Assembly: GCA_014360645.1 (NCBI GenBank) | Contig: JACIXD010000008.1 | Location: 62,001 to 126,000, forward strand | Direction of reading: 5' to 3' | Length of the DNA stretch: 64,000 nucleotides | DNA from: Actinomycetota bacterium | Lineage (GTDB): Bacteria > Actinomycetota > Geothermincolia > Geothermincolales > RBG-13-55-18 | Shown: positions 1-64,000 of the stretch, piece after piece | Layout: each line of letters begins with the position of its first letter | Numbering within the stretch: position 1 is the first letter of the stretch | Made by a program: the position numbers and the translations under genes | Notes under the pieces: model-generated | Database searches by the model: none | What the model was told of the DNA's origin: nothing | What the model saw: the letters and a program-made list of their open reading frames with translations, nothing else

Positions 1-1
1 C

Positions 2-514
2 CTGAGCCAGGACTTCCCCAATGAGTGGCAAGACATCGTGGACGTGCTCACCAGCTTCCGACTCCTGCGCAGCGACATCTTGAGGCCGGGAGGCCGCCTC
101 TCCCCCATATCGGAGAAATTCAACGACATGTTCGAGGATAGAGGTTGGGTGGAGAGGGGTTTTGATACCAAGATGGTTGTAGATGAGAACGAGCTGGAAT
201 CGCCGACCCACAAGGTCGATTGTTATAAGAACAGGATAGCTATTGAGATCGAGTGGAATAACAAAGATCCCTTTTACGACCGGGACTTGAACAACTTCCG
301 GCTCCTCTTCGAGCTACGTGTCATCAGCGTCGGTATAATTATTACTAGATGCGACGAACTGCAAGAGGTTTTCGACGAACTGGGAAAAGGGTCTTCGTAC
401 GGAGCATCGACGACGCACATGAGCAAATTGCTGCCACGCATTGAGGGTGGCGGGGGAGGCGGATGCCCCGTGCTTGTATTCGGGATCTCCAGGAGGTTGT
501 ACGTTGAGGATTGA
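2..514 (+). CDS. BglII/BstYI-like type II restriction endonuclease, 5'-truncated
   Basis: The reading frame is open to the left edge of the window, so the N-terminus is missing. The visible 170 residues contain a K-V-D ... E-I-E-W-N-N-K-D-P-F block. The Asp is followed nine residues later by Glu and eleven later by a second acidic residue, the spacing of the BglII catalytic set (D84, E93, Q95). The flanking D-R-D-L-N-N-F-R-L-L and V-G-I-I-I-T-R segments are typical of the BglII/BstYI family, which cuts AGATCT or RGATCY. The stop overlaps the next gene, a DNA methylase, as expected for a restriction-modification pair. The family assignment is from recalled motifs; the cleavage site is not deducible here. 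Confidence 0.8.
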   Translation: MSQDFPNEWQDIVDVLTSFRLLRSDILRPGGRLSPISEKFNDMFEDRGWVERGFDTKMVVDENELESPTHKVDCYKNRIAIEIEWNNKDPFYDRDLNNFRLLFELRVISVGIIITRCDELQEVFDELGKGSSYGASTTHMSKLLPRIEGGGGGGCPVLVFGISRRLYVED

Positions 515-1169
515 GGAACGGGAAAGCGGCAAAAGAGCCGGTGGTCCTTCTAGTGACCTGCTTGACCTGGGAGAGCGCAGATTCGGTACCATCCTGGCCG
601 ATCCACCATGGCAGTTTATGAACAGGACTGGAAAGATGGCGCCAGAGCATAAGAGATTGAAGAGATATGCAACCATGTCTTTGCAGGAAATCATCGAACT
701 TCCGGTAGCGCGTATAGCCGCGCCCCAAAGCCATCTCTATCTCTGGGTCCCGAACGCGTTGATACTTGAAGGCCTCGAGGTCATGAAGAGATGGGGCTTC
801 ACCTATAAAACCAACCTGGTATGGTACAAGATCCGTAAGGATGGGGGTCCAGACGGACGAGGAGTAGGGTTCTATTTCCGTAACGTTACGGAACTCGTGC
901 TTTTCGGCGTCCGCGGCAACCTTAGAACGGCGAAACCCGGAAGAACGCAGGTAAACATAATACGCAGCAGAAAGCGTGAGCACTCCAGAAAGCCGGACGA
1001 GCTTTACGACATCATCGAGCGATGCAGCCCCGGACCCTACCTGGAATTATTTGCGAGGCACAGTCGCCCTGGATGGTTTCAATGGGGGGACGAAGCCCCT
1101 GACCAGCAAGGATGCGAGGTCATCTGCCTGGGGAAAGAACCCATGGCTCTTTTTGAAACTGTAAACTAG
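504..1169 (+). CDS. MT-A70 family DNA N6-adenine methyltransferase
   Basis: The 221-residue product carries the D-P-P-W catalytic tetrad in I-L-A-D-P-P-W-Q-F near residue 30 and the MT-A70 pattern Y-L-W-V-P-N. The R-N-V-T-E-L-V-L-F-G segment follows, then a C-terminal G-P-Y-L-E-L-F-A-R motif of the SAM site. The start is taken as TTG at 504, because AGGAGG lies seven bases upstream and the frame overlaps the end of the nuclease by four codons. A longer frame back to 441 has no such site. It most likely protects host DNA from the upstream nuclease. MT-A70 enzymes methylate adenine N6; that this one targets a GATC-containing site is inference from its partner. Confidence 0.85.
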   Translation: MRIEERESGKRAGGPSSDLLDLGERRFGTILADPPWQFMNRTGKMAPEHKRLKRYATMSLQEIIELPVARIAAPQSHLYLWVPNALILEGLEVMKRWGFTYKTNLVWYKIRKDGGPDGRGVGFYFRNVTELVLFGVRGNLRTAKPGRTQVNIIRSRKREHSRKPDELYDIIERCSPGPYLELFARHSRPGWFQWGDEAPDQQGCEVICLGKEPMALFETVN

Positions 1170-1186
1170 CACACCCCGGATTGTAG

Positions 1187-1624
1187 TTATTTTCTGGACT
1201 GTTCCCAGATCTTTACCCATTCCTCCTCGGGGAACTCCGCGAACTGGATGAGGGTCCCCAGGCCCTCGCGGGGGTGGAGGAAACACTCCTTCCACAGCTC
1301 GTTGGAGGTGTTGATGTCGAAGGGATTGAGGCCGCGGCAGCGCAGGTGCTCCACCATCTCCTCGATGTCGCGCACCTTGAAGGTGAGGTGGTGGATCCCC
1401 TCTCCGCGCTTCTCTATGAAGCGGTTGACGAAGTTGCCGGGATCGTCGGAATACACCAGCTCCAGCATGCTGCCCGAGCCCATGAGGAAGGTGGTGAAAC
1501 GGAACCCGCCCCACTCCATGTCGAAGACCTCCCTTGCCCCCAGCACGTTGGTGAGGTAGTTCGCCGCCCGGTGCTTGTCCCTCACCGCGAAGGCCACATG
1601 ATCGAGCTTCTCCACCAAGTCCAT
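1187..1624 (-). CDS. VOC-family protein, methylmalonyl-CoA epimerase-like
   Basis: This 145-residue protein has the vicinal-oxygen-chelate pattern: an N-terminal L-D-H-V-A-F-A-V strand with the first metal His, then G-I-H-H-L-T-F-K-V with the second, and a terminal L-I-Q-F-A-E acidic ligand. The length fits methylmalonyl-CoA epimerases, which interconvert the R and S forms of methylmalonyl-CoA. The neighbours are enzymes of CoA-ester metabolism, which supports an acyl-CoA substrate. Related VOC enzymes (glyoxalase, dioxygenase) cannot be excluded. It is the last gene of a minus-strand series, 149 bases after the enoyl-CoA hydratase. Confidence 0.75.
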   Translation of the reverse strand: MDLVEKLDHVAFAVRDKHRAANYLTNVLGAREVFDMEWGGFRFTTFLMGSGSMLELVYSDDPGNFVNRFIEKRGEGIHHLTFKVRDIEEMVEHLRCRGLNPFDINTSNELWKECFLHPREGLGTLIQFAEFPEEEWVKIWEQSRK

Positions 1625-1773
1625 GGCATCGGCCTCCTTTTCTGGAAGGCGCTTCCGCTGCGCCCCTTGCCGGTCTCCTTACATGATATCCCCGGGGCGG
1701 CGAGGAGAACAGGCGCACGGCGTTTTCGCCCGTCGGGACGCCTTTACGGAAGAGGGAAGTCTTGCGCTCCCGC

Positions 1774-2559
1774 TCAGGCGTCCTCGGAGCCCTGCTGTTC
1801 CAGGTATTTCATGAGCTGCATGGTGAGCATGTAGGACTGGTTGCGGTTCTCCATCATCAGGGCCTCGTCCATGCAGGATGCGTTGAGGCCCGCGTTCAGC
1901 GCCTCCTTGGTGAGGTGCAGCGCGAAGGGGCTCTTGTAGGCCAGGTTCTGGGCCACCGCCCTGGCCCTCTCCATGAGCTCCTCCCGCTCGCAGAGGTGGT
2001 TGGCGAGACCGATGCGCCAGGCCTCCTCGGCGGGGACGCGGTCGCCGGTGTAGCACATCTCCGCCGCCTTGCCGAAGCCCACCAGGCGCCAGAGCAGGTA
2101 GCTCGAGGCCAGGTCCGCTCCGCCCACGCCGATGTTGATGTAGGCGGCGCAGAACACGGCGTCGCGGCTGGCGATGCGGATGTCTGAGGCCATGGCGAAG
2201 GACATACCGGCGCCCATGGCGTAGCCGTGCACGGCGGCGATGACCGGCTGGGGGCAGGAGCGCATGAGCTTCAGGATGCCCGAGAAGCGCGCCTGCTTGC
2301 GGTAGATGTTCTCCGGGGTCATGCCCTCGGCCGAATAGCCCTCGGTGGCGTCCTTGAGGTCGAAGCCGGCACAGAAGCCCTTCTCTCCCGCTCCCGCGAG
2401 GATGATCACGCTGGTGTCGAAGTCCTGCTGGCGCCGTTCCCAGAAATCCAGCAGCTCCTCCATCATCTGCCGGTTCACCGCGTTCACCGACCTGGGGCGG
2501 TTGAGGGTGAGGGTCCCCACCGCTCCCTCGACCTCGTACAGGATAGTCTCGTAGTCCAT
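1774..2559 (-). CDS. enoyl-CoA hydratase/isomerase (crotonase) family protein
   Basis: The 261-residue product shows the crotonase core: L-N-R-P after the first strand, G-F-C-A-G-F-D-L-K for the oxyanion hole, and M-G-A-G-M-S-F-A-M-A-S-D-I-R-I-A for the second. Both catalytic glutamates of classical crotonase appear replaced (Ser in G-M-S-F, Ala or Tyr in A-A-Y-I-N-I-G). An Asp in G-G-A-D-L-A-S-S-Y is kept, as in many divergent actinobacterial EchA paralogues. The ATG at 2559 is chosen for its GAGGTAAGGTG ribosome site; an upstream extension looks non-coding. It probably acts on an enoyl-CoA made by the adjacent dehydratase. Hydratase, isomerase and hydrolase activity cannot be separated from sequence. 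Confidence 0.8.
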   Translation of the reverse strand: MDYETILYEVEGAVGTLTLNRPRSVNAVNRQMMEELLDFWERRQQDFDTSVIILAGAGEKGFCAGFDLKDATEGYSAEGMTPENIYRKQARFSGILKLMRSCPQPVIAAVHGYAMGAGMSFAMASDIRIASRDAVFCAAYINIGVGGADLASSYLLWRLVGFGKAAEMCYTGDRVPAEEAWRIGLANHLCEREELMERARAVAQNLAYKSPFALHLTKEALNAGLNASCMDEALMMENRNQSYMLTMQLMKYLEQQGSEDA

Positions 2560-2683
2560 CACCTTACCTCCTCGTGTCGCATGGCCCGAAAAGACCGCTC
2601 CGCCGGCCCGGTGGCCCATCGAGCCGATCCCCGCAGGCCGGCCTGGACCACTGCTGAAGTCAACGGACGATCGGCAATGGCCG

Positions 2684-3871
2684 TCAGTCCAGCGATTCGA
2701 GAAAAGCCGCCATCATCTGCTTGACCTGCGATTCGGAGTAGAACTTGGGGTCCACCATGTCCGCCTCCAGGATGACCCCGCGCACCCCCGTCTCCGCGGT
2801 GACGCGCCGGGCGATCTCGTACTCCCCCAGGCAGTAGCTCTTGCAGGAGTGGTTGGAGTGGATGACGAAGCCGTCGATGGCGTAGTCCCTTATGTAGTCC
2901 ACGTACATGGCCGCCCGCCAGGGCAGGCGCAGGTTGGGCATGACCCTCTGGTAACACTCCGCCAGGCTCTCCAGGGGACGGTCGGGGTCGAACTCGCCCT
3001 GCCACACGTTGGTGTAGGTGTCCACGGCGAAGCAGGCGCCCAGCTCCGCGCAGAAGCCGAAGAAGTCGCGCAGGGCGTACCAGGGCGGGATGTGGTCCCA
3101 GAGCAGGCGGTAGCGCTCGTCCTCCACCGCGCCGATGCCCGCCTCCACCCGCTCCCGCACCTGCGCCAGCATCTCCTGGTAATATCTGTAAGCGGTCTCC
3201 GTGCCCCGCAGGGTGACGATGAGCGCCATGTGCAGGAACATGTCCGGCGAGTTCAGGGGGCAGGGGCGGGCCTTGCGCAGCTCCTGGATCTCGCTCCACA
3301 GCTTGGCGGTGTCGCTGGAGAGGCGCAGCGTCTCCCACAGGCGGTCGCGGTCCACCTCCCGGCCCAGGATGTCCCCCAGCTCCGCGAGGATGCGCTCCAG
3401 CTGGCGCACCAGGTACTCCCTGTCCCGCGGGGTGGGCTCCCCGTCGCAGTAGGGGGTGTCGAAGAAGAGCAGGGGCACGCCGAAGCGCCGGCTGAGCACC
3501 TCGTACCACTTGAACATGGTGCCGCAGCCGTTGTTGCAGGCGAGCAGGAGGTCGGGGGCGGGCAGCGCCCCCAGCGGCCCCTCGCCGCGTTCCGTGGAGG
3601 CGATGGTGCAGCGGGCGTAGGAGCAGACGCAGTCGTCGAAGCCCAGGTCCCCGGCGGCGGAGCAGAGGTCCCCTCCCAGGCGCTGCGCCCCGATCATGGC
3701 GCCGTAGTTCTCGGGAAAGATGGGGATGACGTCCGCCGCCAGCAGCAGCTCCACCGGGGCTCCCGAGGTGACCCAGGCCTTGGGCCTGTCTGAGGTGAAG
3801 GCCTCGGTGTAGTAGGCGGTCATGGCCTCCTTCATGGTATCCTCGCAGGGCAGCTTCGGTCTCTTGGCCAT
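2684..3871 (-). CDS. 2-hydroxyacyl-CoA dehydratase subunit (HgdB/BcrB-like)
   Basis: The 395-residue protein belongs to the 2-hydroxyacyl-CoA dehydratase/benzoyl-CoA reductase family. These subunits bind a [4Fe-4S] cluster through conserved cysteines and remove water from 2-hydroxyacyl-CoA by a ketyl radical route. Candidate ligands are the Cys residues in C-S-Y-A-R-C, A-C-N-N-G-C-G and H-S-N-H-S-C-K-S-Y-C. The start at 3871 has a perfect GGAGGTGA site. It begins five bases after the stop of the other subunit, so the two are one transcription unit. The ATP-dependent electron activator (HgdC type) that this family needs is not in the window. Confidence 0.85.
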   Translation of the reverse strand: MAKRPKLPCEDTMKEAMTAYYTEAFTSDRPKAWVTSGAPVELLLAADVIPIFPENYGAMIGAQRLGGDLCSAAGDLGFDDCVCSYARCTIASTERGEGPLGALPAPDLLLACNNGCGTMFKWYEVLSRRFGVPLLFFDTPYCDGEPTPRDREYLVRQLERILAELGDILGREVDRDRLWETLRLSSDTAKLWSEIQELRKARPCPLNSPDMFLHMALIVTLRGTETAYRYYQEMLAQVRERVEAGIGAVEDERYRLLWDHIPPWYALRDFFGFCAELGACFAVDTYTNVWQGEFDPDRPLESLAECYQRVMPNLRLPWRAAMYVDYIRDYAIDGFVIHSNHSCKSYCLGEYEIARRVTAETGVRGVILEADMVDPKFYSESQVKQMMAAFLESLD

Positions 3872-3876
3872 CGCCG

Positions 3877-5004
3877 TCACCTCCCCCCGCCCACCATCTC
3901 GGAGAGGGCCTGCAGGCGCGTGCGCATCTGTCCCGTGGGCTGGAAGGGGGACTCCAGGTCCAGGCGCACCGAGGGGATGCCCTCGGCGTCCAACCGCTGC
4001 TTCAACCCCGGGTAGTCGAAGGAGTGGAACTCGCAGAAGGCCTGCTGGATGAAGACCACGCCCCGCGCGCCGCCCGCCGATATCCCCGTGATCAGCTCCT
4101 CCTCGCGCCGGTTGTCCGGGTCGCGCTTGGTGGGGCAGGGACGCCGCCGCAGGTAGCGCTCGGCCAGCGCCAGCATAAGGTCCCCGTTCTCCCGCACCGC
4201 GCCGGCGGCGAAGCGGGAGGCGGTGCACAGGTCGTCCCAGACCACCTCGAGGCCGTACTCCTGCAGCAGGTCGAAGACCTCCAGCTGCGGCACCGGCCCC
4301 CCCGCCAGGGCCACCCCGGCGCAACCTCTCCCCGCGCCGCCGACCTCCCCGGCCGCCGCGCTCAGGTCCACGGGCTCCCGGGGGAGGGAGGACGCCAAGG
4401 CGTGGAATCCCTCCGGGTCCATGAGTTGGAAGGCGAGGTGGGCGGCGTAGAGGGCGCGGTTGCCCAGGCCGCTTACCCGCAGGCCGGCGAGGGCGTTGCG
4501 GCAGCGGTTGTAGAGGCGGATGCTCTGGAACAGCCTCTCCCGGTCCACCTCTTCGCCGGCGAGTTCCTCGAGGTCCTCCTGGAGGGCGCGCGTCTCCGCG
4601 AGCATGAAATCCACCGCCTCGGCGGTGTGGGTGACGGTGGGGACCATGAGGCGCAGGACGCGCAGTCCCGGGGCGGCGGACTCCACCAGGTCGGAGAGGT
4701 TGCGGATGGTGTCGCAGGTGTGGGGCATGACCACCGCCGAGAGGTACCCGTAGGTGCCGTCGCCCAGGCCCTCCAGGAGGCTGCGGGCAAAGGAGCAGCA
4801 GAAGGGCTGCATGTACCTGCCGGCCACGTCGCCGGGCGGCGGCCCCTGCAGCAGCCGTACCGGAGTGAACCCAGCGGCGTGGATGAGCTCCACCGGCACA
4901 TATGAGCAGAAGTAGCCCACCGCCCTGCGCCCCTTTTGCGCCGCCTCCCTCAGGCGGGCGTGCGGGTCTCGGACCACCTCCACCAGCTCATCGATTCCTT
5001 GCAT
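3877..5004 (-). CDS. 2-hydroxyacyl-CoA dehydratase family subunit (HgdA-like)
   Basis: This 375-residue paralogue of the next gene has G-Y-F-C-S-Y-V-P-V-E-L-I-H-A-A-G-F, P-H-T-C-D-T-I-R-N-L and I-Q-Q-A-F-C-E-F-H segments, each with a Cys in the position used for Fe-S binding in the family. It is expected to form a heterodimer with the gene that starts six bases downstream. Several in-frame starts exist; ATG at 5004 is preferred because AGAGGGG lies about eight bases upstream. A palindromic operator-like site sits 45 bases ahead of it. The substrate (2-hydroxyglutaryl-, lactyl-, phenyllactyl-CoA or other) cannot be read from the sequence. Confidence 0.8.
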   Translation of the reverse strand: MQGIDELVEVVRDPHARLREAAQKGRRAVGYFCSYVPVELIHAAGFTPVRLLQGPPPGDVAGRYMQPFCCSFARSLLEGLGDGTYGYLSAVVMPHTCDTIRNLSDLVESAAPGLRVLRLMVPTVTHTAEAVDFMLAETRALQEDLEELAGEEVDRERLFQSIRLYNRCRNALAGLRVSGLGNRALYAAHLAFQLMDPEGFHALASSLPREPVDLSAAAGEVGGAGRGCAGVALAGGPVPQLEVFDLLQEYGLEVVWDDLCTASRFAAGAVRENGDLMLALAERYLRRRPCPTKRDPDNRREEELITGISAGGARGVVFIQQAFCEFHSFDYPGLKQRLDAEGIPSVRLDLESPFQPTGQMRTRLQALSEMVGGGR

Positions 5005-5048
5005 ACCTTTCATCCCCTCTGGGGTCGGGTCTTGCATCCTGAATTACA

Positions 5049-5063
5049 TACCATATAATGGCA
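5049..5063 (-). promoter_or_regulatory. operator-like palindrome upstream of the dehydratase genes
   Basis: TACCATATAATGGCA on the plus strand is a 15-bp near-perfect inverted repeat that matches 5861-5875 (TGCCATAATATGGCA). On the minus strand it lies where a -10 element would be: TTGGTG, 17 bases, TATATG. The start codon is 45 bases downstream. A regulator binding both sites would control the dehydratase and V4R genes together; the regulator is unknown. Confidence 0.5.
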
Positions 5064-5092
5064 AGCAACCCAGTCACCAAGACCAGACCTCG

Positions 5093-5815
5093 CTAGCATA
5101 TCTCGAACACGCACCGCTCCGCTCCCGCGGCACGGCATTCCACCTCGCGGGCGCGCAGCTCCTCGCCGCTGATGGCGCTGGCATATCCCGCCACGATGCC
5201 CGCGTAGAGGTGGCAGACCGGCTTCTCGGCCGGGCCCAGCCAGGCGGCTTCCTGGGAATTGGAGAGAAAGACCCGGATGGGATCGGAGCTGACCTCGAAG
5301 TCCAGGTGGCCCCAGCCCCCCTCGTCGGTAATGAGGCGCGACACCTGGCCCATCACCTTGAGGAAGAAGGAGGCGAGCAGGGGATCCGACCGCACGTCGT
5401 TCAGGATGGTGCGGTTGGCGATGAGGGGCACCAGCACGCGGGGTGCCCACTGCCCGCTCTCCAGGGCGGTGGAGACCTCCCAGCGGCAGAGGTTGTATCC
5501 CAGCTCGTAGAGGGCCCGCTCCTTCTCCTCCTCCGGCAGCCGCTTCTCCAGCACCCGGTGCATCTGTTCGATCACCTTCGCTCCGAACAGGATCTCCTCC
5601 ACCCCCCCGATGCCGATGCGCCCGCGCTCCCGGTCCACGTCGTGCATCTCGAGGGCGCCGTGGCCCAGGAAGGCCTTGAAGAGCACCATCGTCCGCCGGG
5701 AGAGGGGGGGCACGCGCGAGAGCGGCCCGAGGAGGCACCTCACCAGCAAGGGATGCCTTTCCAGGAAAACGATCCCCGCCAGGAGCGCCTTCACCCGCGC
5801 GCGCTTCTTCAGCAT
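5093..5815 (-). CDS. V4R-domain protein
   Basis: This 240-residue protein ends in a V4R (4-vinyl reductase) domain, recognisable from A-G-Y-A-S-A-I-S-G-E-E-L followed by an E-x-x-C-x-A-x-G-A-E-R-C-V-F-E-I end. V4R domains bind small hydrophobic molecules and are found in regulators of aromatic or hydrocarbon catabolism and in bacteriochlorophyll biosynthesis. The N-terminal half (residues 1-110) is basic and unrecognised. ATG at 5815 has a GGAGAC site, and the upstream gap contains a promoter with an overlapping palindrome. Its place between the acyl-CoA ligase and dehydratase genes suggests a ligand sensor or helper for this pathway; this is inference. Confidence 0.7.
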   Translation of the reverse strand: MLKKRARVKALLAGIVFLERHPLLVRCLLGPLSRVPPLSRRTMVLFKAFLGHGALEMHDVDRERGRIGIGGVEEILFGAKVIEQMHRVLEKRLPEEEKERALYELGYNLCRWEVSTALESGQWAPRVLVPLIANRTILNDVRSDPLLASFFLKVMGQVSRLITDEGGWGHLDFEVSSDPIRVFLSNSQEAAWLGPAEKPVCHLYAGIVAGYASAISGEELRAREVECRAAGAERCVFEIC

Positions 5816-5860
5816 CGTGTCTCCTTCCACGGTGGGCCGGGTTCCAGGGATTGATACATC

Positions 5861-5892
5861 TGCCATAATATGGCAAATAATCCAAGATTCAA
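5861..5892 (-). promoter_or_regulatory. promoter with overlapping palindromic operator, V4R gene
   Basis: On the minus strand, TTGAAT (5892-5887) is followed by 16 bases and TATTAT (5870-5865). The -10 sits inside TGCCATAATATGGCA (5861-5875), a perfect 7-bp inverted repeat around one central base. The V4R start codon is 46 bases from the palindrome. The same arrangement, with a related sequence, recurs before the dehydratase genes at 5049-5063. Confidence 0.6.
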
Positions 5893-5904
5893 GGCCTGAC
5901 CCCG

Positions 5905-7422
5905 TCAATAGCCGGTCTCTTCCTGGAGCATGCGCACCAGGTCCTTCTTCACGATCTTGCCGATGGGGTTGCGCGGCAGGCTGTCCATGATCACCACCCG
6001 GCGCGGCACCTTGAAGCGGGCCAGCTTGTGGGAGAGGAACTCCACCAGCTCGCCCTCGCTCAGGGTAGCGCCGGGCTTCAGCGCCACCACCGCCACCGGG
6101 ATCTCGCCCAGCCGGGCGTCGGGCTGGGGCACCAGGGCCGCCTCGGCGATGGCGGGATGGGTGTACATGAGCTCCTCCACCTCGCGGGGGAAGACCTTCT
6201 CGCCCCCCACGTTGACCATCTCCTTCTTGCGGTCCACCATGAAGAAGTAACCCTCATCGTCGTAGTACCCCATGTCCCCGGAGTGCAGCCATCCGCCGCG
6301 CAGCGCCTCCTCCGTCTCCTCCGGGCGCTTGTAGTACCCCTTCATCACCAGGGGACCCCTGATCACCAGCTCGCCCACCTGGTTCGGCCCCAGCAGGTTG
6401 CCCTCGTCGTCCATCACTCCCACCTCGACCCCGGGGTGGGCGAGGCCCACGCTCCCCTCCTTGTAGGGCATGTTCATGCGCTGGATGGTGGCGGAGGCGG
6501 AGCACTCCGTGAGCCCCCAGGCCTCGAGGATCTTGATCCCGAAGGCCTCGGAGGCGTCGTGCATGAGCTGCGCGGGCATGGCCGAGGCCCCGGATATGCC
6601 GATGCGCAGCGAGGAGAGGTCGTACTTCTCCCGCTCGGGGTGGTGGTAGAGCATGAAGTACATGGCCACCACCATGGGCAGGAAGGTGACGCGGTGCTTT
6701 TCCACGGCCTGGAACACCTCCACCGGGTTGAAGGGGTCCAGGAGCACGAAACAGGTCCCCACCCGGAAGCAGCAGAGCATGACGGTGATGCCGTAGCCGT
6801 GGAACATGGGCACCACCATGAGGGCGCGGTCGTCCTCCACCAGCTCCAGGACCTGGATGATGGCGTCGGCGTGGAAGAAGAGGTTGCCCTGGGTGAGCAT
6901 GGTCCCCTTGGGGACGCCGGTGGTCCCCGAGGTGTAGAGGATCTCGGCCACGTCGTCCTCGCTCACCTCGACCCGCACCGGCTCATGCGAGGCGCCCGCC
7001 TCCAGCTCCGCGAACCGGAGCCCCTCCGGGTAGTCCCCGTTGACGATCAGCCACTTGAAGAGGGGCGGCTTCTCCTCGATGCGGGAGAAGAACTCGGCGA
7101 AAGCGGGGTTGGCCACCAGGGCCACCGCGTCCGAATCGCGCAGCAGGAACTCCAGCTCCCTTTCCTTGTAAAAGATGTTCACCGGCACCGCCACCGCCCC
7201 CAGGTAGGAGCAGGCGAAGAAGGCCACGATGAACTCGGGGCAGTTGTTGAGCATGATGGCCACCTTGTCGTCGCGCCCCACCCCCAGACCGGCGAGGGCG
7301 TTGGCGAAGCGCACCACCCGCGCCTCCAGCTCCCGGTAGGAGATGGGCTGGTCCCGGTAGATCACCGCGGGGCGGTCGCCCGTCTCGGCCGCCCGCGATG
7401 CGAGCAGTTCCTTGAGGGTCAC
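5905..7422 (-). CDS. AMP-forming acyl-CoA ligase
   Basis: This 505-residue ANL-superfamily enzyme converts a carboxylic acid, ATP and CoA to acyl-CoA, AMP and pyrophosphate. It has the P-loop-like L-Y-T-S-G-T-T-G-V-P-K-G motif, the W-G-L-T-E adenine motif and the S-G-D hinge region (W-L-H-S-G-D-M-G-Y). It also has D-R-K-K-E-M-V-N-V-G-G-E-K-V and the catalytic C-terminal Lys in N-P-I-G-K-I-V-K-K. The length is standard. GTG at 7422 is preceded by CAGGTGA. It lies between the alcohol dehydrogenase and V4R genes and probably activates the acid that feeds this island. Specificity (medium, long-chain or hydroxy acids) is not deducible. Confidence 0.88.
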   Translation of the reverse strand: MTLKELLASRAAETGDRPAVIYRDQPISYRELEARVVRFANALAGLGVGRDDKVAIMLNNCPEFIVAFFACSYLGAVAVPVNIFYKERELEFLLRDSDAVALVANPAFAEFFSRIEEKPPLFKWLIVNGDYPEGLRFAELEAGASHEPVRVEVSEDDVAEILYTSGTTGVPKGTMLTQGNLFFHADAIIQVLELVEDDRALMVVPMFHGYGITVMLCCFRVGTCFVLLDPFNPVEVFQAVEKHRVTFLPMVVAMYFMLYHHPEREKYDLSSLRIGISGASAMPAQLMHDASEAFGIKILEAWGLTECSASATIQRMNMPYKEGSVGLAHPGVEVGVMDDEGNLLGPNQVGELVIRGPLVMKGYYKRPEETEEALRGGWLHSGDMGYYDDEGYFFMVDRKKEMVNVGGEKVFPREVEELMYTHPAIAEAALVPQPDARLGEIPVAVVALKPGATLSEGELVEFLSHKLARFKVPRRVVIMDSLPRNPIGKIVKKDLVRMLQEETGY

Positions 7423-7500
7423 GGCCCGTCACCTGCCCCGTCTTGCGGCCATGAGCATGCCGGAGCTGTCGCATTTCGCCTCGAGGTCCATGGCCACCAC

Positions 7501-8532
7501 CTACCCCATCTTGAGCAGGACCTTGAGGTGGTCGCGGCGGTTCTCCTCGAAGTGGTCGAAGAAGTCGACGATCTGGTCGAAGGGGATGACGTCGCTGATC
7601 ACCTGTCCCGGGTGCAGCTCGCCCCTGCCCACCAGGTCCACAACCTCCTTCATCTCTACGTTGTAGCCCAGGGTGGCGAAGTAGGTGTACTCGGCGGCGA
7701 AGGCGGCCAGCAGCATGAGGGGATAGGTGGGCGACTCGTAGAACGCGAAGCCGAGGATGCCCACGCGGCCGTTGCGGCGCGTGCCGTAGACCGCGGTGTC
7801 CAGGGTGGCGGCCGTGCCCACGCAGTCGAAGCTCACGTGCGCCCCCACCCCGTCGCAGATCTCGTACACCCGGCCGAGGACGTCCTCCTGCGCGGGATCG
7901 ATGACGTGGGTGGCCCCCATCTCCAGGGCCTTCTGGCGCCGGATCTCCAGGGGCTCGCTGACCACGATCTTCGAGGCCCCCTTGTACCTGGCCACGTTGG
8001 TGAGGAGCAGCCCCACCGGCCCCGCTCCCACCACGTGCACGCTCTCGCCCGCCTGCAGGCCGGAGCGCTTCACAGCGCGGTAGACCACCGAGGTGGGCTC
8101 GACGGTGGCCGCCTCCTCCAGGCTCACGCCCTCCGGGAGCTTGTAGACCCCCTTGTAGTGCAGGGGCACGTACTCCGCGAAGGCGCCGTGGATGTGCATG
8201 CCGTGGGCCTTTGCGTTGGGGCAGAGGTTCCAGAGGTCCTGTTTGCAGTAGACGCATTCCCAGCAGGGATAGTAGGGCAGGCCGGTCACCGCGTCGCCCC
8301 TGGCCAGGCCGGTCACCTTCTCCCCCACCTCCTCCACCACTCCGGAGAACTCGTGCCCCAGGGCCAGCGGTGGGTTGAATACCGTCTGCGGCCCGTAGAG
8401 GTACTCGAAGACGTCGGTGTGGCAGATGCCGGCGTAGGCCACCTTGATCTTCACGTCCTCCGGACCCACCTCCGGCTCCGGGATGTCCTCGATCCTCATG
8501 TCCCGCTGCGCGTGCCAGACAGCCGCTTTCAT
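7501..8532 (-). CDS. zinc-dependent alcohol dehydrogenase (MDR family)
   Basis: The 343-residue medium-chain dehydrogenase has the catalytic-zinc Cys in A-G-I-C-H-T-D and the G-H-E-F His-Glu pair. The structural-zinc lobe has four cysteines within Y-P-C-W-E-C-V-Y-C-K-Q-D-L-W-N-L-C, and the NAD(P)-binding glycine motif is G-A-G-P-V-G-L. It oxidises an alcohol or reduces an aldehyde in the cytoplasm. In this context a hydroxyacid or semialdehyde such as 4-hydroxybutyrate is plausible, but threonine- and butanediol-dehydrogenase-like roles fit equally. An AT-rich promoter region with a candidate MarR site lies upstream. Confidence 0.85.
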   Translation of the reverse strand: MKAAVWHAQRDMRIEDIPEPEVGPEDVKIKVAYAGICHTDVFEYLYGPQTVFNPPLALGHEFSGVVEEVGEKVTGLARGDAVTGLPYYPCWECVYCKQDLWNLCPNAKAHGMHIHGAFAEYVPLHYKGVYKLPEGVSLEEAATVEPTSVVYRAVKRSGLQAGESVHVVGAGPVGLLLTNVARYKGASKIVVSEPLEIRRQKALEMGATHVIDPAQEDVLGRVYEICDGVGAHVSFDCVGTAATLDTAVYGTRRNGRVGILGFAFYESPTYPLMLLAAFAAEYTYFATLGYNVEMKEVVDLVGRGELHPGQVISDVIPFDQIVDFFDHFEENRRDHLKVLLKMG

Positions 8533-8656
8533 GGCGTCCCCCTTTCCTCAGACCGCGGCCGCGCGGTACTCCCCCTCACATCTCGGCGGCCGCTCCGACC
8601 GATCCGGTGACGAGCGCTCATCTCCTCCGTTCCCGCACCCCTACGATCGAATAATA

Positions 8657-8672
8657 TTTCATAGAATGTATT
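8657..8672. promoter_or_regulatory. candidate MarR binding site upstream of alcohol dehydrogenase
   Basis: Within an AT-rich stretch (8648-8680), TTTC, nine bases, ATT matches sites at 9196-9211 and 9325-9340 around the MarR gene. The full 19-bp context ATATTTCATAGAATGTATT shares 13 positions with the 9194 site. The flanking AATA/TATT gives partial dyad symmetry. Assigning it to the neighbouring MarR protein is inference. Confidence 0.4.
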
Positions 8673-8701
8673 AATATATCGCCCTCTCTCAGATCCCCTC
8701 C

Positions 8702-9178
8702 TCACCACGGCCGTTTCAGCCGCTCGAGGAAAGCGACGCGGTCCTCCAGGGTCTCCACCACCGTGCGCAGGACCTTGAGGAAGCCCTCGATGTCCTCCTC
8801 GCTCACCTTCTCCCACACCGGGAAGAAGAGGGCCTGGCGGTGGCTGACGATGTTGTCGATCAACCTTCTCCCCTTGGGAGTGAACCTGAGCAGGGTCTCC
8901 CGCTTGTCGTTCGTCCCTTTTTCCCTTTTCACGAGGCCTTTTTTCTCGCATCTGTTGGCCACCTGGGTGAGGGTGGAGTTGTTGAGCGAGAGCAGCTCGG
9001 CCATGTCCTTCATGCGCAGGTCCTCGCGGAAGCGCAGGATGAGCAGGAGGTAGAACTCCACCTTGTCGATGTGATACAGGGAGAGCTCCTTCGCTTCCCA
9101 CAGGGTGGTGGTATAGTCGAAGAGAGTGTACAGCCTCTCGATCTCGGGAAGATGGGAAAATATTCTGTCGCGGTCCAC
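8702..9178 (-). CDS. MarR-family transcriptional regulator
   Basis: The 158-residue protein has the MarR winged helix-turn-helix. L-R-M-K-D-M-A-E-L-L-S-L-N-N-S-T-L-T-Q-V is the helix-turn-helix (about residues 58-77), followed by the wing K-G-L-V-K-R-E-K-G-T-N-D-K-R-E-T. GTG at 9178 is preferred to an in-frame ATG at 9301, because AGAGGGGG precedes it and the length then matches the family. MarR dimers usually repress neighbouring genes and are released by small ligands. It sits between the minus-strand catabolic genes and the divergent 4-hydroxybutyryl-CoA dehydratase, so it is the best local candidate regulator of this island. Confidence 0.82.
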   Translation of the reverse strand: MDRDRIFSHLPEIERLYTLFDYTTTLWEAKELSLYHIDKVEFYLLLILRFREDLRMKDMAELLSLNNSTLTQVANRCEKKGLVKREKGTNDKRETLLRFTPKGRRLIDNIVSHRQALFFPVWEKVSEEDIEGFLKVLRTVVETLEDRVAFLERLKRPW

Positions 9179-9195
9179 GGCGCCCCCTCTGGTTA

Positions 9196-9340
9196 TTTCA
9201 CAAAATAAATTATAATCATGGCTCCCTTTCGCGTCAAGCGTTTTTGGAAGGGACCGCCCGTTTGCGCAGCATATAGCCAGATCCTGATCACTTTCGGACA
9301 TTAATCTAAAATATGGTCACGAAGTTTCGGATATATTATT
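9196..9340. promoter_or_regulatory. divergent promoter region with two MarR-like sites
   Basis: The 255-base gap between the MarR gene (minus) and the dehydratase gene (plus) is AT-rich compared with its surroundings. TTTC-9-ATT sites occur at 9196-9211, inside the inverted repeat TTATTT/AAATAA, and at 9325-9340. Both resemble the site at 8657. No single strong -35/-10 pair could be fixed by eye. Confidence 0.4.
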
Positions 9341-9433
9341 GGATTATGATCATCATGCGGGGTGCCGGGATAAAGAACGCCGCTTTTGGGAAGAGGGGGA
9401 CGGGGAGATCAGTCGGAAAGGGGATGAGGGTAG

Positions 9434-10882
9434 ATGAAGATAGACGGACCGGAAGCATACGTCGAGAGCCTGCGCGCGCTGGAGCGGAGGATCTACGTCA
9501 TGGGGGAGAGGGTCGACGACCCCGTAAACCACCCCATGATCAGGCCGTCCATGAACGCCGTGGCGGAGACCTACTCCCTGGGGGACGAGCCCGAGGCGGA
9601 GGAGCTGCTCTTCGTGAGGTCACACCTCACGGGAGAGCGCGTGAGTCGCTTCACCCATATCCACCAGTCCGCCGATGACCTGGTGAACAAGGTGCTCATG
9701 CAGCGCCTGCTGGGGCGGCGCACCTCCACCTGCTTCCAGCGCTGCGTGGGCATGGACGGTATCAACGCCCTCTACTCCGTGACCTACGAGTGCGACGAGG
9801 AGTGCGGCACGGAATACCACCAGAGGCTGAAGGAATACATCCGCTTCATCCAGGAGGAGAACCTGGTGGTGGACGGGGCCATGACCGACGTGAAGGGCGA
9901 CCGCTCGCTGCGCCCCGCCGACCAGGCCGACCCCGACATGTTCGTGCACGTGGTGGAGCGCCGGTCCGACGGCATCGTGGTGCGCGGGGCCAAGGCGCAC
10001 CAGACGGGGTCCATAAACTCCCACGAGATACTGGTCATGCCCACCGCCGCCATGCGGGAGAACGAGGCGGACTACGCCGTCTCCTTCGCCGTCCCCGCCG
10101 ACGCCGAGGGCATCACCTTCATCCTCGGCCGCCAACCCTCGGACACCCGCAAGCTGGAAGGGAGCCCCATGGACGTAGGCAACCCCAGGTACGGCAGCCA
10201 GGAGGCGCTGGTGGTCTTCGACGACGTCTTCGTGCCCTGGGAGCGGGTGTTCATGTGCGGCGAGCACCGGCAGAGCGGCAAGGTGGTGGAGCGCTTCGCC
10301 GCCTACCACCGCCAGAGCTACGGCGGCTGCAAGGTGGGGGTGGGGGACGTGCTGGTGGGGGCGGCGCAGCTCGCGGCCTTCTACAGCGGGGTGGACCGGG
10401 TGAGCCACATACGGGACAAGATAACCGAGATGATCCACCTAAACGAGACCCTCTTCTCCTGCGGCATCGCCTGCTCGGCGCGGGGAGAGGCCACCCCATC
10501 GGGATGCTACCTGGTGGACGTGCTGCTTGCCAATATATGCAAACACAACGTCACCCGCTTTCCCTTCGAGATCTCGCGCCTGCTGCAGGACATCGCCGGC
10601 GGCCTGGTGGTGACCATGCCCTCCCAGAAGGACTTCGAGAACCCCGAGGTGGCGCCCTACCTCGAGAAGTACCTCAAGGGCTCGGCGGACGTGCCCACCC
10701 TGGACCGCATCAAGGTGCTCAAGTTCATCGAGAACATGACCATGGGATGCGGCGCCGCCGCCTACCTCACCGAGAGCGTCCACGGGGCCGGCTCCCCCCA
10801 GGCCCAGCGCATCATGATCTACCGCCTGGCCGACCTGGAGGAGAAGGTGAAGTTCGTCAAGAGGCTGGCGGATATCGAGTGA
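9434..10882 (+). CDS. abfD: 4-hydroxybutyryl-CoA dehydratase / vinylacetyl-CoA isomerase
   Basis: The 482-residue enzyme belongs to the HpaB-like flavin family and dehydrates 4-hydroxybutyryl-CoA to crotonyl-CoA using FAD and a [4Fe-4S] cluster. The cluster ligands known from Clostridium aminobutyricum (C99, C103, H292, C299) align with C100, C104 (C-F-Q-R-C), H292 and C299 (H-R-Q-S-Y-G-G-C), with essentially identical numbering. This separates it from 4-hydroxyphenylacetate hydroxylases. GATGAGGGTAG precedes the ATG. Its product crotonyl-CoA connects to the enoyl-CoA hydratase downstream on the other strand. The direction (4-aminobutyrate/4-hydroxybutyrate fermentation or biosynthetic cycle) is not fixed by the window. 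Confidence 0.9.
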   Translation: MKIDGPEAYVESLRALERRIYVMGERVDDPVNHPMIRPSMNAVAETYSLGDEPEAEELLFVRSHLTGERVSRFTHIHQSADDLVNKVLMQRLLGRRTSTCFQRCVGMDGINALYSVTYECDEECGTEYHQRLKEYIRFIQEENLVVDGAMTDVKGDRSLRPADQADPDMFVHVVERRSDGIVVRGAKAHQTGSINSHEILVMPTAAMRENEADYAVSFAVPADAEGITFILGRQPSDTRKLEGSPMDVGNPRYGSQEALVVFDDVFVPWERVFMCGEHRQSGKVVERFAAYHRQSYGGCKVGVGDVLVGAAQLAAFYSGVDRVSHIRDKITEMIHLNETLFSCGIACSARGEATPSGCYLVDVLLANICKHNVTRFPFEISRLLQDIAGGLVVTMPSQKDFENPEVAPYLEKYLKGSADVPTLDRIKVLKFIENMTMGCGAAAYLTESVHGAGSPQAQRIMIYRLADLEEKVKFVKRLADIE

Positions 10883-10923
10883 GAAGCAGTTGCTCCGGAT
10901 GGAGCGGAGACCCGGGGAAAGAG

Positions 10924-11658
10924 ATGGAACGGGGATCGGCGGGGCTGTTCGCATTCACCGGGCGCTGGAGGGGCAGGAGGACCTGGGTCCTCGCCACGGC
11001 GGCTTTTCTGGCCCTCGCCCTGACCCTGGCTATCATGTGGTACCTGCCGGAAGGAGGCGGGAGCGAGGACAGGAGGGCGGGGGCGGCGGAGAGGGGAGGG
11101 GAAGCAGGCGAGCCGGGCGGGAGCGCGGTAACGGATGAAGACCTGCCGGAGGCGGGACAAGAGCGGGGGCGGGACGGCGGGCAGGAGGCCCCCGAGACCG
11201 GCGCCGACGCGGGCCCCGCGCCGGAAGCGAACGTCCCCGGCCTGGTGGTGGAGTTCCCCGACCCGGCGGGAGGCGGAGGGGAGGCGAAGCCGCCCGGGGG
11301 GTACGGAGACATCACCGGCGACTGGGTCCTGGACATGTCGGGATCTGCGTACGGGATCAACAACTGCCACATAAGGCTGGAGGAGAACGGGAAGATCGCC
11401 ACGCCCCCCGAGTATGAGCAGGTCTTCATCATCAAGGAGAGCGAATACGTCTGGGACCGCGGGACGGGCTCCTTCGCCGCCGGCATGCTGGTGATGGTGA
11501 GATTGGGACCCTCCCAGGCGGCGGTCCCCGCGGAGATCTACCTGGTGGGGCAGGTAGGGGAGGGCTTGAGCGAGGTCACGGGGGATTTCGTGGCCGAGCC
11601 TCAGGGAGATACCTACTCGCCCTACGCCCAGCGCGGCACCTTCCGCATGCACCGCTGA
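10924..11658 (+). CDS. membrane-anchored protein with extracytoplasmic domain, unknown
   Basis: The 244-residue protein has one transmembrane segment (about residues 20-40, W-V-L-A-T-A-A-F-L-A-L-A-L), then a low-complexity Glu/Gly/Ala-rich linker to residue 125. A compact C-terminal domain of about 115 residues starts at D-I-T-G-D-W-V-L-D-M-S-G. That domain looks like a small beta-sheet extracytoplasmic fold, but I do not recognise it. It begins 41 bases after the 4-hydroxybutyryl-CoA dehydratase and may be co-transcribed. No catalytic motif is visible. Confidence 0.6.
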   Translation: MERGSAGLFAFTGRWRGRRTWVLATAAFLALALTLAIMWYLPEGGGSEDRRAGAAERGGEAGEPGGSAVTDEDLPEAGQERGRDGGQEAPETGADAGPAPEANVPGLVVEFPDPAGGGGEAKPPGGYGDITGDWVLDMSGSAYGINNCHIRLEENGKIATPPEYEQVFIIKESEYVWDRGTGSFAAGMLVMVRLGPSQAAVPAEIYLVGQVGEGLSEVTGDFVAEPQGDTYSPYAQRGTFRMHR

Positions 11659-12234
11659 AGAAAAAGCCGCTCCTCTCGGGGTTGCGCCAACCCGCGGCGA
11701 GACCGCCCGGCAGCCGGCTTCGCCTCCAAGGACCCCACAACCTTCTGCTAACCGTGGTGGTCGGCGAAGGGTAGGCGAGCCCCGGCAAGGGGCGGGCCGG
11801 CGTGAACGTCAGGGACCTCGCGCGGGGACGGGCATTTGAAGGCCCGGTAAACGGCTGGTATACTTGAGCAGTAGTCGATAAGCTGTGGATGTTAGGGGCA
11901 TTATCCAGCGGCATGGGACGCGAACGGGGGAGGTGATGCCGGAGGGATTGACGGACACCGCATCCATGTCCTGGCAGCACCTTTCGCGGAACCGCTGGAA
12001 AACAGAGTCACAGTAAAAAACGAAGCTCGAAAAGAGCCCCGGACCTCACCGGGACAAGAGGCTTCCCGCACCACGATCCCGATCCCGGGCTTCGGCCGGT
12101 GAATATGTCCTCGCCATCGCCCTCTGTTCAAGCCGGAGTAGGCCTCCCGCTCGAGGACGGGCTCATGCTTACTTTGCTGGATGCGGGCGACGAGCATTGA
12201 AGGGTATGGAAGGTCCAACAAGGGGGTAAGGGAT
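11659..12234. other. intergenic region ahead of the Liv operon
   Basis: I see no gene in this 576-base gap. It holds the promoter at 11836-11864 and a leader of about 365 bases before livK. The leader contains several short GC-rich inverted repeats, but nothing I can assign to a known riboswitch. Confidence 0.5.
11836..11864 (+). promoter_or_regulatory. sigma-70-type promoter for the Liv operon
   Basis: TTGAAG (11836-11841), a 17-base spacer and TATACT (11859-11864) match a housekeeping promoter well. Transcription would start near 11871, giving an unusually long leader before livK at 12235. Confidence 0.65.
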
Positions 12235-13428
12235 ATGCGCGTGAAATCGGCGATCATACTGACGGTGGCCTTGATGGTGCTCGCTCTCTCCCTCGCCGGT
12301 TGCGGCGAGAAAGGAGGGGGTAAGGTCACGGTGAGAATAGGCCTCACGGCTCCCCTGAGCGGCATAGGCGCGGGTTACGGCCAGGACATCAAGGCCGGTC
12401 TGGACATGGCCATAGACGCCGTCAACTCCAGGGGAGGAATCACCATAGGAGACACCACCTACATCTTCGAACTCCTGGCCTCGGACGACGAGATGGTCCC
12501 GGAGTCGGCGCTTTCCAACGCACAGAACTTCGTGCTCCAGAAGGACATCAAGGTGATCTGGGACCCCACCGCCAACACCATCCAGTCCCTGATGGGCATC
12601 AACCAGACGGCGGGCGAGGAGTTCCTGATCATGGCCTACACCAGCGTCCCTCTGTATGCGCAGTCCCCCAACAAGTACATGGTGACCCTTCCCCCGCCCT
12701 TCTCCGTATATGTCAAGGAATGGATCAAGATGGCCATGGGCAAGGGATGGAAGAAGATGGGTATGCTCCAGACCACGGGCGCTTACGGGGACCTGTGGGG
12801 TAAGACCATGAAGGACGCCTGGACCAAGGCGGGCGGAACGGTGGTGGCGGAGGCCCCGGCCAGCTATTACACGGAGTCCGACTTCACCCCCTACCTCACC
12901 ACCGTCCTCGCCGCCAACCCCGACGTCATCTTCTGCGGGGGGCCTTCAGATCCCACAGCGCTGGTCATCGAGCAGGCACGCAGCCTCGGGTTCAAGGGCG
13001 GGTTCATCGTCATCGACCAGGCCAAGCTGGACGATATCGCGGACAAGACGGGCATGGAGAAGCTGGAGGGGTGCATCGGCGTGCTGCCCGTGGAGCAGGG
13101 GGCCGAGAACTGGCCGGCCATGAAAGACTTTGCCGAGAAATACAAGGACGAGTACGGCGAGAGGGTCACCTGGGAGACGGCCATCTGCTATACCGGCTTC
13201 CACATCCTGGTCAACGCCATGAAAGAGGCGGGCAGCGTGGACGACGTGGCCGCCATCCGCGCGGGCTTCGCCGCGGGCAACGCCGCCGTGACCTCGGGCG
13301 AGGAGTTTCCGGTGGCGTACTCCGGCATCAACGACGACACCGGTGCCCTGCTCATGCCGGGGACGGCCACCATCGTCGAGAACGGCAAGTTCGTGGGCAT
13401 GGAGATGGTGGAGTGGTGGAAGCAGTAG
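12235..13428 (+). CDS. livK: branched-chain amino-acid ABC transporter substrate-binding lipoprotein
   Basis: The 397-residue protein starts with a lipoprotein signal; the lipobox L-A-G-C places the lipidated Cys at residue 23. A periplasmic-binding-protein type I fold follows (I-G-L-T-A-P-L-S-G ... G-L-D-M-A-I-D-A-V-N). It captures a ligand outside the membrane and delivers it to the LivHM permease encoded next. Family members bind leucine/isoleucine/valine, but also amides, urea and aromatic acids, so the substrate is open. ATG at 12235 follows AAGGGGGTAAGG. A strong hairpin downstream separates it from the permease genes. Confidence 0.88.
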   Translation: MRVKSAIILTVALMVLALSLAGCGEKGGGKVTVRIGLTAPLSGIGAGYGQDIKAGLDMAIDAVNSRGGITIGDTTYIFELLASDDEMVPESALSNAQNFVLQKDIKVIWDPTANTIQSLMGINQTAGEEFLIMAYTSVPLYAQSPNKYMVTLPPPFSVYVKEWIKMAMGKGWKKMGMLQTTGAYGDLWGKTMKDAWTKAGGTVVAEAPASYYTESDFTPYLTTVLAANPDVIFCGGPSDPTALVIEQARSLGFKGGFIVIDQAKLDDIADKTGMEKLEGCIGVLPVEQGAENWPAMKDFAEKYKDEYGERVTWETAICYTGFHILVNAMKEAGSVDDVAAIRAGFAAGNAAVTSGEEFPVAYSGINDDTGALLMPGTATIVENGKFVGMEMVEWWKQ

Positions 13429-13468
13429 GTTAAGGAACTCCTGCAAGTAATGGAGGAAAATCCGTGTT

Positions 13469-13498
13469 GCGGGGAAGCCCTGACCCGGGCTTCCCCGC
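13469..13498 (+). terminator. intra-operon hairpin between livK and livH
   Basis: GCGGGGAAGCCC (13469-13480) pairs perfectly with GGGCTTCCCCGC (13487-13498) around a six-base loop. There is no T-tract, so it is more likely an mRNA-stabilising or attenuating hairpin than a full terminator. This would keep the binding protein in excess over the permease. Confidence 0.6.
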
Positions 13499-13673
13499 TC
13501 GAATAGGGACGACACGCAGGTGGTTTGGAGCTGAGTGAACCCGCGCCCCGGTCGGCAGCGGCGGTGCAGCAGGGAAAGGCGACGGTAGAGCCGGTACGGC
13601 GATGGTGGCGGAAAGAACCAGGTGCGGCATGACGCGAGCGGCCGCGTGTTGACGTCGAAAAGAAGGAGACGCC

Positions 13674-14531
13674 GTGTCCTTTTTCCTCAACCAGGTGATC
13701 ATCGGCATCCAGCTCGGAAGCCAGTACGTCATGGTCGCCCTGGGGCTCACCCTCATCTTCGGGATACTGGACATCTCCCATTTCGCCCACGGCCATCTGT
13801 ACATGATCGGCGCCTATCTGCTCTACGTGGTCATGGTGCTGGGGGGCGTGAACTACTGGCTCGCCCTGTTCATCTGCATGGCGGCCCTGGCCTTTGCGGG
13901 GGTGATGGTGGAACGGGCGGTTTACAGGCCCCTGCGCGGCCAGCCCCAGATCAACACCTTCATCGCCGCCATCGGGCTCATCCTCATGCTGGAGACCCTG
14001 GTGCGGGGCATCCAGCCCAAGGCCTTGAGCGTCCCCAAGCCCGTGGACAGCACCCTGAGCTTCGCGGGCGTGACCATGGAGGTCCAGCGACTCATCGTCA
14101 TCGTCGGGGCCATCCTGTTCATCACGGCCCTGCAGCTGTTCATAAAACGCACCCGCCTGGGCACGGCCATCGAGGCGGTCGCCCAGGACCGCGAGGGGGC
14201 CTCCCTGGTGGGGATCAACGTGAACCGCATCTCCGCCCTCACCTTCGCCGTCGCCACCGCCCTGGCCGCCGCAGCGGCGGTGCTCATGGCGCCCCTGGCA
14301 TTCATCTCGCCGGAGATGGGCAGCGTGCTCATCCTCAAGGCCTTCGTCATCGTGGTCATCGGGGGGCTGGGGAGCGTAAAGGGGGCCATCGTGGGTGGGT
14401 ACATCCTGGGGTTGCTGGAGGCCCTTGCCATAGCCTACGTATCCTCCGCCTACAAGGACGTCTTCGCCTTCGCGGTGCTCATCGCCATACTGGCCGTGCG
14501 CCCCACCGGCCTGTTTCGAGGCAGGGATTGA
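13674..14531 (+). CDS. livH: branched-chain amino-acid ABC transporter permease LivH
   Basis: This 285-residue inner-membrane protein has the LivH signature: F-L-N-Q-V-I-I-G-I-Q-L-G-S-Q-Y at the start, G-L-T-L-I-F-G-I-L-D-I-S-H-F-A-H-G in the first helices, and G-G-L-G-S-V-K-G-A-I-V-G-G in the cytoplasmic coupling loop. About eight membrane segments are visible. GTG at 13674 has AAGGAGA upstream. LivM begins two bases after its stop, so they are co-translated partners. Confidence 0.9.
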   Translation: MSFFLNQVIIGIQLGSQYVMVALGLTLIFGILDISHFAHGHLYMIGAYLLYVVMVLGGVNYWLALFICMAALAFAGVMVERAVYRPLRGQPQINTFIAAIGLILMLETLVRGIQPKALSVPKPVDSTLSFAGVTMEVQRLIVIVGAILFITALQLFIKRTRLGTAIEAVAQDREGASLVGINVNRISALTFAVATALAAAAAVLMAPLAFISPEMGSVLILKAFVIVVIGGLGSVKGAIVGGYILGLLEALAIAYVSSAYKDVFAFAVLIAILAVRPTGLFRGRD

Positions 14532-14532
14532 T

Positions 14533-15516
14533 ATGGGAAAGAATACCAGGAATTTGAAAGCCGCTGGCCTGATCGCGCTGCTCGGGGTCGCGGCCGCACT
14601 GCCCTGGATGCTGGGAAAATACCAGGTGCGCATCCTCACCCTGGCCATGGCCTGGAGCATTGCCACCCTGAGCCTCAACCTCATCCTGGGATACACCGGC
14701 CAGGCTTCCCTGGCGCACGGCGCTTTCCTGGGCATCGGGGCCTATTCCTTCGGCATCATGGTGCAGAGGGTGGGACTGAACTTCTGGGTCTCCCTCCCCC
14801 TGTCCTGCATGATAACCGCCCTGCTGGGCCTGCTGGTGGGGCTGCCCTCGCTGCGCACCAGGGGCCCTTACTTCGCCATCGTCACCCTGTGTTTCAACGT
14901 CATCGTCCTCAAGGTGTTCGAGAACTGGACCTGGTTATCGGGGGGCATCCAGGGGCAGGTGGTTCCCCGGCCCGCTTTCCTGGCGCAGCGCTGGGCCCGC
15001 TATTATCTGGTGCTCGCCTTCCTGGTGCTGACGCTGGTGGTCATGCGCCTCGTGGTGAAGTCGCTGCTGGGAGTGACGCTGATGTCCATCCGCAGCAACG
15101 AGGAGCTGGCGGAGGCGGTGGGGGTCAACACCTTCCGCAACAAGTTGCTGGCCTTCGTGGTGAGCTGCTTCATCGTGGGGCTGGCGGGAGCGCTTCTCGC
15201 CCTGGAGAACGGGCAGCTCGACTTCACCATCACCAACTACCTCTATTCCTTTTACCTGCTCATCTACCTGCTCATCGGCGGGATCGCGACCCTCTCGGGA
15301 CCGGTGGTGGGGACCGTCGGTCTCTACCTTCTCCTGGACTACATGAAGAACATCGGCATCAAGGGGGTGGAGGAGTTCCGTTACTTTCTGTTCGGCCTCA
15401 TCCTGGCGCTGGTGATCATCTTCTTCCCCATGGGCATCATGGGGGGCGTCAAGCGGGCATGGGAATGGGCCAGGGATCGCTTTGGCAAGGGTGATGTGGA
15501 GGAGGCGGCGGGATGA
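14533..15516 (+). CDS. livM: branched-chain amino-acid ABC transporter permease LivM
   Basis: This 327-residue permease pairs with LivH. It has the conserved L-N-L-I-L-G-Y-T-G-Q-A-S-L-A-H-G-A-F motif and the L-I-G-G-I-A-T-L-S-G-P-V-V-G coupling loop, with about eight to ten hydrophobic helices. The stop overlaps the start of livG by four bases. Confidence 0.9.
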   Translation: MGKNTRNLKAAGLIALLGVAAALPWMLGKYQVRILTLAMAWSIATLSLNLILGYTGQASLAHGAFLGIGAYSFGIMVQRVGLNFWVSLPLSCMITALLGLLVGLPSLRTRGPYFAIVTLCFNVIVLKVFENWTWLSGGIQGQVVPRPAFLAQRWARYYLVLAFLVLTLVVMRLVVKSLLGVTLMSIRSNEELAEAVGVNTFRNKLLAFVVSCFIVGLAGALLALENGQLDFTITNYLYSFYLLIYLLIGGIATLSGPVVGTVGLYLLLDYMKNIGIKGVEEFRYFLFGLILALVIIFFPMGIMGGVKRAWEWARDRFGKGDVEEAAG

Positions 15517-16280
15517 CGGCGCTGTTGCAGGTGCAGGGACTTACCCGCCTTTTCGGGGGCCTGGTGGCGGTGAACAAGGTGGACCTCGAGGTGCCGGAGG
15601 GTAGCATCATGGGGATAATCGGCCCCAACGGCGCCGGAAAGAGCACCCTGTTCAATCTCATCGGTGGGGCGATCCCGCCGGACGAGGGGCGCGTGATCTT
15701 CGGGGGAAAAGACATCACGGGCTGGAGGCCTTACCGGGTCGCCAGGGAGGGCATTGCCAGGACCTTCCAGACCACCGCCCTCTTCGAGGAGCTCCCCGTG
15801 TACGTCAACCTGGTCATCGGGCGGCGCATGCGCACCAGGTCCGGCCTATGGGACGTGCTGTTCAGGACCCCACGCATGCGGCGCGAGAGGGACGATACCA
15901 CGGCCAGGGTCCTGGAGGTGCTGGAGTTCACCGGCCTCGGCCGGTACGCCAACGAGCCCGCGGGCTCCATACCCCAGGAGGCCCAGAAGAGGCTGGCCAT
16001 CGGTGTGGCCCTTATGGGGGACCCGCGGCTGCTGCTCCTGGACGAGCCCACGGGCGGGGTGGGCATGGGGGAGACGGACCAGATCATCGCCCTCATCGGC
16101 CGGGTGAGGGAAAGGGGCATAACCGTCTGCGTCATCGAGCACAAGATGCGCATGATGATGAGCCTGGCGGACCGCATGGTGGTGCTGAACTTCGGGGTGA
16201 AGATCGCCGAGGGCGAGCCGCGGCAGATCTGCGAGGACCCCGCGGTCATCGAGGCATACTTGGGAGAGTGCATTGCTTGA
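15513..16280 (+). CDS. livG: branched-chain amino-acid ABC transporter ATPase LivG
   Basis: The 255-residue ATPase has a Walker A motif G-P-N-G-A-G-K-S-T near residue 36. The signature region is atypical (P-Q-E-A-Q-K-R-L-A-I instead of L-S-x-G-Q), which is a moderate deviation. Walker B is L-L-L-L-D-E-P, and the C-terminal switch His is in V-I-E-H-K-M. It powers uptake through LivHM. The gene overlaps both neighbours. Confidence 0.88.
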   Translation: MTALLQVQGLTRLFGGLVAVNKVDLEVPEGSIMGIIGPNGAGKSTLFNLIGGAIPPDEGRVIFGGKDITGWRPYRVAREGIARTFQTTALFEELPVYVNLVIGRRMRTRSGLWDVLFRTPRMRRERDDTTARVLEVLEFTGLGRYANEPAGSIPQEAQKRLAIGVALMGDPRLLLLDEPTGGVGMGETDQIIALIGRVRERGITVCVIEHKMRMMMSLADRMVVLNFGVKIAEGEPRQICEDPAVIEAYLGECIA

Positions 16281-16980
16281 GCTGAAAGACGTCCACAGCT
16301 CCATCGGAAAACACGAGATCCTGGGAGGGGTGAGCCTGCGCATCGCGGAGGGGGAGCTCGTCTGCCTCCTGGGCGCGAACGGCGCCGGGAAATCCACCCT
16401 CTTCAAGACCATCGCCGGGCTCATCCGGCCCTGGCGGGGGGAGATAACCTTCGAGGGCGAGGCGATAAGCAGGAGGAGCCCGGACAGGATAGTGCGCAGG
16501 GGGATATCCCTCTGCCCGGAGGGGCGAAAGCTCTTCCCCCGCCTCTCGGTGAAGAAGAACCTCATGATGGGCGCCTACACCCGCCACCGCGACAAGAGGG
16601 AGGTGGCGGAGAGTCTGCGCGAGGTCTTCGGTCTCTTCCCCATTCTGGAGGAACGGTCGGCCCAGGAAGCGGGCACCTTGAGCGGCGGGGAGCAACAGAT
16701 GTTGGCCATCGGCCGCGCCCTCATGTCCCGTCCCCGGCTGCTCCTGCTCGACGAACCCTCACTGGGGCTGGCGCCGCTGGTGGTGAAGAAGATCATGGAG
16801 ACCATCGCGGATATCAACCGCCGGGGGGTGACGGTCTTCCTCTCGGAGCAGAACGCCGGCATGGCGCTTGGTATTTCCGCCCGAGGTTACGTGTTGGAGA
16901 ACGGGCGCATAGTGCTGGAGGGAGAGGCCTCGGAGCTGGCGGGGAACGAGGAAGTGAAGAAGGCTTACATCGGGGCTTGA
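16273..16980 (+). CDS. livF: branched-chain amino-acid ABC transporter ATPase LivF
   Basis: The 235-residue second ATPase has Walker A G-A-N-G-A-G-K-S-T, signature L-S-G-G-E-Q-Q-M-L and Walker B L-L-L-L-D-E-P-S-L-G-L-A-P, all canonical for LivF. The start is TTG at 16273, eight bases inside the end of livG. It is the last gene of the operon. Confidence 0.9.
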   Translation: MLELKDVHSSIGKHEILGGVSLRIAEGELVCLLGANGAGKSTLFKTIAGLIRPWRGEITFEGEAISRRSPDRIVRRGISLCPEGRKLFPRLSVKKNLMMGAYTRHRDKREVAESLREVFGLFPILEERSAQEAGTLSGGEQQMLAIGRALMSRPRLLLLDEPSLGLAPLVVKKIMETIADINRRGVTVFLSEQNAGMALGISARGYVLENGRIVLEGEASELAGNEEVKKAYIGA

Positions 16981-17187
16981 GGTCCGGTGACCTCGGCGGA
17001 ATGCGCCGCTGGCGGCATGGGAAGCTCGCGGGCGGAGCACCGAAGGGGCGCCGAAAGGGGCGGGTGCAGGGGCCGGGTCAGAAAGGGAAGGCCCGTGATG
17101 ACCTGTTCCGCGGGCGCAGCCGGCGCGCCGTGGATACGCGCCCCGCGCGAAAAGGGAACGCGGCAAGAGGCGGGGAAGGAGGCTGCT

Positions 17188-18273
17188 GTGAGGATCACCC
17201 GTACCTGCGGCGAGTGCGGCGTGCCCCTGGGCATCGCGCGCAATCTGTCCTGGAACGATAACGGCACCATCACCCAGAGCAAGGACCCCTTGCACCGCCT
17301 GGTCTTTTTCGAGTCGGAGAACCTGGACCGGCTCTGGAGTCGCCTCTCCGATATCCTGGGCGTGACGGAAGAGCATCTCTGGGAGATGGTGGTGGAATCA
17401 AAGAGCAGGGCCACCCGCGCTTTCCTGCGCCGTACCCTCCCTTGGGGCGTGGAGATGATGGCGCGCATCATCGGCTACCGCACCATGATCTCCACCATCG
17501 AGTCCCAGGGGCTGGTGATGGGCTACGGCAAGATAACCGTGGGGGGCCAGTATCCGAGGCGGGGGCGCCCGGAGAGGGTGACCGTCTACATAGAGGACCC
17601 TTACTCGCTGCCCTTCTTCTGCGGCGATTTCAAGGGCGCCGCCGAGGTGCTGGAGCGCCGGTGGGCGAAGGTCACCCGCCTGCCCCTGGATTCCAGGCGT
17701 CACCAGGTGGACGTGACCCTGGGAGAGGAACGCCTGGGGGACGAGACTTTCGTGCTCAAGGAGGAGCTGGCTGGGAAACCCGGCGACTACCGGTTCCGGC
17801 CCTGCCCCGAGTGCGGCGCGCCCCTTGAGTTAAGGCAGTTCTCGTGGAACCTGGGCACGGGGGTGATCAGGGAGGTACGCAGCGGGAGGCGGCTGGCCTT
17901 CTTCGGCACCGTGGGCATGCGCGCCGTATTCGAGGAGCTCGTACACGAACTGGGAGAGCGCGTGAGCGAAGCGATCATCGAGGTGGAGAGGGAGAACACC
18001 CTGGCGGCCATGGGTCCCGAGGAGGCAGCATCCGGCTACGAGGGCCTGCGGTCCATGGCGGCGGTAAGGGGCCTGGGTCTCATCACCGCCCTGGATATCG
18101 ACGAAACCGGCCTGCGGCTGCGGATGTCCAACCCCGCCATCCCGGAATATGTCGTGGGGCTGGCACTGGGCGTTTTCGAGCTGTTGACGGGAGAGCGCGG
18201 CCGCCACCGGTGGCGCATGGAGGCCGACGGCGATCTCTTTATCGAGATAGTGGCCGGGTCGGCCGGCGATTAA
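17188..18273 (+). CDS. unknown protein with duplicated zinc-ribbon/sensor-like halves
   Basis: I do not recognise this 361-residue protein. It appears to be an internal duplication. Residues 7-30 (C-G-E-C-G-V-P-L-G ... L-S-W-N-D-N-G-T-I) resemble residues about 204-227 (C-P-E-C-G-A-P-L-E-L ... F-S-W-N-L-G-T-G-V-I). Each is followed by R-L-x-F-F and a helical stretch of about 40 residues, then by a region starting G-Y-R-T or G-Y-E-G. Only one CxxC pair per half is seen, so zinc may be bound between halves. GTG at 17188 has AAGGAGG five bases upstream; longer starts lie in non-coding-looking sequence. It is 207 bases after livF and ahead of a receiver-domain gene. A ligand-sensing role is a guess. 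Confidence 0.7.
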   Translation: MRITRTCGECGVPLGIARNLSWNDNGTITQSKDPLHRLVFFESENLDRLWSRLSDILGVTEEHLWEMVVESKSRATRAFLRRTLPWGVEMMARIIGYRTMISTIESQGLVMGYGKITVGGQYPRRGRPERVTVYIEDPYSLPFFCGDFKGAAEVLERRWAKVTRLPLDSRRHQVDVTLGEERLGDETFVLKEELAGKPGDYRFRPCPECGAPLELRQFSWNLGTGVIREVRSGRRLAFFGTVGMRAVFEELVHELGERVSEAIIEVERENTLAAMGPEEAASGYEGLRSMAAVRGLGLITALDIDETGLRLRMSNPAIPEYVVGLALGVFELLTGERGRHRWRMEADGDLFIEIVAGSAGD

Positions 18274-18283
18274 GGCGGCCGCC

Positions 18284-18395
18284 CGATAACCGTTCAGATA
18301 TCTCATCTGCTGAATATGCAAGGGTGCAATATCCGGCAAGCGGAAACGGATGATGCCGCCGATAGCCGTTCCCATATCTCAGCTGCTTCATATAC
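18284..18395. repeat. imperfect 36-bp direct repeat, 76-bp spacing
   Basis: 18284-18319 and 18360-18395 match at 29 of 36 positions (CGATAACCGTTCAGATATCT against CGATAGCCGTTCCCATATCT, then the remainder). They lie in the 411-base gap (18274-18684), which otherwise holds no visible gene. Similar pairs with 72-76 bp spacing occur at 38748 and 51654. Confidence 0.5.
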
Positions 18396-18684
18396 GCTCG
18401 ACGGCGCCGGTCCGTGCCGCCGGCGCTCTTTTCCGGAGTCCTCGTCGAAACGCCGACCTCGTCTCTTCCCGGCTTCCTTCGGGGCATGGACGGCCGGAAA
18501 GGCTCCGGTCCCCGGATGAGGAATAGCGATCCCACTCATCCTTGCACCCCGTCTCTCAGGTCCTGCGGCGCGGGTATAACCCGGATGGCGCGCGTGAATC
18601 ACCCCCGCGCGGGATGGCCGCCCGGGCCGCCCCTTTCGATACAAGAACTGCCGGAAAGCGAGGATGCGAGAGAGGGGTTGCGAT

Positions 18685-19083
18685 ATGGACAAGAAAAAGA
18701 TCCTCATCGTCGACGATGACGAGGCCCTGGTAAGGATCCTGAGCGTCAACCTCACCCTCGAGGGTTACGAGGTTTTCGCCGCCTTCGACGGCATGACGGC
18801 GGTGATGAACGCCCACAAGATCAAGCCCGACCTGATCATCCTGGATATCAGGATGCCGGCCGGGGACGGCTTCAGCGTGGTGGAGAGGCTCAAGCTCTCC
18901 ACCAACACCTTCACCATCCCCATCATCGTGTTGAGCGCGCTGCCCAAGGAGGATATCGAGGACCGGGCGCTGCGGGCGGGGGTGACGCACTGTTTCGCAA
19001 AGCCCTTCGACAACGGGGAGCTGTTGAGGTACATAAGGGACCTTATCGGGGCCGGAGAGGAGCGATCGGTAGTAAACGCTTGA
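18685..19083 (+). CDS. stand-alone response-regulator receiver domain
   Basis: The 132-residue protein is a single REC domain: the acidic cluster D-D-D near residue 11, the phospho-acceptor Asp in L-I-I-L-D-I-R-M-P near residue 54, the Ser/Thr of V-L-S-A, and the conserved Lys in F-A-K-P-F. No output domain is attached, as in CheY- and Spo0F-like relays. The GAGAGGGG site precedes ATG 18685. No kinase is adjacent; the nearest is 20 kb away at 39259. It is followed by a strong bidirectional hairpin. Confidence 0.88.
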   Translation: MDKKKILIVDDDEALVRILSVNLTLEGYEVFAAFDGMTAVMNAHKIKPDLIILDIRMPAGDGFSVVERLKLSTNTFTIPIIVLSALPKEDIEDRALRAGVTHCFAKPFDNGELLRYIRDLIGAGEERSVVNA

Positions 19084-19222
19084 CCTACGACACCCCTCTT
19101 TCCGGCGTGGAGGCTCGAGGGCACCGGGCAGAAGGCCGCGCAGATGCTCTCGAGCCCTCCATTTAAGGAGGTCCGTCGACGACGCGAAGGCCCCCGGCGG
19201 CTGTCCGGCGCCTTCACAGACA

Positions 19223-19247
19223 GACCCCCGCCTCGTGGGCGGGGGTC
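19223..19247. terminator. convergent terminator hairpin
   Basis: GACCCCCGCC pairs with GGCGGGGGTC (ten bp, five-base loop TCGTG). It lies between the receiver gene (plus) and the decayed minus-strand gene, so it can end transcripts from both sides. There is no long T-tract. Confidence 0.55.
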
Positions 19248-19262
19248 CGGGTATGCTTGCCG

Positions 19263-19741
19263 TCAGGGCAGGGACGACTGTATGGACGCCTCCAGTTGGG
19301 AGAGCATGGAAACATATCCAGACACCAGGGAATCGACACCCGCGGCGAGCTGCCGCTGCGCCTGCGCGACGGCGTCGTTCATCTGCTCGAGCCGGGAATT
19401 TTAGGCAGCCGTATTCCCCGAGGCCAGGAAGTCGGCCATCTGCTGGGAGGTGGACTCCAGTTCCCGGGCGAGGTCGCTCATCTCCCGGCCGTAGGCGTCC
19501 GCACCCGGGGGAGGCTGCTTGCTCTCCAGGCCCTAGAGGACTTTTTGGGCGTTGCGCTGGAGCTGCGCCAGGACCTCCTCGTACCTGCCGCCGGAGGGAA
19601 GATTCTTCAGGCGCTCCGCCTGCTGCTGCATCTGCTCGATCTCCTCCATGGTGGGCACGAGGGAGAGGAGATAGTCTATCTGCCGGACCGCCTCCTCGGT
19701 CAGGTCGTAGAGGTAGTCGCAGTAGTGTTAAGCTCCGACAT
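19263..19741 (-). pseudogene. decayed coiled-coil protein gene
   Basis: Read on the minus strand from ATG 19741, the sequence codes M-S-E-L, then needs a one-base frameshift near 19728. It continues for about 150 residues as a Glu/Gln/Leu-rich helical protein (for example T-M-E-E-I-E-Q-M-Q-Q-Q-A-E-R-L-K and R-E-L-E-S-T-S-Q-Q-M-A-D-F-L). That frame is broken by TAG at 19533-19535 and TAA at 19401-19403, and ends at TGA 19263-19265. Codon use stays typical of the genome across the breaks, so decay is recent, or these are assembly errors. A coiled-coil, possibly extracytoplasmic, protein is likely; function unknown. Confidence 0.6.
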
Positions 19742-20062
19742 GACGTGGCGCGCCTTTTTCCGCCCGTGTCCTTCAGGCGGAGTCTCTACCTGGCACGCCT
19801 GGTATTCAGGGGTGTTCCTCTTGCTCGTTTATCCGACCGTGTCCTCCAGGTGGAGCCTCCCCTCAAGTAGTTCAGCCGGGGCCGTGTCCGGAGGACCGGC
19901 AGCAGCGAGGGATGTGCAGCCTCCGCCGACCTCCGCGTTATCCTATAATCTACCTGTGGCAAAGTGGCGCATAACGCGGCATGCGGCTTTGAGGCGCCGC
20001 GACCGTGTCCCGCATGTGCGCCCAGGGAAACATCCGCGCGGATGGGATCAAAGGGGGAGGGG

Positions 20063-20338
20063 ATGTCCGCACTCGAGGACACGATCAAGGATCTCGTGCG
20101 CCGCCTGGGTATCGGAGGGATAGAGGCCTACCCCTTTCCCATCATCTGCGGTCGTTGCGCCCTGGTCTGCGGGCCCACCCCGCAGGAGAGGGCTCGCAGG
20201 TACCGCGCCCTGATGGAGGGGCATTGTGGTGCCGGGGCCGGCGGTTCCCCGCCCTCGCTCCCTTCCAGCGCTCCCCCGGGTCCCGGAACAGGCGGGGTTG
20301 GGCTTCTGGCAGCGGGTGATGTCGTCCCCGGGGTATAG
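20063..20338 (+). CDS. small hypothetical protein with CxxCxxxC motif
   Basis: This 91-residue frame starts at ATG 20063 behind AAGGGGGAGGGG. The first 50 residues look coding, with an amphipathic start and C-G-R-C-A-L-V-C (Cys 29, 32, 36). The last 35 are Gly/Pro/Ser-rich and may be read-through of non-coding sequence. No family recognised. The 321 bases before it (19742-20062) hold no convincing gene. Confidence 0.4.
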   Translation: MSALEDTIKDLVRRLGIGGIEAYPFPIICGRCALVCGPTPQERARRYRALMEGHCGAGAGGSPPSLPSSAPPGPGTGGVGLLAAGDVVPGV

Positions 20339-20396
20339 TATTGTTGCGTCTTGACATGAGCTTCTCCAGAGGAAGCCGACAGGGAGGTGAAAGGAG

Positions 20397-21176
20397 ATGG
20401 CGAGGAGATTCGTGGACCTGAGCATAACCATAGAGGACGGCCTGCCGTCCGACCCCCCGGCCATGATCCCCAAGATCATGTACCTTGAGCACGAGGCTGG
20501 GGCGGCGTCCATGGCGGAGTTCTTCCCGGGCATAGACCCGGCGAAGGACCTGCCCGGCGGTTTGGGATGGGCGGTGGAGATACTCACCCTGGCCACCCAC
20601 TCCGGCACCCACCTCGACGCCCCCTGGCACTACCATCCCACCATGGACGGGGGGAAGCCAGCCTATACCATAGAGGAGGTGCCCCTGGAATGGTGCATGG
20701 GTCCCGGCGTGGTGCTGGATTTCCGCCAATTTCCCGACGGCTACCGCGTCATGGCTTCCGACATGGAGGAGGCCTTCGACAAGCTGGGTTACCAGCTCAA
20801 GGAGGGGGACATCGTGCTGGTGATGACCGGCGCGGACAGGTATTGGGGCAAGCCGGAATACCTGCTCAAGGGCTGCGGCATGGGCAGGGAGGCTACCCTG
20901 TGGTTGCTGGAGCGGGGGGTGAGGGTCACCGGCACCGACGCCTGGTCCTGGGACCGCCCTCTGCCGCTCATCGCGAAGGATTTCGAGGAGACGCACGATG
21001 CCTCCCTCATCTGGGAGGGGCATTTCGCCTCCATCGAGAAGGGCTACTGCCATATAGAGAAACTGACCAACCTCGACCAGCTCCCTCCCTACGGCTTCAC
21101 CTTCTTCTGCTTCCCCATCAAGATAAAGAAGGCCAGCGCGGGCTGGATCAGGGCGGTGGCCCTGGTGGAGGACTGA
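20397..21176 (+). CDS. cyclase-family metal hydrolase (kynurenine formamidase-like)
   Basis: The 259-residue protein has the family's metal-binding signature H-S-G-T-H-L-D-A-P-W-H (about residues 68-78), and D-L-S at the N-terminus as in KynB and related cyclases. These enzymes hydrolyse amides or esters, or act on hydroxy-diketo compounds, with Zn or Mn. ATG 20397 has AGGTGAAAGGAG upstream. No tryptophan-degradation genes are near, so the precise substrate is open. Confidence 0.82.
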   Translation: MARRFVDLSITIEDGLPSDPPAMIPKIMYLEHEAGAASMAEFFPGIDPAKDLPGGLGWAVEILTLATHSGTHLDAPWHYHPTMDGGKPAYTIEEVPLEWCMGPGVVLDFRQFPDGYRVMASDMEEAFDKLGYQLKEGDIVLVMTGADRYWGKPEYLLKGCGMGREATLWLLERGVRVTGTDAWSWDRPLPLIAKDFEETHDASLIWEGHFASIEKGYCHIEKLTNLDQLPPYGFTFFCFPIKIKKASAGWIRAVALVED

Positions 21177-21554
21177 GGCCGGTCGGGACCGGGGCCCGGC
21201 CGGAGCCGAGGAGCTCCCGGGAAGGCGGTTCCCCGGCGGAAAGGACAGGCCGGAGGGCTGGGGCTTGAGAGGGTGGGAAAGCGGAAAGCGGAAAGGATCC
21301 ACGTGTAAAGCGGGTTCGGTGGCGGGCGGAGACGCCCGCTCCCTGGAGCAGGGATGTCACCGCGGAATGCATCGCCCGGCGGTATCGCGGGGTGGGCTCG
21401 GCATGAGGCCGCGGAAGAGGACGAGATATATGGGCGTTAAGCCCGGTGGAGCGGAAGACACCCGACCTCCGTCGCGGCTCTTTCCCCTCGGGGAGAGCGG
21501 AGCTGCAGGTTCAGGCGCATGGGTACGGCACGAGTCCAGTGTGAGGAGCGTTTC
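21177..21554. other. gene-free gap
   Basis: I see no supported gene in these 378 bases. The region is purine-rich on the plus strand and lacks a clear promoter. Short GC-rich inverted repeats just after 21180 may end transcription of the cyclase gene. Confidence 0.4.
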
Positions 21555-22394
21555 ATGGATGCACAGTTAAGGGAGATAATGGAAAAGGTCGAGAGCATCC
21601 TCGCCTCCAGGCCTGCGGCCATATTCCTACCCTGCTTTTACCGCTCGGCCCCGCCCCGGATATTCCTGCGCCGGGACGGGGTGCAGGTGCTGGCGAGGGG
21701 GGAGAGGGTGCTCCATTACGAGGTGCGGCCCTACGACCTGGTGGAGGGGGGGTACCGAGAGATCGCCTCGGGCCTGTACCGCCTGGTTTACGAATTCCTC
21801 CCCGGCAGGCGGTTCCAGCTCGAACTGGAGGGGACCCTGCTCGAGAAGCGCCTGTCCGGGGAAGGACTGTTGGAGGAAATAAAGACGCTCCGCGAGCGCC
21901 TGGGTTACTACGATATCGTGCCCCTGGTGGAGATGAGGCGCCTGGAAGGATATGGAGGAGAGGGAGTCATCCTGCGGGTGAAGAGGCTGGATCCGGACAT
22001 GGAACCGCCTTCCTATGCCCACCCCGGGGACGCGGGGCTGGACATCCGCAGCGCGGAGGACGTGGTCATCCTCCCCGGGGAGCGGGCCCTGGTGTCCACG
22101 GGATTCTCCATGGCCCTACCGGAGGGCTATGCAGCCTTCGTACAGCCGCGCAGCGGCCTGGCGGCCCGAGACGGCATCAGCATCGTCAACACGCCCGGAC
22201 TCGTCGACTGCCATTACCGCGGCGAGGTGAAGGTCATCCTCATCAACCACGGCAGCGAGCCCTTCCGAGTGCGGCGGGGGGACCGCATCGCCCAGATGGT
22301 CATCCAGAAGGTGGAAGCGGCACGGGTCGAGGTGGTGGAGGAGCTGGAGGAGACGGCGCGCGGAGAGGGAGGATTCGGATCCACCGGCATCTAA
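21555..22394 (+). CDS. dut: dUTPase with a long N-terminal extension
   Basis: Residues about 150-279 form a complete trimeric dUTPase, which hydrolyses dUTP to dUMP. All five motifs are present: I A-H-P-G-D-A-G-L-D-I, II P-R-S-G-L-A, III G-L-V-D-C-H-Y-R-G-E-V, IV R-G-D-R-I-A-Q-M-V-I and V R-G-E-G-G-F-G-S-T-G. Motif III has C-H where D-A or D-S is common. The first ~145 residues are an unrecognised, predicted alpha/beta domain; ordinary bacterial dUTPases are about 150 residues. ATG 21555 has GAGGAG upstream. A weak hairpin follows at 22410-22424. Confidence 0.88.
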   Translation: MDAQLREIMEKVESILASRPAAIFLPCFYRSAPPRIFLRRDGVQVLARGERVLHYEVRPYDLVEGGYREIASGLYRLVYEFLPGRRFQLELEGTLLEKRLSGEGLLEEIKTLRERLGYYDIVPLVEMRRLEGYGGEGVILRVKRLDPDMEPPSYAHPGDAGLDIRSAEDVVILPGERALVSTGFSMALPEGYAAFVQPRSGLAARDGISIVNTPGLVDCHYRGEVKVILINHGSEPFRVRRGDRIAQMVIQKVEAARVEVVEELEETARGEGGFGSTGI

Positions 22395-22443
22395 TCTTCT
22401 TATAGAGAGCAAGCCGCGGGCTTGATGAGCAACGAGGCGCCTT

Positions 22444-22472
22444 TTGCGCTCGCTGCTCGCAGTTCTTATAAT
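22444..22472 (+). promoter_or_regulatory. sigma-70-type promoter for the oligopeptide transporter operon
   Basis: TTGCGC (22444-22449), 17 bases, TATAAT (22467-22472). The leader to the ATG at 22723 is about 245 bases and contains a CCGGC/GCCGG hairpin near 22590. The rest of the 328-base gap holds no gene. Confidence 0.6.
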
Positions 22473-22722
22473 GTTTCTGGAGCCGAGAACCATATGGCCG
22501 AGCTGGTAAAAAGAAAGAGGGGGTGAACGCCTGCCGCTTTTGTTCCGCTCGCAGTCCGCTGATCGCCGCTTGCGGCGACGGTACGTCCGGCCTCCGTGCC
22601 GGAGGAGGGGGGTGAGAGCGAGGATTGAGAGAGGCGCTTGATACCGGTGTTGGAGGGCGCACGCCTTGCGTTGAGGTTCCGGCACCGCGAGGGTGGGAGA
22701 GATCTTAGCAAGGAGGTCATGC

Positions 22723-24342
22723 ATGAGAAAGGGTAAGACAGCGCTTATCCTGGTGGTTTTCATCGCCCTGGCCATAGGCCTGGCCATGATCTACGCCGGG
22801 TGCGGCGAGAAGAAGGAGGAGGAGGAGAAGGGGGGGAAGAAGAAGGGCGGTACCTTCAACTACTGCCTGGTATCCGACCCCGTGTCCCTCGATCCGGCGC
22901 AGTTGCAGGAATCCCAGGGCATCGAGGTCGGCAAGCAGATATTCGACGGCCTCATGGACAACGATCCCAAGACCATGGAACTGGTGCCGGCCATGGCGGA
23001 GTCCTACGAGGTCAGCGACGACGCCACCGTCTTCACCTTCAAGCTCAAGAAGGGCGTGAAGTTCCATAACGGGCGCGAGTGCAAGGCGGAGGACTTCGTG
23101 TACTCCTGGAACCGGGTGTGCGACCCGGACACCGCCAGCGAGGTCTCCTACCACATGTCGGCCATCAAGGGCTACGACGAGGTGACCGGGGGCACCGCCG
23201 AGACCCTGGAGGGGGTCAAGGCCCTCGACGACTACACCCTGGAGGTCACCCTCTCCTATCCCTATGCCGACTTCGTGTACCACACCGCCCACCCCGTCTT
23301 CTCGCCCATCCCCAAGGAAGTGGTGGAGGAGTATGGGAGCGAGAACTTCAGCGAGCACCCGGTGGGGACCGGTCCCTTCGTGTTCAAGGAGTGGGTGCAC
23401 GAACAGCAGATAACGGTGGATAAGAACCCCGATTACTACGGGAACGAGCCCTACCTTGACGGCGTGGTCTTCAAGATCTACCAGGACGAGGAGACCGCAT
23501 ATCAGGACTTCAAGGCCGGGGCACTGGACGACGCGCAGATCCCCCAGGGTCAGTTCAAGGCGGCGGAGGCCGAATATGGGGAGCGCGCCATATTCAAGGC
23601 CATGTTGGGGATCTACTACTACGGCTTCAACATGAACACCTCGCCGTGGAAGGACAGCAAGGACCTGCGCCAGGCCTTCAACTGGGCCGTCGACCGCCAG
23701 ACCCTCTGCGACGTGGTCATGGAAGGGCAGCGCATCCCCGCCACGGGTATCGTCCCGCCCGGCATCCCCGGCTATCAGTCCAACGCTATGGAGTACAAGT
23801 ACGACCCCGATAAGGCCAAGGAGCTGCTGGAGAAGGCCGGGTTCCCGGGAGGCCAGGGGCTTCCCAAGCTCACCCTGGGCTACAACACCGGTGTGGGCCA
23901 CGACACCATCGCCCAGTTCATCCAGGGCAACCTCAAGGACGTGGGGGTGGAGTTCGGCATCGAGGGTTACGAATGGGGGACCTACCTCGACCTCATCCAG
24001 GGCGAGCAGATAACCTTCTTCCGCCTGGGATGGCTGGCCGACTACCCCATCATGGACAACTTCCTCTACCCGCTCTTCTACTCCGAGAACGCGGGCGTGG
24101 ACAACATGAGCCAGTACAAGAACGAGGAGGTGGACCGGCTCTTGCTGGAGGCGCGCAGCACCATCGACGAGAAGGAGAGGATCGAGCTCTACCGCAAGGC
24201 CGAGAAGAAGATCCTCGAGGACGCGCCCATCATGCCCCTGATGTTCTACAAGACCTCCAGGGTGTACTCCGACAAGGTGGGAGGATACATGCGCACTCCC
24301 GATGACCTGACCCCCCTGGAGCTGGTCTATTTCAAGGAGTAA
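22723..24342 (+). CDS. oligopeptide/dipeptide ABC transporter substrate-binding lipoprotein
   Basis: The 539-residue SBP family 5 protein has a lipobox Y-A-G-C with the lipidated Cys at residue 27, then a charged linker. It continues with the family opening G-G-T-F-N-Y-C-L-V-S-D-P-V-S-L-D-P and the typical V-G-T-G-P-F-V-F-K-E-W. It binds peptides (or nickel/other solutes in some members) outside the membrane. AAGGAGG precedes the ATG. It is followed by a hairpin and by the permease and ATPase genes of the same transporter. Confidence 0.88.
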   Translation: MRKGKTALILVVFIALAIGLAMIYAGCGEKKEEEEKGGKKKGGTFNYCLVSDPVSLDPAQLQESQGIEVGKQIFDGLMDNDPKTMELVPAMAESYEVSDDATVFTFKLKKGVKFHNGRECKAEDFVYSWNRVCDPDTASEVSYHMSAIKGYDEVTGGTAETLEGVKALDDYTLEVTLSYPYADFVYHTAHPVFSPIPKEVVEEYGSENFSEHPVGTGPFVFKEWVHEQQITVDKNPDYYGNEPYLDGVVFKIYQDEETAYQDFKAGALDDAQIPQGQFKAAEAEYGERAIFKAMLGIYYYGFNMNTSPWKDSKDLRQAFNWAVDRQTLCDVVMEGQRIPATGIVPPGIPGYQSNAMEYKYDPDKAKELLEKAGFPGGQGLPKLTLGYNTGVGHDTIAQFIQGNLKDVGVEFGIEGYEWGTYLDLIQGEQITFFRLGWLADYPIMDNFLYPLFYSENAGVDNMSQYKNEEVDRLLLEARSTIDEKERIELYRKAEKKILEDAPIMPLMFYKTSRVYSDKVGGYMRTPDDLTPLELVYFKE

Positions 24343-24367
24343 GCGCGACGGTATAATGGAGGCGACG

Positions 24368-24396
24368 GGGGCCTGCGGGTTATCCTTGCAGGCCCC
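24368..24396 (+). terminator. intra-operon hairpin after the binding-protein gene
   Basis: GGGGCCTGC (24368-24376) pairs with GCAGGCCCC (24388-24396) around an 11-base loop and is followed by TTTCCCTT. It is a weak intrinsic terminator or attenuator. Its position mirrors the hairpin between livK and livH. Confidence 0.6.
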
Positions 24397-24456
24397 TTTC
24401 CCTTGTGCTAACTTTATCGGAGCCCTCGAGAGATGGAGGAGAGGTCGAAGGATTAG

Positions 24457-25419
24457 ATGCTCGTCTTTATTCTGCGCAGGCTCTACCAGACCTTGATCGT
24501 GGTATTGGGAGTCGTCGTCCTCATCTCCTTCCTCCTGGCCATCATCCCCGGCGACGTCGCCCGCATGCGCGCCCCCAAGGGATCTTCGGAGCAGGTGCTG
24601 GAGAACATCCGCAAGAAGTTCTATCTGGACAAACCCTTCATATCCCGCCTCGGCATCTACTTGAGGAACATCCTCAAGCTGGACCTGGGGGAATCATTCA
24701 CCTACAAGCGCTCGGTGTGGTCCATCATCGGAGAGAGCCTGCCGTGGTCGTTCAAGCTGGCGTTGGCGGCGGAGATCATCATCGTGATCTTCGGCATCCT
24801 CGCGGGGGTTATATCGGCCGTATCGCGCTATTCCTTCTGGGATGTGCTGGTCACCATCAGTACCTCGGTGCTGGTGGCCATGCCCATCTACTGGATCGGC
24901 AGGCTGATGCAGCTTCTCTTCGCCCAGTGGCTGGGATGGTTGCCGCCCTCCGGCGCCCCTCCGCCGGGGACCGCCTTCCTGGGCGGCGTAAAGTATTACG
25001 TCATGCCGGCCTTGGCCTTGGCAGCCGTTTCCACCGCCTACGTGGCTCGGCTGGCACGTTCATCCATGCTGGAGGTGATGCGCCAGGATTACATCCAGAC
25101 CGCGCGCGCCAAGGGCCTCTCCGAACGCAGGGTCACCTATAAGCACGCCCTGCGCAACGGTCTTATCCCGGTGGTGACCTACCTGGGCATAGATTTCGGG
25201 GTGCTCATCGGCGCGGCGGTGCTCACGGAGATGATCTTCAACTGGCCCGGGGTGGGGCACAAGCTGTATTTCGCGGTGATCCAGCGCGACCACACCATGG
25301 TGCTGGGCCTGGTGTTTGTGCTGGTGGTCATCGTGGTCTTCATCAACCTGCTCGTGGACATCTCGTACGCTTTCCTCGACCCGCGCATAAGGCTGGGCGA
25401 GTCTCCGGAGGTGACCTGA
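24457..25419 (+). CDS. oligopeptide ABC transporter permease (DppB/OppB-like)
   Basis: The 320-residue membrane protein starts F-I-L-R-R-L-Y-Q-T and has six hydrophobic segments. It contains the binding-protein-dependent transport motif R-A-K-G-L-S-E-R-R-V ... A-L-R-N-G-L-I-P (EAA loop), and ends D-P-R-I-R. It forms the channel with the next gene. The next gene starts immediately after its stop. Confidence 0.9.
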   Translation: MLVFILRRLYQTLIVVLGVVVLISFLLAIIPGDVARMRAPKGSSEQVLENIRKKFYLDKPFISRLGIYLRNILKLDLGESFTYKRSVWSIIGESLPWSFKLALAAEIIIVIFGILAGVISAVSRYSFWDVLVTISTSVLVAMPIYWIGRLMQLLFAQWLGWLPPSGAPPPGTAFLGGVKYYVMPALALAAVSTAYVARLARSSMLEVMRQDYIQTARAKGLSERRVTYKHALRNGLIPVVTYLGIDFGVLIGAAVLTEMIFNWPGVGHKLYFAVIQRDHTMVLGLVFVLVVIVVFINLLVDISYAFLDPRIRLGESPEVT

Positions 25420-26388
25420 ATGAGCGACCCCCGGGACCCCGATGACCTCATCCCCGGCAAGGAGCCCGACCTCGGCATGGAGGTCGAGGAGTTCGAGCTG
25501 GCCCTGGAGAAACAGCGCGTGCACGGTCGCACCGCGCTGTGGGCGGACGTGTGGTACCGCCTGCGCCATAACAAGATGGCCATGGTGGGCCTGGTCATCA
25601 TCATCCTGCTGGTGCTGGCGGCCATATTTGCCCCCCTACTGGCCCCTTATGATCCCAACGACCAGATGGAGATAAGGACTCCGGGCGGCGTCAAGCAGCC
25701 CCCCACCTGGAAGCACTGGCTGGGGACCGACGGCCTTGGCCGGGATATCCTCTCGCGCCTCATCTACGGCAGCCGGGTCTCAGTGGAGGTGGGCATCGTA
25801 GCCGTGCTCATAAGCCTGGTCATCGGTTTGTTCTTCGGTGCCCTGGCGGGCTATTTCGGGGGATGGGGAGATTCGGTGATCATGCGCACCGCTGACATCT
25901 TCTTCGCCTTCCCTACCGTGCTGGGGGCCATCGCCATCATGACCGTGTTGGGCCCGGGACTCATCAACGTGTTCATCGCCATCGGCGTGCTGGGCTGGGC
26001 CACCATCGCCAGAATCTTCCGGGGATCCATCCTCTCGGTGAAGGAGAACGAATACGTGGAGGCGGCGCGTGCCATGGGGGCGAGCAACACGCGCATCATC
26101 TGGAAGCACATCATGCCCAACGCCATACAGCCCATCATCGTCTATGCCACCATGGGCGTGGGAGGGGCCATCCTGGCCGAGGCCTGGCTGGCCTTCCTGG
26201 GGCTGGGCCAGCAGCTCCCCACGCCCAGCTGGGGTAACATGCTCGCCGAATACCTGCCCTTCTATACCACCGACCCCTGGATGATGTTCATCCCCGGCAT
26301 CGCCATAGTGGTTAGCGTCCTGGCCTTCATCCTCCTGGGCGACGGCCTCAGGGACGCCCTGGACCCGAGGCTGAAAGGGAGCGTATAG
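25420..26388 (+). CDS. oligopeptide ABC transporter permease (DppC/OppC-like)
   Basis: The 322-residue second permease has an extended cytoplasmic N-terminus (about 55 residues). The OppC pattern follows: L-G-T-D-G-L-G-R-D-I-L-S-R-L-I-Y-G, the EAA loop A-A-R-A-M-G-A-S-N-T-R-I-I-W-K-H-I-M-P-N, and the ending D-G-L-R-D-A-L-D-P-R. It is directly coupled to the genes on both sides. Confidence 0.9.
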   Translation: MSDPRDPDDLIPGKEPDLGMEVEEFELALEKQRVHGRTALWADVWYRLRHNKMAMVGLVIIILLVLAAIFAPLLAPYDPNDQMEIRTPGGVKQPPTWKHWLGTDGLGRDILSRLIYGSRVSVEVGIVAVLISLVIGLFFGALAGYFGGWGDSVIMRTADIFFAFPTVLGAIAIMTVLGPGLINVFIAIGVLGWATIARIFRGSILSVKENEYVEAARAMGASNTRIIWKHIMPNAIQPIIVYATMGVGGAILAEAWLAFLGLGQQLPTPSWGNMLAEYLPFYTTDPWMMFIPGIAIVVSVLAFILLGDGLRDALDPRLKGSV

Positions 26389-26389
26389 G

Positions 26390-27400
26390 GTGAAAGAACA
26401 CCGTGATACCCTCCTCGAGGTAAGAGGTCTACGCACCTGGTTCCATACCCGGGAGGGCGTGGTCAAGGCGGTGGATGGGGTCTCCTTCACCGTGGCCAGG
26501 GGCGAGGCCCTCGCGGTGGTGGGAGAGTCGGGCTGCGGGAAGACGGTCACCGCCCTTTCGGTGATGCGGCTGATCCCCGATCCCCCGGGGAGGATCGAGG
26601 AGGGGGAGATACTCTTCGAGGGACGCGACCTCCTGCGGATGGACGACAGGGAGATCCGGCAGGTGAGGGGAAACCACATCGGGATGATCTTCCAGGATCC
26701 CATGACCTCCCTCAACCCCGTCTTCACCATCGGCAGCCAGATCAGGGAGGCCATCCAGGTACACCTCGGGCTTTCTCGCAAGGAGGCGAAGAAGAGGGCC
26801 ATAGAGCTGCTGGAGATGGTGGAGATCCCCCAGGCCGAGAGACGCTACAAGATGTATCCCCACGAGTTCTCGGGAGGTATGCGCCAACGGGCCATGATCG
26901 CCATGGCCCTGTCATGCCAGCCCAAGTTGCTCATCGCCGACGAGCCCTCCACCGCCCTGGACGTCACCATCCAGGCTCAGATCATGGAACTCATAGGGAA
27001 GCTGCGCGAGGAGATCGACCTGGCGGTGATGCTCATCACCCACGACCTGGGGGTGGTGGCGGGAGTGGCGGAGACGGTGCTGGTCATGTACGCGGGGAAG
27101 GTGGTGGAATACGCGGACATCGACCGCGTTTACTATAACTCCCGGCACCCCTATGCCTGGAGCCTCATGCGTTCCGTGCCGCGCCTGGACGAGAAGAAGG
27201 ACCGCCTGCTGACCATCGGGGGCTCGCCGCCATCGCTCATCAACCTGCCGCCGGGATGCAGCTTCTCCCCGCGCTGCCCCTTCGGGGAAGAGGTGTGCGC
27301 CGTGGAGGAGCCTCCGCTCGTCGAGGTAGAGCCGGAGCATCTATCCGCCTGCCATTTCGCCATGGATTTCGAGAGGCACGGGCAGGGGGTGAAGTCCTGA
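26390..27400 (+). CDS. oligopeptide ABC transporter ATPase (DppD/OppD-like)
   Basis: The 336-residue ATPase has Walker A G-E-S-G-C-G-K-T, signature F-S-G-G-M-R-Q-R and Walker B L-L-I-A-D-E-P. Its C-terminal oligopeptide-transporter extension has a four-Cys cluster ([14 protein letters not shown] ... C-H-F), which in related proteins binds an Fe-S cluster or metal. The GTG start is one base after the previous stop. Confidence 0.9.
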
Positions 27401-28383
27401 TGGCCCTGCTTCTGGAGGCCCGCGACATCACCAAGCACTTCCCGGTGGGGAAAGGACTCGTCCTCTCGCGCCTGGGCGGCACGGTGAAGGCCGTGGACGG
27501 GGTGAGCCTAGAGGTGAATGAGGGAAGGACCCTGGGGCTGGTGGGAGAATCCGGTTGCGGTAAATCGACCCTCGCGCGGCTCGTGCTCAGGCTGATCAAG
27601 GCCGACCGCGGCGAGGTCATCTTCGAGGGGCGCGACATCCTCAAGCTGAAGCGCCGCGAGATGCAGGAGGTCCGCAGCTCCATGCAGATCATCTTCCAAG
27701 ACCCCTACGCGTCCCTCAACCCCCGCATGAGTGTGGGGTCCATAATCATGGAGCCCATGGCCATCCACAAAGAGGGGAGCAAGCAGGAGAGGAGGAGGCG
27801 CGCCGTGGAGCTGCTCACCCTGGTGGGCCTGCAGCCCGAGCACTTCACGCGCTACCCGCACGAGTTCTCGGGCGGACAGCGGCAGCGCATCGGGGTGGCG
27901 CGGGCTTTGGCCCTCAATCCCAGGCTGATCATCTGCGACGAGCCCGTATCCGCCCTGGACGTCTCCATCCAGGCGCAGGTGCTCAACCTCCTCAAGGAGC
28001 TGCAGGAACGCTTCCACCTCACCTACATCTTCATCGCCCACGACCTCTCGGTGGTACGGCACATCAGCGACGAGGTGGCGGTCATGTACCTGGGGAAGAT
28101 CGTGGAGAGGGCGGAACACGACGCCCTCTACGGCAACCCCATGCACCCCTATACGGTGGCCTTGATGTCCGCGGTGCCCATCCCCGACCCGGTGAAGGAG
28201 AGGGAGAGGAAGCGGATCATCCTCGAGGGCGACGTCCCCAGCCCCATCGACCCACCCAGCGGATGCAGGTTCCACACGCGCTGCTGGAAAAAACAGGAGA
28301 TATGCAGCGAGCTGGAGCCGCCCCTGGAGGAGAAGAAGCCGGGCCACCGGGTCGCCTGCCACTTCCCCGAGAACTCCCCCTGA
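27400..28383 (+). CDS. oligopeptide ABC transporter ATPase (DppF/OppF-like)
   Basis: The 327-residue partner ATPase has Walker [10 protein letters not shown], signature F-S-G-G-Q-R-Q-R and Walker [15 protein letters not shown]-terminal [14 protein letters not shown] extension follows. Its ATG overlaps the TGA of the upstream ATPase (ATGA), so the two are translationally coupled. This completes a five-gene transporter. Confidence 0.9.
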
Positions 28384-28564
28384 GTGGGCAGATAACGGCC
28401 GGAGCCGTGCCCGCCATCTTTTGCCTCTCTCAGGGAAGATATGGAAACACAGGGCGCAGGCGAGTATTCCGTGAAGCAACCGACCTCAGGGTTTCGGAAA
28501 GGGCGCACGCAGAATTGCGGCACCTGAACCTGCTGGGAGAGCGGGAAGACGCCCTCCGAGCCCG

Positions 28565-29968
28565 TCAGGGTTCGGCCCCTTCCATCCTGTCCGTGAGCGT
28601 AGGCAGGCCGCGGGTGAGCGGGAAGGTGAGCAGAGCGAGGCACAGACCGGCGGCGCTCAGCCATAACCCCAGGTCGGCCACGGGGGTCCGCTCGGCGAAG
28701 AAACCCATGAGCAGATAGCCCGCGGGCAGCGGGAGGAGGACCACGGCGTCCATGATCGCGAAGACGCGTCCCCGCAGAGCGGAGGGTACCACGCGCTGCC
28801 GGAGGTATTCGTAGGTGGTGAACCCGAAGGCGTCCACCAGCCCCATGAAGGCGCTCGCGGCCAGGGCGGGCGCGAGTCGGCCGATGCGCGAGAACACGAA
28901 AACCCCGACGGCATAGCCGACGAAACTCCCGAACACCAGTCCCAGGGGCCGGAAACGGGCCAGGAGGCGGTAGGTGAGTAGGCTTCCCAGCGCCAGGCCC
29001 GCCCCCACCCCCGCGCTCACCAGCGCGTAGTAGTCCGCATTCTTCAGCTTCTCGTCGCAGAAGACGGGCAGCAGGACCTCAAAAGCCCCGAAGATGGGCA
29101 TGAAGGTGAGGTGCATGAGGGTGAGCCCGCGCACGTGCCGGTCCGAGCACAGGACGTGCAGCGCGTCCCGGAAGCCGCGCCTGCCCTGACCCCGATTGCC
29201 GGCGTACGCCCCTCTTCGTTCCGCGACCGCCAGGCTCTCGCTCTCCGCCGCGGGCGCTCCCAACGGCATCTCTATCCCCACCGGCGTTCCCCCAGTCGCA
29301 GGACCTTCCGCGGCCGGGCTCTCCGCGACCGGGCCCGCCGCGGCCTTCTCGCGCCAGGCTCGGGCACTGGGGCGGTCCCGCCTCAGGGCGAGGCAGATCA
29401 GGCCCGAGGGCAGGAGCAGGAGTGAGCAGATGAAGAACACGTTGGCCTTTCCCAGCCTCCCGATGAGGAAATAGGTGATAAACATGCTCAGGAGGTAGGT
29501 AACGGATCGCAGGAAGGTATAGAGGGAGTTGGCCTTGGCGAGATGAGGGGTGTCCACCAGCTCGGGGATGAGTGCCGAGATGGCGTTCACGAGGATGACC
29601 CCGAACAGCGAGGCGATAAAGGCGTTGGCGAAGATGAGGTACTGCGCGTGCATGAAGGGCAGCGCGAAGAGGGCCGCGCCGTAAAGGAGGTTGGAGAGGA
29701 CGATGAGGTCGCGGCGGGAGAAGCGGTCCACCACCGCGCCCGCGAAGGGCCCGGCCAGGGTGAAGGGAGCGAACCCCAGGAAGAGGGAGAGGCTCATGGA
29801 GAACGCCGAGCCGGTGCGCTCCAAGACGAAGAGCGGAAGGCTCACGAAATAGATGCCCCGAGCCACCATCCCCAGGGACTGGGAGAGCAGGAGTAGCACC
29901 AGCGGCCGGTTGGAGGCCAGGGGCCGCCCGGAGGTGGGCGGTCTGGCGGCGGCGTTGTCTCGTTCCAT
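28565..29968 (-). CDS. MFS transporter
   Basis: The 467-residue protein has about 12 transmembrane helices in two halves. They are separated by a long, Ala/Pro/Glu-rich cytoplasmic loop (roughly residues 205-265) that looks hypervariable. The MFS loop motif appears as D-R-F-S-R-R-D after helix 2. The family resembles the enterobactin-exporter/MFS_3 type drug or metabolite exporters. It faces the oligopeptide operon convergently and has tandem repeats upstream. The substrate is unknown. Confidence 0.82.
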   Translation of the reverse strand: MERDNAAARPPTSGRPLASNRPLVLLLLSQSLGMVARGIYFVSLPLFVLERTGSAFSMSLSLFLGFAPFTLAGPFAGAVVDRFSRRDLIVLSNLLYGAALFALPFMHAQYLIFANAFIASLFGVILVNAISALIPELVDTPHLAKANSLYTFLRSVTYLLSMFITYFLIGRLGKANVFFICSLLLLPSGLICLALRRDRPSARAWREKAAAGPVAESPAAEGPATGGTPVGIEMPLGAPAAESESLAVAERRGAYAGNRGQGRRGFRDALHVLCSDRHVRGLTLMHLTFMPIFGAFEVLLPVFCDEKLKNADYYALVSAGVGAGLALGSLLTYRLLARFRPLGLVFGSFVGYAVGVFVFSRIGRLAPALAASAFMGLVDAFGFTTYEYLRQRVVPSALRGRVFAIMDAVVLLPLPAGYLLMGFFAERTPVADLGLWLSAAGLCLALLTFPLTRGLPTLTDRMEGAEP

Positions 29969-30022
29969 CTCCTTTTGACCAGCCTTTCCTTTCGGGGAGA
30001 GAGGGGGTTGAACACGCCGGGC

Positions 30023-30402
30023 GGCCGGCGCTCCCGCCTATCCTTCCTCGACGGCGGAGAGGATATTCAGGCCCCGGCCTCTTACGCCATAGATGGACGG
30101 CGTGCTCCCACCTCTCGTCGCTCGATGGCAGAGAATGTATCTATGCCCCGGGCTTCTTTTCCCAGAGGCCGGCGCTCCCGCCTATCCTTCCTCGACGGCG
30201 GAGAGGATATTCAGGCCCCGGCCTCTAACGCCATAGATGGACGGCGCGCTCCCACCCCTCGTCGCTCGATGGCAGAGACTGTATCTATGCCCCGGGCTTC
30301 TTTTCCCAGAGGCCGGCGCTTGCGCCTATCCTTCCTCGACGGCGGAGAGGATATTCAGGCCCCGGCCTCTAACGCCATAGATGGACGGCGCGCTCCCACC
30401 CC
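30023..30402. repeat. 144-bp tandem repeat, about 2.6 copies
   Basis: Copies start at 30023, 30167 and 30311, each with GGCCGGCGCT and then CCTATCCTTCCTCGACGG, and differ at only a few positions. The third is cut off near 30402. Because 144 is a multiple of three, one frame stays open through all copies as a 48-residue repeat, but it has no ribosome site and a biased composition, so I treat it as non-coding. Each copy contains TATCCTT ... GAGGATA, which can form a stem-loop. Confidence 0.85.
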
Positions 30403-30863
30403 TACTCCCTCGACCTCTCCCCGCGGGGCAAGCGACTCGCGGAATGCGCGCGGTTTGGGACCGGTTCGTCCCGCCTTTTCTTCCCGAGCCCCTCCATGCA
30501 GCCCGGTGACGCGGGAAAGACCCGCAGGGCGAGCGGCTTTGCCTCCCTCCCTCCGTCCTTTCCTGGTGCCCGCGATAGCGGCCACTCACCCATCTTAATC
30601 GCCTCGCGCCCGGGGGTCACGTCCGCGAAAGGCGGGAGTTCGCGCAACGGTGATGTAAGGCGAAGGAGTGCTGCTGTCGCCAGGCTGGCGGGCGGGCTTT
30701 ATCCGCCCCGGGTCCCGGGATCGACCGTCACCCGATCCGCGCAGGGCCCCTGGAAAGGTTGACTCCATGCCCTCGATAGGCACGACGGATTCCCGGCTAT
30801 CCCGGTACAGGGTGTCCGTGTCCGCAGAAAAGAGGGCTCGCGGAAACAGGAAGGTGACTCGGC
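30403..30863. other. gene-free gap
   Basis: These 461 bases between the tandem repeats and the 3' end of the Memo-family gene show no supported gene, promoter or hairpin that I can defend. Confidence 0.4.
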
Positions 30864-32096
30864 TCAGGGGAACACGAGGCCCGCGAAGGTGACCGCGGAG
30901 CCCTCCTGGGGGTCGAACCAGTGGCAGTGCTCGACCAGACTGCCCTTCCTGCCGTCCAGGGTCTTTGTCAGGGCGTAGATGGGAGGCAACCCGCATATAT
31001 GTCGCGAGTCGTTCTCCGAGGCTATATAGGAATAAAACCCCTCGGCGTTCCCCTCCTCGACCTCGCGCAGCATCTCCTTGTCCTTGGCGATGGCGGACGA
31101 CAGCAGCACGCCGTCCAGGGGGAGGAGGCTTCCGAAGCGCCTGCCCAGGTGCGCCAGGTCGGCGCTGGCGATGAGCAGGACCCTCCCCTCCATGGCCGAA
31201 AGGAGACCCTTGAGCGCACCCAAGAAGGCGCTCACTCGAGCGTCCTCGGACGGGGACCGCCCCTCGGCGATGAAGTGGTGGAAGGAATTGCAGGTTATAG
31301 GGAGAAGGCGGAAGCGGTCCGCCCCCCCGAAGATCACGCACAGCAGCGGGAGCTGCACCTCGATGGAATGCTCGGAACGGTGGGAGAGCTCGTCCCCCAG
31401 GCCGTCCATGCCCGCCGCCTGGGCGATGCCCTCGGCCAGCCCGATGTCCGTCTCCACCAGCCCGAAGGGGGTGAGGTAATTCTTGCGCGTGAGGGCGAAG
31501 GGTCCCTCCATCTCCCCGTGGCAGGTGCCCAGGACGACCACCAGGGGAGGGGCCTGGCCTCCGCTGGAGGCTGCGAGCAGCGAATACAGCTTCCCGTAGC
31601 ATTCCCTGCCCCGCTCCAGGTCTATATGCGGGGCTATCACCCCCGCGGGAATTCCGCCGGGCAGGGGTTCCGCCTTTCCCGCCTCCATGAGCATGGAGCG
31701 CACCTGCTGCAGCAGCGCGCGGGGATCGGCGGCGTAGGCGCTGCCGGCGCTGGCCATGGGGCGGTTGGGGAGGGAGAGATACTCCTCGTCCAGGCGCCGC
31801 TTGTAGGCGCGGAAATCGTCGCTGTCCAGCAGCATCTTCTGGTTCAGCTCGTTCACCACTGCGGCCACCTGCTCGCTGGTGATGAGGTCGCCGAAGCGCC
31901 GCACGTAAGCGGCCTGGATGTCGCGCAGCGAGCGCGTGCCGTCGCAGAGGGAGGCGATGAAATAGATGGGAGGCTGCAGTACCACCAGGTTGCGCATATA
32001 TCCCTCGGGGTCGCGCAGGGCGATCACCTCCCTGCCCTGCTGTCTCGCGGGGAAGGCTTCCAGGCGCCGCAGCTTGGGGTACTCGGGTATTCCCAT
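30864..32096 (-). CDS. Memo-family protein with PqqD-like N-terminal domain
   Basis: This 410-residue protein has two parts. Residues about 125-410 match the MEMO1/AmmeMemoRadiSam-B family. The metal-site-like segments are V-I-A-P-H-I-D, G-T-C-H-G, H-S-I-E-V-Q-L-P and the C-terminal C-G-L-P-P-I. This fold is related to extradiol dioxygenases. Residues 1-110 look like a PqqD-type or winged-helix peptide-binding domain (D-G-T-R-S-L-R-D-I-Q-A ... L-L-D-S-D). The usual partners, AMMECR1 and a radical SAM enzyme, are not adjacent. ATG 32096 is taken as the start, with GGAAGA nearby. Function in bacteria is poorly defined. Confidence 0.75.
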   Translation of the reverse strand: MGIPEYPKLRRLEAFPARQQGREVIALRDPEGYMRNLVVLQPPIYFIASLCDGTRSLRDIQAAYVRRFGDLITSEQVAAVVNELNQKMLLDSDDFRAYKRRLDEEYLSLPNRPMASAGSAYAADPRALLQQVRSMLMEAGKAEPLPGGIPAGVIAPHIDLERGRECYGKLYSLLAASSGGQAPPLVVVLGTCHGEMEGPFALTRKNYLTPFGLVETDIGLAEGIAQAAGMDGLGDELSHRSEHSIEVQLPLLCVIFGGADRFRLLPITCNSFHHFIAEGRSPSEDARVSAFLGALKGLLSAMEGRVLLIASADLAHLGRRFGSLLPLDGVLLSSAIAKDKEMLREVEEGNAEGFYSYIASENDSRHICGLPPIYALTKTLDGRKGSLVEHCHWFDPQEGSAVTFAGLVFP

Positions 32097-32112
32097 GATC
32101 TTCCATCCCACT

Positions 32113-32385
32113 TCAGGTCCAGTCGGTGCGCTTCTTAGCCTCGCGAGCGATTCCCACGTCAAGGGCGACCCAGGCCTTGGCGCGGACGATGTCCCGCGTG
32201 GAGGCATCCGCGACCAGGGCCATCAGGGCCTCGATGCCCCGGTTTTCGCCGATGCGCGTAAGGGCCTCTATGGCCTGGAATACGACCTTGTCGTCGTCAT
32301 CCCGGAGGAACGCGATGATGCTCTCGACATCGCGCTCCCTCTCAAGTCTAGCGATGTCTTTTCTTCCCAGCCCGAATCTCGGCAT
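32113..32385 (-). CDS. HEAT-repeat small protein
   Basis: The 90-residue protein has two to three HEAT-like helical repeats (F-L-R-D-D-D-D-K-V-V-F-Q-A-I-E-A-L-T-R-I-G and a second I-V-R-A-K-A-W-V-A-L copy). Such repeats bind proteins. It starts at ATG 32385 and ends 16 bases before the Memo-family start, so the two are probably one transcript. A specific partner cannot be named. Confidence 0.65.
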   Translation of the reverse strand: MPRFGLGRKDIARLERERDVESIIAFLRDDDDKVVFQAIEALTRIGENRGIEALMALVADASTRDIVRAKAWVALDVGIAREAKKRTDWT

Positions 32386-32517
32386 ATGATCACCGGGATA
32401 GATTGTAGCCGCTTTGATCCCGCCTTTCCACTTCCCGCCCACCCGTCTCCCATCCGGCTCCTTGCCCGGGCCGGAAGCCCACGGGGGCGGATGCCGCGTG
32501 ACCACCGGCGGGCCGGG

Positions 32518-33915
32518 TCATCTTCCTGCCCGCAAGGCTGCCAGGCGCCTGAGGTTCACCAGCACCCTCCCCAGCTTTTCCGGCGAGTTCAGGGCGATGA
32601 CCCCGTGGGACTGTGCCTCGGCGATCTCGTGGATGAGGGCGCAGGGGGTGATGAGGCAAAGAAAGACCGGCTTGCCGTGCCTGCGGCCTATCTCCGCGTA
32701 TTCGCGCGAGGGGAACACCGGGCCCGCTCCTCCCCCGGTGACGAAAACTGCCACCGCGCAGTGGATGTCGTCCTGTCCCAGGGCGAGGTCGGCCGCCTTC
32801 AGGTACAGAGATGTATCGGTCCAGGCGAAGGCGAACATGTCCAGGGGGTTGGCGGCCGCAGCGTGCTGGGGAAGGAAGGACTCCATGGCCCGCGCCACCT
32901 CCGCCTTGAGGGGAGGGAAACGCAGGCCCCCCCGCTCGCAGATATCGCATATGGCCACCACCGGGCCCGCGGAGTGCGTGGAGATGAAGACCCCGTCGCC
33001 GGCGGGCATGCCTCCCATGGACAGGGCCTTGCAGGTGGCGGCCATCTCCGAGCTGGAATGCACCTGCAGCAGCCCCGCCTGCCGGAAGGCTCCGCGGTAG
33101 ACCTCCTCGGAACTGGCCACCGAGCCCGTGTGTGAGAGGGCGGTACGCGAGGAGCTGGCGGTATAGCCGCGGCTGTAGACCAGCACCGGTTTGCGGCGCG
33201 AGGCGTGCCGGGCCTTTTCCAGGAAAGCGGCGCCGTCGTCGAGCCCCTCGATGAAGAGGCAGATCACCGCGGTGTAGGGGTCCTCGGCAAGGTATTCCAC
33301 CATGTCCGCGAACTCCACGTTGGCGCGGTTGCCGATGCTCACGAACTTGGAGATCCCCACCTGCTCGTCCATGATCTCGTTGAGGATGCTGTTGCCCATG
33401 CCGCCGCTCTGGCTCACCACCGACACATTTCCCTCCGGGAACCACGCCAGCGGGCTGGCGAAGGTGGCGTTGAGGCGCGCCTGCTTGTTTACCACGCCGA
33501 TGCAGTTGGGGCCGATGAGCTTCATCCCTCCCGCGTCGGCGGTGCTCACCAGCTCTTCCTGCAGCCGCCTTCCCTCCGGGCCCGTCTCGCGGAACCCTCC
33601 CGCGAAGATGACCCCCGCCTTCCCTCCCCTCTCCACCGACTCCCTCACCGCCGGAACCACCAGCCTTTCGGGGACGGCGTAGACGAAGAGGTCCACGTCA
33701 CGGGGGAGGTCGCGGATGGAGCGGTATGCCCTCAGCCCCTGTATCTCGTCGCCCGCGTTGGGGTTGACGGGATAGACCTCTCCCTCGAAACCCGCGACGG
33801 TGACCGCCTTGAGGGCGTGAAAGCCGAGCTTGAACGGGTTATCCGTGGCTCCCACCACCGCTATGCCGCGGGGATGGAACAGGGGGCGGAAACGTTCCAG
33901 GACTCCTTGGGGCAT
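32518..33915 (-). CDS. ADP-forming acyl-CoA synthetase, alpha (CoA-binding) subunit
   Basis: The 465-residue protein has the CoA-binding fold opening R-G-I-A-V-V-G-A-T and the G-P-N-C-I-G-V motif. The succinyl-CoA-ligase-like S-Q-S-G-G-M-G region carries V-S-I-G-N-R-A-N-V-E. The phosphorylated His is expected in A-L-S-H-T-G-S-V. It would convert acyl-CoA, ADP and phosphate to acid, CoA and ATP. The ATP-grasp beta subunit, which many bacteria fuse to it, is not attached or adjacent. Length equals the archaeal split alpha subunit. It would conserve energy from CoA esters made in the catabolic island. Confidence 0.85.
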   Translation of the reverse strand: MPQGVLERFRPLFHPRGIAVVGATDNPFKLGFHALKAVTVAGFEGEVYPVNPNAGDEIQGLRAYRSIRDLPRDVDLFVYAVPERLVVPAVRESVERGGKAGVIFAGGFRETGPEGRRLQEELVSTADAGGMKLIGPNCIGVVNKQARLNATFASPLAWFPEGNVSVVSQSGGMGNSILNEIMDEQVGISKFVSIGNRANVEFADMVEYLAEDPYTAVICLFIEGLDDGAAFLEKARHASRRKPVLVYSRGYTASSSRTALSHTGSVASSEEVYRGAFRQAGLLQVHSSSEMAATCKALSMGGMPAGDGVFISTHSAGPVVAICDICERGGLRFPPLKAEVARAMESFLPQHAAAANPLDMFAFAWTDTSLYLKAADLALGQDDIHCAVAVFVTGGGAGPVFPSREYAEIGRRHGKPVFLCLITPCALIHEIAEAQSHGVIALNSPEKLGRVLVNLRRLAALRAGR

Positions 33916-34134
33916 GGCGCCTCCCCGAATCTCTTCGCATTCCCGATACGGCCGCGCTCCCGGTGATAACGGGAGATCGCGCTATCGGCAACATCCTAGC
34001 ACAGACGGGAGCCGCCGCCCCCCATGGAAGGCCCGGATAAACCGGCCTCCCCGGCCGAGCCGCAGGGTACGCATGCCGTCCCGTCGGCGAAGACCGGGGA
34101 GCCGGACGGAGAGAGACCCGGGCCGGCGCTGCCG

Positions 34135-34518
34135 CTATTCCGACACGCTCAGGCCGGGGCGATAGGTCGCCTTGCGCAGCTTGTTGAAGAGGGTGTTGGC
34201 AGCGCGGGAGAAGACGTTGGGGTCCGTGTTTTCTATGAGCTGGGTCACGAAGCGCTGATTCTTGTTCATCGCCTTGGCGATGGCCGCTGCGTCCAGGCCC
34301 TTCATCAGCTTGGCCATGAAATCGGGATTGCTGTTGATGATGGATGCGAGCACCGAGGGATCGAGGTAGGACATGGTCTTGCTGATGAGCTCCTTGTTCT
34401 CGTTGATGGCATCGGCGATCACCTTGGGGTCGATGCCGGATATCATCCCCGAGACAAGGTCCTTGTTGTTCGCCATCTTTGCCGCCAGAACGCCCAGCTT
34501 GCGGTTCAACTCACCCAT
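34135..34518 (-). CDS. helical-repeat protein of unknown function
   Basis: This 127-residue protein consists of about four repeats of roughly 25 residues with the pattern D-P-x-V/L-x-A-x-x-I-N-x-N-x-x-F/L-x-x-x-x-L. Examples are D-P-K-V-I-A-D-A-I-N-E-N-K-E-L and D-P-S-V-L-A-S-I-I-N-S-N-P-D-F. It has no signal peptide and is probably all-alpha. The start has AAGGAGGTTGTC, and the promoter at about 34582 overlaps a perfect palindrome, suggesting tight regulation. No family recognised. Confidence 0.75.
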   Translation of the reverse strand: MGELNRKLGVLAAKMANNKDLVSGMISGIDPKVIADAINENKELISKTMSYLDPSVLASIINSNPDFMAKLMKGLDAAAIAKAMNKNQRFVTQLIENTDPNVFSRAANTLFNKLRKATYRPGLSVSE

Positions 34519-34577
34519 GACAACCTCCTTAGCAACCTATCCTGACCCCCCAGTCGACGAAGATATCGAGAAGCTTT

Positions 34578-34595
34578 TTTCATTATACAATGAAA
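34578..34595 (-). promoter_or_regulatory. palindrome over the -10 box of the helical-repeat gene
   Basis: TTTCATT-ATAC-AATGAAA is a perfect 7-bp inverted repeat. On the minus strand it covers TATAAT (34587-34582), 64 bases before the start codon; the -35 (TTCATA, 18-base spacer) is weak. This looks like an operator. Confidence 0.5.
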
Positions 34596-34660
34596 GGGGT
34601 ATCGATATGAAGCCACGTTGTGCAGGCTTTTTACAAATAGATACCAATAATGACCTAATA

Positions 34661-34684
34661 GTCATGTTAGATATCTAGCATGAC
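34661..34684. repeat. 24-bp near-perfect palindrome in AT-rich island
   Basis: GTCATG, then TTAGATATCTAG, then CATGAC form a 24-bp inverted repeat with a single T-G exception. A second, overlapping dyad ATGAC-CTAATA-GTCAT covers 34650-34665. The surrounding 130 bases (34560-34690) are much more AT-rich than the rest of the window. A 23-codon frame (34608-34679) ends inside the palindrome. Confidence 0.6.
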
Positions 34685-34806
34685 GGAGATCATGAACACT
34701 TCGCGTGCCCGATCCCCGACGCGAGAGGGCATCCACCGGGACTCGCTGCCGCGGGGAGCCGGGGGGGCACAGAGGCGGTCGGCGCGGTACGGGGTTCGCG
34801 GGCGCC

Positions 34807-35020
34807 GGCGCGAATGGGACGGTGTGGGTAAGACCATGTGAACGATGCGAACGAAAAAGACGGTTTGGCCGGGAGGAGGCGGTGGGGTCAAACAGGAGGG
34901 GGGCGGGGTGCGGCGCGAAAGAGATGGTGTGGATAAGGGGTTGCGAATAGGGAGGTTTTGAATACGGAGAGAAGGCATGGATAAGGAGGTTTGGACAAGA
35001 GGAGGTGGTGCAAACAAAAA
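34807..35020. repeat. degenerate ~105-bp tandem repeat, strand-asymmetric
   Basis: The segments starting at 34807 (GGCGCGAATGGGACGGTGTG) and 34912 (GGCGCGAAAGAGATGGTGTG) align over about 100 bases. Nearly all G and A lie on the plus strand. No gene is supported in 34519-35204 apart from the regulatory features listed. Confidence 0.5.
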
Positions 35021-35204
35021 AATATGAAAAGGTATGTGCGCGGGGGATCGGGTGCTGGTACCGGGAGGAAAGTCGGCGATCTCTTATAAATGCCATGCGC
35101 GCGGGGAATCAAGAGCACGGGGGCGGAGGATGGTGTTTACCGGCACGGGCGCCGGGAATAATGGTCCTTGAGGTTGGACCGGTCCATGAGAGAAGGAGTG
35201 GAAG

Positions 35205-35495
35205 ATGTACGACGAATACCTCGAGATGGTGGAGGGAGAGGGAGGCAAACACGATCTCATCCTCTTCGCCCTTTCCACCTGCGGGTGGTGCCGTAAGGCG
35301 AGGGGCTTCCTGGACGAGAACAAGCTCCCCTACCGCTACGTCTATGTGGACCTTCTGGAAGGAGATGCCCAGAAAGAGGTATTCGAAGAGGTGAAGAGAC
35401 GCAACCCGCGCAAGACCTTCCCCACCCTGGTGGTGGACGGCGAGGAGGTAATCGCGGGGTTCAACGAGGACAAATACCGCGAAACGCTGCTTTGA
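35205..35495 (+). CDS. glutaredoxin-like protein
   Basis: The 96-residue protein is a thioredoxin-fold glutaredoxin/NrdH type: C-G-W-C active site (Cys 26 and 29), a cis-Pro region F-P-T-L, and the terminal G-F-N-E/D segment. It reduces disulfides or glutathione-like mixed disulfides in the cytoplasm. GAGAAGGAG precedes the ATG. The next gene, a thioredoxin-reductase-type enzyme, is 81 bases away and a likely electron donor. Confidence 0.85.
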   Translation: MYDEYLEMVEGEGGKHDLILFALSTCGWCRKARGFLDENKLPYRYVYVDLLEGDAQKEVFEEVKRRNPRKTFPTLVVDGEEVIAGFNEDKYRETLL

Positions 35496-35576
35496 GCCGC
35501 GCCTGCACGGGGAGCCTGTACTGCTGCCCGGCAATCGCGGCGAGAGGGAGGATTATATTGAGAGGGAGGCACTGAA

Positions 35577-36218
35577 TTGAGCCCGGAGTTCGCGCCCGAG
35601 GTCCTGGAGTTCTGCGAGCGCCTGGAAAAGGAGGCGGAGGCGGGGGGATACCACCTCAATCCGGACAGGGAGATGACCCTCATGCTCGCCGAGGGTCTGC
35701 TGGTCAACCTGAAGCGCTACGGTTACCAGCTCTGTCCCTGCCGCCTGGGGGAAGGAGAGATGGACAGGGACCTGGATATCATATGTCCCTGCGACTATCG
35801 CGACGCCGACCTGGACGAATACGGCCAGTGCTATTGCTCGCTCTACGTATCCCGGGAGGTATTGGAGGGGAAGAGGGAGCTGGAGGGCCAGATCCCCGAG
35901 CGCAGGCCGGAGCCCGAGGAGCGGGAAAGGATGCGGGAGGAGGGCAGGGCGGCGGCGCGCGCATCGCGGAAGACCCTTCCGGTATGGCGTTGCAAGGTCT
36001 GCGGATACTTGGCCGCCCGGGAGAGGCCCCCCGAGGTGTGCCCGATATGCAAGGCGGGGCGAGAGCGCTTCGAGGAGTTCCCCCCGGGAGGCGCAGTGAC
36101 GCCCCTTCCGGTATGGCGTTGCAAGGTGTGCGGATACTTGGCCGCCCGGGAGAGGCCCCCCGAGGTGTGCCCGATATGCAAGGCGGGGCGAGAGCGCTTC
36201 GAGGAGTTCCCCCTCTGA
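35577..36218 (+). CDS. ferredoxin:thioredoxin reductase catalytic subunit fused to two rubredoxin domains
   Basis: Residues 1-100 are the FTR beta (catalytic) domain, with C-P-C (53, 55), C-P-C (70, 72) and C-Y-C (85, 87) supplying the [4Fe-4S] cluster and redox disulfide. After a charged helical linker there are two rubredoxin-like domains (W-R-C-K-V-C-G-Y ... C-P-I-C-K-A-G), nearly identical to each other. They come from a 129-bp in-frame DNA duplication with very few differences. TTG 35577 is the start (GGGAGG eight bases upstream). It probably passes electrons to the adjacent glutaredoxin or to thioredoxins. Confidence 0.88.
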   Translation: MSPEFAPEVLEFCERLEKEAEAGGYHLNPDREMTLMLAEGLLVNLKRYGYQLCPCRLGEGEMDRDLDIICPCDYRDADLDEYGQCYCSLYVSREVLEGKRELEGQIPERRPEPEERERMREEGRAAARASRKTLPVWRCKVCGYLAARERPPEVCPICKAGRERFEEFPPGGAVTPLPVWRCKVCGYLAARERPPEVCPICKAGRERFEEFPL

Positions 36219-36420
36219 CGACCCTACCATCCCCCGGCGGCAGCCAAGCCTTTCATGCCGATCTCCTTTGCGGGAAAGGTGATGAGCGCGGCTCATACCC
36301 CGTTTCCTCCCGGAACAGCCCAAGGGTCTCGCGCCCCGGCCTTCCCCGTCGCTTCCATATGTGGCCTTCCGACGGGATCCAGGAGAGGTTTGTCAGGTCG
36401 GCACAGGGTGAAGTGGGCGA

Positions 36421-37692
36421 TCAGTCCCCCGCCGCGAGCGAGATGCCCCCGCTGGAGCATTCCACCTCCAACTGCAGGGTCACCGGCGATTCCCGGAAGG
36501 CGGCGTTGACGTAGACCGCCCCGTCCCGGTCGCTGGAATCGAGGGTCATTCCCTGCACGCGCAGGCGCCCCGAGCCCATGCGAACCCGAACGCGCACACC
36601 CACATCCTGCGGCAGGTAGAGGTACACGTCTCCGGAACCGCTGTCCACCCGTCCCCACAGGCCTCCCTGCCAGCGCCCCCTGAGGTCGATCTCGGTGCGG
36701 CCGCTGGCGTTCTCCACATCCAGCCGGACATAGGGCGCGTAGGTGCCGCGGAGGTCCAGGCGCACCCCGCCGCTGCCCTGGCCGATCTCGATGCTCCCCA
36801 GGTCGGGCATCTCCCCGGAGAGGTCTATGTCCATGCCTCCGCTGCCGGATTCCACCTTCAGGGAGCGCAAGGCGAGGTCCTGAAGTCGGAATACGCCTTC
36901 CGCGCCAGCCAGATCGGCCCGCAGTTCCAGGGGCATGCTCCCGGCGAGGCGAACATGCCAGTCGTTGCGGACGAGCCAGAAGGTCGAAGCCCACCAGTCT
37001 CCCCCCTGGACCACGGCGAGCCTTCCTTCCTCGCCGCGAACGGAATAATCAACGCTCGGTTCCCAATCCCTGACGTTGAAGGTGAAGGTTCCCTCGAAAA
37101 GGCCCTCCGCGCCCCCCTCGACCGATAGTCTCCCTGAGCGCATCCTCAACTCCGCCACCACTCGTTCCGCCCCCTGAGGCGACAGCGTCCTGGTGACGGT
37201 ACGCGTCTTTCCCAGAAAATGGATAGACCAGGGGACGGCCAGGGCGGCCAGCGCCAGCAGCACGGCCAGGTTCACGATGCCCAGCGCCAGACCCGCGGTG
37301 GCAAACCCGCCTCCCCCCTGCTCTCCTCGCGAGTCCCGGATACGCGAGCGGGCCACCAGAGCGAAGACGATGGCCAGGATACCGCCCAGCAGGGGAAGAC
37401 ACATGAAGGACAGGACCCCCAGCACGAGGGAGGAGACTGCCCAACCGCTGGTCTTCGTCACCGGGGGGCGGGGCCCGACGGGCCCGCCCCCCGGGCCCGG
37501 GAGGGACGCGGGCGGCGGGGAAGGGGCCGGCGGCGGGGAAGAGGCGTGACCGGCCGCCGCGGGTCCCTCCGCGCATGAAGTCTCGTCCCTCCAAGGCGGA
37601 GATGCCCCGCTTGCGCCCGCCGGCGCTCCGCAGAGATGGCAGAAGGCCGCCCCCTCTAAGAGACCTCCGCCGCAACGCTCACATATGCTCAT
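36421..37692 (-). CDS. zinc-ribbon membrane protein with adhesin-like beta domain
   Basis: This 423-residue protein starts with a zinc ribbon (C-E-R-C-G ... C-H-L-C-G). A Pro-rich linker and a DUF4190-like pair of membrane helices (about residues 82-150) come next. A C-terminal beta-helix/toastrack domain resembles DUF4097/LiaF-type envelope-stress proteins, with repeats such as V-E-S-G-S-G-G-M-D-I-D-L-S-G and I-G-Q-G-S-G-G-V-R-L-D-L-R-G. It probably sits in the cytoplasmic membrane, with the beta domain outside. Function unknown. Confidence 0.7.
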   Translation of the reverse strand: MSICERCGGGLLEGAAFCHLCGAPAGASGASPPWRDETSCAEGPAAAGHASSPPPAPSPPPASLPGPGGGPVGPRPPVTKTSGWAVSSLVLGVLSFMCLPLLGGILAIVFALVARSRIRDSRGEQGGGGFATAGLALGIVNLAVLLALAALAVPWSIHFLGKTRTVTRTLSPQGAERVVAELRMRSGRLSVEGGAEGLFEGTFTFNVRDWEPSVDYSVRGEEGRLAVVQGGDWWASTFWLVRNDWHVRLAGSMPLELRADLAGAEGVFRLQDLALRSLKVESGSGGMDIDLSGEMPDLGSIEIGQGSGGVRLDLRGTYAPYVRLDVENASGRTEIDLRGRWQGGLWGRVDSGSGDVYLYLPQDVGVRVRVRMGSGRLRVQGMTLDSSDRDGAVYVNAAFRESPVTLQLEVECSSGGISLAAGD

Positions 37693-37830
37693 GTCCCGAC
37701 CTCTCCATGCCTGACCTCATCCGGAACGCCCTCTGGCGCGCCGTTCGCCTGTTGGCGGCCCCGGTGCCTTTCCCCTCCGGACCGCCGCGACACGGCTTTT
37801 CGCCGGCGGGAGCGCGGTTCACCGCTCACC

Positions 37831-38631
37831 TCACGCTCCGTCCAGCCATTCCTCGAGCATCCTTACCACCAACTCCGGATATTCGTAATTGGGGCAGTGG
37901 CCGCAATCCGGCACTAGGCGCAAGTCGGCATCCCGCAGCAGGCCGCACAGTCGGCGGGCCTCGGACGCCTTCACCGATCTGTCCTGCTCGCCGTGGATCA
38001 CCAGCACCGGCATCTTCACTCCCGCCGCCTCCCGAGAGAGGTCGAGGTGCCTTACCAGGTAGGTGGTGGCGATCAGCGCCCGCCTGTCCACCAGGGAGGC
38101 ACGTGCGGCCGCCCGCCGCAGGAATTCCTCGGGCAATCTCTCCGGTTTACAGACGGAGGACTTGATGAATCGGGCATAGGTCCTCTCGCCCCAGAAGGGA
38201 GATACCGCGCGCAGCGCGGCTTCCAGGAAGGGAAGCCGGTTGGGCCAGGCGAGGGAGCGTGAGCGGTACGGCGTGTCCATGAGCACCAGGCGCCGGACGC
38301 TTTCCGGATGCCTGAAGGCGTGGTGCAGCGCGATCGCGCCTCCCATGGAATGGCCCACCAGGATCAGGGAAGAGGCGCCCGCTGCCCGGGCGGCCTCTTC
38401 TATGAAGGACGAGAAACCGTCCAGGGTGAAGGAGAAATCGGGCGGGGTCTCCGCGCCGCCGTGACCGGGCAGGTCCGGCGCCAGCACGTGGTACGCGGGC
38501 GAGAGCAGCGGCAGCATGAGGTCCCAGAGCGCCGACGACCCTATCCAGCCGTGGACCAGCATCAGCGCGGCTCTTTCCCCGCTGCTGTTGCGCGAGTATG
38601 CTCCCTCCTGCCTTGCCGGCTCCGTCAGCAT
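37831..38631 (-). CDS. alpha/beta hydrolase
   Basis: The 266-residue alpha/beta-fold hydrolase has the nucleophile elbow G-H-S-M-G-G, the oxyanion segment V-H-G-W-I-G-S, the acidic residue in I-H-G-E-Q-D and the catalytic His in D-C-G-H-C-P-N. It fits the esterase/lipase/haloperoxidase-like group. The substrate is unknown. It runs away from the histidine kinase gene, with direct repeats in the 627-base divergent gap. Confidence 0.82.
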   Translation of the reverse strand: MLTEPARQEGAYSRNSSGERAALMLVHGWIGSSALWDLMLPLLSPAYHVLAPDLPGHGGAETPPDFSFTLDGFSSFIEEAARAAGASSLILVGHSMGGAIALHHAFRHPESVRRLVLMDTPYRSRSLAWPNRLPFLEAALRAVSPFWGERTYARFIKSSVCKPERLPEEFLRRAAARASLVDRRALIATTYLVRHLDLSREAAGVKMPVLVIHGEQDRSVKASEARRLCGLLRDADLRLVPDCGHCPNYEYPELVVRMLEEWLDGA

Positions 38632-38747
38632 CCCCTTTCCCTGTATCCCCCGGTCTCCCGCGTCTCAGCGTCGTATTCCCGCTGGCGATCCCACCTTAAT
38701 CTTTCCCGTACTTGCCATGCCGCTAACGGTCACCGCCATCAAGTGCC

Positions 38748-38855
38748 CTGATATAAGCTTACATATCATTGCAATCATCCTCGCTTAGACTGCACCACGA
38801 TAAAGGATGAACCCTGGCCGCTGATATAAGCTTACATATAATTGCGATAATCCTC
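38748..38855. repeat. 35-bp direct repeat, 73-bp spacing
   Basis: 38748-38782 and 38821-38855 match at 32 of 35 positions, both starting CTGATATAAGCTTACATAT. They lie in the divergent gap 38632-39258, which otherwise shows no gene. An AT-rich segment at 39121-39160 may include the histidine-kinase promoter. Confidence 0.6.
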
Positions 38856-39258
38856 ACCTCTTCCGGCTTCCGCGCCGGTCTCTTCCCGCGGCGTATCCCC
38901 CTACACGATGCCGAAAGCCCCCGGTTTCCAGCCACCAGGATATCCCACTCGCGTTTCGCATTGAACATCGGGGTAACGCATCGTTTGCAGAAGGCCGGTA
39001 TCGCTACGCCTGGTCCTGCCCGTCTGCCCTACCGATAGAGGCCACGCGGCGCATCCCTGCGGTCACGGGGGCCGGGTGACGGGCGGCGGCAGCGCGCGCT
39101 GCTCCCGGTCGCGGCGGCGCCATACAGCAACCATATCTATCTACATATCTATCCGCGCCGGCACCGGGGGCATGCGGCGGCACCGGATATCGTTCGCGCG
39201 GGGTGAAGAACGGTGCCGGTTAGGCCGATTATCTGTATGGGACGAAAGGGAGTCCGCT

Positions 39259-42153
39259 TTGCACGAGAAAAAGAGACTCGAGGACATAGAGGATAGCGAG
39301 GAACAAACCCTGAGGCGGCGCTTGGCGGACCTCGAGGAGGAGAGGGCGAGGAGAGCAAGGGTCGAGCGGGCACTGCGCCTGAGCGAGCGTTACTTCCGCT
39401 CCATAATCGAGAGCACCACCGACCTGGTGAGCATCATGGACGCCGCCGGCACCGTCCATTACCACAGCCCGTCGGTCGCCGACATCCTCGGCTATGACGC
39501 GGAGGAGATGCTGGGCAAGAGCGCCCTGGAGCTCGTGCACCCCGGAGACCTTGAACGGGTGAGGGAGGCCTTCGAGAGGCTGGTAGCGGAGCCGGACACC
39601 CCCATCTCCCTCGAGGTCCGTTACCGCCGCAGGGACGGGAGCTGGCGGGTGCTCGACGGCGCGGGCAAGGGGATGGTCGGAGAAGACGGGGAGAGGTGGG
39701 TGCTGGTGGTCTGCCGCGACGTCACCGACCGCAGGGAGGCCGAGGAGGACCTCAACATGCACCGCCTCCACCTGGAAGAACTGGTGGCGGAGCGCACGCG
39801 GGAGCTGGAACGGACCAACCAGCTCCTGCGCCTGGAGGTGGAGCGCCGCAGGGAGGCCGAGGAGGAGCTGCAGCGGCGGGAGCGTTACTATCGGAACCTC
39901 ATCGAGCATTCCTACGGGGTGATCAACGTCGTGGAGCCCGACGGCACCCTGCAGTTCGTCAGCCCCTCCGTGTATGACATATTCGGCTACCGCCCGGAGG
40001 AGCTGGTGGGGCGGAACGTATTCGACTTCATACATCCCGACGACCTCCCGGCCATCGCCGCCGCCATCGCCGAGGGCCTTACCCACGAGGGATACGCCAC
40101 CCAGATGCGCTTCCGCTGGCGGAGCAGGGACGGCTCGTGGAGGATATGCGAGGCGGCGGGCAAGAACTTGCTGCAAGACCCGGCGGTGCGAGGGGTGGTG
40201 ATGCATACCCGCGACGTCACCGACCGCGTCGAGGCCGAGAGGGCCCTGCGGGAGAGCGAGGAGAAGTTCCGCCTCATCTCCGAGCAGTCCATGATGGGCA
40301 TCATGATCCTCCAGGACGACGTGTTAAAGTACGTCAACCAGGCCGCCTCGGATATCTTCGGCTATTCCGTGGAGGAGGCCCTCTCCTGGGGGCCGTGGGG
40401 GTTCCTGGACATCATCCTTCCCGAGGACCGCGGGTTCGTGCGGGAGCAGGCTTGCCGCAAGCAGCACGGCGAGGAAGGCCAGGTACGGGGCTACGTCTTC
40501 CGCGTGAAGACGCCCTCGGGAGAGGTGAAATGGGCGGAGCTGTACTCAAAGCACGTAGTCTACGCAGGGAGGGGGGCGGTGCTCATCTCGGTGACGGACA
40601 TCACCGCCCACGTGCGCCTGGAGGAGGAGCTGGCGGAGAGCGAGGAGCGCTTCCGCTCCCTCATCGAGAAGGCCCATGACGTCATCGTGGTCATGGACGG
40701 AGAGGGAAAGGTGACCTTCGTCAGCCCCTCGGCGGAGAGGATGCTAGGGTACGGGACGCACGACATGTTGTGCATGAGCGTTTTCGACATCGTCGCCGAG
40801 GAGGAAGCGGCGGAAGCCAGGGAAGCGCTGCGCTTCTGCCTCGAGAACCCGGACATGGTGGTGAGCAGGAGGCTCGGGGTCATGCACCGGGACGGGTCCC
40901 GCAGGGAGATGGAGGTGACGGCCACCAATTGCCTCGCCCATCCCTCGGTGCGGGGGGTGATCATCAACATGCGCGACGTCACCGACCGCGTGGCGGCCCA
41001 CCGCAAACTGGAACGGTTAAACCATCTCTTCCTCAGCCTGGGGGCGGATCTCTTCGAGAACATGGAGAAGATCGTCTCCTGCTGCCGGGATGTCCTCGAC
41101 GCGCCGCTCGCGGCCTACTGTCGCCTGGAGGGCGCAAAGCTCTCCATCCTCTCCTCCGCGCCGGGGGAGGAGGGCTTCATGGTGGTGGAGGAGGCGGGGA
41201 AGAGCATCGCCGGGGAGATGGTGCGTCGCGACCTGCGCGGGCCCTGGGCGGTCGAGGATATCGTCGCGCATCCCGCCCTCGCCAACGACCACCTGGTGTC
41301 CAGGCACGGTTTCCGATCCTTCCTGGCTTGCCCGGTGGCGGGGAAGGGCGGGGCCGTGGGGGCGCTGTGCCTTTTCGATCACCGGCCCCGCGCCTTTACC
41401 CACGAGGAGGAGGAGCTCGCGGGCATGCTGGCCCGCGCCCTCGCGGTGGAAGAGGAGCGCCTCTCATACGAGCTGGGCCTCAAGGATTTCGTGGACGTGG
41501 CCTCCCACGAGCTACGCCACCCCATCACCCTCATGAAGGGCTACGCCGCGACCCTGGCCAAGTTCGGGGACAGTCTGGGCGAGGAGGAGAGAAGGGAGTA
41601 CCTGGGCATCATTGACGAGGGGGCGAACCGCCTGGACATGCTCATCAGAGAGCTGCTGGACGTCTCGCGCATCGAGCGCGGGCGCTTCTCCATACACCGC
41701 GTCCGCCAGCGCCTGGAGCCCATCCTCGAGCGCGCGGTGGGGGAGATGGAGAAGAAGAGCCGAGGCCGGCGCTTCGAGCTGCGCCTCCCGCTCTATAGCT
41801 CTCCGCGCGAGGTGGACGCCGATAAGATCCTGCGCGTGCTGGTGATCCTGCTGGACAACGCGGTGGCCCACTCCCCCGCTGCCTTCCCCGTGGAGGTCTC
41901 GCTGGAGGAGGCGGGAGAGATGGGGGAGGCGGCGGTGCTCTCGGTGCTCGACCGCGGGGTGGGAGTCCCGGAAAGGGACCGCGAGCTCATTTTCGAGCGC
42001 TTCTACCAGGTGGAGGACGCCCTCCACCACACCACGGGCGGCATGGGCTTGGGCCTATACATCGCGCGGGAGATCGTGGAGGCCCACGGCGGGCGCATCT
42101 GGTGCGAGCCCCGCAAGGGAGGAGGCACCGCCTTCCGTTTTACCCTGCCGTAG
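39259..42153 (+). CDS. multi-PAS/GAF sensor histidine kinase
   Basis: The 964-residue soluble kinase starts with a coiled coil. Four PAS domains follow (about 45-150, 210-325, 336-450, 464-575), each ending in a PAC-type R-D-V-T-D-R motif. A GAF domain (about 590-735) is next, then HisKA (S-H-E-L-R-H-P, His 750) and HATPase (N box D-N-A-V-A-H-S, G1 D-R-G-V-G-V-P, G2 G-G-M-G-L-G-L-Y). No membrane segment is seen, so it senses cytoplasmic signals. TTG 39259 is taken as the start, with GGGAG six bases upstream; an ATG 90 bases earlier is possible. No cognate response regulator is adjacent. Confidence 0.9.
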   Translation: MHEKKRLEDIEDSEEQTLRRRLADLEEERARRARVERALRLSERYFRSIIESTTDLVSIMDAAGTVHYHSPSVADILGYDAEEMLGKSALELVHPGDLERVREAFERLVAEPDTPISLEVRYRRRDGSWRVLDGAGKGMVGEDGERWVLVVCRDVTDRREAEEDLNMHRLHLEELVAERTRELERTNQLLRLEVERRREAEEELQRRERYYRNLIEHSYGVINVVEPDGTLQFVSPSVYDIFGYRPEELVGRNVFDFIHPDDLPAIAAAIAEGLTHEGYATQMRFRWRSRDGSWRICEAAGKNLLQDPAVRGVVMHTRDVTDRVEAERALRESEEKFRLISEQSMMGIMILQDDVLKYVNQAASDIFGYSVEEALSWGPWGFLDIILPEDRGFVREQACRKQHGEEGQVRGYVFRVKTPSGEVKWAELYSKHVVYAGRGAVLISVTDITAHVRLEEELAESEERFRSLIEKAHDVIVVMDGEGKVTFVSPSAERMLGYGTHDMLCMSVFDIVAEEEAAEAREALRFCLENPDMVVSRRLGVMHRDGSRREMEVTATNCLAHPSVRGVIINMRDVTDRVAAHRKLERLNHLFLSLGADLFENMEKIVSCCRDVLDAPLAAYCRLEGAKLSILSSAPGEEGFMVVEEAGKSIAGEMVRRDLRGPWAVEDIVAHPALANDHLVSRHGFRSFLACPVAGKGGAVGALCLFDHRPRAFTHEEEELAGMLARALAVEEERLSYELGLKDFVDVASHELRHPITLMKGYAATLAKFGDSLGEEERREYLGIIDEGANRLDMLIRELLDVSRIERGRFSIHRVRQRLEPILERAVGEMEKKSRGRRFELRLPLYSSPREVDADKILRVLVILLDNAVAHSPAAFPVEVSLEEAGEMGEAAVLSVLDRGVGVPERDRELIFERFYQVEDALHHTTGGMGLGLYIAREIVEAHGGRIWCEPRKGGGTAFRFTLP

Positions 42154-42318
42154 GGGCGGAGCGGGCGCGCCGTAGGCCCCGTTCTCGGCGATACGCGGAA
42201 GCCGGAGGTGTTATAATAGCGCCCGTACCCGACTTGCTTGCCGGGATCGCTAGAGTATCCGAAGCCTCCGCAAGCCGCGTTATCGTGAAACATCTCTAAC
42301 TAAAGCAATATAAACATG

Positions 42319-42347
42319 TTGACCTTATATCCTTACATGTATATAAT
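42319..42347 (+). promoter_or_regulatory. strong sigma-70-type promoter for the pseudokinase gene
   Basis: TTGACC, 17 bases, TATAAT, in an AT-rich patch 58 bases before the start codon. The spacer and -35 include ACATG ... CATGT, a 5-bp inverted repeat. This is one of the best promoter matches in the window. Confidence 0.7.
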
Positions 42348-42404
42348 ATTTCCGCTTGCGCTAGTTGTCTGAAGAGATGCCGGTAACCCCGGGGGTGAGG
42401 GCAT

Positions 42405-44150
42405 ATGGGCGGCGAGATCATCGCCGAAAAGTTCGCCCTACTCAGGACGCGCGGCGGCAACGGCGTCGCCGTCACCCACCTGGTGGAGGACACCCTGCTC
42501 GGAGAGAGAGCGGTGGTCAAGGTCAGCGAGGGGCTGGAGGACCTCGCCTTCGAGTATCTCAAGACCTACAATCTCGCCAGGGAGCTGGACCTCCCAGGCC
42601 TGCTCATGCCTCTGGAAGGAGGCCTGCTGGAGGAGGAAGGCGGCTATTACATGGCCTTCCCCGAGCTGGGGGAACCATCCCTCGAGGACTGGCTGCGAAC
42701 GGGCGGGCTTCTCCGCTGCGAGGAGATAATGGCCCTGGCCTTGGGGATCCTGCGCGCGCTGGAAGGGCTGCACGGCGCCGGGCTCGTCCATCTCTTCCTC
42801 AACCCACGCAACGTCTTCTACCGTCCCGGGGGGCACGTGACCCTCAAGGATCCCGCGCTGCGGAGCTGCTTCTTTTCGAGGTTCCTGGAGGAGGTGGCGG
42901 CACCCGACTTCCACTATTTCAGTCCCGCGGTGATGGACGGCGACCCGCCGGGGCCGGAGGCGGATCTCTTCGCGGTGGGCAGGCTGGTGGGACGCCTGCT
43001 GGAGGAGGCGGGGGACGCGGGCTCCTCCCCCTGCGTCTCCCGGATCGCGGGACTGGCGCAGGCCTGCATGGAAGCGGGGATCGCCGGGAGCGCGGTGTCG
43101 GCTCGAGACCTGCTGGCAGAGTTTGCCGGGGAATCGGCGGGGAGAGGCTGGGACGTGGCGGGTTCCGGCGGGGGAGCACCCGAGCCCGGAGAGGCCAAGA
43201 GACGGGAGGAAACGGTCACCGGAGGCCATTTTTCTCCCCGCGCGGAAGCCGCCCCGTCGGAGTGCATGCCGGAGCCGGCAGGCAACGCGGCGCGCCGCGG
43301 GCACGGCGCGACGAGGGGCATAGGCCGACCTTTTGCGGCGCTGAGGTTCACGCGCCCGCTGTTGAGGATGTCAGGGCGGCGGGGGCTGTCCGGAACGTGT
43401 GCGGGGGAAGGGGAATCCCCCGCGGCGGGAGAGGCGAGGGTCCGCACGCGGGCGGAGGCGAGCGGGCAGGCTCGAGGCCGCGGGGCTCCGTCCGGGTCCC
43501 GGCCCCCGTTATCACTTGAAAGAAAAGGATGGGCGACCGCGCTGTTGCTGGCGGCGTTCCTCTTTCTCGCCCTGGCGGGATGGTCGGGCGCCTTTCTCCT
43601 CCTGCAGGGCGGAGGCGTGAAGGCGCCCGCCGACAGCACGGCGGGGCGATCTTGCGCGGGCGGCGATGCCGCGGCGGCGGCCGGACTGCTGGGCAGGTCC
43701 AGGGGCCTTACGGTGGATGGGACCGCCTCCGGTCTCCGGACGGCGCAGGGGGAGGTCGAGGCGAACGGCGGGGCAGAGCTCGAGGGAGCGGCGGCTGGTA
43801 GCACCCGGGATGCAACGGTGGATGAGGTGGAGGGCGCCAGGGACGGCGGGGAGGAGCCGGCGGCGGCCCCTTCATCCCCCGCAGGCGGCTCCGGTGCGCC
43901 CCCCGTGGCGTCCTTCACCCTCACCCCCGCCGAGGGAAGGTCTCCACTCCAGGTGCTGCTGGACGCCTCCGCCAGCCACGATCCGGACGGACGCATCGTC
44001 GCCTACTCCTGGAGCTTCGGAGCCGCCGGAGTGAGGCTCTACCACGTCTTCGAGAGCAGCGTCATCCCCGCGAGGATATCGGTCACCCTGACGGTGACCG
44101 ACGACGTGGGGAACAGCGCCAGCGCGACCCGTTACGTGACCCTCTATTGA
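42405..44150 (+). CDS. kinase-like (pseudokinase) membrane protein with external PKD domain
   Basis: This 581-residue protein has three parts. Residues 1-230 have a protein-kinase fold outline: the beta3 Lys (K39 in V-V-K-V-S-E) and the metal Asn (N136) are kept. The catalytic loop, however, reads H-L-F-L-N-P-R-N (131 is Phe instead of Asp, 133 is Asn instead of Lys), and D-F-G is D-P-A (149-151). A disordered linker leads to one transmembrane helix (about 376-401). An Ala/Gly-rich stalk then carries a PKD domain (about 499-581, with A-S-A-S-H-D-P-D-G and Y-S-W-S-F-G). It looks like a receptor with an inactive cytoplasmic kinase domain. Confidence 0.75.
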   Translation: MGGEIIAEKFALLRTRGGNGVAVTHLVEDTLLGERAVVKVSEGLEDLAFEYLKTYNLARELDLPGLLMPLEGGLLEEEGGYYMAFPELGEPSLEDWLRTGGLLRCEEIMALALGILRALEGLHGAGLVHLFLNPRNVFYRPGGHVTLKDPALRSCFFSRFLEEVAAPDFHYFSPAVMDGDPPGPEADLFAVGRLVGRLLEEAGDAGSSPCVSRIAGLAQACMEAGIAGSAVSARDLLAEFAGESAGRGWDVAGSGGGAPEPGEAKRREETVTGGHFSPRAEAAPSECMPEPAGNAARRGHGATRGIGRPFAALRFTRPLLRMSGRRGLSGTCAGEGESPAAGEARVRTRAEASGQARGRGAPSGSRPPLSLERKGWATALLLAAFLFLALAGWSGAFLLLQGGGVKAPADSTAGRSCAGGDAAAAAGLLGRSRGLTVDGTASGLRTAQGEVEANGGAELEGAAAGSTRDATVDEVEGARDGGEEPAAAPSSPAGGSGAPPVASFTLTPAEGRSPLQVLLDASASHDPDGRIVAYSWSFGAAGVRLYHVFESSVIPARISVTLTVTDDVGNSASATRYVTLY

Positions 44151-44309
44151 CCCCGGTGCCGGACGAACCAGGGGGCCGGGAACGGCGATCATGCCTCGTC
44201 CGTTATCCCGGGTTCGCCCTGGCCGGAAGAAATGACTGTCAAGCCGGCGGCCGAACGACCGATATATTTGTTAACGGTGGGGTGCCCTTCTCCGGACGGA
44301 AGCAAAGGC

Positions 44310-45236
44310 ATGGAAGCTGAAAAGGTCGACGGCAGGATCGAGGCAGAGCTGGAGGAACTGCGCCGGCGCGTGGCCGAGCTGGAGGAGGCGCGCGAGGACC
44401 GCCGCGCCGAGGAACCCAGACACGACGAAGACCATTACTTCCGCAAGCTCATCGAGAACGCCTACGACCTCATCCTGGTGCTCAACCGGGACGGCAGCAT
44501 ACGTTACGTGAGCCCGTCCGCGAGGCGCATCACCGGGTACGAGCCCGAGGAACTCATGCATAAGGACCCCTTCGAGTTCGTCCATCCGGACGATGTAGGC
44601 GTCCTGCTGGAAAGGTTCCGCGCGGGTCTTGACGAGCCGGGGAAGGTGGAGCGCGTCACCTACCGTGCACGCCACCGGAAAGGCACCTGGTTCGTGGCCG
44701 AGGCGGTGGCCACCAACCTCCTCCACGACCCCTACGTGGAGGGCATCGTGGTGAACATCCGGGACGTCACCGCCTTCCGCCACGTGGAGGAGGAGTTGCG
44801 GAGGTCGGAGCAGAGGTACCGCCTGCTGGTGGAGAACCTCAACCACGTGGTCTTCACCGTGGACACCGAGGGCACGCTCACCTATATCAGCCCGGCCATC
44901 GAGCGCATGAGCGGGTTCAGGTGCGAGGAGCTCGTCGGCCAGCCCTTCATGAGGTTCGTGCACCCCGAGGACCTGCCCGGGTTGGCGGGGAGCTTCCGTC
45001 GCACCCTGGGCGGCGCCCTCGAGCCCTACGAGTTCAGGGTCATCGACAGTGACGGCAAGGTACGCTATGTCCAGACATCCAGCCGCCCTTACGAGGAGAA
45101 CGGGGCGGTGGCGGGGCTCATCGGCCTCATGAGCGAGATAACCGACCGCGTGCAGGCGGAGGAAGCGCGGCGGCGCACCGAGGAGAGCTTCCGCTCCATG
45201 ATCCGCAGGAACATCCAGTATTACAGGAGCACCTGA
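44310..45236 (+). CDS. PAS-PAS domain protein, possibly a truncated sensor
   Basis: The 308-residue protein has an N-terminal coiled coil, then two PAS/PAC domains (about 45-165 and 170-290, each closing with I-R-D-V-T or I-T-D-R-V). It ends abruptly just after R-T-E-E-S-F-R-S-M-I, which normally opens another PAS domain. Output domains seem lost, and the stop is 42 bases before a tandem repeat array. It could also be a genuine stand-alone sensor. ATG 44310 is preferred; an ATG at 44232 in frame is possible. Confidence 0.75.
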   Translation: MEAEKVDGRIEAELEELRRRVAELEEAREDRRAEEPRHDEDHYFRKLIENAYDLILVLNRDGSIRYVSPSARRITGYEPEELMHKDPFEFVHPDDVGVLLERFRAGLDEPGKVERVTYRARHRKGTWFVAEAVATNLLHDPYVEGIVVNIRDVTAFRHVEEELRRSEQRYRLLVENLNHVVFTVDTEGTLTYISPAIERMSGFRCEELVGQPFMRFVHPEDLPGLAGSFRRTLGGALEPYEFRVIDSDGKVRYVQTSSRPYEENGAVAGLIGLMSEITDRVQAEEARRRTEESFRSMIRRNIQYYRST

Positions 45237-45277
45237 ACCGACCACCTTACGCCAAGGTTTACCGGGAAGGCCCGCCT

Positions 45278-45633
45278 CGACCTCGCCCCTCGCGGGATAT
45301 TCATCAGAGACGCGGCGCCGTCGCGATGGGTATCCTTAAACAGGAGAAGGCGCATTTCATCGACTGTGCAGCGACCTCGCCCCTCGCGGGATATTCATCA
45401 GAGACGCGGCGCCGTCGCGATGGGTATCCTTAAACAGGAGAAGGCGCATTTCATCGACTGTGCAGCGACCTCGCCCCTCGCGGGATATTCATCAGAGACG
45501 CGGCGCCGTCGCGATGGGTATCCTTAAACAGGAGAAGGCGCATTTCATCGACTGTGCAGCGACCTCGCCCCTCGCGGGATATTCATCAGAGACGCGGCGC
45601 CGTCGCGATGGGTATCCTTGAACAGGAGAAGGC
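45278..45633. repeat. 94-bp tandem repeat array, 3.8 copies, each with a long hairpin
   Basis: Copies start at 45278, 45372, 45466 and 45560 and are essentially identical; the last is cut at about 45633. Each contains a 41-nt hairpin (45295-45335, then +94): GGATATTCATC pairs with GATGGGTATCC over 11 positions if two G-U pairs are allowed, and an inner GACG/CGTC stem lies inside the loop. The only change in the last copy is CTTAAAC to CTTGAAC. There are no unique spacers, so this is not CRISPR. Confidence 0.9.
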
Positions 45634-45647
45634 AAAGTATATATAAT
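45618..45647 (+). promoter_or_regulatory. promoter of the giant protease gene, -35 inside the last repeat
   Basis: TTGAAC (45618-45623), 18 bases, TATAAT (45642-45647). The -35 lies in the fourth 94-bp repeat at its single variant base; copies 1-3 read TTAAAC and have no -10. The start codon is 37 bases downstream with AAAAGGGGG ahead of it. Confidence 0.6.
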
Positions 45648-45683
45648 AAAACTCCAAGTCATGGGGGAACAAAAGGGGGATGA

Positions 45684-48600
45684 ATGACAGCGCGCCGAAG
45701 GACGGCAAGAGGCGCACTCGCGAAGGCGATCGGTGCGCTCCTTTTCTCGGCGGTCCTCGTTCTCCAGGGAAGCGCGGCTTTTGCAGGCGCTCCCTGGCCC
45801 GAGCCTCCGCCGGGGCAAGACCCTTACCGCTATGAAGATTACTGCCGCAGCGGGGAGATGCCCGACGATTACTCCCCACACGACCCCGATTTTTGGAAAT
45901 ACACCAGCCGGGAAAGCGATTCCCTCTACCACGCCCTGATCCGGCTCTTCGCCCCCGCCCTTTACGAGAAGGAGCTTAAAGGGGTGATGGGGGCGAGCAT
46001 CGACCGCGCCTGGTCGGTGACCACGGGCAGGCCGGACGTGATCATCGCCGAGCTCGATTCCGGCGTCAAGTGGCACGATGTCAAGGCCATGGCCGACCTG
46101 GCGCGCAAGTTCCGGCTCAACCCCGGTGAGCTGCCGCCGCCCCGGGGAGCGGCATCCTGGGACGCCGACGGCAACGGGGTGTTCAACGTGGACGACTACG
46201 CCGGCGACCCGCGCGTGAGCGATCTCAACGGCAACGGCATGCTGGACCCCCAGGACCTCATCTGGTTTTTTTCCGACGGCATCGACGGTGACGGCAACGG
46301 CTACCAGGACGACGTCTGTGGATGGGATTTCCTGGAAGACGACAACGACCCATGGGACGAGCTCGATTACGGGCACGGGACCTCCGAGTGCCTGTGGTCG
46401 GCGGGGGAGGCGAACAACGGCACGGGTTTCCCGGGAAGCTGTCCCAACGCCATGCTCCTGCCGGTGCGGGTGGGGGATTCCTTCATCGTGGACATCAACC
46501 GCTTTGCCCAGGGCGTCATCTTCGCGGTGGACTCCGGTGCCTGGCTGATCCAGGAAGCCCTGGGGTCGGTCAACAACTCCCCCTTCGGCCAGGCGGCCAT
46601 CGACTACGCCTATTCCAGGGGGGTGGCGGTCATCGCCTCCGCTGCGGACGAGGAATCTGCCCACCAGAACTTCCCCTGCACCTACGAGCGCACCATCCAG
46701 GTCAACGCGGTGCAGAAATACAATTCCATGGGATCCTTCCTCGTGGACCAGTTCCCGCCCTCCTACCTCTACCTGGGAGGGATAACCAACTACGGCGCAC
46801 ACACCATCGTATCCACCCCCTCCGACGGCCATTCCTCCGGGGCCACGGGAAGGCTTGCGGGCATCGCGGCGCTGGTGTATTCCGCCGCCGAGGACGCCGT
46901 GCGCCGCGGCGAGATCTGGCGTTACCCCGGTCTGGAGCGGCCGCTTTCCGCGTGCGAGGTGAAACAGGTCCTGGCCATGACCGCCGACGACATCGACTTC
47001 TCGCCGCAGTCCTACGGGGTCACCAACGGACTCCTGGACGCGATCATCGGCCCCTCCGAGCGCTTCCGCTCCACGCCGGGGTGGGACCCCTATTTCGGCT
47101 ACGGGAGGGTCAACGCCTACGAGGCGGTGAAAGCGGTGCAGGAGGGGCGCATCCCCCCCGAGGCGGAGATCTCCGCGCCGCGTTGGTTCGAGCTCATCGA
47201 CCCCGGAAGGGTCTCCCTGGCGGTGGAGGGCAGGGTGGCGGCGGTGCGCGCCGACGCCTACAACTATACGGTGGAATGGGCGCCGGGATGGGACCCGGCG
47301 GAGAGCGAATGGAGGACGGCGCGCAGCGCGGGCCCCCTTTACGAGCCGCTGCAGGGCACCCTGGCCACCCTGGACCTGGGCCGGATATACCGCGCCGTGC
47401 AGGAGAGCATGGAGGAACGCGGGGGGTCGGAAGACCCCAACCGCCACGCCTTCACCGTGAGGGTGAGGGTACGTGACAGCCGTGGGATATGGGGCGAGGA
47501 CCGCAAGGCGGCCTTCTGCTTCCGGGACCCCGACGCCCGGGAGGGGACGCCCGTATGGATGGGCAGCGACGTGTCGGCGCCCCCGCGTTTCGCGGACCTG
47601 GACGACGACGGCGCAGACGAGCTCATGGTGGCCACCGGTGAGGGGCTGGTGCACGCCTTCAGGTCCGACCTGAGCGAGCTTCCCGGCTGGCCGGTACATG
47701 CCACCCCCCTGCCGCTGCACGAGGGCTCCGCGGCTTTCCGGTCCGGAGCGGTGCCCAAAAACGTCTATGCCTCCGTCATCGGTGCTCCCGCGGTGGGAGA
47801 CCTGGACCGCGACGGCAGGCTTGAGGTGGTGGCCGGGGACACGGAGGGGAGGATATACGCCTGGGATAGGGCCGGGAGGCTGCTGCCCGGCTTCCCGGTG
47901 CGCTCCAACCCCCTTTACTCCATACCTGACCGCGCCGATTGGTGGACGCCGGGGGCGCTTCCCGAGCAGTGGCATGCCGCGCGCATCGCGCCGGACAGGG
48001 TACACCGGCTCAACAAGTGGAACTGCTTGGACAAGGGTTTCCTACGCGGCCCCGTGCTGTGTAACCTGGATTCCTCCCCCGACGGCTCCCTGGAGATCGT
48101 GGCGGCCTGCCTGGACCAGCACCTCTACGCCTGGCACGCCGACGGATCGCCGGTGGAGGGCTGGCCGGTGAAGCTGGTGGATCCGGCCAAGGTCGCCTCC
48201 ATGGACCCCCTCACCCACACCTGCGTCTTCCATGACCAGGAAAACCTTACCAGGGGGAGCAAGATAGTCACCAATCCCTCCGTTGCCGACCTGGACGGGA
48301 ACGGCACCCTCGAGGTCGTCTGCGGCACCAACGAGGGCTATCCCGACGAGGCCCTCAACGTATCGCCGCGGACCTTCGCCCTATCCCTGCTCCTGCCCTT
48401 CATCAAGCCTCTCATAGGAGGGGCGGCGGGCGCGCTCTTCAACCCCGGGAACACCCGTGTTTACGCGGTACATGCCGACGGCAGCGCCCACGGTTTTGAC
48501 CCCGGCGCCGAACCGCACGCGGACCGACCGCCCGCCAACGCCTACCTCACGGGCTGGCCCGCCCGCCTGGCCATGGTGGCCACGGGCATGCTGCCCAACG

Positions 48601-51509
48601 TGGTGGAGGGGGTGAACGGCCCCGCTGCCCTCGCCGACCTGGACGGCGACGGAAGGCTGGAGGTGGGGGTGTCGTCCGCCGCCGGGCCCGGCTATATCCT
48701 CAAGGCGGACGGGACTTCCTTCCTGGGAAGCGACGGGAGCGGCCTGCCTCTGAGCCTGGAGTGCGACGAGGCCGGCGCCGCGGCGGGATCCGGCGACCTG
48801 CCGGTGATGTGCGCCCTGGGCGGCGGCTGCTTCGCTGAGCTGCAGGGACACGGTCTGTGCTACGTCTCTCCCACCATGGGGTTCGGGCGGGCCATCGATC
48901 TCTTCCTGCCCGCGAGCCAGACTCGCTCCGATGACCAGATCTCGGCCTGGAGCGCGTCCGACGGGCGCTTCCTGGCGCCCTTCCCGCGCCGCATGAACGA
49001 CATGATGTTCTTCCATACCCCAGGGGCCGCCGACCTCGACGGCGACGGGTCCCAGGAGGTGCTGGCCGCCAGCTCCTATTACGATATCCATGCCGTAAAC
49101 GCCTCGGGGGCGGAGCCCATGGGCTGGCCCAAGTTCACCGGAGGGTGGAGCGTGGCCACGCCGGCGGCGGGAGACTGGGACGGAGACGGCAGGCGCGAGG
49201 TGGTGACGGGGACCCGCGAGGGATGGCTGCTGGCCTGGCGCACCGCCTCCACCATCGCGGACCGGGCGGACTGGCCCGAGTACGGGCACGACCCGTGGGG
49301 GACGGGGTGCCTGGAGACGGACGCCTGGAGGCCGGGGGCGGTCAGGGACCTCGTCCTGGAGAGGATAGACAGGGAAGGCAAGCCGCGCGGGATCAGGCTC
49401 GCCTGGACGGCGCCGGGAGACGACGGCGGACGCGGCCGGGCCATGTGCTACGAGGTGCGTTTCCTGAACCGACCCATAACCGAGGAAAACTGGGGGGAGG
49501 CCATACCCCTGGAGCGGGGGAAACCCATGCCGGGAGAACCCGGAAACATGGAAGAATATGTCTATGAAGGCTTTCCCTTCGACGGGAGCCTCAAGGGGGT
49601 CACCGTCTATATGCGCATACAGGCCCGCGACGAAGCCGGTAACCTCTCCGCCCTCTCCAACCAGGTCTCGGTCTCCTACGAGGGTGATGTGGGGCCCGAG
49701 CCGGAACCCGAACCGGAGCCGGAACCGGAGCCGGAACCCGAACCGGAGCCCGAGCCCGAACCGGAGCCGGGACCGGTGGGCCCCTCGCAGACCTCGGCCA
49801 GGTGGTATTTCGCCGAGGGGTGCACGGGGAGCGAGGCCCGCGGCTCCTTCGAGACCTGGATCCTGCTCCAGAACCCGGGAGAGGAGAAGGCCAACGCGAG
49901 CCTCACCTACGTCACACATCAGGGCAAGGTGGCGGGGCCGGTGCTGGAGATTGAGCCGGGGACCAGGCAGACGGTGAACGTCGCGGCCACCCTTCCCGGC
50001 GCCTGGGAGGTCTCCACGGTGGTGGAGTCGGACCTGCCGGTGGTGGCGGAGCGGGCGGTGTACTGGCTTGCCCCCGAGGGAGGGCGGAAGGCGGCCCACG
50101 ATTCCATCGGAGCCGTCGAGGGCTCCACTGTCTGGTACCTCGCGGAGGGCTCCACGGGGAGCGACGAGAGCGGCTCCTTCGAGACCTGGGTCCTGGTGAT
50201 GAACCCCGGCGACAGGGCGGCGGAGGTGGCGGTCACCTACCTCACCCCCACGGGGGAGGTGGAGGGCCCGCGCTTCCGGCTCGCCCCCGGCTGCCGGCAG
50301 TCCGTAGGCGTGGCGGATACCCTGCCAGGAGAGTGGCATGTATCCACGGTGGTGGAGTCGGACCTGCCGGTGGTGGCGGAGCGGGCGATGTACTGGAACG
50401 GGAAAAACTCTTTCCGTGAGGCGGCCACCTGCTCCATAGGAGCGGGAGAGGGCTCCACTGTCTGGTACCTCGCGGAGGGCTCCACGGGGAGCGACGAGAG
50501 CGGCTCCTTCGAGACCTGGGTCCTGGTGATGAACCCCGGCGACAGGGCGGCGGAGGTGGCGGTCACCTACCTCACCCCCACGGGGGAGGTGGAGGGCCCG
50601 CGCTTCCGGCTCGCCCCCGGCTGCCGGCAGTCCGTAGGCGTGGCGGATACCCTGCCAGGAGAGTGGCATGTATCCACGGTGGTGGAGTCGGACCTGCCGG
50701 TGGTGGCGGAGCGGGCGATGTACTGGAACGCCCCCGGCGCCTACCGCCAGGCGGCCCATGCCTCCGTCGGCGCTGTGGCCGGCGACCTCACCTGGTATCT
50801 GGCGGAGGGTTCGACCCAGGAGAACCACCCCCAGAGGATGGCGACGGGCGAGTGGCCGGAGAAGGTGGACATCTTCGAGACCTGGGTCCTGGTGATGAAC
50901 CCCGGCGACAGGGCGGCGGAGGTGGCGGTCACCTACCTCACCCCCACGGGGGAGGTGGAGGGCCCGCGCTTCCGGCTCGCCCCCGGCTGCCGGCAGACCG
51001 TAGGCGTGGCGGATACCCTGCCTGAGGCCGTACAGGTGTCCGCGGTGGTGCGCTCCGACCTGCCGGTGATAGCGGAGCGGGCGATGTATATAGACGCGGA
51101 CGACGGGACGCGGAAGGTGACCAGGCGTGCCGCCCATGCCTCCATCGGCGTGCCGGGGTCATGCCTGGAGGGGTTTCGGACGCAAGCGCGGGCGGCGGGA
51201 GAAAGCGGGAAGACGGTCAGGGTCGCCAGGGGGGAGAGTTTCGCCGTCGAACTGCCCTCCGACCCCTCTTCTGGAAATGTCTGGATGCTTGCTGCGCCCC
51301 TGGACGAAACAAGGGTGAGGTTCATATCCCGCTCCGTGGCCTCCGGCGTCGAGGGAGGATCCGGTCCGGTCCGGGAGGGCGCGGAGACATGGGTGTTCGA
51401 GGCGGTGGGAGAAGGCGAGGCCTCCATAAAGCTGCGTTATTCACGCCTCTGGGACGAGGATGATCGCCCCGCGGGCGAGGTGTCCATCGGGGTCACGGTC
51501 TCCGAGTAG
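45684..51509 (+). CDS. giant secreted S8 protease with beta-propeller, repeats and chagasin-like domain
   Basis: The 1941-residue protein has a signal peptide (residues 1-35). The subtilisin-type domain has D125 (E-L-D-S-G), H231 (Y-G-H-G-T) and S385 (H-S-S-G-A), with Asp/Asn-rich EF-hand-like inserts between D and H. FG-GAP/VCBS-type beta-propeller repeats follow (about 620-1190, D-L-D-G-D-G and similar), then a fibronectin-III-like domain (about 1215-1333) and a (Pro-Glu) linker (1338-1363). Four ~100-residue repeats (W-Y-L-A-E-G-S-T ... P-V-V-A-E-R-A) come next. The C-terminal ~100 residues resemble chagasin/I42 inhibitors (S-D-P-S-S-G-N-V-W, G-G-S-G, S-R-L-W-D). It is probably a surface or released protease. 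Confidence 0.85.
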   Translation: MTARRRTARGALAKAIGALLFSAVLVLQGSAAFAGAPWPEPPPGQDPYRYEDYCRSGEMPDDYSPHDPDFWKYTSRESDSLYHALIRLFAPALYEKELKGVMGASIDRAWSVTTGRPDVIIAELDSGVKWHDVKAMADLARKFRLNPGELPPPRGAASWDADGNGVFNVDDYAGDPRVSDLNGNGMLDPQDLIWFFSDGIDGDGNGYQDDVCGWDFLEDDNDPWDELDYGHGTSECLWSAGEANNGTGFPGSCPNAMLLPVRVGDSFIVDINRFAQGVIFAVDSGAWLIQEALGSVNNSPFGQAAIDYAYSRGVAVIASAADEESAHQNFPCTYERTIQVNAVQKYNSMGSFLVDQFPPSYLYLGGITNYGAHTIVSTPSDGHSSGATGRLAGIAALVYSAAEDAVRRGEIWRYPGLERPLSACEVKQVLAMTADDIDFSPQSYGVTNGLLDAIIGPSERFRSTPGWDPYFGYGRVNAYEAVKAVQEGRIPPEAEISAPRWFELIDPGRVSLAVEGRVAAVRADAYNYTVEWAPGWDPAESEWRTARSAGPLYEPLQGTLATLDLGRIYRAVQESMEERGGSEDPNRHAFTVRVRVRDSRGIWGEDRKAAFCFRDPDAREGTPVWMGSDVSAPPRFADLDDDGADELMVATGEGLVHAFRSDLSELPGWPVHATPLPLHEGSAAFRSGAVPKNVYASVIGAPAVGDLDRDGRLEVVAGDTEGRIYAWDRAGRLLPGFPVRSNPLYSIPDRADWWTPGALPEQWHAARIAPDRVHRLNKWNCLDKGFLRGPVLCNLDSSPDGSLEIVAACLDQHLYAWHADGSPVEGWPVKLVDPAKVASMDPLTHTCVFHDQENLTRGSKIVTNPSVADLDGNGTLEVVCGTNEGYPDEALNVSPRTFALSLLLPFIKPLIGGAAGALFNPGNTRVYAVHADGSAHGFDPGAEPHADRPPANAYLTGWPARLAMVATGMLPNVVEGVNGPAALADLDGDGRLEVGVSSAAGPGYILKADGTSFLGSDGSGLPLSLECDEAGAAAGSGDLPVMCALGGGCFAELQGHGLCYVSPTMGFGRAIDLFLPASQTRSDDQISAWSASDGRFLAPFPRRMNDMMFFHTPGAADLDGDGSQEVLAASSYYDIHAVNASGAEPMGWPKFTGGWSVATPAAGDWDGDGRREVVTGTREGWLLAWRTASTIADRADWPEYGHDPWGTGCLETDAWRPGAVRDLVLERIDREGKPRGIRLAWTAPGDDGGRGRAMCYEVRFLNRPITEENWGEAIPLERGKPMPGEPGNMEEYVYEGFPFDGSLKGVTVYMRIQARDEAGNLSALSNQVSVSYEGDVGPEPEPEPEPEPEPEPEPEPEPEPEPGPVGPSQTSARWYFAEGCTGSEARGSFETWILLQNPGEEKANASLTYVTHQGKVAGPVLEIEPGTRQTVNVAATLPGAWEVSTVVESDLPVVAERAVYWLAPEGGRKAAHDSIGAVEGSTVWYLAEGSTGSDESGSFETWVLVMNPGDRAAEVAVTYLTPTGEVEGPRFRLAPGCRQSVGVADTLPGEWHVSTVVESDLPVVAERAMYWNGKNSFREAATCSIGAGEGSTVWYLAEGSTGSDESGSFETWVLVMNPGDRAAEVAVTYLTPTGEVEGPRFRLAPGCRQSVGVADTLPGEWHVSTVVESDLPVVAERAMYWNAPGAYRQAAHASVGAVAGDLTWYLAEGSTQENHPQRMATGEWPEKVDIFETWVLVMNPGDRAAEVAVTYLTPTGEVEGPRFRLAPGCRQTVGVADTLPEAVQVSAVVRSDLPVIAERAMYIDADDGTRKVTRRAAHASIGVPGSCLEGFRTQARAAGESGKTVRVARGESFAVELPSDPSSGNVWMLAAPLDETRVRFISRSVASGVEGGSGPVREGAETWVFEAVGEGEASIKLRYSRLWDEDDRPAGEVSIGVTVSE
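50118..50730 (+). repeat. identical 283-bp duplication within the protease gene
   Basis: 50118-50400 and 50448-50730 are identical as far as I can read, offset 330 bases (110 codons). They encode two of the four C-terminal repeats. The outer two copies (49800 and 50790 regions) are diverged. Perfect identity over 283 bases, including silent sites, implies a very recent duplication or gene conversion. Confidence 0.85.
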
Positions 51510-51653
51510 AAGAGCGGCGTTCCCGCGTGCGGAGAGCGCATATCTCCCTGCAGCCGGCCGCGGGGAGCCGGGCCGGGAACGAAAACAGCCGTCCGCCCCC
51601 ATCCCCTTTCTTGCCGGGGCCCGCTCAACCGTCGAGGCGGGGAATCCCGTCCT

Positions 51654-51812
51654 CGGGCATCGTACCCTACGCCGCGACGTCCATAATTACGGATAGGGAA
51701 TATGGTTTTTCCTTATCCCTACTCACGGGCATGGTACCCTACGCCGCGACGTACAAAATAATGTAAAGGTAAGATATGGAATACGCTGTCCCCGCTCACG
51801 GGCCTCGCACCT
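51654..51812. repeat. short direct repeats, 72-73 bp spacing, with hairpin
   Basis: Two copies of CGGGCAT(C/G)GTACCCTACGC, extending through CGCGACGT, start at 51654 and 51726. A weak third (CGGGCCTCGCACC) starts at 51799. Between the first two, GGATAGGGAA (51691-51700) pairs with TTCCTTATCC (51709-51718). The gap 51510-51996 has no gene. Confidence 0.55.
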
Positions 51813-51930
51813 TTTTCGCGACCTCATCGAGGGTAAACCCGGGATCTTTTGACCCCGGCACGGGATCTTGCGTGGCGGGGTACACGGGAACCCGAAAAAC
51901 TCCTGCGGCGCCCTTCTTCCTCAAGGGGGG

Positions 51931-51959
51931 TTGACGGCCGCGTTGTCCTCATATAATAT
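51931..51959 (+). promoter_or_regulatory. promoter of the antitoxin-like gene
   Basis: TTGACG (51931-51936) with TAATAT at 17 bases (51954-51959), in the overlapping string TATAATATAA. The start codon follows 37 bases later, after AAGGAGAGG. Confidence 0.6.
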
Positions 51960-51996
51960 AACATGTATAACTTTTAAGATATAAGAAGGAGAGGAC

Positions 51997-52200
51997 ATGG
52001 CGGTAAGGATCATCAGCACCACGGAACTGCGGTCGAAGGCGGCAGACATGGTCCTCGGGCTGCGCAGGGGGGACCGTTTTCTCATCCAGCACTACAACGA
52101 CATCGTGGGGTATATCACCCCGGAGATACCCTCGAACCTGCTGAAGAAGCTGGGCAACAGGAAGGCCAGCCGGGAGGAGACCTTCAAGACGGTGGAATAG
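51997..52200 (+). CDS. Phd/YefM-like antitoxin candidate, orphan
   Basis: The 67-residue protein opens I-I-S-T-T-E-L-R-S-K-A-A-D-M and continues R-R-G-D-R-F-L-I-Q-H-Y-N-D-I-V-G-Y. This matches the layout of Phd/YefM antitoxin DNA-binding domains (S-x-x-E-L-R ... V-x-x-G-x-x-x-x-I-x-x-x-x-x-P-V-A). No toxin gene follows: the next 358 bases (52201-52558) hold no supported gene, only a CCCGG/CCGGG hairpin right after the stop. It could be a stand-alone regulator. Confidence 0.55.
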   Translation: MAVRIISTTELRSKAADMVLGLRRGDRFLIQHYNDIVGYITPEIPSNLLKKLGNRKASREETFKTVE

Positions 52201-52558
52201 CCCGGCAAGAGCCCGGGAGGAATCCGTCCCCGGCTGCGCATCCCGGGCGGGGCGTCCGTGAAGATCCGCCCGTCCCCGATCAAGAGGTTTCTTTTCTCGT
52301 GCCACGCTCGAGGCGGGCAGGGAAGGAGGGGACGGAAAAGCGGGAGACATCCTTCCCGCCGGGAACCGCGTACCGCTTCACTCCCGCCGTGCCGCGAGGG
52401 CGCGGAGGCTGGACACGGAGGCAAGGCATCCCCAATCCCGTAGCCGCGGAGGCGGCGGACCGGTCCGTGCGCCGCGTCCCGGTCAGCCCGCGGGGGGCAT
52501 CGCACGGCGGCGAAATGCGGAGGCGGGGTCCGGCGTTGATCCCCCGTGGAGGAGGAGC

Positions 52559-53008
52559 ATGATGTCGCGCATACACGGTCCCATGGGCAGGCGCTCGGTC
52601 AGGCACCTGCCTCTCCCGGGGGACGAGAGCGCCCAGGCCACCGCGGAGTTCGCGCTGGTGCTGCCGGTGCTCCTCCTAGTCTTCCTTCTCTTCGCCCAAG
52701 CGGTGATGGTTATGCGTGCCCAGATCGCGGTGACCGCCGCGGCCAGGGAGGGGGCCCGGAAAGGGGTGGAGACGGGGAGCGTGGCGGCGATCGAGGGCGC
52801 CGCCGCCAGGGCGGCGGCGGGACTGGATGGAGAGAGGCTGCGGGTGAGGGTGGAAAGCGGGCCGCGCCGCCGCGGCGAGTGGATAAGGGTGGAGGTGGAA
52901 TATGACGTGCCCGTGTCCATACCCGCGGTGCAGGACATCTTCCCCGCCATCACCGTGCGTGGCTGTGCGGAGATGCGCATAGAGAACGACCGGGAGGAGG
53001 TCCCGTGA
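52559..53008 (+). CDS. TadE-like pseudopilin/pilus assembly protein
   Basis: This 149-residue protein has a cytoplasmic N-terminus, then the TadE signature: Q-A-T-A-E-F-A-L-V-L-P-V-L at the edge of one transmembrane helix (about residues 25-50). A beta-rich extracytoplasmic region follows. TadE-family proteins belong to tight-adherence (Flp) pili or to secreted-protein assembly. No TadA/B/C or flp gene is in the window. It overlaps the next gene by four bases. Confidence 0.75.
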   Translation: MMSRIHGPMGRRSVRHLPLPGDESAQATAEFALVLPVLLLVFLLFAQAVMVMRAQIAVTAAAREGARKGVETGSVAAIEGAAARAAAGLDGERLRVRVESGPRRRGEWIRVEVEYDVPVSIPAVQDIFPAITVRGCAEMRIENDREEVP

Positions 53009-53442
53009 GGAGGCTGGTGGGGGACGAAACGGCGGGGGTGACGCCGGTGGCCGCCGTGCTGGTGGTGGTGATGCTGCTGGTGGGGACGGTGCTGCACGAC
53101 GTCACCGCGCTCTATGGCGCCCGTAGCATCGCCCAGACTGCCGCGGACGCCGCCGCAAAGGCGGCGGGCTTGGAGCTCTCCCCCCTCTTGAGGGTCGGGA
53201 GCGACCCCACCTCCGCGGCGAGGGATTACGCCTCGCGCAATGGCGCCCGGCTGGCATCCCTCAGCTACGGCGGGAGGCTGTCCTACATCTGGGTCACGGT
53301 GAGGGTGGAAAGGGAGGTGGAGCTCCTGGTCATGTGGGGAAGGAGGGCCAAGGTCAGCGCCACCGCGCGCTGCTATTTCGACCTCGCTGCCCAGGGACGT
53401 TCCCTTGGCGCTCGCGGTTCGGCGCCCGCGGTCAGTAGATGA
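53005..53442 (+). CDS. TadE/TadG-like membrane protein
   Basis: The 145-residue protein has a short N-terminus (D-E-T-A-G-V-T-P-V-A) and one transmembrane helix. A Tad-type A-Q-T-A-A-D-A-A-A-K-A-A-G stretch follows, and then a small beta domain. The GTG start overlaps the previous TadE-like gene, so they are co-translated. The 3' end overlaps the convergent lipoprotein gene by 11 bases. Confidence 0.7.
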   Translation: MRRLVGDETAGVTPVAAVLVVVMLLVGTVLHDVTALYGARSIAQTAADAAAKAAGLELSPLLRVGSDPTSAARDYASRNGARLASLSYGGRLSYIWVTVRVEREVELLVMWGRRAKVSATARCYFDLAAQGRSLGARGSAPAVSR

Positions 53443-54226
53443 AGAAGGGAAAGGCATCCACCCGCCATTCACTGGCCTCCTTCACCAGGCGCACGCGAGA
53501 GGTCTCGGATTCCAGATTGCCCCTGCTCCCGAACTCGATGGTCACATCCACCTCGGCGGACCCGCCATCGAGCTTTATGCCGTCGGGATCGAAGTCGTAT
53601 GACCGCGCGGTCCCGAATACCCCGGAGAACTCCGCCGCCGTCCAGGCTTTCTCCAGGCGGTGCTTCTCCCGGTAATCGCGGCTCAGGTGTTCGAAGAGGT
53701 AATCGGTGCGGCCATCGATGCACGCGACGAGAAAATCCCGCAGGGCCTGTTCCACCTCCGTTTTCTCGTCGCCCTTGTCGCGTGGCTTGTTGGACCAGTC
53801 GAGGGCGGTGAAGGAACTCACCTTCCACGCCTCGTTCTCCCTCACCAGCACTAGGGTCTCCTCGCGCGTGCCCCTGCCGGTCACCTCCACCTCCACCCTC
53901 ACCACGGCCCGGTCGTCTTCCAGCGCCAGGTCATCCCGGGGGGAGAAACGGTAGGAGACGAGGTAGCCGAGGGCGGCGGTCAGCTGGTCCCGGTCGAGGG
54001 GGTCGGGCACCTGGTTGGACTCCAGGTAGTCACGGGAGAACATGGAGCGAATGCCCTCGAGGTCCTGGTTCCCCAGGGCGTCCAGGAAGGACATCGCCGT
54101 CTGGGACACGGCTTCCGCGCGGTCTTCCGCGGACTCTCCGCCGCCGCACCCCGCCGCGCAGGCCAGCGCTAGGACCGGCAGGAGCACGGCGGCGGACATC
54201 ACCACGACCCCTCTCCTCATCTTCAT
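53432..54226 (-). CDS. lipoprotein with two NTF2-like domains
   Basis: The 264-residue protein has an N-terminal lipoprotein signal; the lipidated Cys is 23 or 27, in A-C-A-A-G-C. Two tandem NTF2-like (DUF4878-type) segments follow. Each has a helical start (A-M-S-F-L-D-A-L-G-N-Q-D and L-R-D-F-L-V-A-C-I-D-G-R) and an ending of the W-K-V-S-S-F or W-R-V-D-A-F type. It probably sits on the outer face of the membrane; function unknown. ATG 54226 or 54220 are both possible starts. Confidence 0.7.
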   Translation of the reverse strand: MKMRRGVVVMSAAVLLPVLALACAAGCGGGESAEDRAEAVSQTAMSFLDALGNQDLEGIRSMFSRDYLESNQVPDPLDRDQLTAALGYLVSYRFSPRDDLALEDDRAVVRVEVEVTGRGTREETLVLVRENEAWKVSSFTALDWSNKPRDKGDEKTEVEQALRDFLVACIDGRTDYLFEHLSRDYREKHRLEKAWTAAEFSGVFGTARSYDFDPDGIKLDGGSAEVDVTIEFGSRGNLESETSRVRLVKEASEWRVDAFPFFIY

Positions 54227-54815
54227 CCTCTCCGACCTCCCGGAACTCTTCCGCATCGGTTTCGGAACCGTCATCGCTCCCGAGCATGATCCGACCGCGG
54301 CGGAGCCGTTCCACAGCTCCCTTGACATCCAGACTCTGCCTTCCCTGTATGCCACCACCATCGCTCCGGCGCGTGGCTCGACCGCGGCGGTCCTCCCAGT
54401 ACATCTTCTCCGCCGCCTTCGCCATACCTCCCGCGTTTGGGATCTCTGAAGACCCCCGGTTGTTCCCGGGACGGGAACCGGAAAGGGGACTCCAGCCTGG
54501 GCCGTTGCCATGCCCGATCGCCGAGCTCCTCTGCCTATCATGCCGGCTTATACGTCCTCGCTTCGCTCGCGGGTCTTCACCTGCCGGCCTGAACGGGCTT
54601 CCCGATAAGGCGCGGCCAGGTAACGAGGGCACATCAAGCACTTGGCCTCGCCGTGCCCCGGGCTCGGGAGACGGGGTCCGCCGGTTCGTTCCGCGGGCGG
54701 GAGCGGAAGCGGGAAAGGTGTCCGGAAGAAAGACGCGGGAAGACGGGGCGTAGAGACCCGCACCCTCCAAGCGTTGTGATAAACGAAGGCCGAAGAGGGA
54801 AAGGAAACGAGAGGC

Positions 54816-55190
54816 ATGGAAGAACCAGGCAGGGAGAGAGACTGCATCATCAACCAGCGTTACCGACGCACGTCCGTCCTGCGCGCCCTGTACGAGAGCA
54901 TGGGCGGGGCGGCCAACGGTAATGGACCCCGGCCCGCACCCGGCGCGTCCGGAGGGGTGGCTTCCGGGAGCGAGGGGAGCGTCGGGGCGGCCGGCGGAAA
55001 CGGCGTGGAGGGGGTGAGACGGCATCCCGGCGCCCCGATGGCGGGAGAACGCGACGAGGAGGAAGAAGATGGAGGCGTCCTCGCTGGCATCGAGGTCCGG
55101 AGGGCTCTGCGAGACGGTGCGGACCCCGGAAGCCCGCGGACAAGCACAATCCCCGTCGCGGAGGTGTCGGTACGAGGCTCTGGCGGGTGA
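54816..55190 (+). CDS. hypothetical protein, uncertain
   Basis: A 124-codon frame starts at ATG 54816 with GAGAGG upstream. The first ~32 residues (R-D-C-I-I-N-Q-R-Y-R-R-T-S-V-L-R-A-L-Y-E-S-M) look coding; the rest is Gly/Ala/Glu-rich and may not be. It is the only candidate in the 1.2-kb stretch 54227-55414, where I see no other supported gene or RNA. Confidence 0.35.
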   Translation: MEEPGRERDCIINQRYRRTSVLRALYESMGGAANGNGPRPAPGASGGVASGSEGSVGAAGGNGVEGVRRHPGAPMAGERDEEEEDGGVLAGIEVRRALRDGADPGSPRTSTIPVAEVSVRGSGG

Positions 55191-55414
55191 CCGGCGGCGT
55201 ATGCGCATGCCGCATGCGCGTTGTCTCACCCCGGACCGCGGTACCGCAGTGCGGGCCTCCGTGATGCGGAGGGGAGCGCGGGGAATATATAATCCGGAAT
55301 ATGGACACGCCTCTTCCATGACCCGCTGGCAAGCAGGGGTCCCGGGAAAATCGGCTGCACGGCGCATGGAACCGTTCCGGGCGCAAGGCAGAGGAAGCGG
55401 AAAGAGAGAGGGGT

Positions 55415-56008
55415 ATGCTGGCGCTGCTTGTGTCCCTTGCCCTGGAGCGCATGGAGCCGGAGAGGGAACGGGAGCTGGTGGAAAGGGCACGCTCCTCCCC
55501 CGAGGCTTTCTCCGAACTCTACGAACACTACATGCCCCTGATCTACCGCTATCTCATGAGGAGGGCGGGGAACGCGGAGACCGCGGAGGACCTCACCGCC
55601 ACCACCTTCGAGAAGGCGCTGCGCCACTTGGAGAGATTCCAGTGGAAACAGGTATCTTTTTCGGCCTGGCTGTACCGCATCGCCACCAACTGCCTGGTGG
55701 ACCACTACCGGCGCGAGGGAAGGCACCGCGAGGCCTCCCTGCAGGACGTGGAGGGGGTGCTCAGGTCTCCCGTGGGGGCGGGCGAGGAGGAAACGGAGAG
55801 GGTGGCGTTGCTCATGGAGCTGGTGCGGCGACTCCCCCTCTCCTACCAGCACGTCCTGGCGTTGAAGTTCTACCAGGGTCTGGATCACGACGAGATGTGC
55901 GAGGTGCTCGGGGTGAGCAGGAAGACCTTGAGCATGAAGATATACCGCAGCCTGCAGGCGTTGCGTAAGGAGGCCGCGGAGGCGGGGCTGCTCGAGGAAG
56001 GGATGTGA
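55415..56008 (+). CDS. ECF-type RNA polymerase sigma factor
   Basis: The 197-residue protein has sigma region 2 (F-S-E-L-Y-E-H-Y-M-P-L-I-Y-R-Y-L ... A-E-D-L-T-A-T-T-F-E-K-A-L) and the -10-binding F-S-A-W-L-Y-R-I-A-T-N. Region 4 has L-P-L-S-Y-Q-H-V-L-A-L-K-F-Y-Q-G-L-D-H-D-E-M-C and V-L-G-V-S-R-K-T-L-S. It directs transcription of a small regulon. The next gene, six bases away, encodes a membrane protein placed like an anti-sigma factor. ATG 55451 is an alternative start. Confidence 0.88.
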   Translation: MLALLVSLALERMEPERERELVERARSSPEAFSELYEHYMPLIYRYLMRRAGNAETAEDLTATTFEKALRHLERFQWKQVSFSAWLYRIATNCLVDHYRREGRHREASLQDVEGVLRSPVGAGEEETERVALLMELVRRLPLSYQHVLALKFYQGLDHDEMCEVLGVSRKTLSMKIYRSLQALRKEAAEAGLLEEGM

Positions 56009-56014
56009 GGCGGC

Positions 56015-57748
56015 TTGAGGGCGAGGATCAAGGCGGAGCTCATCGCCGGCGCTCTGGAACGGGGCGAGCCGAGCGAGGCGGTGTCCCAGGATCCCGAGCT
56101 AAGGGAACTGGAGCGGCTGGCCTCTCTGCTCGCGGTGGTCTCCCGGTCCGAGCCGGAGCCGTCGCGGGAGGCGCTTGCGCGAATGCGGGAGAGAGTCGAG
56201 GAATGCCAGCGTGGTGTCGCGGAGGAGAGGAGGGCTAGGGAGAGGGACCCCGCCCGTCGCGTGCAGGTCGCGGAGCCCTGGCGCGCGTCCTACGGGATGC
56301 TGACGGCGGCGGCGGTCCTGGCGGCGGTCCTGGTGGTGTCCTCGGTGCTGCTGACAGGTCCGGGAATGGTGATAGTCCCGCCCGCCCTGGAGCTTGCCGA
56401 GGCCGAGGCGTGGGTTTTCGCCACCGCCGGCGTAGAGATAAGGCCGCCGGGCGGGGAATGGTCCCAGGTATCGCCTCCCTTCGTGATGCAGGCCGGGAGC
56501 TCCCTTCGCATTCCCCGGGGCGTAAGGGCGGAGGTGGCCTTCGGGGGACGCGACCTGGCGCGCCTGGAATCCGGCAGCGAGGCCGACGTGGTTGCGGTGG
56601 CGGAGACCGGGATCTCGGTGCAGCTTCGCCAGGGCAGGGGCTATTTCCGCGCCGAGGGCACTCCCCTGCGGGTTTTCGGAGGTGGGCTGCAGGCGGAGGC
56701 GCGCGGTACCGTATTCGACCTCGACCTGAGGGGTCCCGACCCCGTGCTGCTGGCGCTCGAGGACGAGGTGGCGGTGGAGATCCTGCAGGGAGGGACGGGC
56801 AGCCTGGTGGTGGCGGAGGGGGAGGTCTTCGCCCTGCCCGACCTTTTGGGAGAAGGGGATCCCGCGGCGCTGGTCGGGGAGACGGGGCCGGAAAGACTGC
56901 TCGACGAGTGGCTGCTCTGGAACCGCCTCATCGACCGGCAAAGGGGTTGGAGCGTGGGCGTGCTCTCGGACGTGGAGGGTTCGGTCGCGGGGTGGCCGGC
57001 TATCGCGGAGCTGGGATCGGATGACGGGCGGCAACCGGCTCCCGCTCCCCCGCCGGATGGGGACGGCGGGGAGGACGGTCAGGACGGGGGGCAGGACGGA
57101 GAGGAGAGAAAACCCACCCTCTCCCTGCAGGGGACGGTGCAGGGTTCCGGCGTCGCCCTCTCCTGGGAGGTAAGGGACGGCACGGCGCAGGAGTTCATCC
57201 TCCTGCGCGCCGAGGGAAGAGAGCCCGCCTATCCCGGGGACGTGCTTGCCCGCCTGGCGGGCGGCGCGAGGAGCTACCTGGACTCGAGGGTGGAGCCCGG
57301 GGTCTCCTATATCTACCGGGTCGCAGTGCGATATGGAGGCGGCATCGTCTACAGCAACGGCGTCAGGCTTTCCATCCCCGCGGTCAAGCCGGCGATCGCC
57401 CTGAGCGGCAGGGTCATCGACGGAGGAGGGGGGAGGCCGGTGATCGAGCTGACCTGGCACGTGGATGGAGACCCGCGGGCGGAATCCCACGTGTTGGTAA
57501 GAGGGCTGGGGGAACAGAACCCGCAATATCCTCCCTTTGGAAACATGCTCTCCTGGAGTTTCCCGGCCGGCAGCAGCGACTATAAATATATAGATGATGA
57601 CCTGTACATGGGCTACACGTACAACTATCGCATCTACGCCGTCAGGGACGGAAACGTGGTCCTGCAGTCCAACCTCGTTTCCGTTTACGTGGACACCTCG
57701 GTGCTCCTCAAGGGAGGTGAGGCCGCCGGCTCGTCCGGTTCCCGGTAA
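56015..57748 (+). CDS. FecR-like membrane protein, probable anti-sigma partner
   Basis: The 577-residue protein has a cytoplasmic N-terminal ~93 residues with the size of an anti-sigma domain, then one transmembrane helix (about 95-116). A FecR-like extracytoplasmic domain follows (W-V-F-A-T-A-G-V-E-I-R-P-P-G ... L-R-I-P-R-G-V-R-A-E-V). After a Gly/Asp-rich linker it ends in two fibronectin-III-like domains (about 368-455 and 460-560). TTG 56015 starts six bases after the sigma gene. It could hold the sigma factor inactive until an external signal arrives. No TonB-receptor is nearby. Confidence 0.75.
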   Translation: MRARIKAELIAGALERGEPSEAVSQDPELRELERLASLLAVVSRSEPEPSREALARMRERVEECQRGVAEERRARERDPARRVQVAEPWRASYGMLTAAAVLAAVLVVSSVLLTGPGMVIVPPALELAEAEAWVFATAGVEIRPPGGEWSQVSPPFVMQAGSSLRIPRGVRAEVAFGGRDLARLESGSEADVVAVAETGISVQLRQGRGYFRAEGTPLRVFGGGLQAEARGTVFDLDLRGPDPVLLALEDEVAVEILQGGTGSLVVAEGEVFALPDLLGEGDPAALVGETGPERLLDEWLLWNRLIDRQRGWSVGVLSDVEGSVAGWPAIAELGSDDGRQPAPAPPPDGDGGEDGQDGGQDGEERKPTLSLQGTVQGSGVALSWEVRDGTAQEFILLRAEGREPAYPGDVLARLAGGARSYLDSRVEPGVSYIYRVAVRYGGGIVYSNGVRLSIPAVKPAIALSGRVIDGGGGRPVIELTWHVDGDPRAESHVLVRGLGEQNPQYPPFGNMLSWSFPAGSSDYKYIDDDLYMGYTYNYRIYAVRDGNVVLQSNLVSVYVDTSVLLKGGEAAGSSGSR

Positions 57749-58042
57749 GGGAGGCCATAATACCCGCCGCGATAAAGGGTGTCGGTCGAGGGAAAGGGCT
57801 TTGAGGAGGTTGCAGATGATACTCACCTTGCCCCGAACAACCGTTGCCGGCAAAGGATATCGCGCGGGAGGGGCGATCGATCGCGGGGAGTCCCGGCGTT
57901 CGTCCGGGGTCCGGTAGCGTTTCGTTGACTATCAACCTGGCGGAGTCTAAACTGTTTTAACGTGCCGTTTAGGCGGTTTGACGGCGCGGCGCCGCAAGGC
58001 CCGCGGCCGATCTCCATAAGCGAGGAAAGGAGGGTGAGGTAA

Positions 58043-58270
58043 ATGCTCGCGCTGTTTCAGAGCTTCGGCCTTCCCGAACTGGGCGTCATCCTTCTCATAG
58101 CGCTCATCATCTTCGGGCCGGCGCAGCTCCCCAAGATAGGGCGCTCCGTGGGTAAAGCCATCCGGGAGTTCAGGGAATCCAGCTCCGAGGTATCGAAGGC
58201 CATACAGGAAGGCATAGAGGGCGGCGACGAGGAGAAGAAGAGCAAGAAGAAGGCGGAAGAGGACGAATAG
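58043..58270 (+). CDS. tatA: Tat translocase subunit TatA
   Basis: The 75-residue protein has the TatA layout: a short N-terminus, one hydrophobic helix (L-I-A-L-I-I-F-G-P-A), the F-G-P/hinge followed by an amphipathic helix (K-I-G-R-S-V-G-K-A-I-R-E-F-R), and a charged tail. It forms the pore for folded proteins carrying twin-arginine signals. TatC follows 75 bases downstream, and the formate dehydrogenase 2.2 kb away has a twin-arginine signal. Confidence 0.9.
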   Translation: MLALFQSFGLPELGVILLIALIIFGPAQLPKIGRSVGKAIREFRESSSEVSKAIQEGIEGGDEEKKSKKKAEEDE

Positions 58271-58345
58271 ACGGTCTCGCTCACGCCGGCTCTCAGTCTG
58301 CACCTCACGCGGCAACTCCCATCTCCCGTCACACCGGAGGCTGTA

Positions 58346-59104
58346 TTGGCCGACCGCAAGATGACCATCATCGAGCACCTCGAGGAACTGAGGAGGCGCA
58401 TCATCGTCATGCTTCTGTCCCTCGGGGTGGCGGTATGCGTGGGTTACGTTTTTTCCTGGGACATCCTCGATTTCCTCAAGCGGCCGGCCGCCAGGGCGGA
58501 CATCCCCCTGAACCTTTACTACCAGACGGTGCTCGAACCCTTCATGGTGCGCTTCAGGATCGCCATGTACGCGGCCATCGTGCTGGCGCTTCCCGTCATC
58601 CTCTACGAGGTCATCGCCTACATCGCCCCGGCGCTGCGCAAGCGCGAGAAGCGCTTCATGTACACCGCCCTTTTCTTCATCATCGTCTTCTTCCTGGGCG
58701 GAGTGGCCTTCTGTTATGCGTATATCCTTCCCGTGGGCCTGAAGTGGCTGACGGGCCAGGCAGGAGGGAGGATAAGCCCGGTGCTCATGGCGGGCCAGTA
58801 CATCAGCCTGGTGGCGCTGCTCATGGTGGCGGTGGGCCTATCCTTCGAGACTCCCCTGGTGGTGTGGTTGGTGGTGCGCCTGGGGATCGTCACCCCGCAG
58901 AGGTTGCACAAGAACTGGCGTTACGCGGTGGTCATCATCCTCTGCTTCGCCGCCCTCATCACCCCCGACTGGAACCCCATCACCATGATGCTGGTGGCGG
59001 TGCCCATGTTCTTCCTCTACGAGGGGAGTATACTCTTCGCCATGCTGGGAAGGAGGGGGGCAGAGAGACGGAAGGAGGCCCTGGAGGAGGAGTCGGAGGA
59101 GTAA
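58346..59104 (+). CDS. tatC: Tat translocase subunit TatC
   Basis: The 252-residue six-helix membrane protein has the TatC hallmarks: I-I-E-H-L-E-E-L-R-R-R near the start, P-x-x-x-Y-E-V-I-A-Y-I-A-P-A-L in the middle and T-P-D-W-N-P-I-T-M near the end. It is the receptor for twin-arginine signal peptides. TTG 58346 has GGAGG six bases upstream, and an ATG 12 bases later is possible. No TatB is seen, so this is probably a two-component TatAC system. Confidence 0.92.
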   Translation: MADRKMTIIEHLEELRRRIIVMLLSLGVAVCVGYVFSWDILDFLKRPAARADIPLNLYYQTVLEPFMVRFRIAMYAAIVLALPVILYEVIAYIAPALRKREKRFMYTALFFIIVFFLGGVAFCYAYILPVGLKWLTGQAGGRISPVLMAGQYISLVALLMVAVGLSFETPLVVWLVVRLGIVTPQRLHKNWRYAVVIILCFAALITPDWNPITMMLVAVPMFFLYEGSILFAMLGRRGAERRKEALEEESEE

Positions 59105-59207
59105 CATGCCCTCGCGACCTCGATGCCGCTGGGCCGTATGGCAGGTGGAAGGTACTGCAGTATTTGAGATAGGCGTGAAAGCCGGCACATAAAGGAGGTA
59201 GGTCAAC

Positions 59208-60101
59208 ATCGGCGATTTCAACCTGAAGCAGCGCAAGATCAACAAGAGCCTGGTGACCCGCACGGCCAGGTCGTACGTGGCGTCAAATCCCCGGCTCAAG
59301 GGAGTGATGGGGCTGTACCGCGAGGTGTTCTCGGTGCAGCGCAGGCTCTCGCAGCGCATACCCGACCGGCTGCCCCACCTCGAGGAACAGCAGGCGCACA
59401 AGCTCATCGAGGAAGGCAAGCCGCTCATCGAGACCGGGGAGATGGCCGTGGATGTCGCCCTGGCGGAGGAGCTGATGAGGGAACTGGCGGAGGTGCTGAG
59501 GAAAAAGAGCGAGTCCTCCCTCGAGAACCTGGACGCGTTCCTCTCCCGCGAGCTGGACGGCGAGGGGCTTCGCGCTCTCATCGAGGCCTTCCTGGAGCGT
59601 GACGACGAGGAGTTCCTGCGTCTGGCGGAGGGCTATTCGCTGGAGCCCGCGGTGCTCTACATGCTGGTGCATATGACCATGGCGCCGTTTTTCTGGAAGG
59701 CAGCGGGCGCCATGGCCCGCAAAGCCGACCTCGACCAGGTTCCGAGGGGACGGTGCCCGGTATGCGGCGACCTGCCCATCATGGGTTTCCTGCGCTCGCA
59801 GGACGGCCTGCGGGTCCTGGAATGTTCCCTGTGCGGGTCGCGCTGGGGGATCCCGCGCATCATGTGCCCCTTCTGCATGAACATCGACCAGGGAAAGCTG
59901 AAGTACATCTTCGTGGAGGGCGACGACAGGAAAAGGGCATACCTTTGCGAGAAGTGCGGCAGGTACCTCAAGGTGTCCACGGCGCCGGGAGAGCGGGACG
60001 AGGAGTTCGTCATCCCCCTCGAGGACCTCGCCACCGCTCATCTAGACCTGGCGGCGGAGGAAAAGGGTTACGAGCGCGGCTGCCGCACGGTGTTTTCTTG
60101 A
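59208..60101 (+). CDS. fdhE: formate dehydrogenase accessory protein FdhE, apparent AUC start
   Basis: The ~297-residue protein has the FdhE rubredoxin-like zinc sites: C-P-V-C-G, C-S-L-C-G-S-R-W, C-P-F-C and C-E-K-C-G. FdhE is needed for maturation and Tat-dependent assembly of formate dehydrogenases. The coding frame is open back to ATC 59208, nine bases after AAGGAGG at 59192-59198; a stop lies just before it. The first canonical start is GTG 59253, which lacks a ribosome site. The 15 residues between (I-G-D-F-N-L-K-Q-R-K-I-N-K-S-L) look coding, so either AUC is used or an ATG was lost. Confidence 0.85.
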   Translation: MGDFNLKQRKINKSLVTRTARSYVASNPRLKGVMGLYREVFSVQRRLSQRIPDRLPHLEEQQAHKLIEEGKPLIETGEMAVDVALAEELMRELAEVLRKKSESSLENLDAFLSRELDGEGLRALIEAFLERDDEEFLRLAEGYSLEPAVLYMLVHMTMAPFFWKAAGAMARKADLDQVPRGRCPVCGDLPIMGFLRSQDGLRVLECSLCGSRWGIPRIMCPFCMNIDQGKLKYIFVEGDDRKRAYLCEKCGRYLKVSTAPGERDEEFVIPLEDLATAHLDLAAEEKGYERGCRTVFS

Positions 60102-60168
60102 GATCCAAAAGAGCAACCGCATCTCGTGCCGCTGCCCGCGGGCCGCGCGCTCCGGTTGCGGAAACAAG

Positions 60169-60198
60169 TTGCCTTACGGTGAAATTCGATAGTATAAT
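60169..60198 (+). promoter_or_regulatory. promoter ahead of the formate dehydrogenase gene
   Basis: TTGCCT (60169-60174), 18 bases, TATAAT (60193-60198). The transcript would begin near 60205 and have a leader of about 310 bases before the ATG at 60517. Confidence 0.6.
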
Positions 60199-60204
60199 GC
60201 TCCC

Positions 60205-60516
60205 GATTTGATGTCAGTTTGATCGAGGGTCATGCCGAGGGCCCGGAAGGGCCGGGATCGAACGGCAAGGGAGGTCTGAAAAGCCAGGCCAGTGCTGCAT
60301 GTATGTCCTGGCGGGTGGATCATAGAGGTTAAGCGCCGTTCCAGACGGTGATAAACCGCTTTTATCCGTTCCTTGAAAATCTGGTGGGCTTCCGGCGCGC
60401 ATGTGGGGAAATCAAATCCCGTGCGGGTTTTATATATATATATGCGTAATGCACAGTATGCAGTATAGTCGCTTTTTTGGAGGTACAGGATTCGACCTAG
60501 GAAAGTGGGGGGAAGT
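60205..60516 (+). ncRNA. structured leader of the formate dehydrogenase mRNA, candidate riboswitch
   Basis: The leader contains GGCCC-GGAA-GGGCC (60240-60253, a five-bp stem capped by a GNRA-type tetraloop) and GCCAGG/CCTGGC (60283-60288 with 60307-60312). CGG-ATAAA pairs with TTTAT-CCG in the 60345-60375 region. CCC-GTGC-GGG followed by TTTTATAT near 60417-60435 resembles a short attenuator. A molybdenum- or tungsten-cofactor element would be logical before a molybdoenzyme, but I cannot match the known Moco consensus by eye. Confidence 0.4.
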
Positions 60517-63500
60517 ATGGAACTTTCGCGAAGAAGTTTCCTCAAGCTGTCGGGCGCCGGCATAGGCGTCACCGCCCTCGCCCAGCTCGGGTTCTCCACC
60601 ACCGCCCTCGCCGCTGCCGAGGAGCTTCGCATCAGCGAGGCCAGCGAGAGCACCACGGTATGCCCCTACTGCTCCGTGGGCTGCTCCGCCATCGTCAGCG
60701 TGAAGGATGGCAAGGTGGTGGGCTTGGAGGGCCTTCCAGACAGCCCCGTGAACCGGGCGAGCCTCTGCTCCAAGGGGCAGTCCATCTACCAGATCGCCAA
60801 CAACGACCGCCGGCTCACCAAGGTGCGCTACCGCGCCCCCGGGGCCACGGACTGGGAGGAGAAGACCTGGGAGGAGGCCATCCCCAGGATTGCCCGCCTC
60901 ATCAAGGACACCCGAGACGCCACCTTCGTGGAGACGGAGGAGGTGGACGGGAACAAGGTCACGGTGAACCGCTGCGAGGGCATCGCCCAGCTGGGAGGGG
61001 CAGCCCTGGACAACGAGGAATGCTACCTGGCCGTCAAGTTCGCCCGCGGCCTCGGCCTGGTGTACATCGAACACCAGGCCCGTATATGACACTCGGCCAC
61101 AGTCGCCGGTCTCGGCGGCACGTACGGCCGGGGAGCCATGACCAACCACTACATCGACCTCAAGAACGCCGACGTTTTCATGATCTGCGGCGCTAACCCC
61201 AGCGAGAACCATCCCGTCTCTTGGCGGTGGATGGAAAAGGCTAGGGAGGAGCGCGACGCCAAGATCATCGTGGTGGACCCGCGCTTCACCCGCTCCGCGG
61301 CGCGCGCGGACCTCTTCTCCTTCATCCGCCCCGGCACCGACATCGCCTTCTTCGGGGCGCTGATCAAGTACGCCATCGACAAGAACTACATCAACTGGGA
61401 GTACGTGCAGAACTACACCAACGCCCCCATCCTGGTCAACCCGGACTTCAAGGGGCCCGGTGAGCTGGACGGCTACTTCAGCGGCTACGACAAGGAGAAG
61501 AGGAAGTACGACACCAAGACCTGGACCTACCAGGCCGGCCCCGACGGCAACCCCGTCCGGGTACAGCTCATCCCCATCGCCGAGGACCCGACCTTCCCAG
61601 GCAGGGGGGTGCCCACCGGCCCCAAGGACTCCAACGGGAACTACATCCCCAACGACGACGCGGCCATCGCGGGCTCCGTTTTCGCCAAGCTCAAGGAGCA
61701 CTTCTCCCGCTACACCTACGACGGGCCCGACAGCGTGGTGGCCAAGGTCTGCGGCATGGATCCCGCCAAGTTCAAGGAGATCGCCGAGTGCTACTGCGGC
61801 ATCACCTGCAAACGGGAGAAGAGCGGCAACCTCATGTACGCCATGGGGCTGACGCAGTTCACCTTCGGGACGGAGAAGATACGCACCTTCGCCATCCTGC
61901 AGGCGCTGCTCGGCAACACCGGCATGCCCGGCGGGGGCATCAACGCCCTGCGCGGGGAGTCCAACGTCCAGGGCTCCACGGACTTCGCGCTCCTCTCCCA
62001 CATCCTCTGCGGGTATATGACCGTGCCCAACTCGAGCGACCACCCCGACCGCGGCAAGTACCTGGAGAAGACAACCCCCAAGGTGGGCATCTGGACCTGG
62101 CAGCCCCGCTTCTTCAACAGCTACCTCATGGCCTACTACGGCCCCTATGCCAAAAAGGAGGGGCTGGACAAGGCCTACGAACTGCATCCCAAGGTGAAGA
62201 AGGGCAAGAACTACACCCATATCGCGCTCTTCGAGGACATGTACGCGGGCATCATCAAGGGCCTCATCGCCTGGGGGCAGAACCCGGGGGTCGGTGGACC
62301 CAACTGCAACCTGGAGTACGCCGCCATGGACAAGCTGGACTGGCTGGTGGCCGCGGACCTCTGGGACACCGATAGCATGAACTTCTGGCGCCGCCCCGGG
62401 GCCGACCCCAAGGCCATCCAGACCGAGGTGTGGGCGCTTCCCGCCGCCTCCTCGGTGGAGAAGCCGGGGTCGGTCTCCAACTCCGGAAGGATGGCCCAGT
62501 ACCGTTGGAAGGCGGTGGAGCCCCCCGGGGACGCCATGCCCGACGCCTTCATGATCCACCAGATCATGAAGGCGGTAAAGGAGCTCTACCGCGCCGAGGG
62601 AGGCAAGGGCAAGGAGAGCATATCCGAGCTCTTCTGGGCCTACGACGAGGACGAGCACGGCGATCCCGACCTGGACCAGGTGCAGATGGAGATCAGCGGA
62701 TTCACCTGGCCTGAGGGCGAGTTCAGCTGGGACAAGGCCTTCGAGAAGCCGGTCTTCGGCTTCGGATCCCTAAAAGACGACGGCTCCACCGCCTCCGGCA
62801 ATTGGATCTACTGCGGGCAGTGGGCGAGCGACGCCGACGTGGAGACCGCGGCCAAGATCCTGGGCATCGACGGCCAGCTCCCCAAAGGGGATGATGGCAA
62901 GGTCAAGATACCCCGCTCCAAGCAGGCCAAGGAGTGGAACGGCATTCCCTTCAACAAAGGGCAGTGGCACTTCCAGAAGACCCCCGTCTACTGGCTGGGC
63001 AAGGACGGGCAGACCATCTACACCGACAAGGACAGCGCCCCCGCCGACGCCAGGAAGATCAACGTGGGCACCTACCCGGTGTGGGCCTGGGCTTGGCCCC
63101 TCAACCGGCGCATCATCTACAACCGCAATTCGGTTGACTGGTCGGGCAAGCCCTTCGCCCCGGACAAGGCCCTCTTCACCTTCAAGGACGACGACAACCT
63201 GGGGATGAAGAACGACGTGCCCGACTTCTACACCCAGCCGAGCACCGACCCCGCTTTCCCGCCGGAGCTGGTGGGCAAGGCCACCATGCGCACGCGCTCG
63301 GGGGCCAACTCCTTCTTCATGAACCGAGAGCCGGGCGCCCTGGTGGCGCGCCTGTTCTCCAACTCCCTGGCGGAGGGCCCCTTCCCCGAGCACTACGAGC
63401 CCCGAGAGAGCCCGGTCAAAAACATGCTCTCCAGCGTGCAGAACAACCCGGCCATCGTGCTGGAATGGCCCTCGGCCAAGGAGGAGCCGGAGAAGTGGGG

Positions 63501-63963
63501 CTTCGCCGAGGTAGGCGATCCCAGGTACCCCTACGTGTGCACCACCTATCGGGTCACCGAGCACTGGCAGGCGGGCCAGATGACCCGCAACAACTCCTGG
63601 CTGTGTGAGGCCATGCCCGAGAACTTCATCGAGATCTCGGTGGAGCTCGCAGATGAGCTGGGGATCAAGAAGGGCGATCTGGTGGAGCTGGAGAGCGTGC
63701 GTGGAAAGGTGCAGGGGGTGGCGGTGGTGACCACCCGACTGAAGCCCCTGGAGATCGGGGACAACGGCAGCACCAGGAAGGTGCACGTGGTGGGGATGAC
63801 CTGGCACTACGGGTTCATCGGCCTGGCCACCGGCGGCCCGGAGAGAAACGGCATCTCCAAGAAGAACTACGCCGCCAACCAGCTAACCCCCCACGTGGGC
63901 GATCCCAACACCACCATCCCCGAGTACAAGGCGTTCCTCGTGAACCTGAGGAAGGTGAAGTGA
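60517..63963 (+). CDS. fdnG: selenocysteine formate dehydrogenase, catalytic subunit (Tat-exported)
   Basis: The frame runs through TGA 61087-61089 as selenocysteine (residue 191): upstream I-E-H-Q-A-R-I, downstream H-S-A-T-V-A-G-L-G-G-T-Y-G-R-G-A-M-T-N-H matches FdnG (N-Q-A-R-V-U-H-G-P-T-V-A-S-L). The 1148-residue protein starts with a twin-arginine signal (S-R-R-S-F-L-K, cleavage near A-L-A-A-A). It has the [4Fe-4S] site C49, C52, C56, C84 with K86, and the molybdopterin domains. ATG 60517 has GGGGGGA upstream; GTG 60505 is a weaker option. It oxidises formate to CO2 outside the membrane, passing electrons to an Fe-S subunit encoded next. Confidence 0.93.
61087..61119 (+). promoter_or_regulatory. 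bacterial SECIS element
   Basis: Directly after the UGA, GTCGCC (61102-61107) pairs with GGCGGC (61114-61119), closing a loop GGTCTC (61108-61113). The loop GGUCU starts 19 bases after the UGA, the same spacing and loop sequence as I recall for the E. coli fdhF SECIS bound by SelB. Confidence 0.85.
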
Positions 63964-63964
63964 T

Positions 63965-64000
63965 ATGGCTAACCCGACGGACAAGGCGATCCTCTTCGAC
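63965..64000 (+). CDS. start of probable formate dehydrogenase Fe-S subunit, 3'-truncated
   Basis: An ATG lies one base after the TGA stop of the formate dehydrogenase. The 12 visible codons give M-A-N-P-T-D-K-A-I-L-F-D, which resembles the start of four-cluster ferredoxin subunits (A-I-L-F-D followed by C-I-G-C). The rest is outside the window, so the family call is by context. Confidence 0.5.
   Translation, partial: MANPTDKAILFD

Follow-up and report, generated by a model that had tools for sequence, protein, structure and literature searches.

A predicted selenocysteine-containing formate dehydrogenase encoded across an in-frame UGA in an uncultured actinobacterium

Two reading frames or one

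Do two neighbouring open reading frames in the same phase, separated by a single TGA, stand for a broken gene or for one gene whose UGA is read as selenocysteine (Sec)? The question is raised by a locus in a window of 64,000 nucleotides (contig C8:62001-126000), the whole stretch of DNA analyzed here, which belongs to a genome of 3.38 Mb in 34 contigs that is 98% complete and counts MAGs of the uncultured Actinomycetota Candidatus Solincola and Geothermincola among its nearest named relatives. The upstream frame (60505/60517-61089) encodes 190 amino acids counted from the ATG at 60517 and the downstream frame (61138-63963) encodes 941. Exactly as a preliminary description of the locus had stated, they are separated by the TGA at 61087-61089 and 48 stop-free bases (61090-61137) that lead to the next ATG.

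Read through, both parts form a single frame of 1148 residues on the forward strand (60517-63963), named fdhA, in which the TGA at residue 191 is the sole interruption. GC3 remains high throughout, at 0.89 ahead of the TGA, 0.81 across the 16 bridging codons and 0.93 beyond them, so that the coding character is continuous. The start region with the ATG at 60517 is kept in relatives, and the frame has its own terminator, the TGA at 63961-63963, two bases ahead of the fdhB start codon. The read-through product scores 1034.5 bits against TIGR01553 (FDH-N alpha), over the curated cut-off of 814.2. Among solved structures it best matches 1h0h, the formate dehydrogenase of Desulfovibrio gigas (E=1.3e-242); further formate dehydrogenases with Sec and Escherichia coli FdnG (1kqf) come next, and these alignments span most of the length of FdhA. 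An N-terminal [4Fe-4S]-binding Molybdop_Fe4S4 domain is encoded at 60652-60804 on the same strand (G000:C8:122652-122804; PF04879, 66 bits, cut-off 22.7), and the sequence SRRSFLK at the N-terminus resembles a twin-arginine signal. Frame, family model and structural match together describe the product of fdhA as the catalytic subunit of a Mo/W formate dehydrogenase that has a predicted Sec at position 191 and a twin-arginine signal. Reading it as a single gene corrects the split in two that is expected from automated annotation.

The UGA at the active site

The UGA codon (61087-61089, forward strand; EHQARI-U-HSATV) aligns to the Sec (X) of 1h0h and, in E. coli fdnG, to codon 196, an in-frame TGA. 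It matches the catalytic Sec position with a histidine next to it, and the surroundings read EHQARI-U-HSATVAGLGGTYGRGAMTN in FdhA compared to DNQARV-U-HGPTVASLAPTFGRGAMTN in E. coli FdnG. The bridging peptide had earlier been taken for a formate dehydrogenase active site around Sec, and both alignments agree; the likeness to FdnG that had been proposed holds for the equivalent Sec site, but the protein as a whole is closer to D. gigas FdhA. The proline of the motif U-H-x-P, tabulated in PMC13188914, is replaced in FdhA, which has U-H-S-A. Since the solved D. gigas enzyme likewise has HSA, the tabulated form of the motif cannot be taken as strictly defining. Among the 64 homologues that cover the site, 57 carry TGA and seven a cysteine codon (TGC or TGT).

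A predicted SECIS hairpin behind the UGA

At -20.5 kcal/mol, positions 61087-61130 fold into an upper stem of 7 bp that is capped by a 4-nt GUCU loop. The bacterial SECIS hairpin assigned here by folding, a recoding null, covariation and the bSECIS model extends over 61090-61130 on the forward strand, with an apical stem formed by 61102-61108 and 61113-61119 and the loop at 61109-61112. The hairpin with a GGUCU spaced by 19 bases that had been announced in the preliminary description is thus real, and 19 nt do separate the UGA from the unpaired loop, but GGUCU itself begins at 61108, which is 18 bases downstream of the UGA. The bSECIS model (PMC13188914) allows a loop of 3-9 nt, an upper stem of 4-16 bp, a G within the first two loop positions, a spacing of 16-37 nt and a minimum free energy of at most -7.5. 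A comparison with these rules, which had been proposed as a check, found the fdhA hairpin within every limit (4 nt GUCU, 7 bp, G first, 19 nt, -20.5 kcal/mol). In E. coli fdnG, a GTCT lies at equal distance from the TGA, so that the loop register is common to both genes. Rfam searches at gathering scores gave no match anywhere in the window. Against the Sec reading, U17 is predicted to pair with G as a wobble instead of being bulged.

Because the hairpin region also codes for protein, synonymous recodings of its peptide with the codon usage of fdhA itself served as the null. Of the recodings, 0.26% contained the SECIS motif and 1.2% folded with the same energy or a lower one; the glycine codon of the loop, GGT, is used in just 2/101 cases elsewhere in fdhA. 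Among six distinct sequences from nine class members, all five pairs examined for covariation are kept and two of the pairs show compensatory changes, which occur in two of the six. A further set of 26 sequences has 91% of cells paired, compared to 27-52% when the partner is slid. Both sequence sets are small or related, and the covariation of the stem is therefore supporting and not conclusive.

Selenocysteine and cysteine among relatives

The closest cysteine orthologue (L030), from the same class, is 70% identical to FdhA, has C at position 191 in a continuous frame and has lost the GGTCT loop. In its genome no tRNA-Sec over cut-off, no selB over cut-off and no true selD were found, absences that are uncertain at a completeness of about 82%. 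In this closest cysteine relative, Sec decoding appears to be absent in step with Cys at site 191. More broadly, tRNA-Sec is present in 9/9 TGA relatives tested, and selB in all nine TGA genomes (the source genome and eight relatives) versus three of seven Cys genomes, a difference (one-sided Fisher p=0.019) that is merely indicative since the tested genomes are incomplete and related, with no correction for relatedness. The class thus offers a natural Sec/Cys pair for the study of selenocysteine loss. In a separate homologue (L078:627-671), whose genome has selB, the Sec site reads TGC (Cys) although the SECIS-like GGTCT hairpin is intact, possibly as the result of a recent Sec-to-Cys change.

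In bacterial selenoproteins, termination generally competes with Sec insertion at the UGA. This competition could be exploited by a selenium-controlled switch, with a 190-residue product as the intended outcome of selenium shortage and the full enzyme under all other conditions. Such a switch is nevertheless very improbable: the frame is continuous in the cysteine relative, and a 190-residue piece that ends inside the catalytic domain has no evident separate function.

The selenocysteine machinery and its tRNAs

Insertion of Sec at codon 191 requires a decoding apparatus, and its genes are clustered on the contig of fdhA, on the opposite strand, 7.7-13.3 kb downstream. These are selC for a tRNA-Sec with UCA anticodon (L021:13627-13722, 81.8 bits), selB (L021:14016-15923; TIGR00475, 379 bits), selA (L021:15943-17367; TIGR00474, 589.8 bits), yedF (L021:17481-18167) and selD with an in-frame TGA (L021:18249-19289, reverse strand; TIGR00476, 359 bits), the four protein genes all scoring over their curated cut-offs. 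The preliminary description had postulated SelA, SelB, SelC and SelD elsewhere in the lineage, and its reading would have fallen with a genome devoid of selB or selC; all four genes are encoded, and within a short distance. The pair of selB and selC constitutes the gene signature of Sec-decoding organisms (PMC1273633). Judged by gene content, the source genome belongs with the Sec-decoding organisms, with selA and selD present as well.

A further tRNA resembling tRNA-Sec (L022:164-252; G000:C16:27563-27650) is kept in several relatives (L136-L140). By inspection it has an 8-bp acceptor, a 5-bp T stem, a long variable arm and U73, and its anticodon, GCA, makes it a Cys tRNA. For the same reason it was rejected as a second Sec tRNA, and a canonical tRNA-Cys at L165:1498-1571 excludes it as the only Cys tRNA. 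It is similar to the selC* tRNA-Cys class (PMC7609411) but is without the 51a bulge, and Actinobacteria are not among the phyla listed for that class in the same paper.

The existence of this second tRNA-Sec-like molecule could suggest a genome-wide reassignment of UGA, or its suppression by this or another tRNA, so that a different amino acid is inserted. This is highly implausible: the tRNA in question reads with GCA and not UCA, a genuine tRNA-Sec with UCA is encoded, fdhA itself uses a TGA as terminator just ahead of fdhB, and a conserved hairpin would be needless. Scarcely any weight attaches to a pseudogene or sequencing error, with the UGA a true stop and the halves mere remnants as the mechanical listing of exactly two ORFs might imply, given TGA at the equivalent codon of 57/64 homologues from many phyla, 1148 codons devoid of any other stop, strong coding character on both sides and the presence of the SECIS and the sel genes.

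Proposed decoding and further selenoproteins

Read-through homology, the conserved TGA, the hairpin, the sel genes and the co-occurrence of selB all support the Sec reading. As far as the sequence can tell, fdhA is almost certainly one gene for an exported Mo/W formate dehydrogenase in which the UGA at 61087-61089 is decoded as selenocysteine. Following the biochemistry described in PMC13188914, SelD would make selenophosphate, SelA would use it as donor in converting Ser-tRNA(Sec) to Sec-tRNA(Sec), and SelB with Sec-tRNA(Sec) would bind the predicted hairpin and bring Sec to the ribosome at the UGA. By known biochemistry, Sec191 would ligate the active-site Mo or W, the presumed site of formate oxidation or CO2 reduction. 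Export through Tat, by which FdhA would leave the cytoplasm together with its FdhB partner, is implied by its twin-arginine signal.

The earlier account of one Sec formate dehydrogenase is right for this locus, where there is one gene, but the genome encodes at least three. The second (L001, on G000:C7, reverse strand, TGA at 1266-1264) and the third (L003, on G000:C3, forward strand, TGA at 1903-1905) both have TGA at the Sec site and a GGTCT hairpin. An N-terminal ferredoxin/NuoG-like extension is observed in the third. The selD frame has TGA at the active-site Cys position (Sec16, IRLTHLSSKSG-U-AAK), and a hairpin with a GGA loop may form behind it. Among the 26 class genomes with a true selD match, 24 show the match with one in-frame TGA. 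A standard gene caller would place the selD start after the TGA. Three TGA formate dehydrogenases and a Sec-type SelD add up to at least four predicted selenoproteins in this genome. Formate dehydrogenase alpha and SelD are reported as the most widespread bacterial selenoproteins, and there are cases in other bacteria in which the sel genes and the gene for formate dehydrogenase alpha are neighbours or share one operon (PMC5029168). No paper on Sec in Geothermincola/Solincola-related Actinobacteria was found in a literature search; this lineage of uncultured Actinobacteria is now assigned a complete Sec system, together with four or more predicted selenoproteins.

An operon with RnfC and RnfD

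Upstream of fdhA on the same strand are tatC for a twin-arginine translocase subunit (58346-59104; TIGR00945, 176.8 bits, cut-off 132.7), whose linkage is conserved in close relatives, and a gene for an FdhE-like formate dehydrogenase accessory protein (59253-60101; TIGR01562, 75.8 bits, below the curated cut-off of 187.65), which adjoins fdhA in close class relatives. The gap in front of fdhA (60102-60516, 415 bases) contains a GC-rich inverted repeat. An RNA element in this gap was considered and dropped, as Rfam gave chance matches alone and what is conserved in relatives is mainly the ribosome-binding site with its surroundings, within the final ~30 bases.

Downstream, the order is fdhB, rnfC, rnfD, a P-type ATPase gene and apbE. 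The fdhB gene starts at 63965-64000 and runs past the window (L021:5966-6883, forward strand). It encodes an iron-sulphur subunit of 305 aa with one hydrophobic segment, at the C-terminus, and scores 194.4 bits with TIGR01582, below the cut-off of 334.7. Both rnfC (TIGR01945, 530.6 bits) and rnfD (TIGR01946, 257.2 bits) are over their cut-offs. No gene for the FdnI cytochrome b was found in the fdhA operon, which has RnfC and RnfD instead and is therefore not classed as FdnGHI. The order fdhA-fdhB-rnfC-rnfD is kept in close class relatives and in L039 and was not seen in Chloroflexi, Zixibacteria or deltaproteobacterial homologues. That the linked rnfCD might be the only ones of the genome is ruled out by a complete rnfCDGEAB on contig C13. 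The pair joined to fdhAB (L021:6876-9169) is a second one, separate from this operon (L208:3628-8857), and its RnfC shares 48% and its RnfD 37% identity with the C13 set.

It is conceivable, although rather doubtful, that the exported FdhAB of this class and its own RnfC-RnfD form one complex distinct from the complete Rnf. Such a complex would need no RnfA, B, E or G of its own to move electrons between formate on the outside and a carrier in the cytoplasm or membrane. In a search of titles and abstract openings, no description of an FdhAB-RnfCD complex was found. The conserved linkage could bear on the coupling of formate to energy conservation.

Comparison with known systems

The linkage of formate dehydrogenase alpha with sel genes and the selB/selC signature have been described (PMC5029168; PMC1273633), so the arrangement is already known in kind. 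By this measure, fdhA is a well-supported further case of a known selenoprotein arrangement in little-known uncultured Actinobacteria. D. gigas FdhAB (1h0h) shares with it the Sec position and the HSATVA context that follows, but its chain has 977 residues compared to 1148 in FdhA, and the gene described here shares its operon with rnfC and rnfD. E. coli FdnG of formate dehydrogenase N (1kqf) is 39% identical over 98%, with an equivalent Sec and the same SECIS loop register, whereas the present operon has RnfC and RnfD and is without the FdnI cytochrome b. With selA, selB, selC and selD all present and clustered, the genome resembles the bacterial Sec-decoding trait as it is known (cf. PMC5029168), the difference being its occurrence in Geothermincola/Solincola-related Actinobacteria.
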